Shown here: piece by piece, positions 1 to 39,656 of the stretch
How positions within the stretch are numbered: the first letter of the stretch is position 1
Layout of the letters: the number at the start of each line of letters is the position of its first letter
Assembly: GCA_030054115.1 (NCBI GenBank)
Contig: JASGCL010000001.1
Coordinates: 112,788-152,443 of the forward strand
Source of the DNA: Hydrotalea sp.
GTDB taxonomy: Bacteria; Pseudomonadota; Alphaproteobacteria; JASGCL01
DNA length: 39,656 bases
Reading direction: 5' to 3'
The notes under the pieces: model-generated
What the model was told of the DNA's origin: nothing
Seen by the model: the letters and a program-made list of their open reading frames with translations, nothing else
Databases searched by the model: none
Position numbers and translations under genes: made by a program

Positions 1-290
1 CTTACCTCGCCGCCGAACAATTACAAACCACGGTCAATCAATTGCTCAACCTGTGGCAAAATTACCAAGCCAACAAAAAATCCCTACCCTTCATGGTGCG
101 CTCTTTACATGAATTGGAACTGTCGGTCGCCGGTATCGATAAATTATACAACCGCGGTATCGCGCCGCTTTCTGCCTTGTTACAAAAACGCCAAGAATTT
201 TTTGCCAACTTAATTCAATATCATCAATTGCATGAAAACCAATTGATTGGCAGTCTAACCCTTCTAGCCTTATTGGGACATTGGTCATGA
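1..290 (+). CDS. TolC-like outer membrane efflux protein, C-terminal part (partial at window start)
   Basis: An open frame enters from the left edge (first full codon at base 3) and stops at 290, giving about 95 residues. The segment reads as the last helical repeat of an outer-membrane efflux (OEP/TolC) protein. It can be lined up with the end of the next gene: both have a WQNYQ stretch, then a helix, a G-x-x-x-L-S turn and a long amphipathic helix ending in LxLLG or NSLG. OEP proteins form trimeric channels across the outer membrane that work with inner-membrane transporters. The stop overlaps the next start (ATGA), so the two channel genes are probably co-translated. The N-terminus and the partner transporter lie outside the window. 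Family assignment is from this short segment only. Confidence 0.7.
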   Translation, partial: YLAAEQLQTTVNQLLNLWQNYQANKKSLPFMVRSLHELELSVAGIDKLYNRGIAPLSALLQKRQEFFANLIQYHQLHENQLIGSLTLLALLGHWS

Positions 291-1675
291 TGAAAAAAAT
301 CCCCCTCGCCCATCGCCGACGCGATAACCACCGTGGGTGGCGCAATCATTGCCTGACGGCCGTGGCCTTATCCTGGTTTGTTACCCTGCCGACATTTTTA
401 TTGCCGAGCCATTCCCATGCGCAGGGTAATGCGGCGGTTGATTCAAGCAATCAAGCCACCAGCCAGCCAACCAGCCAAGGTTTCGGCCTGCGCGATGCCT
501 TCGTCGCCGCCTATAATTACGACCCGCGAATCAAGGCCGCCCTTGAAAGCGTTAAGGCCAGCGAGGCCAGCCTCAACACCACCCGCGCCGCCCGCCTGCC
601 GCAGGTTTCCTTCAGCACAAGTTATGGCCCGTTGGAGGCGAAGGTTAATGGCGCGTCGCAATCTTACGGCGGGCAACAGGTGAATAATAGCCTGAGCATC
701 AGCGCGCCGATTGCAACCTTTGGCAGGCAGGAATCATCGGAAAAATTGGCCGCCAGCCAATTGATGTCGGCCAAGATAGATTTTGAACAAAAAAAAACCA
801 TCCTGTTTGACGACGTAGCCCAGAGCTATTTTGGCCTGCTGTTCAGCGAGCAGGTCTATCGCTTGAAATCAGAAAACAAAAGCCTGCTCGAAAAACAATT
901 GGCCGAGGCAAAGACGCGTTTCGACCGCGAGGCCATGACCATCACCGAATTGCGAGCGGTGCGCACCCGATTAAATAACGCCAACATCGAATTGCTCAAC
1001 GCCAGTGCCAATTATATTGCGCAAAAACAAAAATTGGCCAGCCTGATTGGCCGCACTGATATCGCCGGCCTGACGGTTGATTCGGGGAACGAATTTTTAA
1101 AAAAATTACCGGCAACGCTCGATGATGCAAAAAATCTATTGCTCGCCAATGCGCCGGCGCTTAAAGAATCCGGCCAAGCCATCATCCGCGCCCAGGCCGG
1201 CGTTGATAGCTCGCGCGCTGGATTTTTTCCCCAGCTGACGCTTCAAGGCGGCACCAGCAGTAGCCTTGCCAACAATGACATGACCCAACAACAATATGCC
1301 ACGCTCAACATGAGCATGGTGCTGGCCAGCGGCGGCACCAGCCTGCTTGACCAAACGCGCGTCATGGCCGAATTAAAACGCGCGCAATATAACCTGGCCG
1401 ATACAAAAAATATCTTGATTCAAGATTTGCAAAATCGTTGGCAAAATTACCAAAGCTATAATCAAATTGTGAAGGATAGATACAATAACCTCCAACAATA
1501 TGAAAAAATTTACCAAAACGCTTCGCGCTCCCTGGCCTTGGGGCAAAACACCCTGAGCCAAGTTATCGACGTGCGGAGCAGGCTAATCGAACAATATATC
1601 GATTACGCCAACGCGGTGAATACAAAAATGATATTTGGCGTCGGCCTGGCCAATAGCCTTGGCCTTATCAATTAG
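287..1675 (+). CDS. TolC family outer membrane efflux channel
   Basis: About 462 residues, a usual length for TolC/OEP proteins. A basic N-terminus (MMKK...RRR) and a hydrophobic segment end in SHAQG, a good signal-peptidase I site. The mature protein has two internally similar halves of long Ala/Gln/Ser-rich helices. Typical OEP phrases are visible: AYNYDPRIKAALESVKASEA near the start, AQSYFGLLFSEQ and ALKESGQAIIRAQAG in the middle, and a final helix ending ANSLGLIN. Role: outer-membrane exit duct for a type I secretion or RND/ABC export system. Three in-frame starts exist: TTG at 281, ATG at 287 and ATG at 290. I chose 287 because its ATGA overlaps the upstream stop. It follows a paralogous OEP gene, and the gene after it is convergent. 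Substrate unknown. Confidence 0.88.
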   Translation: MMKKIPLAHRRRDNHRGWRNHCLTAVALSWFVTLPTFLLPSHSHAQGNAAVDSSNQATSQPTSQGFGLRDAFVAAYNYDPRIKAALESVKASEASLNTTRAARLPQVSFSTSYGPLEAKVNGASQSYGGQQVNNSLSISAPIATFGRQESSEKLAASQLMSAKIDFEQKKTILFDDVAQSYFGLLFSEQVYRLKSENKSLLEKQLAEAKTRFDREAMTITELRAVRTRLNNANIELLNASANYIAQKQKLASLIGRTDIAGLTVDSGNEFLKKLPATLDDAKNLLLANAPALKESGQAIIRAQAGVDSSRAGFFPQLTLQGGTSSSLANNDMTQQQYATLNMSMVLASGGTSLLDQTRVMAELKRAQYNLADTKNILIQDLQNRWQNYQSYNQIVKDRYNNLQQYEKIYQNASRSLALGQNTLSQVIDVRSRLIEQYIDYANAVNTKMIFGVGLANSLGLIN

Positions 1676-1685
1676 ACAATTGTTT

Positions 1686-2981
1686 TTAAGCTTGGGTGCC
1701 CGCCACCGCCGTGGGTTTTGGAATGCTGGTCAGCAGGAAGAAGGCGATAATAAATAACATCGCCGGCGGTAAAAAAACATTATTGCCAAGCACGCCAAAC
1801 AGCCCGCCCAAAAAAATCGCCGACAGGCCGCGCGCCAAACTTTGCAACGATTGCGCCATGCCCAACACCTCCCCCTGTTTATCGGCCGGCGTGTTTTGGC
1901 TGAGCGAGCCGGTTAAGGCCGGTTGATAAAAACTCATGCCAACCGCCATAATCGAGACTATCACCCGCACCAAATTTTGCCGTGGAAAAAAATTCAACGA
2001 CATGAAGGCAAAGGCCAACATCACCAAGCCGATTTGCATCACCCGCCGCTCGCCAAATTTTTTAACCACCGGCCGGATAAGCCCACCCTGCACGATTATC
2101 GTTACAACGCCGATGGTGGCGAAGATGTAGCTAATATCCTTCGCCGTGTAATTAAAATTCGCTTGCCCCCAAATGGTGAAAACCGATTCCAAGGTTGAAA
2201 AAGCCACCTGGCCCAAAAACGCCAGCGCCAGGTAACGCCCAATCACGCCATCGCGCCACAGCGGGGAGAAAAAAACCGCCAAAATTTTCTGATGAAATTT
2301 TTTGCGCGGCGGCATGTCTTCTTTCCCCGGGGTGATGTAAACATCGTCGACATTTAATTTGCTTAACCGCGCGTTCGGCGGCAAAATCCAAATACCAAGC
2401 ATGGCCACGCTGGCGGTTATCATGCCGGCGACCAAAATTGGAAATTGATGGCTATTGGGAAGCAGGTTAATCAAAAAACCCACCACCGGCCCAATAAAGG
2501 GCAAGGCGGTTATATTGGCCTGCACCCCATCGTCCAACAAAATGCCGCCCAATGCCGGCCCCATGGCGAAACCAACGCCAAAGGTCGCGCCCAACATGCC
2601 CAATGCCGCGGTGCGATTTTTTTTATCGGTCAAGTCGGCTATCCATGATTGGACAACGCTCATCCAGCCGGCAAACACGCCCGACATAATCCGCGAAAAC
2701 AACACCATCCAAAGCAGGTGCGAAAAAGCCATCCAAATATAATTCAGCGACGATAACAACAGCAGGCAAATCAATATAACGCGGCGGCCGTGGCGGTCAG
2801 ACATCGAACCCCAAAATGGCGAAAAGAAAAAACTCGTCAGGGCGAAGGTGCCGGCGATGCTGGTCACCGTTAAATTGCCGCCGCCCAAATCCTTAATCAA
2901 AAATGGCAAAATCGGCAATATCATGCTGAAAGCCATCAGCTCCATCAGCACCATCAACAACAGGGGCAATAATTTCCACAT
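1686..2981 (-). CDS. MFS transporter, DHA1/TetA-like drug:proton antiporter
   Basis: 431 residues with about twelve hydrophobic segments. The loop after TM2 carries the MFS motif A (GSMSDRHGRRVIL, around residues 57-69). GATFGVGFAMGPALGG around TM5 resembles the antiporter motif C of 12-TM drug exporters. The first helix, with LPILPFLIKDLGG, resembles TetA and multidrug DHA1 proteins. It probably exports a small hydrophobic compound in exchange for protons; the substrate cannot be read from the sequence. Its ATG lies 6 nt after the murJ stop, so it is likely the last gene of the long leftward block. The 3' end is convergent with the TolC-like gene at a 10-nt gap, but there is no evidence that the two work together. 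Confidence 0.85.
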   Translation of the reverse strand: MWKLLPLLLMVLMELMAFSMILPILPFLIKDLGGGNLTVTSIAGTFALTSFFFSPFWGSMSDRHGRRVILICLLLLSSLNYIWMAFSHLLWMVLFSRIMSGVFAGWMSVVQSWIADLTDKKNRTAALGMLGATFGVGFAMGPALGGILLDDGVQANITALPFIGPVVGFLINLLPNSHQFPILVAGMITASVAMLGIWILPPNARLSKLNVDDVYITPGKEDMPPRKKFHQKILAVFFSPLWRDGVIGRYLALAFLGQVAFSTLESVFTIWGQANFNYTAKDISYIFATIGVVTIIVQGGLIRPVVKKFGERRVMQIGLVMLAFAFMSLNFFPRQNLVRVIVSIMAVGMSFYQPALTGSLSQNTPADKQGEVLGMAQSLQSLARGLSAIFLGGLFGVLGNNVFLPPAMLFIIAFFLLTSIPKPTAVAGTQA

Positions 2982-2987
2982 GGTTTT

Positions 2988-4622
2988 TTATGACCGGCGC
3001 ATTTCACGTAAATGAAAATTGCCGCGATACAGCCACAGGGCCGGCACATAATAAATGGCCGAGACCACCATGGCGGTAACCACCAACAACCAATTTTTTT
3101 CCCACACACCGCCCATCATCGCCAGCCAGCGCGGCAAGAAATTATAGAAAACTAAAAGTGGAATATTCATCAAGAACAGCAATAACACGGGCCACCAAAA
3201 TTGCAAGCGCCAAGGCAAGGCGCCCTTCGCAAACAAAATGATAATAAATACCGTGGAGGTAAAAGACGCCGCAACAAACGACGCGGTGGCAATGCCCTTT
3301 TCCGCCATTCCCATGTCGCGCGTCAGCAGGTAGGCCACCGCGCCGTTGATAACAAACGACAATAGGGTGATGCGCACCGGCGTTTTGGTATCGCCCTTGG
3401 CGTAAAAATAAGGTTGGAAGACCTTATTAAGAATATAAAATGGCAGGGCGAAGGCAAACATGCTGAGGGCGCTGGCGGTGCGTTCGCTGGCCAGGGCGTC
3501 AAACGCGCCGCGTTGAAACATAAATGAAATAAAATGAATGCTTAAAAAATGTAACGCCAGGGTGCAGGGAATGGTAAAGGCCAGGCCGAGGCAAATGCCC
3601 TGTTGCAACAATGGTTGCAATTCCTTTTGCCCCGCCGCGCCGCCATGTTGCGCATGGGAAAATCGTTGCAGTAAAACAATCCCGAGCGCGATGCCAATCA
3701 CGCCGAGCGGCAATTGAATCAATCGGTCGGCATAAAACAAGTGGGTCACCGCCCCCACCCCGACGGTGGTTGCAATCATGTCGCTGACCAACGAATTCAG
3801 TTGCTGGCCGCCAGCACCCATCATCGATGGTGCCATGGTTTTTAGCAATCGTTTTTCTTCGGGCGGGAAATTGCGCTTAACGATTTGCTGTTTGTTCTTG
3901 TGCCAAATTCTTGCAAAATTATTCTTGTGAAAATAATTGGGGTAAAGCCCGCGCACGCCACGCCACATATACCAAACTTGCCAAATGCCCGATAGCATGA
4001 CCGCGGCGCATAATATCTTGCCCTCGGTAATATCTGGCATCATGTCCTGATAACTGCCGCGCACCGCCATGATGCCGCCGACCGCAACGATTAAAAAAAC
4101 ATTCAAGAAACTTGCGGCCAAACTGCCGCGCCAAAAAAGCCCGTGGCTTTGCAACACGCCGGCAAACAACGCGGCCAGCGACATGGCCAGCAAATAGGGA
4201 AAAGAAATTCGACCAAAACTAACCAACATCTCGATGCGCGATGGGTCGGCGCGAAACCCGGGCGCAACCACCCACATAATCTGCGGCATGAAAATAATCA
4301 CCAATAGGGTGAAAAGCGACAAGACCAAAAATAATTTTATACCAACGCCACTGGCAAAGGTGATGGCGGTTTTTTCTTTATTCTTCGATTTTTTTTTCAA
4401 CAACACAAATAAAGGGACAAAGGCCGCTGAAAACGCCCCTTCCGCAAACAGCGAGCGAAAAATATTCGGGAAGCGAAAGGCTATCAAAAACGCATCCATC
4501 ACCGGGCTGGCCCCGAGCAAGCCCGACAGGCAAATATCGCGCATAAACCCAAGCACGCGGCTTATCATGGTCATGCTACCGACCTTCATCAATGGTTTAA
4601 ATAATTGGTTGATATGAGCCAT
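2988..4622 (-). CDS. murJ: Lipid II flippase MurJ
   Basis: 544 residues with about fourteen membrane segments, the usual architecture of MurJ/MviN in the MOP exporter superfamily. The N-terminal sequence is diagnostic: SMTMISRVLGFMRDICLSGLLG, then MDAFLIAFRFPNIFRSLFAEGAFSAAFVPLF. Further family phrases are FPYLLAMSLAALFAGVLQS, LPLGVIGIALGIVLLQRFS and FYAKGDTKTPVRI. MurJ flips the lipid-linked peptidoglycan precursor across the inner membrane and is normally essential. It lies after the HisN-like gene with an 88-nt gap and 6 nt before the MFS gene. Nothing is truncated or unusual in the protein. The assignment is secure. Confidence 0.97.
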   Translation of the reverse strand: MAHINQLFKPLMKVGSMTMISRVLGFMRDICLSGLLGASPVMDAFLIAFRFPNIFRSLFAEGAFSAAFVPLFVLLKKKSKNKEKTAITFASGVGIKLFLVLSLFTLLVIIFMPQIMWVVAPGFRADPSRIEMLVSFGRISFPYLLAMSLAALFAGVLQSHGLFWRGSLAASFLNVFLIVAVGGIMAVRGSYQDMMPDITEGKILCAAVMLSGIWQVWYMWRGVRGLYPNYFHKNNFARIWHKNKQQIVKRNFPPEEKRLLKTMAPSMMGAGGQQLNSLVSDMIATTVGVGAVTHLFYADRLIQLPLGVIGIALGIVLLQRFSHAQHGGAAGQKELQPLLQQGICLGLAFTIPCTLALHFLSIHFISFMFQRGAFDALASERTASALSMFAFALPFYILNKVFQPYFYAKGDTKTPVRITLLSFVINGAVAYLLTRDMGMAEKGIATASFVAASFTSTVFIIILFAKGALPWRLQFWWPVLLLFLMNIPLLVFYNFLPRWLAMMGGVWEKNWLLVVTAMVVSAIYYVPALWLYRGNFHLREMRRS

Positions 4623-4710
4623 GGGTTAATTTTTTTATAATCGCAGGTTGCCATCAGTTTACAATTTATTTCATTGGCGAGGTAGTGGCGGTTTACGCCG
4701 CAATCAACCG

Positions 4711-5508
4711 CTATTTATCCATCGCCGATTGGACAATTTTTAACGCCGCCGCGTGCAATTCTTTTGAACCCGCCGCCAGTGTTTCGGTGCCCGATGTCAT
4801 CGATATCGGCTCGCCCCGCCAATTGGTGATGATGCCGCCCGCCGCATTAACCACCGGCGCCAACGCCATTTTATCATACTGCGCCATTTGGGTTTCGCAA
4901 ATTACATCGACAAAACCCATCGCCAATAATCCATAGGCGTAGGAATCGTAACAACTGCGCTTGATACGCACCACGCCCTTCAGCGCTTTAAAAACCCGTT
5001 CCTGTTCGGGGGTAAAAACCAAATCGGTGCCCGAAAAAAAACCAATCGCTCTTTCCAGCGGGATGCCGGTACGGGTGCTTAGCGCTTTACCATTCATGGT
5101 GCTGATGTCGTCTTTTAACCCCTGGAATCCGATGTAACGTTCCTTCAACACCGGCTGGTTAATAACGCCGGCAATTGGCACGCCGTTTTGGCACAGGGCG
5201 ATAAGGGTGGTGAACATCACCCCGCCGACCATGAATCCCTTGGTGCCGTCTATCGGGTCGATAACCCAAACATATTCTTTGTCCAAATTTTCATTGCCCC
5301 ATTCCTCGCCCAAGATGCCATCATCGGGGCGATGTTTTTTTAACAACGCGCGAATGGCGGATTCGGTTTCCTTATCGGCGATGGTTACCGGCGAATGGTC
5401 GCTTTTGAATTCGGCGGGCGGGATATTTCGCCAATGGCGCATTTGCACGCGGCCGGCCTCATCGGCCAACAGGTTGAGTAGCCCTTCAATCTCCTGTTTA
5501 TTTATCAT
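4711..5508 (-). CDS. hisN: Inositol-monophosphatase-family phosphatase, probably histidinol-phosphatase (HisN type)
   Basis: 265 residues, normal for the FIG/IMPase superfamily. Metal-binding motifs are complete: GEEWG (67-71), WVIDPIDGTKGF (81-92, with D84 and D87), and a C-terminal motif in which QYDKMALAPVVNAAGG replaces the classical WD. The stretch VINQPVLKERYIGFQG, with Pro-Val-Leu-Lys-Glu-Arg, matches HisN-type histidinol-phosphatases better than SuhB or CysQ. HisN would remove phosphate from L-histidinol phosphate in histidine synthesis. No other his genes are nearby, so the substrate is inferred from family resemblance only; CysQ-like or broader phosphatase activity is possible. It ends 88 nt before murJ and starts 12 nt after the cytochrome c gene. 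Confidence 0.8.
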   Translation of the reverse strand: MINKQEIEGLLNLLADEAGRVQMRHWRNIPPAEFKSDHSPVTIADKETESAIRALLKKHRPDDGILGEEWGNENLDKEYVWVIDPIDGTKGFMVGGVMFTTLIALCQNGVPIAGVINQPVLKERYIGFQGLKDDISTMNGKALSTRTGIPLERAIGFFSGTDLVFTPEQERVFKALKGVVRIKRSCYDSYAYGLLAMGFVDVICETQMAQYDKMALAPVVNAAGGIITNWRGEPISMTSGTETLAAGSKELHAAALKIVQSAMDK

Positions 5509-5520
5509 GTATGAAAATAA

Positions 5521-6063
5521 TTAACGCAAACTTTGCAGGTATAAAATAAGCGCCGCCCGTTCCTTGTCATCAGGCAAACCGGCGAAGGTCATTTTTGTGC
5601 CGCTGGCCAAAGACCGCGGGTTGTAAAGAAATTGGTTTAATTTATCAACGTTCCAACTGCCGCCGACGGCCTTTAACGAATCGGAATAAGAATACCCGGT
5701 GCCAGACGCGACAGCGCGGCCAACAATACCAAACAGCTCGGGGCCAACCTTGTTCGGGCCACCCTTGGTAAAGTCATGACAGGCTTGGCATTTACGCGCC
5801 ACCACCGCGCCATCGGCGGCGGTAACTTTTTTAAACAAATCATTGATGGCGCCCGGCCCGGCGTTCGCGCCGCCACTGACCGTTACCACATTGCTGGCCA
5901 CAGTTTCGTTACTGCCCGGCAAGACAAAGGCCTGGTTGCTGAGGTTATGTTTCGGGTGATAAATAACCCGCGCCACCACACCCGCCGTCGCGGCAACCAA
6001 CGCCGACAGAATAATCGACGCCGCAATTTTATTACGCAACAGGGGGTCTTTTTTATCGCTCAT
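5521..6063 (-). CDS. Membrane-anchored class I cytochrome c (CycM/c552-like)
   Basis: 180 residues. A single hydrophobic segment (about 12-32) after a short charged N-terminus anchors the protein in the inner membrane with the haem domain in the periplasm. A 55-residue linker follows. The haem site is CQACH (92-96), and the distal methionine ligand is probably M158 in GTKMTFAGL. The GPELFGIVGR phrase and the final ERAALILYLQSLR helix are typical of mitochondrial-type c cytochromes. Membrane-bound CycM-type cytochromes carry electrons from the bc1 complex to terminal oxidases in alphaproteobacteria. It sits between DUF1285 and the HisN-like gene and is probably co-transcribed. The exact electron acceptor is not shown by the sequence. 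Confidence 0.9.
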   Translation of the reverse strand: MSDKKDPLLRNKIAASIILSALVAATAGVVARVIYHPKHNLSNQAFVLPGSNETVASNVVTVSGGANAGPGAINDLFKKVTAADGAVVARKCQACHDFTKGGPNKVGPELFGIVGRAVASGTGYSYSDSLKAVGGSWNVDKLNQFLYNPRSLASGTKMTFAGLPDDKERAALILYLQSLR

Positions 6064-6181
6064 TATTATTTTTTATTTTTAATATCCATTATAAAAAAAA
6101 TTTACGCCACTCTCTTAAGTGATTTTCTAGCAAAAGGCAAATGGTTTTTAGCGTTTTTTCGCGGGCATGATTGCTTGGTTT

Positions 6182-6763
6182 TCATGCAAGGTAAAATTTT
6201 TCGCCGCAACTTTCGACAAATAATTTTTGTTGCGCCACGGGGTTTTCGCCATTCGCCTTGTTATTTATATTATTAAGGGCGCTATTGGCCAAATCATAAA
6301 AAACCGCGGGCGATAACAACATATCCAAATTATCACGCACCCGCACCACCGGCCGTGGTTGACCGTCATGACCATGGGTCACGGTTAAGGGGTGGTCGCG
6401 GTCGATGGTTACCCAAAAATCCAACGAAGATTTTACCATGATAAGATTTGGGGTTATATCGGCCAGCAAACCATAAAATGGCAAATCCTCAACCTCGATT
6501 TTTCCCTTCTCGGCGGGGGTGGCCAAAAAATATTCACCCCCCTCGCGCACCAAGCAGACCGCAAATAATTGGCAAAGTTGCAACCGACCGATGGGGGAGT
6601 TTTGATAAAACCATTGGCCTTTTTTATTGATGCGAATGGTAAAATCGCCGCATAAAGCTGGTAATTTTAATTTGCTACCTGTCTCCCACAACCCTCGCCC
6701 CTGGCGCATCATGTCGCCAATCGACTGGCGCGGGGGTTTGGGGGGTGGTTGGTTGGTGGCCAT
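6182..6763 (-). CDS. DUF1285 family protein
   Basis: 193 residues, soluble, without signal peptide or membrane segment. Family phrases recognised as DUF1285: CGDFTIRINKKGQWFYQNSPIGR, LVREGGEYFLATPAEKGKIEVEDLPF, and later DHPLTV and RDNLDMLLSPAVFYDL. The family is widespread in alpha- and gammaproteobacteria, and its biochemical function is, as far as I know, unassigned. The C-terminal 40 residues (NNINNKANGENPVAQQK...) are polar and probably a lineage-specific tail. It lies 58 nt downstream of dcd and upstream of the cytochrome c gene. The intergene spacer to dcd holds a small hairpin (6789-6806). Confidence 0.82.
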   Translation of the reverse strand: MATNQPPPKPPRQSIGDMMRQGRGLWETGSKLKLPALCGDFTIRINKKGQWFYQNSPIGRLQLCQLFAVCLVREGGEYFLATPAEKGKIEVEDLPFYGLLADITPNLIMVKSSLDFWVTIDRDHPLTVTHGHDGQPRPVVRVRDNLDMLLSPAVFYDLANSALNNINNKANGENPVAQQKLFVESCGEKFYLA

Positions 6764-6788
6764 TTTTTTCTATCGCCGCTTCGCTGTC

Positions 6789-6806
6789 ATTGTTGGCGAC
6801 AACAAT
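6789..6806 (-). other. Small hairpin between dcd and the DUF1285 gene
   Basis: Arms attgttg and caacaat form a perfect 7-bp stem around a four-base loop (gcga on +, tcgc on -). It lies in the 58-nt spacer after the dcd stop. No T-tract follows on the minus strand, so it is not a standard terminator. It may be a processing or attenuation element, or chance. Confidence 0.3.
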
Positions 6807-6821
6807 ATCGTAGCAAAAAAA

Positions 6822-7385
6822 TTATAGCTTGGGCAAGGTCACGCCGCGTTGCCCCATATATTTGCCGCCGCGCGTTTTATATGACACGTCGGGTTTTTCA
6901 CCGCGCAAAAATAAAAATTGGCAGGCACCCTCGCCGGCGTAAATTTTTGCCGGCAATGGCGTGGTGTTGGAAAATTCCAAAGTAACATGCCCCTCCCACC
7001 CGGGTTCCAATGGGGTTACATTGACGATGATGCCGCACCGGGCGTAGGTGCTCTTTCCCAAGCAAATCACCAACACATCCTCGGGGATTTTAAAATATTC
7101 GACGGTGCGCGCCAGGGCAAAACTATTCGGCGGAATAATACAAACATCGGTGTCACGCTTGACGAAGGCATTTTCAGAAAAATTTTTCGGGTCAACCACC
7201 GCGCTATCCACGTTGGTGAATATCAAAAATTCGCTGGCGACCCGCGCGTCGTAACCGAACGATGACAAGCCATAGGAAATAATTTTTTTGCCATCTTTGT
7301 CGGTGCGCACCTGACCATCGACAAATGGTTCTATCATGCCTTGTTCGGCCTCGCGCCTTATCCAATGGTCGGGTTGCAATGACAT
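6822..7385 (-). CDS. dcd: dCTP deaminase
   Basis: 187 residues, close to the usual length. It deaminates dCTP to dUTP, feeding dTMP synthesis. Family signature residues are intact: [13 protein letters not shown] near residues 38-50, [31 protein letters not shown] with the catalytic glutamate in VTLEFSN, and [11 protein letters not shown] near the end. The alternative, a dUTPase, is unlikely because the KSTYARCG and TPLEPGWEG stretches are specific to Dcd. It lies 9 nt downstream of the small basic protein gene and is part of the same leftward block as eno. Nothing unusual was seen. Confidence 0.97.
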
Positions 7386-7394
7386 GGTGATTAT

Positions 7395-7520
7395 TTAAGA
7401 ATTCTTTTGGCGTAATTGTTGTTGACGTTTGCGGTTACGCAGGTTGGCGCGCAACGATTCGGCCAATTTTTCTTTTTTGATGGCTTGTAATTTTTTTTTG
7501 TGAATCTTGTTAAGCGGCAT
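7395..7520 (-). CDS. Small, highly basic 41-residue protein
   Basis: A short reading frame fills the gap between eno and dcd: ATG at 7520, TAA at 7397-7395. The product starts MPLNKIHKKK and ends RQQQLRQKNS. Nearly half the residues are Lys, Arg or Gln, with a central LRANLRNRKRQQQ. Tiny basic proteins with a core like L-K-A-N-L-R-R-R-K occur in many alphaproteobacteria; I recognise the resemblance but know no function. It lies 6 nt after eno translation stops and 9 nt before dcd, so it sits inside an operon. Close packing, length and composition support a real gene. A nucleic-acid-binding role would only be a guess from charge. Confidence 0.6.
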   Translation of the reverse strand: MPLNKIHKKKLQAIKKEKLAESLRANLRNRKRQQQLRQKNS

Positions 7521-7526
7521 GGTTAT

Positions 7527-8837
7527 TTATTTTTTTAAAATTGTTCGGCCGGCGTATATCGCGTCATTGCCCAATTGATTTTCAATCGCCAGCAAACGAT
7601 TGTATTTTGCGGTGCGTTCGCCGCGACTGGGCGCGCCGGTTTTTATTTGCCCGCAATTGGTCGCAACCGCCAAATCGGCAATGGTGGTGTCCTCGGTTTC
7701 GCCCGAGCGGTGCGACATCACCGCGCGGTAATTATGGCGATGCGCCAGGCCGACCGCCGTCAGGGTTTCGCTCAAACTGCCAATTTGATTGACCTTGACC
7801 AGCAGTGCATTGGCTAGGTTTTTATCGATTCCCATCTGCAATCTTTTTGGATTGGTGACAAACAAATCATCGCCCACCAATTGAATTTTGTTGCCAAGTT
7901 TTTTTGTCAATATCTCCCAACCAGCTATATCATCCTCGGCCATCGCATCCTCGATAGATATAATCGGGAAGTCATCGCAAAGTTTTGCCAAATAATCGGT
8001 CAATTGACTGGCCGTCATTTTTTTCTTCATGCCAACCAAATCATAAATGCCGTCTTTAAAAAATTCGGTGCTGGCGCAATCCAGGGCGTAAAAAATATCA
8101 CCGCCGGGTTTATAACCGGCCGCCGTCACCGCGTCATTCATCAGCGACAATGCTTCCTCGGCCGACGATAAATTGGGGGCGAAGCCGCCCTCGTCCCCTA
8201 CGTTGGTGCTCAAGGATTTTTTCTTTAAAATCGATTTCAAGCTGTGAAAAATTTCGGTGCCGGCGCGCAACGCTTCGGAAAATTTATTAAAGCCGACCGG
8301 CATGACCATGAATTCTTGAATATCCAACGCATTGTCAGCATGCATCCCGCCGTTAATAATATTCATCATCGGCACCGGCAAGATATTTGCCGCAACGCCG
8401 CCAAGGTAACGATAAAGCGGCATGGCATAATGGTTGGCCGCCGCGTGCGCCACCGCCAAGGACACCGCCAAAATGGTGTTCGCGCCGAGGGTTTGCTTGT
8501 TGTCACTGCCGTCGAGGTCGCATAATAATTTATCAATTCGCAATTGGTCGCCGGCATGTTGGCCAAGCAACAAATCGCTGACCTCGCCCTTAATTTTTTC
8601 GCAAGATTCCTGCACCCCCTTGCCGCCGTAGCGTTTTTTATCGCCGTCGCGCCATTCGACCGCTTCATGCTTACCGGTTGAGGCGCCCGATGGCACCGCC
8701 GCAACCCCCACCGCGCCGCTTAATAACCGCACGGTTACCTGGAGCGTTGGGTTGCCACGGCTGTCCAAAATTTCCAACGGCGCAATGGCGGTAATCGACG
8801 CACCATCGGCCCTCATATCAAATGTTTTTTTATCCAT
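7527..8837 (-). CDS. eno: Enolase
   Basis: 436 residues. It converts 2-phosphoglycerate to phosphoenolpyruvate in glycolysis and may join the RNA degradosome. Family landmarks are intact: [13 protein letters not shown] near the N-terminus, [50 protein letters not shown], the [15 protein letters not shown] signature and [17 protein letters not shown]. The position before HADN is Met rather than the Glu seen in E. coli. Its start lies 14 nt after the kdsA stop, so the two are likely co-transcribed. Phosphoenolpyruvate, the enolase product, is a substrate of KdsA, which makes the pairing metabolically sensible. Several N-terminal residues ([14 protein letters not shown]) are an extension relative to E. 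coli. Confidence 0.98.
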
Positions 8838-8851
8838 GATGTTACCCTTTT

Positions 8852-9682
8852 TTATTCTTTGATTACCCTATCAATCTGTTGCAACCTTCGCAAGATATTT
8901 TCAAGGTCGGCGAGGTGTAACATATTCGGCCCGTCAGATGGTGCGTGGTCGGGGTCTTCGTGAACCTCCAAAAACAGGCCCGCCACCCCGACCGCCACCG
9001 CGGCGCGCGCCAGGTCAAAAACAAATTCGCGTTGCCCACCCGATGTTTTGCCAAGCCCGCCCGGGCTTTGCACCGAATGGGTGGCGTCAAAAATAATCGG
9101 TTTGCCGGTTTTGGCCATAATCGGCAGGGCGCGAAAGTCATTGACCAGCGTGCGGTAACCAAAACTGACGCCGCGTTCACACAACATGACATCGTGGTTG
9201 CCGGTCGATTCGATTTTGCTGACGATGTTGGCCATGTCCTCGGGGGCAAGAAATTGCCCCTTCTTCACATTCATCGGCTTGCCGGTTTTGCCGCCGGCCA
9301 GCAGTAAATCGGTTTGGCGGCATAAAAATGCTGGCACCTGCAACACATCGACCACCGGCGCAATCTCGGCGGCCTGGTCGCGCTCGTGGTAATCGGTCAA
9401 GAGGGGCAAACCGGTTTCGCTTTTTATTTTTGAAAAAATCCTTAGCGATTCGGCCATGCCCAGGCCGCGCGCCGATTCAATCGACGACCGATTGGCCTTG
9501 TCAAAGCTGGTTTTATAAACCAATGGAATTTTTAATTTATCGCAGATTTTTTTTATCGCGGTCGACAGGGTCAGGGCATGTTTTTCCGATTCCAACACGC
9601 AGGGGCCGGCAATCAGGACAAACGGCAAATCATTGCCGACCGTCATGCCCTTAATCGATGTAATGTGATGCGCACCCGCCAT
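8852..9682 (-). CDS. kdsA: 3-deoxy-8-phosphooctulonate synthase (KDO-8-P synthase)
   Basis: It condenses phosphoenolpyruvate with arabinose-5-phosphate to KDO-8-phosphate for lipopolysaccharide inner core. The ATG at 9682 gives 276 residues, matching the family. A longer frame opens at 9799, but its extra 39 residues (MVCYLVALL...SCYKNF) do not resemble any KdsA start and are probably untranslated. Diagnostic stretches are [91 protein letters not shown] and [19 protein letters not shown]. No clear Shine-Dalgarno precedes the chosen ATG. It lies upstream of eno with 14 nt between. This is evidence for a KDO-containing outer membrane. Confidence 0.95.
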
Positions 9683-9855
9683 AAAATTTTTATAGCAGGA
9701 GTCATCTGATATTGCAAAATTGATATTGCAAATTTTTTTGATTGTTTTTTTAAATCTGTGCGAAACAGGCGGCAACAATGCCACCAAATAACAAACCAAT
9801 TTTTTAAATGGTTTTTTAACGTTTCTAGCTGGATTCTCGCCAATGAAAGACGATG

Positions 9856-9872
9856 AGCGGCGACGCGCCGCT
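9856..9872 (-). terminator. GC-rich hairpin just after rplS (possible terminator)
   Basis: Arms agcggcg and cgccgct form a perfect 7-bp GC-rich stem with a 3-nt loop, 4 nt beyond the rplS stop. On the minus strand no strong T-tract follows (CATCGTCTTTC), so termination may be weak or partial. The remaining spacer to kdsA (9683-9855) shows no gene. Confidence 0.35.
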
Positions 9873-9876
9873 TTCT

Positions 9877-10416
9877 TTACTCGGCCGGTTTGGTGTCGGC
9901 TGTTGCCTCAACCGGCTTTGCTTCGGCGGTGGCGGCTGGCGCGGCCTCCGTCTTTGCTTCAACTTTTGGCTCGGGCGTTGCAATTACCTCGTCGATTTTT
10001 GCTTCGTCAATATCGGCCGCGGTGGCAATATGGTCGCCCTGCATCGCCAACACCGAACGGAATTCCTCAGCAATACGCGCCGATTTGCCTTTGCGACCCT
10101 TCAAATAATATAACTTGGCGCGTTTGACGCGGCCCATGCGCAAAACCTCAACCGATTCAACCGCCGGGCTGAAAAGTGGGAATGTCCGCTCGACGCCCTC
10201 GCCATAGGATAATTTCCGCACGGTGAATGACGAACCCAAACCGGCATTTTTGCGCGCGATGCAAATCCCCTCAAAAGCTTGAAGACGCGATTTGTCGCCC
10301 TCGGCGACGCGCACTTGAACCTTAACGGTATCGCCCGGGCGAAACACCGGCATTTTTTTACCGGCCTGCGCCTTTTTCAAATTATCGGCCAAAATGGTTG
10401 CAAAAGAATTCATCAT
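9877..10416 (-). CDS. rplS: 50S ribosomal protein L19 with acidic Ala/Glu/Pro-rich tail
   Basis: 179 residues. Residues 1-125 are a normal L19: [55 protein letters not shown] and [22 protein letters not shown]19 sits at the interface of the ribosomal subunits. After about residue 130 the protein continues for some 50 residues of low complexity ([21 protein letters not shown]...), beyond the usual 115-130. L19 tails of this kind occur in some alphaproteobacteria; function unknown. Its start is 7 nt from the trmD stop, the conserved trmD-rplS pair. Two adjacent ATG codons (10416, 10413) could start. Confidence 0.96.
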
Positions 10417-10422
10417 GATGTT

Positions 10423-11151
10423 TTATTCCAGTATTTTTTTTCTATTTTTTTCTAACAGGTCGGGGCGCAATTTGTTGGTTATTGTCTTGGCCTCTTCCTC
10501 TCTAAACGCCTTAATCTTTTTGTGGTCGCCTGTCAAGAGGGTTTCTGGCACTTTATGACCGCGCCATTCGGCGGGTCGCGTGTAATGGTGATGTTCCAAC
10601 ATGCCGTGTTCGTGGCTTTCCTCGGTGTGGCTTTCTTCCTTGCCCAACACCCCGGGCACAAATCGTAAAATACTATCGATAAGCACCATTGCCGGCAATT
10701 CGCCGCCCGACAAAACATAATCGCCGATGCTCAGTTCTAAAATGGGGTTGTTGGCATGTTGCTGGTTATAATAATCAAACAACCGCTGGTCGATAGCCTC
10801 GTAACGGCCACAAATCAGGGTAATATTTTGCGCCGTCGCCAAGTTTTTGGCAATCTCGGGCGTCAGCAATTTGCCGCGCGGCGTCAGGTGAATAACACAG
10901 GGCTGGTCGCCTGCTTTATTGTTTTGTTCAACATGTTCCAGCGCGGCCATCACGACCTCGGCCCTTATCACCATGCCAGCACCGCCACCAAATGGTTCAT
11001 CGTCAACGCGGTTGTGTTTGTTGCCGGCAAAATCGCGCAGGTTTATCGCCTCGCACCGCCATAAATTATTCAACGCATGGCCGGTTACCGAATGTGCCAG
11101 CGGGCCGGGAAACATCTCGGGGAAAAGGGTAAGGATGGTAAAATGTTTCAT
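10423..11151 (-). CDS. trmD: tRNA (guanine-N1)-methyltransferase TrmD
   Basis: 242 residues. It methylates G37 of tRNAs such as Pro, Leu and Arg isoacceptors, preventing +1 frameshifts. The SPOUT trefoil-knot signatures are complete: TLFPEMFPGPL at the N-terminus, DDEPFGGGAGMVIRAEVV, LICGRYEAIDQRL, ELSIGDYVLSGGELPAM and a C-terminal DLLEKNRKKI. It stands directly before rplS as in most bacteria, but rimM and rpsP, which usually precede it, are absent: the gene upstream is DUF721. A natural substrate, tRNA-Pro(GGG) with G37, is encoded 1.4 kb away. Confidence 0.97.
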   Translation of the reverse strand: MKHFTILTLFPEMFPGPLAHSVTGHALNNLWRCEAINLRDFAGNKHNRVDDEPFGGGAGMVIRAEVVMAALEHVEQNNKAGDQPCVIHLTPRGKLLTPEIAKNLATAQNITLICGRYEAIDQRLFDYYNQQHANNPILELSIGDYVLSGGELPAMVLIDSILRFVPGVLGKEESHTEESHEHGMLEHHHYTRPAEWRGHKVPETLLTGDHKKIKAFREEEAKTITNKLRPDLLEKNRKKILE

Positions 11152-11169
11152 AAGTTATCCTAAATACCT

Positions 11170-11487
11170 CTAGCCGCGTTGCTTAATCGTCATGCGCGTC
11201 AGGGCCGGATAACCAAAGTAACGATTGGCGCGTTGCAAGATATTTTTTTCCTCAAATTTTATAATATGCGCCACCCCCGGGTCGACCGCCACCACCAACA
11301 CGCCGTTATTTTTTTGCCGCACCGGAAAATTTATTTTTTGAAAACGCACGCTGTCATAAAATTCAGCACCAACGATATCTTGCCAATGTTCCATAACATC
11401 AACCGCCACCATGCCAACCTGCCCCAAATATGACCGCGCCATTTTCTTGGCCAGGTCTTGCATCGATTGTAGGCTTTTTTTTCTCAC
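11170..11487 (-). CDS. DUF721 / DciA-like protein
   Basis: 105 residues. The pattern W-x-x-I-V-G (HWQDIVGAEF), a strand with LVVAVDPGVAHIIKFEE and the ILQRANRYFGYPALTRMTIKQ ending are those of the DUF721 family. DciA, the studied member, loads the replicative helicase DnaB in bacteria lacking DnaC; alphaproteobacterial members are usually as short as this one. GTG at 11487 is chosen because an AGGA sequence lies about 7 nt upstream; an ATG at 11463 is the alternative. It precedes trmD by 18 nt and is probably co-transcribed. The helicase-loading role is inferred from the family, not shown here. Confidence 0.75.
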   Translation of the reverse strand: MRKKSLQSMQDLAKKMARSYLGQVGMVAVDVMEHWQDIVGAEFYDSVRFQKINFPVRQKNNGVLVVAVDPGVAHIIKFEEKNILQRANRYFGYPALTRMTIKQRG

Positions 11488-11531
11488 GTTGTTTTCCTAA
11501 TTGCTCCATTCTTTGTCCCGCGCAGAATCTC

Positions 11532-12515
11532 TTAGCTTAAATAATAGGCAAGGATAATACTCAAGGTAACGGCCGAGGCAAGTGTCGTCAAATGGTATTC
11601 CAGCATCGTCCGTTTTTTTCTAATACCAAAACGTTGCGCCAACAGCATAATCGACCCCGCGCTCGGCAGGGCGGCGATAATCACCACCACCGCGGCATGC
11701 ATCGAATCCAGATAGGGGAAAACCAACGTCACAATCACCCACGCCAACAACGGCATGACAATAATTTTTAAAATAACCACCCACCAACTTTCCTGCACCA
11801 CCGATAATTTATAGATAAATTTCGACTGCGCCATAAAAACCCCGATGGCAAACAACGCCACGACATTTAACGCACCGCTCGCCAAGTTAAAAAAATTGGT
11901 CAGGGCGCTTGGCATGTCAACATTAAAATACGAAAAAACCACCCCAGCCGCCACCGACAACACGATGGGGTTTTTCACCACCGACAGGCCGGCGCGAATG
12001 ATTTCTATCACCGTGGTTTGCCGGTTGCCATGGCTAAAGCCACGCCGCACCGCCAAATCAAATTGCAGGGTCGACAGCAACAATGGCATAATTACCGCCT
12101 GCTGAATAAAAACCGCCTGGATGGCGGGTAGCATCCCCTGCTCGCCGAACACCACCAATAATACGGGGAAGCCAAGGAATAAGATATTGGGAAAGCTGGA
12201 GGATAAACTATGAAGCATCCGCTCGCCGAATGGTTCTTTAAAAAAATTGCCGGCGATAACCAACGCAACGCCCATCATAATAAATTGGCTGGCAATCAAG
12301 GCCAAAAAATAAGGCAGGTTAATAAACGCGTCGGGGTTGCCCTTGGCCATGCTGAAGAAAAAAAACGCCGGCGCCAATACGTAAAAAATAAAACGGTCAA
12401 GCAATAGGTAATGATCGCTCAATTCATCGCTTGGTTTGCGCACCGCGCGACCGATAAGGAACCCGGCCGCAACCAACGCAATAATTGGCAAAATAGAAAA
12501 AAATGATTGAAGCAT
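11532..12515 (-). CDS. AEC (auxin efflux carrier) family transporter
   Basis: 327 residues with about ten hydrophobic segments in two halves of five, as in the AEC/bile-arsenite-riboflavin transporter superfamily. The N-terminus (ILPIIALVAAGFLIGRAVRKPSDELSDHYLLLDRFIFYVLAPAFFFFSMA) is typical of bacterial AEC proteins, as is the FPNILFLGFPVLLVVFGEQG stretch in the first half. The C-terminal half has ALPSAGSIMLLAQRFG. Bacterial members move organic acids such as malate or malonate, but the substrate cannot be inferred here. It lies between tRNA-Pro and the DUF721 gene, reading leftward, with a 44-nt gap before DUF721. Confidence 0.85.
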   Translation of the reverse strand: MLQSFFSILPIIALVAAGFLIGRAVRKPSDELSDHYLLLDRFIFYVLAPAFFFFSMAKGNPDAFINLPYFLALIASQFIMMGVALVIAGNFFKEPFGERMLHSLSSSFPNILFLGFPVLLVVFGEQGMLPAIQAVFIQQAVIMPLLLSTLQFDLAVRRGFSHGNRQTTVIEIIRAGLSVVKNPIVLSVAAGVVFSYFNVDMPSALTNFFNLASGALNVVALFAIGVFMAQSKFIYKLSVVQESWWVVILKIIVMPLLAWVIVTLVFPYLDSMHAAVVVIIAALPSAGSIMLLAQRFGIRKKRTMLEYHLTTLASAVTLSIILAYYLS

Positions 12516-12545
12516 CGTTTGTATTTTATGTCATCTTTTTTTGGA

Positions 12546-12622
<77 letters not shown>

Positions 12623-12848
12623 CCATTGTTATCCCTCAACCTTGTTATGCCCCGGTTAAAGGATAGTTTTTAACAATAGGGTTTTAAGGGTTTTAAAACC
12701 AGTTATTAAAATTACTAAAAATATTTAGGTTGCCATTGCTTTAAGTCTATTGACCACAAAAATCAAGTTGAAAAAAATTTTTTATTTCTCATAAGCTTCC
12801 TATTTTGGCCAAAACCATCAAGGAAAATCGATTTTTTTATTTGCCAGA
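12623..12848. other. AT-rich intergenic region with an inverted repeat
   Basis: A 226-bp gap between the tRNA-Pro 5' end and the methyltransferase, clearly richer in A/T than its surroundings. It contains an 8-bp inverted repeat, ggttttaa (12680-12687) and ttaaaacc (12693-12700), 58 nt upstream of the tRNA. No credible reading frame was seen. Promoters for both flanking genes must lie here, but no strong -35/-10 pair stands out. Confidence 0.5.
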
Positions 12849-13466
12849 ATGGACTATATTTGTTACGAAATATCAATGATTTTGGGATTCAATGTTTGGA
12901 CACTATGGCGGCCATTTTACCGTTTCACCTGGGGCGTATGGCAAAAAAATAGTTACCGACATTTTGTAAAATTTACAAAAAAAAGCCGCGGGCTAACTAT
13001 ACTGGATTTGGGCACCGGCATTGGCCCCTACATCAAAAATTTGGGCAACGACAACAAAAACAAATTTATTTTTACCGAGCCGGATAAAGTATCGCTTGCC
13101 GCGGCGGAGCGTTCGGCGAAAGAAAACTTGCCAACCCTATTCGCGCAACGGCGTTTGCAATTTCGCGTCGGCACCGCCGAATCGATATTAAAAAAAACCG
13201 AGAAAGTTGATATTATCGTTCTTATCCATGTGATTTCGGTGGTGCCCAACCCGGCGCGGGTGTTGCAACTTGCCATGACCAAATTAAAACCGGGTGGAAA
13301 AATTATGATGTATCTCAACACGCGGAAAAGCAAATTCGCGCGTTGCCTGAACATCATCACCCGCCCGATGGGTTTTCAATGCATCAACATGAACAAAATT
13401 GCGCCCAAAAAATACCGCACCGAACCAGCCGGCGTGTTAAACACCTGCTACATCATTGAAAAATAA
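12849..13466 (+). CDS. Class I SAM-dependent methyltransferase of unknown substrate
   Basis: 205 residues. The SAM-binding motif I is ILDLGTGIGPY (around residues 51-61), followed by an acidic end of strand beta-2 (FTEPDK), a motif-IV-like VDIIVLIHVISVVPNPARVL and LKPGGKIMMYLNTR. This order is that of Methyltransf_11/25-type enzymes. The N-terminus (WTLWRPFYRFTWGVWQKNSYRHFVKF) is rich in aromatic residues and may touch a membrane or lipid. No specific family was recognised. It is a lone + strand gene in an AT-rich pocket between leftward blocks. It converges on the beta-barrel gene with an 11-nt gap. Alternative start: ATG at 12882. Confidence 0.7.
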   Translation: MDYICYEISMILGFNVWTLWRPFYRFTWGVWQKNSYRHFVKFTKKSRGLTILDLGTGIGPYIKNLGNDNKNKFIFTEPDKVSLAAAERSAKENLPTLFAQRRLQFRVGTAESILKKTEKVDIIVLIHVISVVPNPARVLQLAMTKLKPGGKIMMYLNTRKSKFARCLNIITRPMGFQCINMNKIAPKKYRTEPAGVLNTCYIIEK

Positions 13467-13472
13467 TTGTTG

Positions 13473-13487
13473 GCGGTTTAAAACCGC
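13473..13487. terminator. Palindrome at convergent gene ends (possible bidirectional terminator)
   Basis: GCGGTTT-A-AAACCGC is a perfect palindrome lying 7 nt after the methyltransferase stop and covering the stop of the leftward beta-barrel gene. On the minus strand it is followed after 8 nt by ATTATTTTTC. The stem is short once a loop is allowed for, so the call is tentative. Confidence 0.3.
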
Positions 13488-14140
13488 GCGCCACCGGTGA
13501 AGGCCACCACCGCGTAGCTTAGTTTTAAAAATTGCGAGGCAAAAACATAACCGCCACCCGTGCCACCAATAAACCCAGAATCCCCCAGGTTATAAATAAC
13601 CGACAATTTGGGGCCGACGATAAAACTGCCGGTGTTGAAGGTGCTTGGCTTGCCGCCATTATTGTTGTCGTAGCCGTAGGTGGTGGAAAAGCCATAACCA
13701 AACCCGATGGATGGAATGAAGGAAACGCGCCCGGCATTAAGCACCACCCCATAATTAAGCGTCAAGGGCACATGAACAAAGGTAAAGGCGGCGGTATTGT
13801 AGTTGCCAAAAAAAACATAATCAGATGGCGTGCCCGACAGGTAGTTCAAACCGCTATTAATAAATACCCGGTTGTTGCCAAAAATATACCCCAGGTCGAA
13901 CGACGCCCCACCCCCGATGCGAAGCGGCAAATGCTCGTTACCATTTATCGCAAATTCGGCGTTGATGTTGCCATAGAAGCTATTACGCGGCGCCAGGGCA
14001 AAACCGCCAGATGATGCGCCGCTTTGCGCCCACGCATGACCCGCACCAATGTTGATGCCACCCGCAACAAGGCACGTCGCCATAAAAATACCCAGCGCGT
14101 AACGCTTTGCCGCCACTGCCGTAAGTATGCGATGTTTCAT
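13478..14140 (-). CDS. Small outer-membrane beta-barrel protein
   Basis: About 220 residues from ATG 14140 (MKHRILTAV...). A TTG at 14152 is also in frame, but a GGAG lies 12 nt before the ATG, too close for the TTG. A long signal peptide ends at HAWAQ. The mature protein alternates short hydrophobic strands with Gly/Asn/Tyr turns (LRIGGGASFDLGYIFGNNRVFINSGLNYLSG, VHVPLTLNYGVVL, IPSIGFGYGFSTTYGYDNNNGG), and it ends in phenylalanine (GGARF), the usual barrel-assembly signal. Size suggests an 8-10-strand porin-like or OmpW/OmpA-barrel-like protein; ligand unknown. It follows bamB, which encodes part of the machine that inserts such barrels, after a 12-bp tandem repeat. Confidence 0.7.
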   Translation of the reverse strand: MKHRILTAVAAKRYALGIFMATCLVAGGINIGAGHAWAQSGASSGGFALAPRNSFYGNINAEFAINGNEHLPLRIGGGASFDLGYIFGNNRVFINSGLNYLSGTPSDYVFFGNYNTAAFTFVHVPLTLNYGVVLNAGRVSFIPSIGFGYGFSTTYGYDNNNGGKPSTFNTGSFIVGPKLSVIYNLGDSGFIGGTGGGYVFASQFLKLSYAVVAFTGGARF

Positions 14141-14240
14141 CCTATTGCTCAACTCCGTTCTCTTGGCTAAGGCTCTAGCAGGCCGCCAGCAGGATTGTCA
14201 AATTATCGGCGGGTTGTTTGGCTGATTATCGCAAAGCCCG

Positions 14241-14298
14241 TGGCATTCCATGGCATTTTCCATGACATTTTCTAGGGCATTTTCTAGGGCATTATTGA
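14241..14298. repeat. 12-bp tandem repeat, about five units, at the bamB 3' end
   Basis: Units on the + strand: tggcattcca (14241, two bases short), tggcattttcca (14251), tgacattttcta (14263), gggcattttcta (14275), gggcattattga (14287). The last unit contains the bamB stop codon. The array begins inside the final bamB codons and runs into the spacer before the beta-barrel gene. The rest of the 151-nt spacer shows no gene. Confidence 0.8.
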
Positions 14299-15737
14299 AT
14301 GCCGACCAGGTAACCCATTTGGTTAACAAACAGGATGGTGTTTTTGGCGGCAATCGGCGCGGCATCGGTTTTGTATATATCATCTTGCCCCTGCGCCAGC
14401 ATGTTGCCATTCAGGGCATTGACGAACATGTAATCGCCGATGTTATTGGTCAAGAACAAGCGACGGCTGACCAACAATGGCCCATGCCAATCAAGCAGGG
14501 TGAGGTTGCGCGTGCCGGGGAATTGGTATTTATCAATGATGCGATTCCAAAACAAATTGCCGGTCGCCTTATTGATGGCCTTCAAATTATAATCGGCATC
14601 GATAATAAAAATCGTTTGGCCATTGACGGTCGGGTTGTCGGTGGTTGCTAGTTTTTTGCGCCATAGTTTGTTGCCATTGTCGGCGCGGAAGGCTATGGCA
14701 TCGCCGCCAAAGCTAAAGGCATAAATCACCCCACCATCCAACACCATGTTGCCGACAATTTCGCGATAGCGGTTGTTGTCGCCGACGGTGAATTTCATCG
14801 TGCCATCTTGCCACAGCGTGCCGCCGCCGGCCGCATTCAGGGCGGCGACATTGCCACTGAAATAACCAATCCACACCCGCCCGGCCGAGGCGGTTGGTGC
14901 CGACCCGCCATTTTTAAAACCAATCGATTCGACGGTTTCGCCATTACCGGCCAGGGCACTGTTTTGCCAGACCTTGCGCCCATCGCGGAGCGATAAGCCA
15001 TAAACCGAGCCATCGATTGTTTTGACAATCGCCAAACCATTGGTCACGGCGGCCGCATTCCTTATTGGCAGAATTACATCCTGCTCAAAAACTTTATCCC
15101 CTGTGTTGGCATTCAAGCCAACAACGCGGCCAAAACCGGTGGTAACAATCAACAGCGGGGTTTTACCATCCTTGCCGCCGCCGGTGGCGAAGGTCATGCC
15201 GCCGCCATTGCCATAATTATAATTGTTGGTATCGGTCAAGGCGTTTAGCCATTTTACCCTTGGTGTGTCGCCGGGATTTTGCCAATCGAAGGCGGTGATG
15301 CGGTAACTGCTATCGATGGTAAAAATTTTATTGTCGGCGACAATCGGCGAGATATTGGCAACATTCGCTTGGCCACGTGGCGATTGTGGCCGTTCGTCAC
15401 CGCGCACCCGCACCGGGTAGGGTGTGGCGTAGCCGGTGCCGGTGCCAACTTTTATATAAAATACCACCTTGCCCTGCTCGCCACCGCGCGCATGGGGCGG
15501 GCGGCGGTCGTTGCCGCCGCCGGATGAACGCCATTCATTGTTGGTAACCGGCGCGGTCAACCCGTAACCGCCACCAACCAATTTTGAATCGGTGGCGCGG
15601 TAATCGTCTATCGATGCAATATCGATATCCTGGCGTTTGCCGGTCAGGGTTAATTTGTCATCGGTGCAGGCGGTTAATAATAACCCGCTCGCCAACGCTA
15701 AACCAAATAAAAATCGAGGGGAAGCACGATGCGTCAT
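14292..15737 (-). CDS. bamB: Outer membrane assembly lipoprotein BamB (PQQ-like beta-propeller)
   Basis: 481 residues. The N-terminus ends in a lipobox, LLTAC, so Cys24 is probably lipidated. The body is a chain of PQQ-type propeller blades, each with A-x-D/N...G-x-x-x-W: LNANTGDKVFEQDV, LSLRDGRKVWQNSA, LNAAGGGTLWQDG, FRADNGNKLWRKKL and INKATGNLFWNRII. BamB is a scaffold of the BAM complex that inserts barrels into the outer membrane. It is longer than the E. coli protein (392) because of an N-terminal Gly/Arg-rich stretch. It follows the YfgM-like TPR gene by 24 nt, an arrangement common in proteobacteria. Confidence 0.9.
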   Translation of the reverse strand: MTHRASPRFLFGLALASGLLLTACTDDKLTLTGKRQDIDIASIDDYRATDSKLVGGGYGLTAPVTNNEWRSSGGGNDRRPPHARGGEQGKVVFYIKVGTGTGYATPYPVRVRGDERPQSPRGQANVANISPIVADNKIFTIDSSYRITAFDWQNPGDTPRVKWLNALTDTNNYNYGNGGGMTFATGGGKDGKTPLLIVTTGFGRVVGLNANTGDKVFEQDVILPIRNAAAVTNGLAIVKTIDGSVYGLSLRDGRKVWQNSALAGNGETVESIGFKNGGSAPTASAGRVWIGYFSGNVAALNAAGGGTLWQDGTMKFTVGDNNRYREIVGNMVLDGGVIYAFSFGGDAIAFRADNGNKLWRKKLATTDNPTVNGQTIFIIDADYNLKAINKATGNLFWNRIIDKYQFPGTRNLTLLDWHGPLLVSRRLFLTNNIGDYMFVNALNGNMLAQGQDDIYKTDAAPIAAKNTILFVNQMGYLVGIQ

Positions 15738-15761
15738 TTTTTTTATTCTTATTTTTTGTTC

Positions 15762-16502
15762 TTAATAGGCTGGTAAAAATTGTATAACCAACAGACCAAG
15801 CAAATTATTTTGATTGTTCAGGGCGAGGGTTTGTAAGATTTTTTTCGCCTCGTCTTTTTTGCCATTGGCGGTTAAGCGGTCGGCCAGTGCCAAATTAACA
15901 AAGGCAAGGTTTTGCCCGCTACCGCCGCTGGTCGCGCTGACCACCATCGAACGCAGGGTTTTTTCATCGGCGGTGCGCAGCGCCACCAGGTTTTTAAGCC
16001 GGCTGTTCTTCGCCATTGCCTCATCCAATTTTTTTTGCAAATTGGCGTCGGGCGTTTTTTCCAATAATTGCGAAGCCATGACCGCCGCCAAGGCACCATA
16101 ACCCGCGCCGGCACCATGTTCATATTGCGTTGCAAAATCAACCAACGCCGCGGCGTTGGCGGGGTTCGCCGCTACTTTATCCTTGCTCTTAGACGGAGCA
16201 TTCGTGTTGGTGGTTTGCGTGGTAAGCAGGGTATAAAATTCTTCGCTGACTTTTTGACTGGTTTTCCCTTGGTAATAACCAAACCCGAGTGCCGACATGG
16301 CAAGAAGTAAGCCCGAGGCCACCGCCATCCATAACCACCATTGATAACGGCGGTAAAGCTTAAGGATTTTATCCGCCCAGGCGGCATAGTGAATATCGGT
16401 AAATAGTGATTCGGGCACCTCGTTACGGCCGTCAGAAACCGGTGTCCGCGGGTTGGGTCGCGCAACGCGTTTCGATGTTAGGGAGGTTTTTTTCTTGGCC
16501 AT
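15762..16502 (-). CDS. YfgM-like tetratricopeptide membrane protein
   Basis: 246 residues. A basic cytoplasmic N-terminus (MAKKKTSLTSKRVARPNPRT) precedes one membrane helix (WLWMAVASGLLLAMSALGFGYY, about residues 56-77). The periplasmic part is helical: FATQYEHGAGAGYGALAAVMASQLLEK, then NLVALRTADEKTLRSMV and ALADRLTANGKKDEAKKILQTLAL, the TPR_21 (YfgM) layout. YfgM is associated with SecYEG and periplasmic chaperones in E. coli. It stands immediately upstream of bamB as in many proteobacteria, supporting a role in envelope protein biogenesis. A probable promoter (TTGCAA-17 nt-TATAGG) lies upstream. Confidence 0.8.
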   Translation of the reverse strand: MAKKKTSLTSKRVARPNPRTPVSDGRNEVPESLFTDIHYAAWADKILKLYRRYQWWLWMAVASGLLLAMSALGFGYYQGKTSQKVSEEFYTLLTTQTTNTNAPSKSKDKVAANPANAAALVDFATQYEHGAGAGYGALAAVMASQLLEKTPDANLQKKLDEAMAKNSRLKNLVALRTADEKTLRSMVVSATSGGSGQNLAFVNLALADRLTANGKKDEAKKILQTLALNNQNNLLGLLVIQFLPAY

Positions 16503-16567
16503 TATTGTATTTTCTATATCTATTATCGCGCTCTATTACATTTATTCTTAGAGGCGATGTTTTTTTA

Positions 16568-16596
16568 CCTATAAAACTATTACAAATGAATTGCAA
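16568..16596 (-). promoter_or_regulatory. Probable sigma-70 promoter for the YfgM-like gene and bamB
   Basis: Read on the minus strand: TTGCAA (16596-16591), a 17-nt spacer, and TATAGG (16573-16568). It is in the 104-bp gap after the rlmH stop and about 65 nt before the TPR protein start. Pattern-based only. Confidence 0.4.
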
Positions 16597-16606
16597 CCTC
16601 GGCCTT

Positions 16607-17083
16607 TTAATGCCCGCCATGATAGGGCGTGCCGCGCAAAATACTATCGGCGCGAAACAATTGTTCAACCAATAACAATGGCATGAATTGGTGGGGAAAG
16701 GTCATGGCGCCAAAGCTTAAAGTCCGGTCGCATTTTTTTAAAAATCCTGGGCTTAGGCCGTCGGCACCGCCAATCACAAAATTTATTTTTTGATATTGTT
16801 GTTGCAATTTCGCCATATATTGCGCCAGGGCGGTGGAGGATAACATATCACCGCGCGAATCAAGTGCGATGGTTGCCGACGAGGCGGCGGGTTTTTTGGC
16901 CGGCCATAGAATTTTTTCCAAAGCCGCTTCTTCCTTCTTTATTTTTTCGGCGGTTGGCAAATGCGGAAAGGGCTTCACCGCGGTAACATCAACCCGCGCC
17001 GTCATTTTTTTTTGGTAAGGGATTAGCGCGGTCGCCCATTCAACCGATTTTGCCACCAACAAAATATGGCAATCAATTATCAG
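16607..17083 (-). CDS. rlmH: 23S rRNA pseudouridine-1915 N3-methyltransferase RlmH, non-standard start
   Basis: A SPOUT methyltransferase acting on helix 69 of 23S rRNA. The C-terminal half is diagnostic: INFVIGGADGLSPGFLKKCDRTLSFGAMTFPHQFMPLLLVEQLFRADSILRGTPYH. Alignment with E. coli RlmH places the N-terminus at IIDCHILLVAKS, where the only possible starts are CTG (17083), ATA (17080) or ATT (17077). The nearest standard starts are a TTG at 17152, which adds 24 unrelated residues and lies deep in rsfS, and a TTG at 17059-17062 that would trim strand beta-1. I chose CTG 17083, which overlaps the rsfS stop and suggests translational coupling. The conserved Arg after PHQ appears replaced by Met-Pro. 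Function is secure; the start is not. Confidence 0.85.
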   Translation of the reverse strand: MIIDCHILLVAKSVEWATALIPYQKKMTARVDVTAVKPFPHLPTAEKIKKEEAALEKILWPAKKPAASSATIALDSRGDMLSSTALAQYMAKLQQQYQKINFVIGGADGLSPGFLKKCDRTLSFGAMTFPHQFMPLLLVEQLFRADSILRGTPYHGGH

Positions 17084-17447
17084 CCCAGCGTTTTTCAAGT
17101 TGGTAATATTCCCGCGCCGTTGGTTGGAAAAGATGAATGATAATATCGCCAAGGTCGAGCAGTAACCATTCGCCCTGGGCCTCGCCGGTCAGGGACAGGG
17201 TTTTGACGCCATGTTCCAGGCGTATTTTATCGCTGAGGTTTTGCGCCAGGGAAACAACATGCCGCGCCGACGTGCCGGTAACAATCACCATGTAATCGGC
17301 GAGCGGGAATTTTTGTTCAACGTTGATGGTGATAATATCCTCGGCCTTGTTATCGCTTAAAAATGTCAGGCAAGATTGCAATACAACCTTGGTCGGCACG
17401 GCAGGTGGTGTTTGATTGGTCGAGCCGGCGGTGGCGGGAAATGGCAT
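17073..17447 (-). CDS. rsfS: Ribosomal silencing factor RsfS
   Basis: 124 residues from ATG 17447. The frame stays open to 17531, but those extra 28 residues overlap the divergent promoter and are unlike the family. Conserved features: LSDNKAEDIITINVEQKFPLADYMVIVTGTSARHVVSLAQNL, then GEAQGEWLLLDLGDIIIHLFQPTAREYYQLEKRW. RsfS binds L14 on the 50S subunit and blocks subunit joining during starvation. It overlaps rlmH, the standard rsfS-rlmH pair. A proline/threonine-rich leader (PATAGSTNQTPPAVPT) precedes the domain. No Shine-Dalgarno is evident. Confidence 0.93.
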   Translation of the reverse strand: MPFPATAGSTNQTPPAVPTKVVLQSCLTFLSDNKAEDIITINVEQKFPLADYMVIVTGTSARHVVSLAQNLSDKIRLEHGVKTLSLTGEAQGEWLLLDLGDIIIHLFQPTAREYYQLEKRWADN

Positions 17448-17471
17448 GAATCGTATCGTGTTTTTTCTAAC

Positions 17472-17499
17472 TTGGATTTTGCCCAATTTATAGTATAAT
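17472..17499 (+). promoter_or_regulatory. Probable sigma-70 promoter for the membrane-protein/lipoprotein pair
   Basis: TTGGAT, a 16-nt spacer and a perfect TATAAT, in the 62-bp gap between divergent rsfS and the gene at 17510. The ATG is only 10 nt after the -10 box, so the transcript would have almost no 5' leader. Confidence 0.45.
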
Positions 17500-17509
17500 T
17501 CGCACCATA

Positions 17510-18034
17510 ATGGAAAGCGTTTTATTATCATTTTCGCTGTGGGACAAGGTTATCACTATCAATGGCTATAGTCTTGCGCTCGGGGTGGTGTTCTTGATAT
17601 ACACCCTGCTGTGGGGTGGTTACATGGCATCGTGGCGTTCGGCCATTTATGGTTTGGAGCGTGAATATTACCCAGCCTATTTTCAACGATTTTTGAGCAA
17701 CCAAAAAATATTATTGTTTTTGCTCGCCCTGCCTATCATTCAGATACCTTGGATATTTATTTTATTATTTGCCCTGCGCCGCGCGATGGTCAACCACGGC
17801 AAGGCCATGGCGACCAAGCATAATTATTTATTTTTTAACCTCGGGGTTATCCTTATGTTGTTGCAATTCTTGGGGTTTGGCCTGTCGGTCAACGCCGATG
17901 GCGAAGTCGAAAAATGGCTTGCCGTTTTCTTGCAATTTTTTATCTTGGGCTTGGCCCTGTGGCAATGGCTGTTGGTGCATCGTATACAATACCAATTGCG
18001 TCATGCGCCACGCAACCACCAAGGGGGTGTTTGA
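17510..18034 (+). CDS. Unrecognised four-helix membrane protein
   Basis: 174 residues. I do not recognise a family. Four hydrophobic segments are clear: about 18-38 (YSLALGVVFLIYTLLWGGYM), 66-88 (ILLFLLALPIIQIPWIFILLF), 104-124 (YLFFNLGVILMLLQFLGFGL) and 135-155 (WLAVFLQFFILGLALWQWLL). Between the first two is a charged loop (RSAIYGLEREYYPAYFQRFLSNQK), and the C-terminus is basic (RIQYQLRHAPRNHQ), suggesting both termini or large loops face the cytoplasm. A TATAAT box sits directly before the ATG, and there is no Shine-Dalgarno. It leads into the DUF3035 lipoprotein gene with a 34-nt gap, so they may form an envelope-protein operon. No function is proposed. Confidence 0.65.
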   Translation: MESVLLSFSLWDKVITINGYSLALGVVFLIYTLLWGGYMASWRSAIYGLEREYYPAYFQRFLSNQKILLFLLALPIIQIPWIFILLFALRRAMVNHGKAMATKHNYLFFNLGVILMLLQFLGFGLSVNADGEVEKWLAVFLQFFILGLALWQWLLVHRIQYQLRHAPRNHQGGV

Positions 18035-18068
18035 TTTTTTTTGGCAATAATGCTATGGTAACATCGAA

Positions 18069-18710
18069 ATGAAAAACCTCAGCAAAAAAAATAAATACCA
18101 TGACTTGACCGGCCAAAAAGGCCGTCGGGGTTTGGCCGTCACCATGCCAACCAGCGCAATGCTGACCGGCGGTTTGTTAATCGGCAGTTTATTGCTGGCC
18201 GGTTGCGCCAGCAAGGGCGGAAAAATTTCGGCCTTCTCCCTATCGCCGCCCGATGAATTTGCCGTGATTAGCAACCCGCCACTTACCACCCCACCGGGTG
18301 ACGCATTATTGCCCATGCCGATTGATAGTGGCAACGACGTCGCGAGCGCAGGACAAGGTAATGTCGACCCATCGGCGCGTGGTTTACAAACCGTGTTTGG
18401 CGAGGGGAGCGACGACCAGAACAAAGACGCGCAAGCCGCCCTGGCCAGCCAAGGATTAAATGATAATGACATTGCGTTGCTGGCCGCGGCCAACGCATTG
18501 AAACCCGACCCGGCGGTGCGCCAACAATTGGGTAGCATTATAAACGCCCGCCCCAGCACCGACAGCCAGGTTAATGATTATTTGGCATCGGCCGTAACCC
18601 GTGAACGCAAATTAACCGCGGCGCAACAGGCCGCGTTGGACGGCAAAACCGACCCAAAAACCGGAAAATCGGCCCGCGCCACCATGCCCGGCGTTATTTC
18701 GGTGCAGTAG
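18069..18710 (+). CDS. DUF3035-family lipoprotein
   Basis: 213 residues from the first ATG. A hydrophobic stretch ends in a lipobox, LLLAGC (Cys46), predicting a lipid-anchored envelope protein. The phrase PPDEFAVISNPPLTTPPG just after the anchor is the hallmark of DUF3035, a family mainly of alphaproteobacteria without known function. The rest is polar and Ala/Gln/Asp-rich, with a repeated ALLAAANALKPDPAVRQQL pattern and probably little fixed structure. The N-region before the hydrophobic core is unusually long (about 30 residues); ATG at 18144 would give a standard 20-residue signal. It follows the unrecognised membrane protein and is convergent with greA. Confidence 0.72.
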   Translation: MKNLSKKNKYHDLTGQKGRRGLAVTMPTSAMLTGGLLIGSLLLAGCASKGGKISAFSLSPPDEFAVISNPPLTTPPGDALLPMPIDSGNDVASAGQGNVDPSARGLQTVFGEGSDDQNKDAQAALASQGLNDNDIALLAAANALKPDPAVRQQLGSIINARPSTDSQVNDYLASAVTRERKLTAAQQAALDGKTDPKTGKSARATMPGVISVQ

Positions 18711-18725
18711 CGCAATTTAAATGAT

Positions 18726-18753
18726 AAAAAATGCTACCCTCAAATAGCGTAGC
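18726..18753 (-). terminator. Possible intrinsic terminator of greA
   Basis: On the minus strand, GCTAC (18753-18749) and GTAGC (18737-18733) form a 5-bp stem followed by ATTTTTT. The stem is weak, but it is correctly placed about 60 nt after the greA stop, in the 100-bp gap between convergent genes. Nothing else was seen in that gap. Confidence 0.3.
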
Positions 18754-18810
18754 GATAGGGAAAATTTATTGCGTGATTTGTTAATGGCGAAATAGCTTTA
18801 TCGTTCGCGG

Positions 18811-19278
18811 TTAATAACTAACCGCCAAGACGTGGTAGGTTTTTTCGCCGCCCGGGGTGATGATGTCAATCATGTCGCCGGCTTTTTTGCCCATCAATGC
18901 GCGACCAATTGGCGACGCGGTCGATAACGACCCTTGGCTAATATCGGCCTCCAACTCCCCCACCAATTGATAGGTTAATTCCTTGCCCTTGTCGTCCTTG
19001 ACCTTGACCATTGCGCCAAATTGCACCATGTCGAGGTTGTCGGTGGGCTTGGTCATGACCTCGGCCCGCGCCAATTTGTCTTCCAATTCGTTGATGCGCC
19101 CCTCGATAAAACCTTGCTTTTCCCGCGCCGCCGAATAATCGGCATTTTCAGAAAGGTCGCCATGCTCGCGCGCCGTGGCTATCGCCTGTATCGTGGCCGG
19201 TCGTTCGACCTTTTTCAAATGGCTGAGCTCTTCCTTCAATCGGTCGTGGCCTGCCCGGGTCAAGTGAATTTTTTGCAT
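18811..19278 (-). CDS. greA: Transcription elongation factor GreA
   Basis: 155 residues, the standard length. The N-terminal antiparallel coiled coil that enters the RNA polymerase secondary channel is present ([61 protein letters not shown]). The tip carries the catalytic acidic pair in GDLSENADY. The C-terminal FKBP-like domain has [45 protein letters not shown]. GreA stimulates transcript cleavage in backtracked polymerase. AGGA lies about 9 nt before the ATG, and a good promoter lies upstream. It is the last gene of the leftward block beginning at the cysteine desulfurase. Confidence 0.98.
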
Positions 19279-19314
19279 GGTGTTTTTGTCCTTTTGTTTT
19301 TTTCAAGAATGGCA

Positions 19315-19343
19315 ATGATAAAAAATTACCATGCAAAAAGCAA
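19315..19343 (-). promoter_or_regulatory. Probable sigma-70 promoter for greA
   Basis: On the minus strand: TTGCTT (19343-19338), a 17-nt spacer, TATCAT (19320-19315). The expected start point gives a leader of about 30 nt containing an AGGA ribosome site, so greA can probably be expressed apart from the upstream phosphomannomutase gene. Confidence 0.5.
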
Positions 19344-19366
19344 GCGGCGAAAAGCACCGCGCCGGT

Positions 19367-20767
19367 CTAATAATCACTTATCGTTGGCGCGCCGGCGGCG
19401 GCCAAAAATTGGTTGATGGTGGTTATCATTTTTTTTAAATTATCCGCGCTGTCGCTTTCGGCGCGCGCCACCAAACAATTTTGCGTGTTCGACGCCCGCA
19501 CCAACCACCAACCGCGGCCGCTGCGCACCCGCAACCCGTCGATATCGTTGAATTCAATCTTGGCATTTTTTAGCGCGGCTTTTAGTTTTTCAACTATCGG
19601 CATTTTATCCTCCTCCCGCACGTCGATGCGAATTTCCGGCGTGTTTATCATCGGCGGCAATGACAGGCGGAATTGCTTCAACGAAATCCCCTCGACCGCA
19701 ATAATTTCTAACAGGCGCAGGGCGGCGTAAAGCGCGTCGTCAAACCCGGGCCAGCGGTCGGCGAAGAAAATATGGCCGCTCATTTCGCCCGCCAACAGCG
19801 AATGTTGTTTTTTCATTTCGCTTTTAATAATCGAATGGCCGGTCGGCGCCATCACCGCGCGGCCGCCCATTTTTTCAACCTCGTCAAAAAACAATTGGCT
19901 GGCCTTGACATCGGCGATGATGATGGCGTTTTTATTTTTTTGCAATACCAATCGGCTGTAAAGAATTAACAATTGGTCGCCCCACAGGACAACGCCGTCT
20001 TCATCCACCACGCCGATGCGGTCGCCGTCGCCGTCGAACGCAATCCCCAAATCGCATTTTTCTTTTTTCACCACGGCTTGCAATTGCGCCAGGTTTTTTT
20101 CGACCGTCGGGTCGGGGTGATGCTGGGGGAAATTGCCATCGACAAAGTTGTTGATGCTGTGATGTTTGCCCTTAAGTTGCGGCAGAATTTTTTCCAACGC
20201 CAAGCACAGCGCGCCATTGCCCGCGTCCCACGCGACGTTGATATTATCCGGCAGGGTGATGCCCTTTAACAAATCGGCGATATATTGCGGGCGTAAATTT
20301 TTCGTTTCATGCTTGCCGGGTTTGTCGGGTTTGAGCGGTAGCGTCTTGCCGGCAAAGGCCGCAATGTCGCCGCCCCAAAATGGTTTTTGGTTTTTCACCA
20401 TCTTAAAACCATTATATTCTTTCGGGTTGTGCGAACCAGTAACCTGCACCGCCAGTGGTGACTGCAACAAATAATTGGCGTGATACAATTCGGGGGTGGC
20501 GACCACGCCGTCGAGCTCGACCACATCGACGCCGTAATCAACAAACCCCGCCACCAAGGCCGATTTTAATTCCGGCGTCGACAACCGCCCGTCGCCACCG
20601 ACCACGACTTTTTTTTCATCCGCGCCAAGCGTTTGCGCCAGCAACGCCGCCAGCAAATAGGCCGAATGGGCGTGCAATGTCTTGCCAACAATGCCGCGCA
20701 CATCATATTGGCGCAATATGGTTTTGTCCAAGCTATAATTGCGTGGCGGTAGAAAATTATTGGTCAT
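19367..20767 (-). CDS. Phosphomannomutase / phosphoglucomutase (AlgC/ManB type)
   Basis: 466 residues, four-domain alpha-D-phosphohexomutase. The catalytic serine is in VTGSHNP (Ser112), the metal loop is DGDGDR (245-250), the sugar-binding loop is GEMSGHIFF, and the C-terminal phosphate loop is in RVRSGRGWWLVRASNT. It interconverts hexose-6- and hexose-1-phosphates; the AlgC-like type usually serves both mannose and glucose. It follows galU by 8 nt, so its product glucose-1-phosphate would go directly to UDP-glucose, with mannose-1-phosphate available for GDP-sugars. Substrate preference between mannose and glucose cannot be fixed by eye. Confidence 0.93.
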   Translation of the reverse strand: MTNNFLPPRNYSLDKTILRQYDVRGIVGKTLHAHSAYLLAALLAQTLGADEKKVVVGGDGRLSTPELKSALVAGFVDYGVDVVELDGVVATPELYHANYLLQSPLAVQVTGSHNPKEYNGFKMVKNQKPFWGGDIAAFAGKTLPLKPDKPGKHETKNLRPQYIADLLKGITLPDNINVAWDAGNGALCLALEKILPQLKGKHHSINNFVDGNFPQHHPDPTVEKNLAQLQAVVKKEKCDLGIAFDGDGDRIGVVDEDGVVLWGDQLLILYSRLVLQKNKNAIIIADVKASQLFFDEVEKMGGRAVMAPTGHSIIKSEMKKQHSLLAGEMSGHIFFADRWPGFDDALYAALRLLEIIAVEGISLKQFRLSLPPMINTPEIRIDVREEDKMPIVEKLKAALKNAKIEFNDIDGLRVRSGRGWWLVRASNTQNCLVARAESDSADNLKKMITTINQFLAAAGAPTISDY

Positions 20768-20775
20768 GTTGTAAT

Positions 20776-21591
20776 TTATTTTTTGGGCGGCAGGTCATGG
20801 TAGCGGTGAAAATAATTGGCATTAAATAACCCCTCGACATTGCCAGTGTCAAGCCGCATCAAATTGCTCTCGACACCAAAAAACCTGTGCGCCGGCAAAA
20901 GGTTTTTCATGCCGTCGGTCAGCTGAATTTCGCCGCCCGCGCCGGGCGCGGTTTTTTGTAAGGAGGCAAAAATCGCCAGCGGCAAAACATAACGCGCGAT
21001 AATACCGACATCGCTTGGTGCGTCGACCGCCGATGGTTTTTCAACCAAATCGCTCGCCTGGTAAATTGTTTGGCCATTCTGTTGTTGGCTGTCGACAATG
21101 TTTAACACGCCGTATTTTTTGCTATCGGCTGGTTTTATTTTTTCGACCGCGACCCACATGGCATTGTTGTCGGTGGTGCTGGCGTTGCATAATTGTTTGA
21201 TAGCCAGCGAATCGTTTTTGCTTTTGCGCGCCATAACATCGTCGGGCGCAATCACCGCAACTTGCGTGATATGTTTTTCGATATGCGGCATGGCGCATAA
21301 CACCGCGTGGCCCAGGCCCTTCTGCTCCTCCTGATTAACCAGTAGCAGGTTGTTTTTATCAAGCCCGAGGTTAGCGTGGTGAAATAAATAATCGGCGATC
21401 GATTGTTTTTCGCGATTGGTGATGAGGATAATTTTTTCGATGCCAGCCTCCTGGATTTCCTCAATCGTGTAATGGATGATTGGCCTGTCGCCCAGCGGCA
21501 TCATTTCCTTGGGGAAGTAGCGGGTGAAGGGCAGTAACCTTGTGCCACGGCCGGCGGCGGGGATGATGGCGATGATGTTGGGACGCGTCAT
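20776..21591 (-). CDS. galU: UTP-glucose-1-phosphate uridylyltransferase
   Basis: 271 residues, a typical GalU. The nucleotide-binding signature IIPAAGRGTRLLPFTRYFPKEMMPLGDRPIIHYTIEEI is complete. Also present are ITNREKQSI, HAVLCAMPHI, VIAPDDVMA, VEKPSAVDAPSDVGIIARYVLP and GGEIQLTDGMKNLL. It makes UDP-glucose from UTP and glucose-1-phosphate for surface polysaccharides. It starts 5 nt after rpe ends and runs into the phosphohexomutase gene, forming a sugar-nucleotide unit that could supply the O-antigen-type polymer implied by the ligase-like gene at 28197. Confidence 0.96.
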   Translation of the reverse strand: MTRPNIIAIIPAAGRGTRLLPFTRYFPKEMMPLGDRPIIHYTIEEIQEAGIEKIILITNREKQSIADYLFHHANLGLDKNNLLLVNQEEQKGLGHAVLCAMPHIEKHITQVAVIAPDDVMARKSKNDSLAIKQLCNASTTDNNAMWVAVEKIKPADSKKYGVLNIVDSQQQNGQTIYQASDLVEKPSAVDAPSDVGIIARYVLPLAIFASLQKTAPGAGGEIQLTDGMKNLLPAHRFFGVESNLMRLDTGNVEGLFNANYFHRYHDLPPKK

Positions 21592-21596
21592 GTTGG

Positions 21597-22286
21597 TTAC
21601 AGGTTTTTTAATGTCGCAATGCGCGATTGATATTGGTCATGGCGGCCATCGCCCATGATATAATTGCCGGCCACCAACGATAATTGGTTAAGCGGCGCAC
21701 CGCCGACGGTAAAGGCGGCGCAGATGGATTTTGCATTATCGCCATTCACCCCGCCGTCAACCTCGACAATCGTTTTTGTGCCACGCACCAATTTGCTGGC
21801 TTCGGTGATTTTGGCGTAGGATTCGGGAATAAAACCCTGCCCGCCGAATCCTGGCTCGACCGACATGACAATCAACAGGTCAAGTTGCGGCAGAATATTT
21901 TCAACCACCGACAACGCGGTCGCGGGCTTAACCGCGATGCCGCATTTTTTACCCAGGGCGGTTATTTTTTTAAAAGCGGTGGCGAGGTCTTGCTTGGCCG
22001 GTGCCTCGCAATGAACGGTGATTTGGTCGCTACCCGCGGCGGCAAAGGCATCGATATAATCGTGATAATTTTCTATCATCAAATGGACATCAAAAAACTT
22101 TTTTGATTGCGCGCGGAGCGATTTGATAAGCGGTGGGCCGAAGGTGATGTTCTTGACAAAATGCCCGTCCATCACGTCAAAATGAAACCAATCGGTGCCG
22201 GCGGTTTCGAGACGTTTTACCTCCGCCGCCAAATTGGCAAAATCCGCCGACAGCAGGGATGGGGCGATAATCGGTTGGTTGGTCAT
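21597..22286 (-). CDS. rpe: Ribulose-phosphate 3-epimerase
   Basis: 229 residues from ATG 22286. A TTG five codons earlier (22301) is also in frame but adds nothing conserved. TIM-barrel signatures are intact: IAPSLLSADFANL, FHFDVMDGHFVKNITFGP, VHLMIENY, VMSVEPGFGGQGFIP and VEVDGGVNGDNA. It interconverts ribulose-5-phosphate and xylulose-5-phosphate in the pentose-phosphate pathway. It lies between cysteine desulfurase (63-nt gap) and galU (5-nt gap). Confidence 0.96.
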   Translation of the reverse strand: MTNQPIIAPSLLSADFANLAAEVKRLETAGTDWFHFDVMDGHFVKNITFGPPLIKSLRAQSKKFFDVHLMIENYHDYIDAFAAAGSDQITVHCEAPAKQDLATAFKKITALGKKCGIAVKPATALSVVENILPQLDLLIVMSVEPGFGGQGFIPESYAKITEASKLVRGTKTIVEVDGGVNGDNAKSICAAFTVGGAPLNQLSLVAGNYIMGDGRHDQYQSRIATLKNL

Positions 22287-22349
22287 GGCGCTTGCTTTCA
22301 ATTAGCAAAAATTCACAACGCAAACAATTCTTAAATCGCCATGATGCGT

Positions 22350-23507
22350 TTAATAACGAGCAATAATTTGTTGATAGGCGCGCAAAAATTTTTCCACATC
22401 GTCGTCTTGGTTGTCGTGGCCGAATGAAACACGCAGGGTGTTTTTGGCCTGCTGGTCGTTGTAGCCCATTGCTGATAACGTATCGGATGGTGCCATGCGC
22501 CCCGATGAACAGGCCGCCCCGGCCGACACCGAAACCCCCAGGCTATCCATCGCCACCACCAATTCTTGGCCGGCAATTGTTTCGTCGACCAACAATGCAA
22601 CATGGTCAAGGCGCGCCGCGCCCGCGCCGGCGAGTAATAAATTTGGCCGAATTTTTTTCGCCTCGCGCTCCAGCTTATCGCGCCATATTTTGTATTTTTT
22701 ATTTTCAGATTCCTGTTCTTGCTGGCAACTATCCAACGCCAATGCCATGGCGTGGATGGCGATAGTGTTTTGCGTGCCCGGGCGATAGCCACGTTCTTGC
22801 CCGCCGCCATGCAACAATGGGGAAGGGTCAGGCAGGGTCATCATCATCACCGCCGCCGCCCCATGGCCACCGCCCAATTTGTGCCCGGCCATGGTGCAGG
22901 CGGTCAAGCCCATAACACCGATATCGCATTGCCCATGCGCAAAAAATTGCACGCCATCGGCCACGACAAAACCATTATGCTGGTTGGCCAGGGCGACGAT
23001 TTTTTCCATCGGTTGCAGAACACCGGTTTCGTGGTTGCAAAGTTGCAGGGCAATGAGTTTCGGCGCATCGCCCATTTTTTTTAATGCATCGCGCAAGGCC
23101 TCAACATCGGCCTGGCCATCGCGATTTAGGGGCAGGCCAACCGCCGCCGGCAATTTTCCGTGATAGACTTCGCCGATAGCATGAGCAAAATTTTTGATGG
23201 AGGGATGCTCGGCCATGAAATAAATAAGCTGGCATGGCTGGTTGTGTTTTTTTGAAATATCCTTGAGCAACAGCTGGAGCATTAAATTATTAGCCTCGGT
23301 GCCGCCGGCGGTAAAAATAACCTCGTTACAACCGGTCGCCCGTTTAATGGTGGCGCGCGCCGCACCAACCATCCGTTGTGCCACCTGGCCATGGTAATGC
23401 ACCGACGATGGGTTGAGCGGTTGCGCCAACCATGGCACAACGGCCGCCCGCACGTCGGGGCGCATCGGCGTGGTTGCATTATGGTCGAGGTAAATATGGT
23501 CGGTCAT
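22350..23507 (-). CDS. Cysteine desulfurase (NifS/IscS family)
   Basis: 385 residues from ATG 23507 (MTDHIYLDHNATTP). The frame is open to 23573, but the extra 22 residues are not conserved. A PLP-dependent enzyme moving sulfur from cysteine to acceptor proteins for Fe-S clusters and thio-modified tRNA. Lys210 in AGHKLGGG binds PLP; His101 in AEHPSI stacks on the cofactor; the persulfide-forming Cys333 is in SAGAACSSGR; GGGQERGYRPGTQN is intact. The short loop around Cys333 is like NifS-type class I enzymes. No isc or suf scaffold genes are adjacent, so the recipient pathway is unknown. It may be a second desulfurase. It is divergent from recJ. Confidence 0.93.
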   Translation of the reverse strand: MTDHIYLDHNATTPMRPDVRAAVVPWLAQPLNPSSVHYHGQVAQRMVGAARATIKRATGCNEVIFTAGGTEANNLMLQLLLKDISKKHNQPCQLIYFMAEHPSIKNFAHAIGEVYHGKLPAAVGLPLNRDGQADVEALRDALKKMGDAPKLIALQLCNHETGVLQPMEKIVALANQHNGFVVADGVQFFAHGQCDIGVMGLTACTMAGHKLGGGHGAAAVMMMTLPDPSPLLHGGGQERGYRPGTQNTIAIHAMALALDSCQQEQESENKKYKIWRDKLEREAKKIRPNLLLAGAGAARLDHVALLVDETIAGQELVVAMDSLGVSVSAGAACSSGRMAPSDTLSAMGYNDQQAKNTLRVSFGHDNQDDDVEKFLRAYQQIIARY

Positions 23508-23583
23508 TATATTTTTTGATATTTTTTTCTTTATAGTCTGATTTATTGTTCCCTGCCACTGGTAAAAATCCAAGAATCGGGCA

Positions 23584-25551
23584 ATGATAGTGGCGATAAA
23601 AAATGCTACAGCAATATACCTAAAGATGAATCAATCGGCAAAAATTAATACCATACCCGTTGCATCGCCGCCGGCCGTGGCACAGCAACCCAACCAGCAA
23701 CATTGGCGGCCGGTGGTGGCGTCGTCCCTGTCTAACCAGGCGTGGCTGGCGGCGCGGCGCGATGAGCTAGCGATTCGCAGTATCAGCGAGCAAGCGGCGG
23801 TCAGCCTGACCCTGGCCGAAATCATCACCGGTTTTTATAACATTGCCGAGGAAACGGTCACCGATTTTTTACAGCCAAAAATAAAAAACCTGATGACCGA
23901 CCCCTATGATTTAAAGGGCATGGCGTCGGGGGTTGCCGCCATGGCGCGGGCGATAAAAGAAAAAAAAACCATCGCGCTGTTTGGTGATTACGATGTCGAT
24001 GGCGCGGCGTCGATCGCCTTGCTTTACCGTTACCTGACGCATCTTGGTTGCCGCGTTATTTTTCACGTACCCGACCGATTGCGCGATGGTTACGGCCCAA
24101 ACAAACCAGCGATTGAAAAACTATTGGCGGATGGTGCCGAGCTGATTGTTTTTTTAGATTGCGGCACCAGCGCGCTCGACCTGCTCCTACCCCTCACCAA
24201 CCAAGCTGGCGACAAAAAATGCCAGATAATAATTATCGACCATCACCTGTCCGAACCTATCCCGCCCCTGCCCGATTCTTTAAGCCTTATCAATCCCAAT
24301 CGGTTTGATGAAAAAAACAATTATGGTTATTTATGCGCCGCCGGTGTTTCGTTTTTGTTTTTGGTCGCGTTGCAAAAAAACCTGCGAGATGCTGGTGAAA
24401 AAAACCTGCCCGATTTGATGGGTTACCTCGACCTAGTGGCGTTGGCCACGGTGGGCGATGTCGTGCCGCTGACACAGCTTAATCGCGCCTTCGTCAAGCA
24501 AGGGCTGGTCATCATGTCTGCGCAACAAAATATTGGGCTGATGGCGCTGCTCGAGCTATTGGCGATTGACAGCACCCTCAGCGCGGGGCAACTTTCATTT
24601 TACCTTTGCCCCAGCATCAACGCCGGTGGGCGGCTTGGGTTTTCGGGTCTTGGCGCGACCCTGCTGACCACCAATGACGTGGCGCGGGCGCGCGAGATTG
24701 CCCTAAGCCTGCACCAATATAACGAGGAGCGAAAAATTATCGAACAGCAATTGGTCATGAACGCCGATGCAATAATCATGGGCGATAAATCATTGCTGGA
24801 AAAAAACCTGCTGATGGTGGAACAGCCGGCGTGGCATGTCGGCGTGCTAGGGATTGTCGCCAGCCGCTTGAAGGACAAATACCACCGGCCGGCGATTGTT
24901 GGCGGCATGGGTGGCGATGATGACGGCAAGGACGCAGGTGGCAAAAAAAATATGCCGCAAGTGGAGCGCGCTGACGATGTCATCACCGCCTCGGCGCGGT
25001 CCTACGCCGGTATTGATATTGGCGCGGCGATTATGGCGGCGCGCCAGGCCGATTTGTTAATCGCCGGCGGCGGCCACAAAATGGCCGGTGGTTTTAAATG
25101 CTACCGAAAAAATTGGCAGGCCGCGAAAGATTTTATCACCCACCATATCGACAAACAATGTAATGGCACATTGCCGCAGAGCACCAAAAAAATTGCCGCC
25201 ACCTTGCCGCTGGCCGCCCTGAGCACCGACCTGGCCATCGAAATGGAGCAGTTGGAACCATTCGGCACCGGCAACCGCACGCCGTTGATAATGGTAAAGA
25301 ACGCGGTGTTTGAAAAGGCGGTGTGGTTAAAGGAGCAACATCTGTCGGTATTTTTTTCGGGCGATGGCATGGCCAAGCGTAGTTTGCGCGCCATGATGTT
25401 CCGCGCCGTCAACAACAAAACGGCGCAACATTTGGCGGCCAGCAAACGCGGTGCAAAATTTCACCTGCTGGGGGAACTTTACGCCAACGATTGGCAGGGC
25501 AATAAATCGGTCGATTTTTTCTTGGTCGATGCCGCGCCCACCGAAGAATAA
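23584..25551 (+). CDS. recJ: Single-stranded-DNA exonuclease RecJ
   Basis: 655 residues. A 5'-3' ssDNA exonuclease in recombination and mismatch repair. DHH-superfamily motifs: GDYDVDGAAS (134-143), PDRLRDGYG, LDCGTSA, IIDHH (218-221), INPNR, CAAGVSF and the DHHA1 motif GGGHKMAGGF. Between the DHH core and DHHA1 is a Gly/Asp/Lys-rich stretch (GGMGGDDDGKDAGGKKN) that looks like an insert compared with typical RecJ. ATG at 23584 gives a long poorly conserved N-terminus; ATG at 23626 is an alternative, and neither has a clear ribosome site. It is divergent from cysteine desulfurase and convergent with pgeF at 14 nt. Confidence 0.94.
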   Translation: MIVAIKNATAIYLKMNQSAKINTIPVASPPAVAQQPNQQHWRPVVASSLSNQAWLAARRDELAIRSISEQAAVSLTLAEIITGFYNIAEETVTDFLQPKIKNLMTDPYDLKGMASGVAAMARAIKEKKTIALFGDYDVDGAASIALLYRYLTHLGCRVIFHVPDRLRDGYGPNKPAIEKLLADGAELIVFLDCGTSALDLLLPLTNQAGDKKCQIIIIDHHLSEPIPPLPDSLSLINPNRFDEKNNYGYLCAAGVSFLFLVALQKNLRDAGEKNLPDLMGYLDLVALATVGDVVPLTQLNRAFVKQGLVIMSAQQNIGLMALLELLAIDSTLSAGQLSFYLCPSINAGGRLGFSGLGATLLTTNDVARAREIALSLHQYNEERKIIEQQLVMNADAIIMGDKSLLEKNLLMVEQPAWHVGVLGIVASRLKDKYHRPAIVGGMGGDDDGKDAGGKKNMPQVERADDVITASARSYAGIDIGAAIMAARQADLLIAGGGHKMAGGFKCYRKNWQAAKDFITHHIDKQCNGTLPQSTKKIAATLPLAALSTDLAIEMEQLEPFGTGNRTPLIMVKNAVFEKAVWLKEQHLSVFFSGDGMAKRSLRAMMFRAVNNKTAQHLAASKRGAKFHLLGELYANDWQGNKSVDFFLVDAAPTEE

Positions 25552-25565
25552 TTGCCAAAAATTAA

Positions 25566-26336
25566 TTATTCGCGCAACATAATAACGCTCATCAATCGAC
25601 CGTAATCATCAAGGCCGCGCAATTTGTTTCGGCGGTTGCTGAAATAATGGTCGTTGGCCGCGGTATCAACCCCCAGCCAGGCCGCGCTCACCACACCGCA
25701 ATCATGCAACGCGGCCAGGCAAAACCCGGGCAGGTTAAATAGATATTTGCCATTTTCTTTCGGCGTAAAAAATTGTTCGGCCAATGGGTGTTGTTGGCTG
25801 GCATCGGTTTTCATGTCGCTTGCGACCTCGTAGCTTTTTGGGCCAATCAGCGGGCCAACCACCGCGTTGATATTTTCTGGCCGTGCGCCCATCGCCATCA
25901 TCTCGGCCACCGTGTTTTTAATCACGCCGCCAACCGCGCCGCGCCACCCGGCATGGCATGCGCCAATGATATTTTTTGTTTTATCGACCAACAATAGCGG
26001 CGCGCAATCGGCGGTCAAAATACAAAGGGCGATTCCGGTTTTGTTGGTTACCATGCCATCGCCCTTCGTGCTACCGCTTTGCGCGTCAACCCTGACCACC
26101 ACCGCGCTGTGATATTGGTGAAGCGATAATAATTTCGGCGCGCCAAAAAAACGTTGCACCCGTTGGCGGTTTTCATAAACCGCGTCGGGCAAATCACGCG
26201 ACCCGGCACCGCCGTTCAGCGATTCGTAAACACCGGTGCTGGCACCGCCATGACGGTCAAAAAAACCATGGCGGAGGTGCGGCACCTCCAGCAATGAGTG
26301 CGTCATGGGGTTAAGGTCTAAATGTTTCTGTGTCAT
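25566..26336 (-). CDS. pgeF: PgeF / YfiH family (multicopper polyphenol oxidase-like, peptidoglycan editing factor)
   Basis: 256 residues. Zinc-site residues of the family are visible: HGFFDRHGGASTGVYESLN, LTADCAPLLLVD (Cys) and GACHAGWRGAVGGVIKNTV (His). RFGAPKL-like LHQYHSAVVV and the terminal RDYGRLMS-like DDYGRLMSVIML fit too. PgeF in E. coli removes misincorporated amino acids from peptidoglycan precursors; older annotation as a laccase is doubtful. It follows midA by 30 nt, a conserved neighbourhood in alphaproteobacteria where lgt often precedes them; lgt is absent here and cobM stands in that place. Confidence 0.9.
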   Translation of the reverse strand: MTQKHLDLNPMTHSLLEVPHLRHGFFDRHGGASTGVYESLNGGAGSRDLPDAVYENRQRVQRFFGAPKLLSLHQYHSAVVVRVDAQSGSTKGDGMVTNKTGIALCILTADCAPLLLVDKTKNIIGACHAGWRGAVGGVIKNTVAEMMAMGARPENINAVVGPLIGPKSYEVASDMKTDASQQHPLAEQFFTPKENGKYLFNLPGFCLAALHDCGVVSAAWLGVDTAANDHYFSNRRNKLRGLDDYGRLMSVIMLRE

Positions 26337-26366
26337 GAAAATATATTGCGACGCAACTGGCTTGCT

Positions 26367-27464
26367 TTACAATTTTTGCAATTCCATTATTTTAAACAAT
26401 CGCCCCATGTCGGTCGGTTGTTGTTTTTTTATCAATCGTTGATAACCATGGTCGATTTCATTTTTATCATAACCCAGGGCGATTAATTTTGCCGCGATTT
26501 TATCACCATGAAGTTGTTGCAAAAAATTGGCCTGGCTGTCGAAATAGATTTTTTTTAATTGCAATGGCTTCGCGGCATTTTCAATTTGATGAAAACTGAC
26601 CGACGCCGAAATATCCGCCGCCCCCAAATGCGTCAGCGGGTCAACCGGTTGATGACGATAGAGGGCTTGCATGTTGTCACCATCATAGACGCCATCGTTG
26701 CCATAATCAATAATAGTGATAACCCCGCCGGGCTTCAACACCCGCGCCACCGCGGTTAATATATCGTTATAGGCCGGGTGCGATTCATAAATGACATTTT
26801 CCTTTACCGATTGGTGCGGCGTCAGGGTGGCGGGAAGGTCGCCATCATAAGGCTTAAAAGCAAAACAAAAATTATCGGGTGCATCATGCGTATTATCGAT
26901 TGTTACCACCCGTTCAACCCATTTTTTATTTTTTAACATGAATTGCCGTGGCAGAAGACAATCAAAAAATTCATTGGCAACAATAAAATCAACCGACGCG
27001 GTTTCAACATCGCGCAAGGATTCGCGCCAATTTATATATTGTGCGTGGCGTTGCAGGTATTTTTTTTGCACGGCGGCCAAGGATTCGCTTCGTTCGATAA
27101 TGGTCACCGCAAGCCCCTGCAAAAAATCGCGCGGCGCATGGTTTAACATGTCGCGCATCATGGTGCCACGGCCGGCCCCCAATTCTAACAGGCAAAAATC
27201 GTCGTTGGTTTTTTGTGCATTAATACGCAACGCCAGCAGAACACCAAACACCGGCGAGACATCGGGGCTGGTAATGAAATCGCCCGCCGCACCAAAAACC
27301 TTTTCATGGCCGTAATAATATTCCAGCAAGGGCGAAAAAAAAACATCAAGCGACAACCCGTTATGTTCTTTTATCGCGCGGGCAAGGTTTTTTTTTATGT
27401 CGGGCAAGGTTGTGGCTTGCAATCTTATATCTCCCAAAAAATCATTTTTTTTCGCGCAACACAT
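26367..27464 (-). CDS. MidA/NDUFAF7-type SAM-dependent methyltransferase (COG1565)
   Basis: 365 residues. Family features: ITSPDVSPVFGVLLA, the SAM motif LLELGAGRGTMMRDML, NEFFDCLLPRQF, VITIIDYGNDG and an HVDFT-like stretch degenerated to LGAADISASVSF. The mitochondrial homologue NDUFAF7 methylates an arginine of a complex I subunit. Bacterial members are believed to act similarly, which fits an organism with cytochrome-based respiration; this is inference. The first codons (MCCAKKNDFLG) overlap the cobM 3' end by 23 nt. Internal starts are far away, so overlap and coupling with cobM look real. Confidence 0.86.
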   Translation of the reverse strand: MCCAKKNDFLGDIRLQATTLPDIKKNLARAIKEHNGLSLDVFFSPLLEYYYGHEKVFGAAGDFITSPDVSPVFGVLLALRINAQKTNDDFCLLELGAGRGTMMRDMLNHAPRDFLQGLAVTIIERSESLAAVQKKYLQRHAQYINWRESLRDVETASVDFIVANEFFDCLLPRQFMLKNKKWVERVVTIDNTHDAPDNFCFAFKPYDGDLPATLTPHQSVKENVIYESHPAYNDILTAVARVLKPGGVITIIDYGNDGVYDGDNMQALYRHQPVDPLTHLGAADISASVSFHQIENAAKPLQLKKIYFDSQANFLQQLHGDKIAAKLIALGYDKNEIDHGYQRLIKKQQPTDMGRLFKIMELQKL

Positions 27465-28200
27465 GGCTGTGGTCTTTGTGATAAAGGTGCGAATCAGAAA
27501 AATCCTCGCTCCCCAACACCCGCCCCACCAAAATCAGCGCGGTGCGGGTGATGTTTTCTTTTTTTACCTTGTCGCGAATATCCTGCAACGTGCCGGTGAT
27601 AATTTTTTGGTCGGGCCAGGTGGCGCGGTAAACCACCGCCACCGGGCAATCCGCGCCGTAATTCGGCGTCAAATCCTTCACCACCTTGGCCAGGTTGTTT
27701 ATCGATAAATGAATCGCCAGGGTCGCACCGCTTTTGCCCAAGGTTACTAAATCCTCGTTCGCCGGCATGCTGGATGCGCGCACCGCGGTGCGGGTCAGGA
27801 TAATTGTCTGCGAAACATCGGCCAGGGTTAATTCCTTTTGCAACAATGCCGCCGCCGCGGCATAGGCCGGCACCCCCGGGCAAATATCATAATCAATACC
27901 CAATTTATCGAGGGCGCGCATTTGTTCGGCAATCGCACCATAAAGCGACGGATCGCCCGAATGAACCCGCGCCACCGATTTTTTTTCCTCATGCGCCCGT
28001 TGCATGACGGCGATTATTTCTTCCAACACCATGGCGGCGGTATCCATCACCAATGCCCCTTGCGGGGCGGTGGCGATAACCTCGGCCGGCACCAACGACC
28101 CGGCGTAAAGGCACACCGGGCATTCGGCAATCAATTTCGCACCGCGCAGGGTGATTAAATCGGGCGCGCCCGGACCGGCGCCAATAAAATGTATCGTCAT
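27442..28200 (-). CDS. cobM: Precorrin-4 C11-methyltransferase (CobM/CbiF)
   Basis: 252 residues. Tetrapyrrole methylase fold: VHFIGAGPGAPDLITLRGAKLI-type start, LYAGSLVP, HSGDPSLYGAIAEQM, CPGVPAYAAAAALLQKELTLADVSQTIILTR and YRATWPDQKIITGTL, all diagnostic of CobM/CbiF. It adds the methyl group at C11 of (cobalt-)precorrin-4 in cobalamin synthesis. It is placed on the strand opposite the other five corrin genes. Its ATG overlaps the stop of the O-antigen-ligase-like gene (ATGA) and its end overlaps midA. With CbiX and CbiG nearby the substrate is probably cobalt-precorrin-4. The extra 20 C-terminal residues (SHLYHKDHSHVLREKK) are histidine-rich. Confidence 0.95.
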   Translation of the reverse strand: MTIHFIGAGPGAPDLITLRGAKLIAECPVCLYAGSLVPAEVIATAPQGALVMDTAAMVLEEIIAVMQRAHEEKKSVARVHSGDPSLYGAIAEQMRALDKLGIDYDICPGVPAYAAAAALLQKELTLADVSQTIILTRTAVRASSMPANEDLVTLGKSGATLAIHLSINNLAKVVKDLTPNYGADCPVAVVYRATWPDQKIITGTLQDIRDKVKKENITRTALILVGRVLGSEDFSDSHLYHKDHSHVLREKK

Positions 28201-29675
28201 GATTTTTTATTTTTCGCGGTTTGGCTTAACAACAACAACATGCCCATCACCATCATATACATCTGCCAAAAGGCATAAAAGGAATTGGTGATAATAAAAC
28301 AAAAAACGCAGGCCGTAAAAAAAGTGAAGGCGGCACGCGCCGACGGGTGATTGTTGTGCTGAACCAACAATTGCCACCAACCACGGGCAAAAAAAGCAAA
28401 CAGCAATAGCGGCGCCAGTAGGCCGGCATCGAGCAAAATTTCTATCCAAATATAATGCGGTTGGTTTAGCGCTTCGCAGAAGCCATTGATTAAAAAACAT
28501 TCACCGGCGATGGCGTGATAAGGCACGCCAAGAATATTTGTGCTGAAATCGCTGGTCAAGGTCAGTAGGTAACGATTGATGTTGATGCCGTAACCGACAA
28601 ATGGGTGTTGAAAAATATAATAATCTATAAAATGCCAGAATTTTAAACGCTCCTTCATCGAATTGCCATCGAAGCCCAATGATTTTAAAAAATGCAACAA
28701 TGGATGATTATAGGGATCGCTGGTGTCGTATATCACGCCGCTTAGCCACAGGCCGACAATATATAAAAAATAAACCATGACCAGCGCGCCCCACAACATA
28801 ATGCGACGATTGCGCGACAGGGTTATCAATCGCGGTATCAGTAAATAAATCGCCACGCCAATCACCATCGCAAGGGTCCAGGCGCGCGACACGGTATAGC
28901 CAACCACCACACCACCTATCGTCGTCATCCGCAGGTGAAGCAACAGCACCAACGGCAGGCAAAGCCACGCCATGCCATTTTTTTTAAACAACAATGGTAA
29001 TATCAATAAAAATAAAATGGCGGCGTTTTGCGAATACTGGCTACTACGGAGGCCTTGCCGTTCGCCATTATTTATCAGTTGCAATTCGACCAGCACAACA
29101 ATCGTCAGCATCACCAGCACCGCGACCAGCATCAGCAAATCCAACGTCACATCGCGCGCCACCGGTTTGTTTTTAAAAAACCACAACAATGACGGCACGA
29201 TAGCCGCCAATAACAATGTGCGCCCCAACACAAACCAGCCGTGATAAAAAATTGCCTGGCGATAATCAGCCGCCGGCATTATCGTGTTATGCGCCAAACC
29301 CCAAAATAACGAAAAGCCAAACACCGCCACCAGGGCATAGAGCAACAAATAAAGCGGCGACGAAAATTGTTGCAAAATATTTTTTTTGTCGCGCGCGCTG
29401 TAAGGGTAAAACAACAACAGCGGCACCAACAACAGCCCGACCAGCACACCGCGTTCCTTCAACATAATCGCCAGCGAAAAGGATAAGGCGGTAACCACGG
29501 CAATCGCCTTATCTTGCCACAAGATATTTTTTGCCGTAAAAAATTTTTTTATCTGGCCCAGGGACGACGATAACGACGTGACCAATTTAATGGTTGCGGG
29601 CGTCATGGTTAAGGGGGATGAAAGGGCGCGTTTCATGGCGACTATCGCTCTACCAATTTTGCCTTGCCTTGTCAT
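28197..29675 (-). CDS. O-antigen ligase / Wzy-like polysaccharide membrane protein
   Basis: 492 residues from ATG 29675 (MTRQGKIGRA). The frame remains open to 29969, but that part lies antisense to cbiX and reads as an artefact. About eleven membrane helices with one large periplasmic loop (roughly SDPYNHPLLHFLKSLGFDGNSMKERLKFW...). HPFVGYGININRYL followed by HAIAGECFLINGFCEALNQPHYIWIEILLDAGLLAPLLL is the Wzy_C/O-antigen ligase pattern (HN.yl..l.e.GllG in other members). Such proteins join polysaccharide to lipid A or polymerise repeat units. The ATGA overlap with cobM implies co-translation with an unrelated pathway gene. Ligase versus polymerase cannot be decided by eye. Confidence 0.78.
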   Translation of the reverse strand: MTRQGKIGRAIVAMKRALSSPLTMTPATIKLVTSLSSSLGQIKKFFTAKNILWQDKAIAVVTALSFSLAIMLKERGVLVGLLLVPLLLFYPYSARDKKNILQQFSSPLYLLLYALVAVFGFSLFWGLAHNTIMPAADYRQAIFYHGWFVLGRTLLLAAIVPSLLWFFKNKPVARDVTLDLLMLVAVLVMLTIVVLVELQLINNGERQGLRSSQYSQNAAILFLLILPLLFKKNGMAWLCLPLVLLLHLRMTTIGGVVVGYTVSRAWTLAMVIGVAIYLLIPRLITLSRNRRIMLWGALVMVYFLYIVGLWLSGVIYDTSDPYNHPLLHFLKSLGFDGNSMKERLKFWHFIDYYIFQHPFVGYGININRYLLTLTSDFSTNILGVPYHAIAGECFLINGFCEALNQPHYIWIEILLDAGLLAPLLLFAFFARGWWQLLVQHNNHPSARAAFTFFTACVFCFIITNSFYAFWQMYMMVMGMLLLLSQTAKNKKS

Positions 29676-29710
29676 GGGTTTTTTATTATGGTTGGATTTA
29701 TAAGAACCCA

Positions 29711-29753
29711 ATTTTTTTATCGAATCTGGCGTCGTTGCCTCGATAAAAAAAAT
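29711..29753. promoter_or_regulatory. Long inverted repeat in the divergent B12 control region
   Basis: Left arm 29711-29723 (A, seven T, ATCGA) and right arm 29740-29753 (TCGATA then A-run and T) are reverse complements over at least 12 bp around a 16-nt centre. It lies in the 105-bp region between divergent cbiX and the ligase-like gene and could be an operator for both, or an RNA hairpin in the cbiX leader. An AGGA site lies 9-12 nt before the cbiX ATG. Confidence 0.5.
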
Positions 29754-29780
29754 CACACGGGGCAAATAGGAAGATAAAAC

Positions 29781-30980
29781 ATGACCAGCCACCAGCCCAC
29801 CGATAGCCATGTCGATAACCACGTCGATAACCATGCCGACCACGATGGCGCGCATAATGGCGCGCGCGAACCATTGCGCCCCCTGCCCGCTGATACCGCC
29901 ATTATGATATTGGGGCATGGCAGTCGTTCCGCATCGGCGATTGCCGAATTTTCCAACATGACGGCACAATTAAAAAAACGCTACGCCCCGACGCCGGTTG
30001 AATATGGTTTTTTGGAATTCGCAACGCCGATTATTCGCGATGGGTTGGATGTATTACGCGCCAACGGCGCGAAGCGTATTTTGGCGGTGCCGGCATTGTT
30101 GTTTGCCGCCGGCCACGCCAAAAACGATATGCCGTCGGTGGTTAATAAATACCAACAAGACCACCCCGATATGGTTATTAATTATGGCCGCGAGTTGGCG
30201 ATTGACCCCCGGTTGTTGAAGGCGGCATCGGAATCGATTCACGCCATCTTGCCCAAATTTTCATCACCCGAGGAAAAGAAAAAATACCTGGCCGATAGCT
30301 TGTTGGTGGTGGTGGGGCGTGGCACGTCGGACCCTGACGCCAATTCGAATATATCAAAGGTCATGCGTTTCCTGTGGGAGGGATTGGGTTTCGGTTGGGG
30401 CGAGGTTGCCTATTCCGGCGTTACCTTCCCCTTGGTGGCACCGGCGTTGGATAAAATTGCCGGCTTGCAATATCGGCGCATCGTCGTCTTCCCCTATTTT
30501 TTATTTTCGGGCATCTTGGTCGATAGAATTTATGAAGCGGTTGACGCGGCGCAGGAAAAATTTCCAGCAATTCAATTTTTAAAGGCGCCTTACCTCAATG
30601 ATAACCCACGGGTGCTGGATACCATCACCAGCCGCATCAACGAAATTATCGACGGCATGGGCTTGATGAATTGCCAATTATGCAAATACCGCCAGCAGGT
30701 ATTGGGTTTCGAGGACGAGGTTGGGCTGAAGCAAGAAAGCCACCACCACCATGTCGAGGGCATCGGGGTAAATGGCAAGGACGCGACCCCTGCACCCCAC
30801 GACCACGGCCATCATGAGCATGAACATCACGGCCACGAACATGGTCATCACGAGCACGGCCATCATGAGCATGAACATCACGGCCACGAGCATGGTCATG
30901 CGCACGGCGACCATGGCCACCATCCCTATCCCTTCGCCGACCACCCGTTGGGGCCGAAAACCTTGCGGCCCAAAAAATAA
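29781..30980 (+). CDS. cbiX: Sirohydrochlorin cobaltochelatase CbiX, long form with Fe-S motif and His-rich tail
   Basis: 399 residues. It inserts cobalt into sirohydrochlorin, the entry step of cobalt-early B12 synthesis. The first chelatase half has ILGHGSRS (His46) and GHAKNDMP (His112), the metal-site histidines. The second half has the usual degenerate VGRGTSDPDANS. A MxCxxC motif (Met296, Cys298, Cys301) is the Fe-S signature known from Bacillus megaterium CbiX(L), also followed by a His-rich tail. Residues 340-381 are about half histidine, encoded by a 51-bp repeat. The N-terminus (SHVDNHVDNHADHDGAHNGA) is a further His/Asp-rich stretch. First gene of the operon; cbiC starts 4 nt after its stop. 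Confidence 0.93.
   Translation: MTSHQPTDSHVDNHVDNHADHDGAHNGAREPLRPLPADTAIMILGHGSRSASAIAEFSNMTAQLKKRYAPTPVEYGFLEFATPIIRDGLDVLRANGAKRILAVPALLFAAGHAKNDMPSVVNKYQQDHPDMVINYGRELAIDPRLLKAASESIHAILPKFSSPEEKKKYLADSLLVVVGRGTSDPDANSNISKVMRFLWEGLGFGWGEVAYSGVTFPLVAPALDKIAGLQYRRIVVFPYFLFSGILVDRIYEAVDAAQEKFPAIQFLKAPYLNDNPRVLDTITSRINEIIDGMGLMNCQLCKYRQQVLGFEDEVGLKQESHHHHVEGIGVNGKDATPAPHDHGHHEHEHHGHEHGHHEHGHHEHEHHGHEHGHAHGDHGHHPYPFADHPLGPKTLRPKK
30804..30899 (+). repeat. 51-bp direct repeat encoding the CbiX histidine-rich tail
   Basis: Two 45-nt copies (30804-30848 and 30855-30899) differ at one base and are offset by 51 nt, exactly 17 codons, so the repeat keeps frame. Each encodes a block of the type HGHHEHEHHGHEHGH. 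Shorter variants of cat-ga/c-cac continue on both sides. Confidence 0.88.
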
Positions 30981-30984
30981 AAAA

Positions 30985-31644
30985 ATGTTCCAAGATTTTT
31001 TTACCGACGGGGCAGAAATCTATCGCCAATCGGCCAAACGAATCGCCGCCGCCATCGATATAACCAAATGGCCGGTGCCGTTGGAACGGTTGGTGGTGGA
31101 ACGCGTCGTCCATGCGGTGGCCGACCCAACCATCGCCGATTTATTATTTTTTAAAAAAAATGCCGCGGCGACCATTGCCACGGCATTAGAAAAAAACGCA
31201 ACCATTTTATGCGACAGCCAAATGACCAGCCATGGTTTAATAACTGGCTTAATAAATTGCCGCAACGAAAAAATATCATTGGTCGATGACCCACGGGTAA
31301 AAAAAATTGCGGACAAAAAAAAAATCACGCGGTCGCACGCACAAATTTTTCTGTGGCACGAATTGTTGCGCGACCAATTTACCACGGCGGTGGTCGTGAT
31401 TGGTAATGCGCCAACCTGCCTTTATGGTTTGTTGCAGGGCTGGCACGACGGCACCCTGCCTCAACCGGCCGGCCTTATCGCCATGCCGGTTGGCTTCGTC
31501 GGCGCGGCCGAGGCGAAACAGGCGTTAAAAAATACCGGCGACACCCCACCCTTCATCACCATCCTTGGCCCGCGCGGCGGCAGTGCCGTGGCGGCGGCGG
31601 CCACCAACGCCCTGCTAAGCCAGCGATCCATCGGCGAGGTGTAA
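30985..31644 (+). CDS. cbiC: Precorrin-8X methylmutase (CbiC/CobH)
   Basis: 219 residues from ATG 30985 (MFQDFFTDGAEIY). The frame is open back to 30772, but that part is the His-repeat of cbiX in another frame. It moves the methyl group from C11 to C12 to give (cobalt-)hydrogenobyrinate. His43, in VERVVHAVADP, coincides with the catalytic His43 of Pseudomonas denitrificans CobH. ILCDSQMTSHGL, PTCLYGLLQGWHDGTLPQPAGLIAMPVGFVGAAEAKQAL and ILGPRGGSAVAAAATNALL are family-specific. A run of ten A (31315-31324) lies inside the gene. It has 4-nt spacings to both neighbours, indicating tight coupling. I use the Cbi name because of the cobalt-early context. Confidence 0.95.
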   Translation: MFQDFFTDGAEIYRQSAKRIAAAIDITKWPVPLERLVVERVVHAVADPTIADLLFFKKNAAATIATALEKNATILCDSQMTSHGLITGLINCRNEKISLVDDPRVKKIADKKKITRSHAQIFLWHELLRDQFTTAVVVIGNAPTCLYGLLQGWHDGTLPQPAGLIAMPVGFVGAAEAKQALKNTGDTPPFITILGPRGGSAVAAAATNALLSQRSIGEV

Positions 31645-31648
31645 CAAC

Positions 31649-32929
31649 ATGACAGACAAAAAAAAATGGTTGCTGGTATTGGGGTTGCGCGCCGGTTATG
31701 ACATTCCGGCGGCGGCCAAAAATTTCTTGCGCAATGCCGATACGGTTATCGGCGGTGCGCGTAACCTTAGTCTCATCCCCTCGCTGACGCCATCCACGAT
31801 AAAACCATTAATGCGGCCATTTGCCAAAAACATAGATTGGCTAAAAAAAATGAAATCGCAGGGCAAAAAAATTGCCTTTGTCGCCACCGGTGACCCAAGT
31901 TTTTTTGGCGCGGCAAAAATATTACGCCAACACTTTAATTATGATGAAATGTTGGTCGTGCCGGCGGTGTCCGTCGTTTCCTTGGTGGCGGCGGCCATGG
32001 GCTGGGCGGTCGAGGATGCGATAATTATTTCAACCCACGGCGATGCCGCGACCCGACCGATTGAACAGTTGGTGAGGCATTTGCACCCCCACGTAAAAAT
32101 TATTGTCATTGCGCGCGACGCGCCGCAATTGTTGGCGATTGCCCAATTGTTACAAGAAAGAAATTTTGGCGACAGCCGCCTGACCATTTTTTCCAACCTC
32201 GGGGGCGATGATAAAAAAACGATTCGGCTTAAGGCCTCGGCCATAAAAACAGCGCGGCCATTTGAAATGGATTTTTACACCATAGCTATCGAAGCCATCG
32301 CCGACAAAAATACCAACGCGCCACAGGTCATGACAACCGCCGGCCACGAGATAGATTTTTTTCACCACGACGGGCAAATTACCAAACCCGAAACCCGCGC
32401 TATTATTTTATCCAAACTGCGCCCCGCGCCGCAAAAATTATTGTGGGACATTGGTGCCGGTGCCGGGTCGGTGGCGGTGGAATGGGCTTTGCGCGGCGGC
32501 CGCGCCTTGACAATCGAAACAAAAAAAAATCGCCATGATAATATCCTCAAAAATATTGCGCGGTTTGGTTTACAAAATAATATCACCGCCCTTAATATCC
32601 CCGCGCAACAATTTCTGCGTAACTACCTTGCGTCTGGGCAAAAAAAATCCCAAGCCAGCATGGCACCCGATATTATTTTTGTCGGCGGCGGCGTCAGCGA
32701 TAACGAATTGATGGCGATGGTTTGGCGCGCCCTGCCCCATGGTGGGCGGTTGGTGTCGGCCAGCCATTCGGTTGAGGGGCAGATGGCGCAACATGCGCAC
32801 CACCAAACCTGGGGCGGGGAGGTTATGACCATCAACATCGCACAAAAAAAAGCAATGACCAGTTCCGATAATTTTCACACCATGGCCGCCAACCAACAAA
32901 CCACCCTGCATGTGGTTGATAAAAAATAA
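31649..32929 (+). CDS. cbiET: Bifunctional precorrin-6Y C5,15-methyltransferase/decarboxylase CbiET (CobL)
   Basis: 426 residues, a fusion of two enzymes. Residues 1-215 are CbiE (C5-methyltransferase, tetrapyrrole methylase fold): VIGGARNL, FVATGDPSFFGAAKIL, VVPAVSVVSLVAAAMGW and IIISTHGD. The opening glycine loop is LGLRAGYD, less regular than the usual GIGxxG. Residues 245-410 are CbiT (C15-methylation and decarboxylation): TKPETRAIILSKLRPAPQKLLWDIGAGAGSVAVEWAL and PDIIFVGGG. CbiT often starts with the phrase T-K-x-E-x-R, visible at 246-250. The fused form is called CobL in the aerobic pathway. It ends one nucleotide before the cobI ATG. Confidence 0.95.
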   Translation: MTDKKKWLLVLGLRAGYDIPAAAKNFLRNADTVIGGARNLSLIPSLTPSTIKPLMRPFAKNIDWLKKMKSQGKKIAFVATGDPSFFGAAKILRQHFNYDEMLVVPAVSVVSLVAAAMGWAVEDAIIISTHGDAATRPIEQLVRHLHPHVKIIVIARDAPQLLAIAQLLQERNFGDSRLTIFSNLGGDDKKTIRLKASAIKTARPFEMDFYTIAIEAIADKNTNAPQVMTTAGHEIDFFHHDGQITKPETRAIILSKLRPAPQKLLWDIGAGAGSVAVEWALRGGRALTIETKKNRHDNILKNIARFGLQNNITALNIPAQQFLRNYLASGQKKSQASMAPDIIFVGGGVSDNELMAMVWRALPHGGRLVSASHSVEGQMAQHAHHQTWGGEVMTINIAQKKAMTSSDNFHTMAANQQTTLHVVDKK

Positions 32930-32930
32930 C

Positions 32931-33653
32931 ATGACAAAAAAATCACTTGGCATTTGTTACGGCGTCGGGGTTGGCCCGGGGGGCGTGGATAACCTCACCC
33001 TTGGCGCGATAAAAATTATTGAAAAAATAAATGTCATGGTGGCGATGCGCGCCAGCGACAAGGAATCGCGTGCCAAAAAAATCATCGCACCATTTATTAC
33101 CGGCCGCGATAATTTACACATCATCGATTACCCATTGGTGATGGCGCCACGCCGCGCCAGCAACCTTGACGCCTACCGCGGGCTTATCCCCCTCATCACC
33201 GCGCAACTTGATGGCGGGCAAGATGTCGCCGTGCTGTGCGAGGGCGACCCATTGTTCTACGGCTCGTTTCAATATGTGATGGAGCTGTTGCCGGCGCAAT
33301 ATACGCGCCGCGTGGTGCCCGGCGTATCATCGCCGCAATTGGCATCGGCCGAGGCGCGCATTGGATTATCGGCCGGCACCGATAATCTTTGCTTCATCGC
33401 CGCCACAAGTAGCGAGGAGAAAATAAAAAACCTCCTCACAACCAGCGACCGCGCCGTCATTATGAAGCTGGGGCGGAGCCTGACAAAAATAAAAAATATC
33501 TTGCGCGCTCTTGGCCTGGAAAAGGATTCGTTGCTCTGCCTTGAGCTTGGTGGGGCGGCGCAAAAAATTATCCCATTGCAGGATTACCCCGAATCCACCG
33601 CGCCCTATTTCTCACTGCTTATCGTCAATAAAAAATCCGGCCAAACAACATGA
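32931..33653 (+). CDS. cobI: Precorrin-2 C20-methyltransferase (CobI/CbiL)
   Basis: 240 residues from ATG 32931, which directly follows the cbiET stop; an ATG at 32910 inside cbiET is less likely. Tetrapyrrole methylase fold: YGVGVGPGGVDNLTLGAIKIIEKINVMVA, LCEGDPLFYGSFQYV, VVPGVSSPQLASAEARIGL and IMKLGRSLTKIKNILRALGL. These are the signatures of the C20-methylating enzyme. It makes (cobalt-)precorrin-3 from (cobalt-)precorrin-2. The stop overlaps the next start as ATGA. Whether the natural substrate already carries cobalt (CbiL) cannot be told from sequence; CbiX upstream suggests so. Confidence 0.94.
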   Translation: MTKKSLGICYGVGVGPGGVDNLTLGAIKIIEKINVMVAMRASDKESRAKKIIAPFITGRDNLHIIDYPLVMAPRRASNLDAYRGLIPLITAQLDGGQDVAVLCEGDPLFYGSFQYVMELLPAQYTRRVVPGVSSPQLASAEARIGLSAGTDNLCFIAATSSEEKIKNLLTTSDRAVIMKLGRSLTKIKNILRALGLEKDSLLCLELGGAAQKIIPLQDYPESTAPYFSLLIVNKKSGQTT

Positions 33654-35428
33654 CGCAACAACCGCAACCATTTTATTTGCTGGTGGGCCGCGCCGCGCAC
33701 CTCCCCCTGGCACAAAAGATAAAAAATAATTTTGCCGTGACAATTTATGGTGAAGGGGACGATGATTTCACACCGCTTATCAATCATTCGCTTATCGATA
33801 CCCTGCGCTATCTTTATCAATCGGGCATGGCGGACGGCATGGGGGACGCAAAACGCCCAGCAAGGCCGATAGTTGCCCTGGTCAATGGCGGCATCATCAT
33901 GCGCGCGCTTGGCAACATGGTTGGCAACAATGGAAAGGATAAATTTTCCGCATCGCCGATTTTGTATTTGACCAGCGATAACAAAACGCTGGTGCCACTC
34001 CTCGGCGAGCATCACGGCGGGCAAGGCTTGGGGATGTTGCTGGCAAAAAAATTATCGCTGAATTATGCGGGTGATGAAGCACAACATGAGGACGATGTTC
34101 CCCATCATTATTTTATGGCGGGTAAGGAATTTTTGCCGGCGTGGCTGGCGGCCAATAAAAAAATTAACACCGATTGGCACATGCCGTCGCACGGCCAACC
34201 GCAAATTATTCCACCGCGTTTGGCGGTGGGCATTGGCCTGGAGCGCGGCGCGCCGGTGGCGGCGGTGGCGGATTTGCTGACCACGGCGTTGCAAAAAATT
34301 AACGCCCACCCACGGGCGGTTGCGACCATCGCCAGCATCGATATAAAAATGGATGAGGTCGCCCTGCATAACCTGAGCTCAAACCTGCATCTACCTTTAC
34401 GTTTTTTTACCAGCGAAGAATTATCGGCGGTGCCGGTGCCGAACCCATCGGCGGTGGTTGAAAAGGAAACCGGCACGCCATCGGTGGCGGAGGCCGCCGC
34501 CTTGCGTGCCGCCGGTTATTATCCATCGCCTGAAACCCATTCGGCAAAACCCCAACCAAAGCTGTTGCTGGAAAAGCAAAAGGGCGACGGCGTGACCATC
34601 GCCATCAGCGAAATACTTCCCGACCATGATTTTACCTCATGCGGTTTAACGCTTGGCCATTTGGCGGTGGTCGGCATCGGCCCGGGCGACAAACATTTGC
34701 GCGCGCCGCTGGCCAGCCACTATATTTTGGCGGCTGATGATATTGTTGGTTATCAGCTTTACCTTGACCTGGTGGATGACCTGACCGCTGGCAAAAATTT
34801 GCACCAGCGAGATTTAGGGCGGGAGGAAGAACGCGCCGCCCTTGCCCTTGACCTCGCCCTCACCGGAAAAAAAGTTGTCTTGCTTGCCTCGGGTGATGCC
34901 GGCATCTACGCCCTTGCCACCCTGGTGTGGCAATTGTTGGAGACGCGAAAAAAACAGGTTGCGGATAAAGCCTTGCCACACAAAAAATTATCCAGCTTGC
35001 CGATAACCGTGGTGCCGGGGGTCAGCGCGTTCCAAGCCTTGGCGGCGAAACTTGGTGCGCCGGCCGGTAATGATTTTGCCGTGATATCGCTTTCCGATTT
35101 AATGACACCGCGCGCAAAAATATTACAACGATTGCGCGGCGCGTTGCAGGGCGACTTCCCCATCTTTCTTTACAACCCAAAAAGCAAAACGCGGGTTGAT
35201 TTATTGGCCGAGGTTATAACCCTCGCCCGTGAATTTTTACCACCTGACACCGCGGTTGTAATCGGCAAAAATCTTTATCGGCCGAGCGAAGACATCATTG
35301 TCCGCGATCTTAAGAATTTTTCAATCGATGATGTCGATATGTTTTCGTGCGTCATGATTAGCAACAGCACGATGCGCCAATTCAATCACCTGGGGCGCGC
35401 TATCCTTTACGCGCCGCGCGGTTATTAG
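33650..35428 (+). CDS. CbiG-CobJ fusion: cobalt-precorrin-5A hydrolase / precorrin-3B C17-methyltransferase
   Basis: 592 residues. Residues 1-140 match CbiG N-domain (IVALVNGGIIMRALGNM; LVPLLGEHHGGQGLGMLLAKKL). Residues 190-320 match CbiG C-domain/CobE (LAVGIGLERGAPVAAVADLL, ATIASIDIKMDEVALHNLSSNLHLPLRFF, PNPSAVVEKETGTPSVAEAAAL). Residues 338-592 are CobJ/CbiH (AVVGIGPGDKHLRAPLA, LASGDAGIYALATLV, VVPGVSAFQALAAKLGAP, ISLSDLMTPRAKILQRLR, YNPKSKTR, VIGKNLYRPSEDI). CobJ performs ring contraction and C17 methylation; CbiG opens the resulting lactone in the cobalt-early route. The CbiG middle domain is short here. Last gene of the operon; its 3' end overlaps the convergent ELM1-like gene by 29 nt. 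Confidence 0.93.
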   Translation: MTQQPQPFYLLVGRAAHLPLAQKIKNNFAVTIYGEGDDDFTPLINHSLIDTLRYLYQSGMADGMGDAKRPARPIVALVNGGIIMRALGNMVGNNGKDKFSASPILYLTSDNKTLVPLLGEHHGGQGLGMLLAKKLSLNYAGDEAQHEDDVPHHYFMAGKEFLPAWLAANKKINTDWHMPSHGQPQIIPPRLAVGIGLERGAPVAAVADLLTTALQKINAHPRAVATIASIDIKMDEVALHNLSSNLHLPLRFFTSEELSAVPVPNPSAVVEKETGTPSVAEAAALRAAGYYPSPETHSAKPQPKLLLEKQKGDGVTIAISEILPDHDFTSCGLTLGHLAVVGIGPGDKHLRAPLASHYILAADDIVGYQLYLDLVDDLTAGKNLHQRDLGREEERAALALDLALTGKKVVLLASGDAGIYALATLVWQLLETRKKQVADKALPHKKLSSLPITVVPGVSAFQALAAKLGAPAGNDFAVISLSDLMTPRAKILQRLRGALQGDFPIFLYNPKSKTRVDLLAEVITLAREFLPPDTAVVIGKNLYRPSEDIIVRDLKNFSIDDVDMFSCVMISNSTMRQFNHLGRAILYAPRGY

Positions 35429-36461
35429 GCAAAAATCTTTTCTTAACCTCGCGCGCCACGGCTTCGCTATTAACAATCGGCGATTGCGCAACCGGTATTT
35501 TTTTATCAACCGCCGCCGCGTTATAATTTTCGACCGCGAAGTTTTTCTTCAGCGATTTAATAAATTGTAAATGCCGCAACAATTTTTTTAACTGCCACGA
35601 CAATGATAAAAAATTGCGAAGCGGCATTGGCCACAATAATGTTTGTTTGCCGGTCAATAACCCCTCGGTCATCATATTTACCGAATCGTTGGTCACCACG
35701 ACGACATCGCTTAAGGACAATATCATGCCATAAACATTATGGTCGCGGCCATCGTCCAACCAAACATTACCATGGTAAGATAATTCTTTTTGTAATAATA
35801 ATTGGACAAAACTTGGCGTCCGCGCCGACGGCGTGATAAGCACAAAATGCCGGTCGGCCAATTTTTTTATTTCGGCCAATAAATTTCTTGCCGTGCTTTT
35901 TTTAAAAACCTGCAACCGCGAATTACCGCCGAGCAAAATACTCACCGTGGTTTTTTTATCGCTATAGGTTGGAATTCTTTTTTTCGCCGTGGCGCGCGCC
36001 GCCGGGTTTATTGCCTGCAGGTTTTTTTTATCCCACGCCGACAGGCCGCCTGTCATCACCATCATATTGCTGGACAGGCTTTTTTTGCATTCATGCAATG
36101 GCCGCACCAGCAAATCAAAAAAACGACCACCGCCGTTCGGCGACAACAAATGCACCGCGACGGCGGCGGCCAAACGTGTTTTTAAAAACAACGCCGGCCG
36201 CGCCGTGATATGCCCGGCCGAAAAAACCGCATCGACCCTATCCAACGTTGTTGAAAAATCCTTCATCCCCGAAAACCACGGCCTGGCCGACAACGCCGGC
36301 ACCTTGGCCCACCAATTATATTGCGGCCGCACCATTTCGTATTTTACCGGCATCATGGTGCCCAGCGCCTCGACCAGCGCAATTAATTGTTGTTGATGCC
36401 CCCGATTTTTGTCAAACAACAGCAGAATTTTTTTTTCTGCCAAATTGGTTGTTTTTTTCAT
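35400..36461 (-). CDS. ELM1-like protein (COG3660, mitochondrial-fission ELM1 family)
   Basis: 353 residues from ATG 36461; a TTG three codons upstream overlaps the pepN stop. The family pattern is clear: LLFDKNRGHQQQLIALVEALG at the N-terminus, VFSAGHITARPALFLKTRLAA, FFDLLVRPLHE, VSILLGGNSRLQVF, LITPSARTP and VVTNDSVNMMTEGLLTGKQTLLWPM. The fold resembles GT-B glycosyltransferases. The plant homologue ELM1 affects mitochondrial fission; the bacterial role is unknown, but envelope glycan transfer is plausible. It follows pepN by 5 nt and probably shares its transcript. It converges on the B12 operon with overlapping ends. Confidence 0.82.
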   Translation of the reverse strand: MKKTTNLAEKKILLLFDKNRGHQQQLIALVEALGTMMPVKYEMVRPQYNWWAKVPALSARPWFSGMKDFSTTLDRVDAVFSAGHITARPALFLKTRLAAAVAVHLLSPNGGGRFFDLLVRPLHECKKSLSSNMMVMTGGLSAWDKKNLQAINPAARATAKKRIPTYSDKKTTVSILLGGNSRLQVFKKSTARNLLAEIKKLADRHFVLITPSARTPSFVQLLLQKELSYHGNVWLDDGRDHNVYGMILSLSDVVVVTNDSVNMMTEGLLTGKQTLLWPMPLRNFLSLSWQLKKLLRHLQFIKSLKKNFAVENYNAAAVDKKIPVAQSPIVNSEAVAREVKKRFLPNNRAARKG

Positions 36462-36466
36462 CTGGT

Positions 36467-39220
36467 TCAACCTTGCAAGGTTCGTTCCACCATCTCCGTC
36501 AATTGCACCGAAATTTTTTGTTTTAATAATTTCTGCAGGTGTTTTTTCATGGTCGATTTGTATGGCGCACTGAGTTGCGGCAGGCTATTAAACATATTCA
36601 CCAACCGCGCCGCCGTGTGGTGGTTAATGCCATCGACCATTTTAACCACCGCGAGAAAAACCTCATAGCCCTTACCATCTGCCCTAAAAAATTGTGGTAT
36701 GTTGCCGGCCAACCCACCAAGCAAGGGGTAAAGTTCGTTGGGTTTGTCCAATCTAAAATCAATCGATTCGGTGCCGCTGGGGTTAAATATTTTTTTTGTG
36801 GCGACAATTTGTTCTATCACGCCCAAGGTGTGCGGCGCATCATAACCCGACAGCAAGCGTATATAATCGCCAAACAACAATTCGTCTTTTTTTATTTTAT
36901 CAAAATAATCGCTCAGCATCGCGTCGCGCAATTCTTCATCGCCCGTCAATTCGCTAAAACGATTGATAAGGCTTAGGGCGGCCTTCTTCAAGGTGATATT
37001 ATCATTCTTAAAATAATGGTTGCTTAAAATTTCTTTAACCCGCGCGACATTTTTTTTATCGCCTGATTTATTATTTTGTAAACTATTCACGATAAATTGC
37101 AACATCGCGTTGTTGATGGCGCGACCGCCGATATCATCGGGGACAAGGTTACGCCCGTCAACCGCACCGACATTTTTTGTCGCGTCATAACGGGCGTGAA
37201 TTTTTTCTTCCTGGTCGCTGGCCAATTGGCCGCGCACGCGGCGCACCGCTTGCAATAATTTTATCGGGTCGGCACCGGTTTTTTTATTTTGATTGGCCAC
37301 CGCCAACAACAATTCATCCAACGCCGGCAGGGAAAAATTTTCGGCCAGACTCAACGGCGCGGTATGTTGGTCGGTCAGTAATTGGGCAAACCCATCGCGG
37401 TAGGATGAAAATTCGTCGCTGTTTTGTTGGTAATAATCGGCCAGGATAGCGCGGGTCGCCAAGACTTGGCCGGCCTCCCAGCGATTAAACCCATCATCGT
37501 CGTGGCGCAACAACACCGCCAAGTCGGCGGCCGATTGCGCAAAATCAAGGTTAATCGGCGCGGAAAAACCACGGTTGAGCGACACCACCGCACCGGCCGG
37601 CACATCGCTAAACACCAATTTATCTTTTTTTGCCTGCAACAAAAAAACCGCGGTGTCGGCATGCCAATGTTTATGCTGGCTGATTAATTTTATCGCCGCG
37701 CCATTTTTATCAAACAGCGCAATTTTCAAAGGTATCGGCAGGGTGTTTTTTGCCTTGTTATTGCTTTGGCTGAAATCCAAAATCAAATCCTTGCCGGCGT
37801 GGCGTTGCGCCACCGCGACCATCGGCGTGCCCTTGGTGCTATACCACGGCATGAACCAATCAAGCGTCATGTCGTTGGCGGCTTCAAAACTTTCGATAAA
37901 ATCCTCGATGGTGGCGGCGCGGCCATCGTTCTGTTTGATATAATGTTTGATGCCGCGTTGAAATTTTTCTTCGCCCAATATCAGGTGAAGCATGCGGATG
38001 ACCTCCGCGCCTTTTTCATAAACGGTTCCGGTATAAAAATTATCAATTTCTTTGTAGGTGGTCGGTCGCACCGGGTGGCTCAACCCAGACGCATCCTCGG
38101 CAAATTGGTCGCCGCGTAGACCCTGCACCTGCTTCAATCGTTCCGACGCGCGGTCAAAATTATCCATGCTATATTCTTGGTCGCGGAACACGGTCAGGCC
38201 TTCCTTCAAGCTCAATTGAAACCAATCGCGCAAGGTCACGCGGTCGCCCGACCAATTGTGAAAATATTCGTGGGCGATAATGCTGTCGACCCCCAAATAC
38301 TCGCGGTCGCTGTTGATATTTTTATCCAACAACAAATAACGGGCGTTAAATATATTCAAGCTTTTATTTTCCATCGCGCCAAAATTAAAATCGCTGATGC
38401 CGACGATTTGAAAAATATCCAAATCATATTCCAAGCCAAAACGCGTTTCGTCCCATTTCATGGCGCGTTGCAACGCGCTGAGGGCGAAACCGGTGCGACC
38501 GGCATATTGTTTTTCGGACCAGATTTTTAATGTAACCTTGCGCCCCGACATGGTTACAAATTCACCGGTTTCATCCACCAAATCGCCCGCCACCAGGGCA
38601 AACAAATAACATGGTTTTTTAAATGGGTCGTGCCATTTGGCATAATTCTGCGCACCACGCTTGCCCGATTCCACCAGGTTGCCGTTCGACAGCAACACCG
38701 GTTGGTCGGATAAAATCTCCACCGTAAAAATGCTCATCACATCGGGGCGGTCGGGGTAAAATGTAATGCGGCGGAAACCCTCGGCCTCACACTGCGTCGT
38801 GAAAATATCATTGGCAACATAAAGCCCGGCCAGGGTGCGGTTGTCGCGCGGGTTGATGGCGACCCGGGTTGTTATTTTACCGCGCGGCGGCAGGTTAAAC
38901 AGCCACAATCCTTTATCATTTTTTTCATAAGATTTTTTATCAAGTATTTTACCATCGACCGCGACCGATAATAATTCAAGGTTCAAACCATCGAGCCAGG
39001 TTTTTTTTTGCAGTCGGCCATCATTTGCGTGATAATCAATCGTGCAATCGACCAGGGTGCGGGTGGCATCCAACGTGAAAAGCAAATGCACGCCATCCAA
39101 CGCCAGCGGGTATGGCCGATAATCGGCCAGGCGCACCACGGTTGGCCTCGGCGACGATTTTGTTGGCGATTTTTTTGTCGCCGTTTTTGCGGAGGGTTTG
39201 GTTTTTGCGGCTTTGCTCAT
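36467..39220 (-). CDS. pepN: Aminopeptidase N (M1 family)
   Basis: 917 residues, close to E. coli PepN (870) plus a Lys/Ser/Pro-rich N-terminal tail of about 27 residues (SKAAKTKPSAKTATKKSPTK...). Substrate-anchoring GAMEN is at 281-285. The zinc motif is HEYFH (317-321) with the third ligand Glu340 in LKEGLTVFRDQEYS. TVYEKGAEVIRMLH and FMPWYSTKGTPMVAVA are further PepN-specific phrases. It removes N-terminal residues from peptides in the cytoplasm. The following ELM1-like gene starts 5 nt after its stop. A weak promoter is visible upstream. The basic tail is not a signal peptide because no hydrophobic core follows. Confidence 0.97.
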   Translation of the reverse strand: MSKAAKTKPSAKTATKKSPTKSSPRPTVVRLADYRPYPLALDGVHLLFTLDATRTLVDCTIDYHANDGRLQKKTWLDGLNLELLSVAVDGKILDKKSYEKNDKGLWLFNLPPRGKITTRVAINPRDNRTLAGLYVANDIFTTQCEAEGFRRITFYPDRPDVMSIFTVEILSDQPVLLSNGNLVESGKRGAQNYAKWHDPFKKPCYLFALVAGDLVDETGEFVTMSGRKVTLKIWSEKQYAGRTGFALSALQRAMKWDETRFGLEYDLDIFQIVGISDFNFGAMENKSLNIFNARYLLLDKNINSDREYLGVDSIIAHEYFHNWSGDRVTLRDWFQLSLKEGLTVFRDQEYSMDNFDRASERLKQVQGLRGDQFAEDASGLSHPVRPTTYKEIDNFYTGTVYEKGAEVIRMLHLILGEEKFQRGIKHYIKQNDGRAATIEDFIESFEAANDMTLDWFMPWYSTKGTPMVAVAQRHAGKDLILDFSQSNNKAKNTLPIPLKIALFDKNGAAIKLISQHKHWHADTAVFLLQAKKDKLVFSDVPAGAVVSLNRGFSAPINLDFAQSAADLAVLLRHDDDGFNRWEAGQVLATRAILADYYQQNSDEFSSYRDGFAQLLTDQHTAPLSLAENFSLPALDELLLAVANQNKKTGADPIKLLQAVRRVRGQLASDQEEKIHARYDATKNVGAVDGRNLVPDDIGGRAINNAMLQFIVNSLQNNKSGDKKNVARVKEILSNHYFKNDNITLKKAALSLINRFSELTGDEELRDAMLSDYFDKIKKDELLFGDYIRLLSGYDAPHTLGVIEQIVATKKIFNPSGTESIDFRLDKPNELYPLLGGLAGNIPQFFRADGKGYEVFLAVVKMVDGINHHTAARLVNMFNSLPQLSAPYKSTMKKHLQKLLKQKISVQLTEMVERTLQG

Positions 39221-39246
39221 GTAATTATTTTTGGGTTATTTTCGCG

Positions 39247-39276
39247 TCATTATTGACTACAAATAAGCCATTTCAA
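39247..39276 (-). promoter_or_regulatory. Possible promoter for pepN
   Basis: On the minus strand: TTGAAA (39276-39271), an 18-nt spacer and TAATGA (39252-39247), about 27 nt before the pepN ATG. Weak match. The 222-bp gap up to tRNA-Ser shows no convincing gene. Confidence 0.3.
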
Positions 39277-39360
39277 AAAATTTGTCCAATGAATGATGTC
39301 TCATCCGTCAAGGATTTTTTGATGGTTTATAGTCGCAAGTGAAGCCGCCCACGCCTGAAA

Positions 39361-39385
39361 TTTGCGCGGGCTTTGCTCGCGCAAA
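39361..39385. other. GC-rich hairpin in the pepN / tRNA-Ser gap
   Basis: tttgcgcgggc and gctcgcgcaaa pair over 11 positions (one G-T wobble) with a 3-nt loop. It lies about 60 nt beyond the tRNA-Ser 3' end on the minus strand. No T-tract follows on the minus strand, so its role as terminator is doubtful. It may be a copy of a dispersed palindromic repeat. Confidence 0.5.
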
Positions 39386-39443
39386 AAATATAAAGCAATG
39401 CGGCGACCAACAAATCATGGAATGATTTTTTGGTAAATCATAT

Positions 39444-39533
39444 TGGCGGATGGGGTGAGATTCGAACTCACGAAAGACTTTCGCCTTTGCCGGTTTTCAA
39501 GACCGGTGCTTTTAACCACTCAGCCACCCATCC
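39444..39533 (-). tRNA. tRNA-Ser (anticodon TGA)
   Basis: 90 nt with acceptor stem GGATGGG/CCCATCC, D-arm GGCTGAGTGGTTAAAAGC, anticodon arm CCGGT-CTTGAAA-ACCGG (anticodon TGA), a long variable arm typical of class II tRNAs, and T-arm GTGAG-TTCGAAT-CTCAC. The discriminator G and the CCA end are encoded. Confidence 0.97.
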
Positions 39534-39547
39534 CCTAATTTTTATTT

Positions 39548-39577
39548 ATTATATCTTGCCCTATCATAATTTTTGAA
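39548..39577 (-). promoter_or_regulatory. Probable promoter for tRNA-Ser
   Basis: On the minus strand: TTCAAA (39577-39572), an 18-nt spacer and perfect TATAAT (39553-39548), 14 nt before the tRNA 5' end. The rest of the sequence to the window edge shows no gene. Confidence 0.45.
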
Positions 39578-39656
39578 ACCTGTCATTATGATTCACAAAA
39601 CCCCGCGCCGCAATTTTACAACCCTAATTTTTTTATATTTTCGGCAACCTGTAACG

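Follow-up and report, generated by a model that had tools for sequence, protein, structure and literature searches.

A corrin-ring operon opened by cbiX

Profile searches located five cob genes on the plus strand at positions 29781–35428 of the window (the whole stretch of DNA analysed, 39,656 nucleotides), where the initial annotation had placed them, and gene identities, gene order, and presence or absence were established in this way throughout the study (Table 1). In the fused CbiET protein, both the CbiE and CbiT domains exceeded the equivalog cut-offs of TIGR02467 and TIGR02469. The CbiG part of the terminal fusion comprises approximately 325 residues on the N-terminal side of CobJ, and its C domain confirmed the CbiG domain noted earlier. 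Its N domain matched weakly, below the cut-off of 25 bits, whereas the homologous fusions of relatives gave clear CbiG_N matches of approximately 89–91 bits; the operon therefore contains the full CbiG of the cobalt-early pathway, with a sub-cut-off N domain here. The cobM gene is inverted and lies approximately 1.6 kb upstream of cbiX, whereas in relatives it directly follows cbiG-cobJ. No cobalamin riboswitch was detected before the operon, even at a lax threshold. Judged from its genes, the region 29781–35428 is a real corrin-ring operon of the early-cobalt type.

Table 1. Positions of the cobalamin-related features. Coordinates refer to the window unless a contig (C4 or C10) is given.
Feature	Position	Strand	Evidence
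cbiX-L, predicted two-domain sirohydrochlorin cobaltochelatase, 399 aa	29781..30980	+	Pfam CbiX 167.8 bits, two stretches
His46 codon in GHGSR, first catalytic histidine, N-terminal domain	29916..29918	+	invariant alignment column
His112 codon in GHAKND, second catalytic histidine	30114..30116	+	invariant alignment column
MNCQLC, the MxCxxC 4Fe-4S motif, residues 296-301	30666..30683	+	alignment
His-rich C-terminal tail of CbiX	30741..30950	+	alignment
cbiC/cobH, (cobalt-)precorrin-8 methylmutase, 219 aa	30985..31644	+	Pfam CbiC 179.1 bits
cbiET/cobL, fused C5,C15-methyltransferase and decarboxylase, 426 aa	31649..32929	+	TIGR02467 116.6 bits, TIGR02469 90.9 bits
cobI/cbiL, C20-methyltransferase, 247 aa	32910..33653	+	TIGR01467 159.5 bits (cut-off 163.25)
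CbiG-CobJ fusion, 592 aa	33650..35428	+	CbiG_C and CobJ matches
CbiG part of fusion, N and C domains	33650..34624	+	Pfam CbiG_C 118.3 bits, CbiG_N 23.3 bits
CobJ/CbiH part of fusion, C17-methyltransferase and ring contractase	34640..35428	+	TIGR01466 230.9 bits (cut-off 246)
cobM/cbiF, C11-methyltransferase, 252 aa	27442..28200	-	TIGR01465 328.4 bits (cut-off 259.65)
cbiD	C4:9667-10494		TIGR00312 283 bits, over cut-off
cobN	C10:15323-19168		TIGR02257 1177 bits (cut-off 822)

The chelatase CbiX

The initial annotation had described the protein that opens the operon as a CbiX with His46, His112, and an MxCxxC motif, and the alignments confirmed all three, the motif reading MNCQLC. By position, His46 corresponds to His14 and His112 to His79 of Bacillus megaterium CbiX-L (PMC7689651). 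In the C-terminal domain, GRGTSDP replaces GHG, and the catalytic histidine pair is retained in the N-terminal domain only. The protein has the two domains, the N-domain histidine pair, and the MxCxxC motif with a His tail that characterize CbiX-L. GTDB genomes contained at least 545 relatives, and in the best 80 of these (the named loci), every CbiX contained MxCxxC and every tail at least eight histidines. The identity of the window protein to the CbiX proteins of seven alphaproteobacterial relatives was 41–59%, the lowest value being that for the one without the Fe-S motif and His tail. These features support the assignment of the window CbiX to the CbiX-L type with N-terminal histidines and an Fe-S/His tail, for which cobalt insertion is predicted; class II chelatases show by themselves little preference among metals (PMC7689651), so the sequence cannot prove that the metal is cobalt.

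A siroheme ferrochelatase of the SirB or Paracoccus type might also lie within a cob operon by chance. In alphaproteobacteria, the Paracoccus-type CbiX functions in siroheme synthesis (PMC4063343), the source genome has a siroheme-type sulfite/nitrite reductase, and the best PDB sequence match of the window CbiX was a SirB (82.5 bits). However, the Paracoccus-type enzyme, although likewise a two-domain class II chelatase, carries its essential catalytic histidines in its C-terminal half (PMC4063343), whereas those of the window CbiX are in the N half, and the window protein bears the MxCxxC motif and His tail. Moreover, cbiX precedes cobH in nearly all named loci, and a separate CysG_N protein adjoins the sulfite reductase. 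In the CbiX tree, the window protein fell inside the alphaproteobacterial group, separate from SirB and from most CbiX proteins of other classes, and the sole SirB sequence lay outside on a long branch; the grouping with SirB that the initial annotation had named as evidence against its reading did not occur. We rejected the ferrochelatase reading on histidine position, tail, and gene context, and consider it very unlikely.

Cobalamin genes in the rest of the genome

The source genome (95.5% complete, 91 contigs) was searched with targeted family profiles and over named stretches. These profile searches found cbiD, cobK, and cobB, which the initial annotation had proposed looking for, together with cobA and cobQ. 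The genes cobN, cobQ, cbiD-cobK, and cobA-cobB are located on contigs other than that of the window, with CobA encoded on C4. CobK is divergent (51–79 bits, below the NCBIfam cut-offs, with 76 bits over the Pfam cut-off), and, given the sub-cut-off CbiG_N, the CbiG and CobK steps may be altered in this organism. A CysG_N-like protein (142 bits), encoded on C12 next to the sulfite/nitrite reductase, provides the precorrin-2 dehydrogenase expected as the source of sirohydrochlorin. No CysG_N/SirC match was found in G028, a relative with a complete genome that shares the operon; organisms with this operon therefore do not all obtain sirohydrochlorin from one source. No split MetH parts were seen in the stretch beside a homocysteine methyltransferase on C4.

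CobF, CobG, and CobZ, reported as missing from the operon region, were not found by profile search of the whole genome either. The best match to the CobG model (123 bits, against a cut-off of 234.8) fell on the siroheme-type reductase, and this candidate (C12:16824–18113) was rejected as a siroheme-type nitrite/sulfite reductase; the CobZ model gave 21.7 bits. The six tetrapyrrole methylases found were CobM, CobL, CobI, CobJ, CobA, and a probable RsmI, with no CobF among them. Because the genome is 95.5% complete and in 91 contigs, the absence of these three proteins is strong but not absolute. CobN, CobS, and CobT had also been reported as not visible, which holds locally but not for the genome, where all three are encoded outside the window: CobN scored well above its cut-off, CobS 562 bits (cut-off 558.6), and CobT, directly after CobS, 666 bits (below the cut-off of 759). 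CobS alone is not diagnostic, because some genomes that lack CobN encode it as well. The source genome thus has the late chelatase CobNST in addition to a cobalt-early set (CbiX-L, full CbiG, and CbiD, with no CobG/CobZ or CobF), and this set supports the cobalt-early assignment. The initial annotation had stated that cobG, cobF, and cobNST elsewhere in the genome would refute its reading; this expectation splits, because cobNST is present and cobG and cobF were not found. The "hybrid" that it proposed is a mixture in another sense, namely the additional presence of CobNST.

The alternative proposed with it, that the lineage acquired the operon from outside the alphaproteobacteria, finds nothing specific in its favor beyond the long branches of the window CbiX and CobJ in their respective trees. 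Both proteins nevertheless lie within alphaproteobacterial groups, CobJ with the CobJ of alphaproteobacterial cbiX-type operons, and G+C is even over the window (0.46–0.54). The order cbiX-cbiC-cbiET-cobI-cbiG/cobJ-cobM is common to relatives of other families (including G001, G028, G033, and G034) and to most of the 80 named loci, among them Agrobacterium vitis, Rhizobium, Devosia, and Tistrella; the divergent cbiD / cobA-cbiA arrangement of contig C4 also occurs in relatives. Almost all of the best 80 of the at least 545 relatives are alphaproteobacteria sharing this operon order, so a cobalt-early operon is not unusual for the class, contrary to what had been assumed. Acquisition was rejected on the trees and synteny and is highly improbable.

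Chelatase usage, proposed pathway, and known systems

The distribution of CobN and CobG among relatives bears on what CobNST does. cobN lies in the cbiX locus in 41 of the 80 named loci, and CobN was present in all 13 ring-pathway genomes sampled, with or without CbiX. Agrobacterium vitis, Rhizobium, and Hoeflea are among the cultivable organisms that have the two genes at one locus. Among these 13 genomes, CbiX and a full CbiG fused to CobJ alternate with CobG/CobZ, a CobE-like CbiG C-domain, and a free CobJ. cobG and cbiX occupy the same operon slot: in four genomes (G007, G040, G022, and G026), cobG lies between cobN and cobH, the position of cbiX elsewhere. Together with the complete CobNST of the source genome, these observations would fit a cobalt-late pathway in disguise, with CobNST as the working chelatase, metal-free intermediates, and CbiX serving siroheme or replacing CobG/CobZ at ring contraction. 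However, it is the full CbiG, the form acting on the lactone of the cobalt route, that accompanies CbiX, whereas CbiG_C alone (CobE-like) accompanies CobG/CobZ; CbiX matches known cobaltochelatases in its catalytic histidines and tail; and the CobN of the source genome is the most changed at near-invariant columns among the cob proteins compared (23%, with unequal numbers of rows between genes). We therefore consider this explanation unlikely. Somewhat less doubtful, but still tentative, is a two-entry pathway in alphaproteobacteria with this operon, in which CbiX and CobNST, often encoded at one locus, would both metallate corrin intermediates of a single pathway, and in which a switch of route would involve little beyond exchanging cbiX and full CbiG for cobG and a CobE-like protein, CobN and the methyltransferases being kept. 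In a stronger, speculative variant, CbiX would replace CobG in ring contraction.

The explanation we consider probable is that the operon is the ordinary alphaproteobacterial cbiX-type cobalt-early form, inherited rather than newly acquired, its cluster broken into pieces and its genes scattered in a small genome. We infer the reaction order, the metal specificity, and the role of CobNST as follows. CobA would form precorrin-2, which the CysG_N-like protein would oxidize to sirohydrochlorin, and CbiX-L would then insert Co(II). CobI, CobJ(CbiH), CobM, CbiG, CbiD, CobK, CbiET, and CbiC would produce the cobalt-corrin ring with no need for O2 or CobG/CobZ, and CobB and CobQ would amidate it. CobNST would be unnecessary in a pure cobalt-early pathway, which counts against this scheme; most likely it provides a second, late entry of cobalt into metal-free or demetallated corrins, or acts in salvage.

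Published work has already noted, in general terms, that neither cobNST nor cbiX is confined to one pathway (PMC6461909). For alphaproteobacteria, our results correct a rule of thumb used in annotation: either of CbiX and CobNST can be present alongside the other, so the type of chelatase is not enough to assign the B12 route. CbiX with full CbiG, as opposed to CobG/CobZ with CobE-like CbiG_C, may serve better as a pair of markers, and the alternation opens the role of CobNST alongside CbiX to testing in genera that can be cultivated. We found no account of CbiX alternating with CobG in alphaproteobacteria in the open-access literature, older subscription comparative-genomics surveys lying outside this coverage, and we do not claim the pattern as new.

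Among known systems, the closest in arrangement are the alphaproteobacterial cbiX-type operons of Tistrella mobilis (L138), Agrobacterium vitis (L148), Hoeflea halophila (L092), and Skermanella (L131), which share the cbiX-cbiC-cbiET-cobI-cbiG/cobJ order, a CbiX with MxCxxC and a His tail, the CbiG-CobJ fusion, and a nearby cbiD. The source genome differs from them in its inverted cobM and in the dispersal of the other genes over separate contigs; moreover, a cobalamin riboswitch occurs in the cob locus of G001 and A. vitis, whereas none was found at the cob loci searched in the source genome. The cobalt-early pathway of B. megaterium (CbiX-L, SirC) likewise has N-domain catalytic histidines approximately 65 residues apart, a 4Fe-4S motif, and a His-rich tail (PMC7689651), and uses the CbiG and CbiD route, but the source genome additionally has a fused CbiET, the CbiG-CobJ fusion, and CobNST. 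The haloarchaeal cobalt-early pathway also includes the late-chelatase subunit CobN, with a role that is only guessed (salvage; PMC8305020); haloarchaea pair it with ChlID, whereas the source genome has CobS and CobT. With the CobG-type cobalt-late pathway of Pseudomonas denitrificans, the source genome shares orthologues of CobN, CobS, CobT, CobH, CobI, CobJ, CobL, and CobM, but no CobG, CobZ, or CobF was found in it, a full CbiG takes the place of the CobE-like protein, and CbiX is present.

The cbiX operon and its place in the class

All five genes of the B12 operon proposed in the initial annotation (29781-35428) were present by domain profile matches, and on the plus strand they run head to tail, overlapping slightly or separated by no more than 4 bases. 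The ORF between cobM and cbiX had no match in Pfam or NCBIfam searches and possibly encodes an O-antigen-ligase-type protein; its annotated start reaches into cbiX, so the gene probably begins at a more internal position. In relatives, cobM follows the cbiG-cobJ fusion, but in the window it lies beside the Methyltransf_28 gene, indicating that the cob cluster has been rearranged in this genome.

Positions of cobalamin-related and neighboring genes (in the window, except for the fetched locus L082)
Feature	Position	Strand	Remark
Methyltransf_28 (MidA/NDUFAF7-like) gene	26367-27464	-	directly after cobM, 23-base overlap
CobM	27442-28200	-	one membrane-protein-like gene between it and cbiX
Membrane-protein-like ORF	28197-29969	-	between cobM and cbiX
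CbiX	29781-30980	+	
CbiC/CobH	30985-31644	+	
CbiET/CobL	31649-32929	+	
CobI	32910-33653	+	
CbiG-CobJ fusion	33650-35428	+	592 aa
CysG_N-like protein	L082:7199-8326		375 aa; extends C-terminally past the CysG_N match; adjoins a sulfite/nitrite reductase gene

A CbiX-alignment scan of GTDB genomes returned at least 545 relatives, and the best 80 were examined; these were nearly all alphaproteobacteria by title, a selection biased toward that class because loci were picked by their match to an alphaproteobacterial CbiX alignment. We think that the few oddly titled entries are misbinned or mislabelled. GHGSR, MxCxxC, and the His-rich tail occurred in 80/80, and the gene order was almost always that of the window, with cbiC at 77 loci, cbiET at 72, cobI at 69, cobJ at 66, cbiG at 66, and cobM at 67, as counted in the fetched DNA, which was short for some loci. 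The locus also held cobN in 41 of the best 80. CobG was found at none of these 80 loci by a model that gives 554-588 at true CobG loci, nor was CobZ, in a search run without a positive control for CobZ. In phylogenetic trees, the window CbiX fell inside the alphaproteobacterial CbiX group, apart from SirB and most CbiX of other classes, and the window CobJ grouped with alphaproteobacterial cbiX-type CobJ, the exact positions being unsure because the window rows were long-branched. Given this placement and the class-wide gene order, the proposed acquisition is not supported; the operon is native to the class, although dispersed and in part rearranged in this small genome. In two genomes of another class (G193 and G197; loci L209 and L208), cobN directly adjoined a tailed CbiX that fell inside the alphaproteobacterial group, perhaps through transfer.

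Cobalamin genes elsewhere in the genome and the putative pathway

The window genome (1.68 Mb, 91 contigs) has available relatives from the same class only, and absence calls apply profile cut-offs to a 95.5% complete assembly. Profile searches placed cobB/cbiA and cobA on one strand of contig C4, with cbiD and a divergent cobK divergently oriented, and cobQ on contig C30. The six tetrapyrrole methylases were CobM, CobL, CobI, CobJ, CobA, and one on C30 read as RsmI; none was CobF. The sole CobG match (123 bits; cut-off, 234.8) was rejected as a siroheme-type nitrite/sulfite reductase, and CobZ reached only 21.7 bits. Thus, the reported lack of CobF, CobG, and CobZ held genome-wide, whereas CobN, CobS, and CobT, likewise not seen initially, are all encoded outside the window: CobN on contig C10 (1281 aa; 1177 bits versus a cut-off of 822), CobS (562 bits versus 558.6), and, directly behind it, CobT (666 bits, under the 759 cut-off). 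CobS was found in 29 of 41 genomes and CobN in 16, which makes CobS widespread in the class irrespective of CobN; it also occurred in Caulobacter, among the controls. CobS alone is therefore not diagnostic.

The CysG_N-like protein, a putative source of sirohydrochlorin, is encoded on contig C12, adjoining the sulfite reductase gene; no CysG_N match was found in G028 or G007, both CbiX-bearing relatives. No cobalamin riboswitch was found at the searched cob loci of the window genome; the relative G001 and Agrobacterium vitis each had one in their own cob locus. Elsewhere in the genome, an apparently non-coding repeat of approximately 300-400 bases, approximately 82% identical, lies on two contigs (L036:2090-2462 and L039:16677-17125), and exact 55-base repeat units adjoin a tRNA gene (L038:514-815).

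Judging from the gene families and the cobalt-early reaction scheme given in PMC7242693, the pathway is most likely a cobalt-early series with cobalt insertion by CbiX. CobA would form precorrin-2, the CysG_N-like protein would convert it to sirohydrochlorin, CbiX would insert cobalt, the CobI-CobJ-CobM-CbiG-CbiD-CobK-CbiET-CbiC series would build the ring without oxygen, and CobB and CobQ would perform the amidation. The retention of CobNST in every sampled ring-pathway genome, often beside cbiX, argues that it has a function, perhaps in the metallation of metal-free or salvaged corrins. Near-invariant columns were changed more often in CobN of the window genome (23%) than in the other ten proteins (0-18%), only a hint of relaxed constraint, as row numbers differ between proteins.

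Two operon forms among alphaproteobacteria

Ring-pathway genes (CbiD, or CobK in G022) were present in 13 of 41 genomes, a sample made up of the window genome and one relative from each of 40 families, and all 13 encoded CobN. Seven of them had CbiX-L but neither CobG nor CobZ (the window genome G000 together with G001, G016, G028, G033, G034, and G035), and five had CobG or CobZ but no CbiX-L (G015, G022, G026, G037, and G040); only G007 combined the two, and its CbiX is devoid of the Fe-S/His tail (Fisher P = 0.005 for the alternation across 13 genomes, uncorrected for kinship). The CbiX form has a complete CbiG joined to CobJ in one protein, and its genes cobN-(cobQ)-cbiX-cbiC are consecutive. 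Genomes of the CobG/CobZ form showed just a CobE-like protein, corresponding to the C domain of CbiG, and an unfused CobJ. The genes cobN-cobG-cbiC(cobH) were consecutive in G007, G040, G022, and G026. CobJ proteins of the CobG/CobZ form made up one supported group nested among those of the CbiX form, a hint that in alphaproteobacteria the CbiX form came first, although the tree root is not secure. CbiD was present in the CobG- or CobZ-bearing G015, G026, G037, and G040, where it may replace CobF in the cobalt-late route.

Comparison with known systems

We found no description in the open-access literature of the paired alternation of CbiX plus full CbiG with CobG/CobZ plus a CobE-like protein, which may be new or already on record. 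The window operon itself is of an already known kind, and a role in metallating metal-free or salvaged corrins similar to that considered here for CobNST has been suggested in haloarchaea (PMC8305020). In the alignment, His46 (GHGSR) and His112 (GHAKND) of the window CbiX fell in the first domain, the second domain read GRGTSDP, MNCQLC occupied residues 296-301, and the protein ended in a long His-rich tail. CbiX-L of Bacillus megaterium has catalytic His14 and His79 in its N domain and a 4Fe-4S centre and His-rich stretch in its C-terminal extension (PMC7689651), and the window CbiX shares this arrangement of an N-domain His pair, an Fe-S motif, and a His-rich tail.
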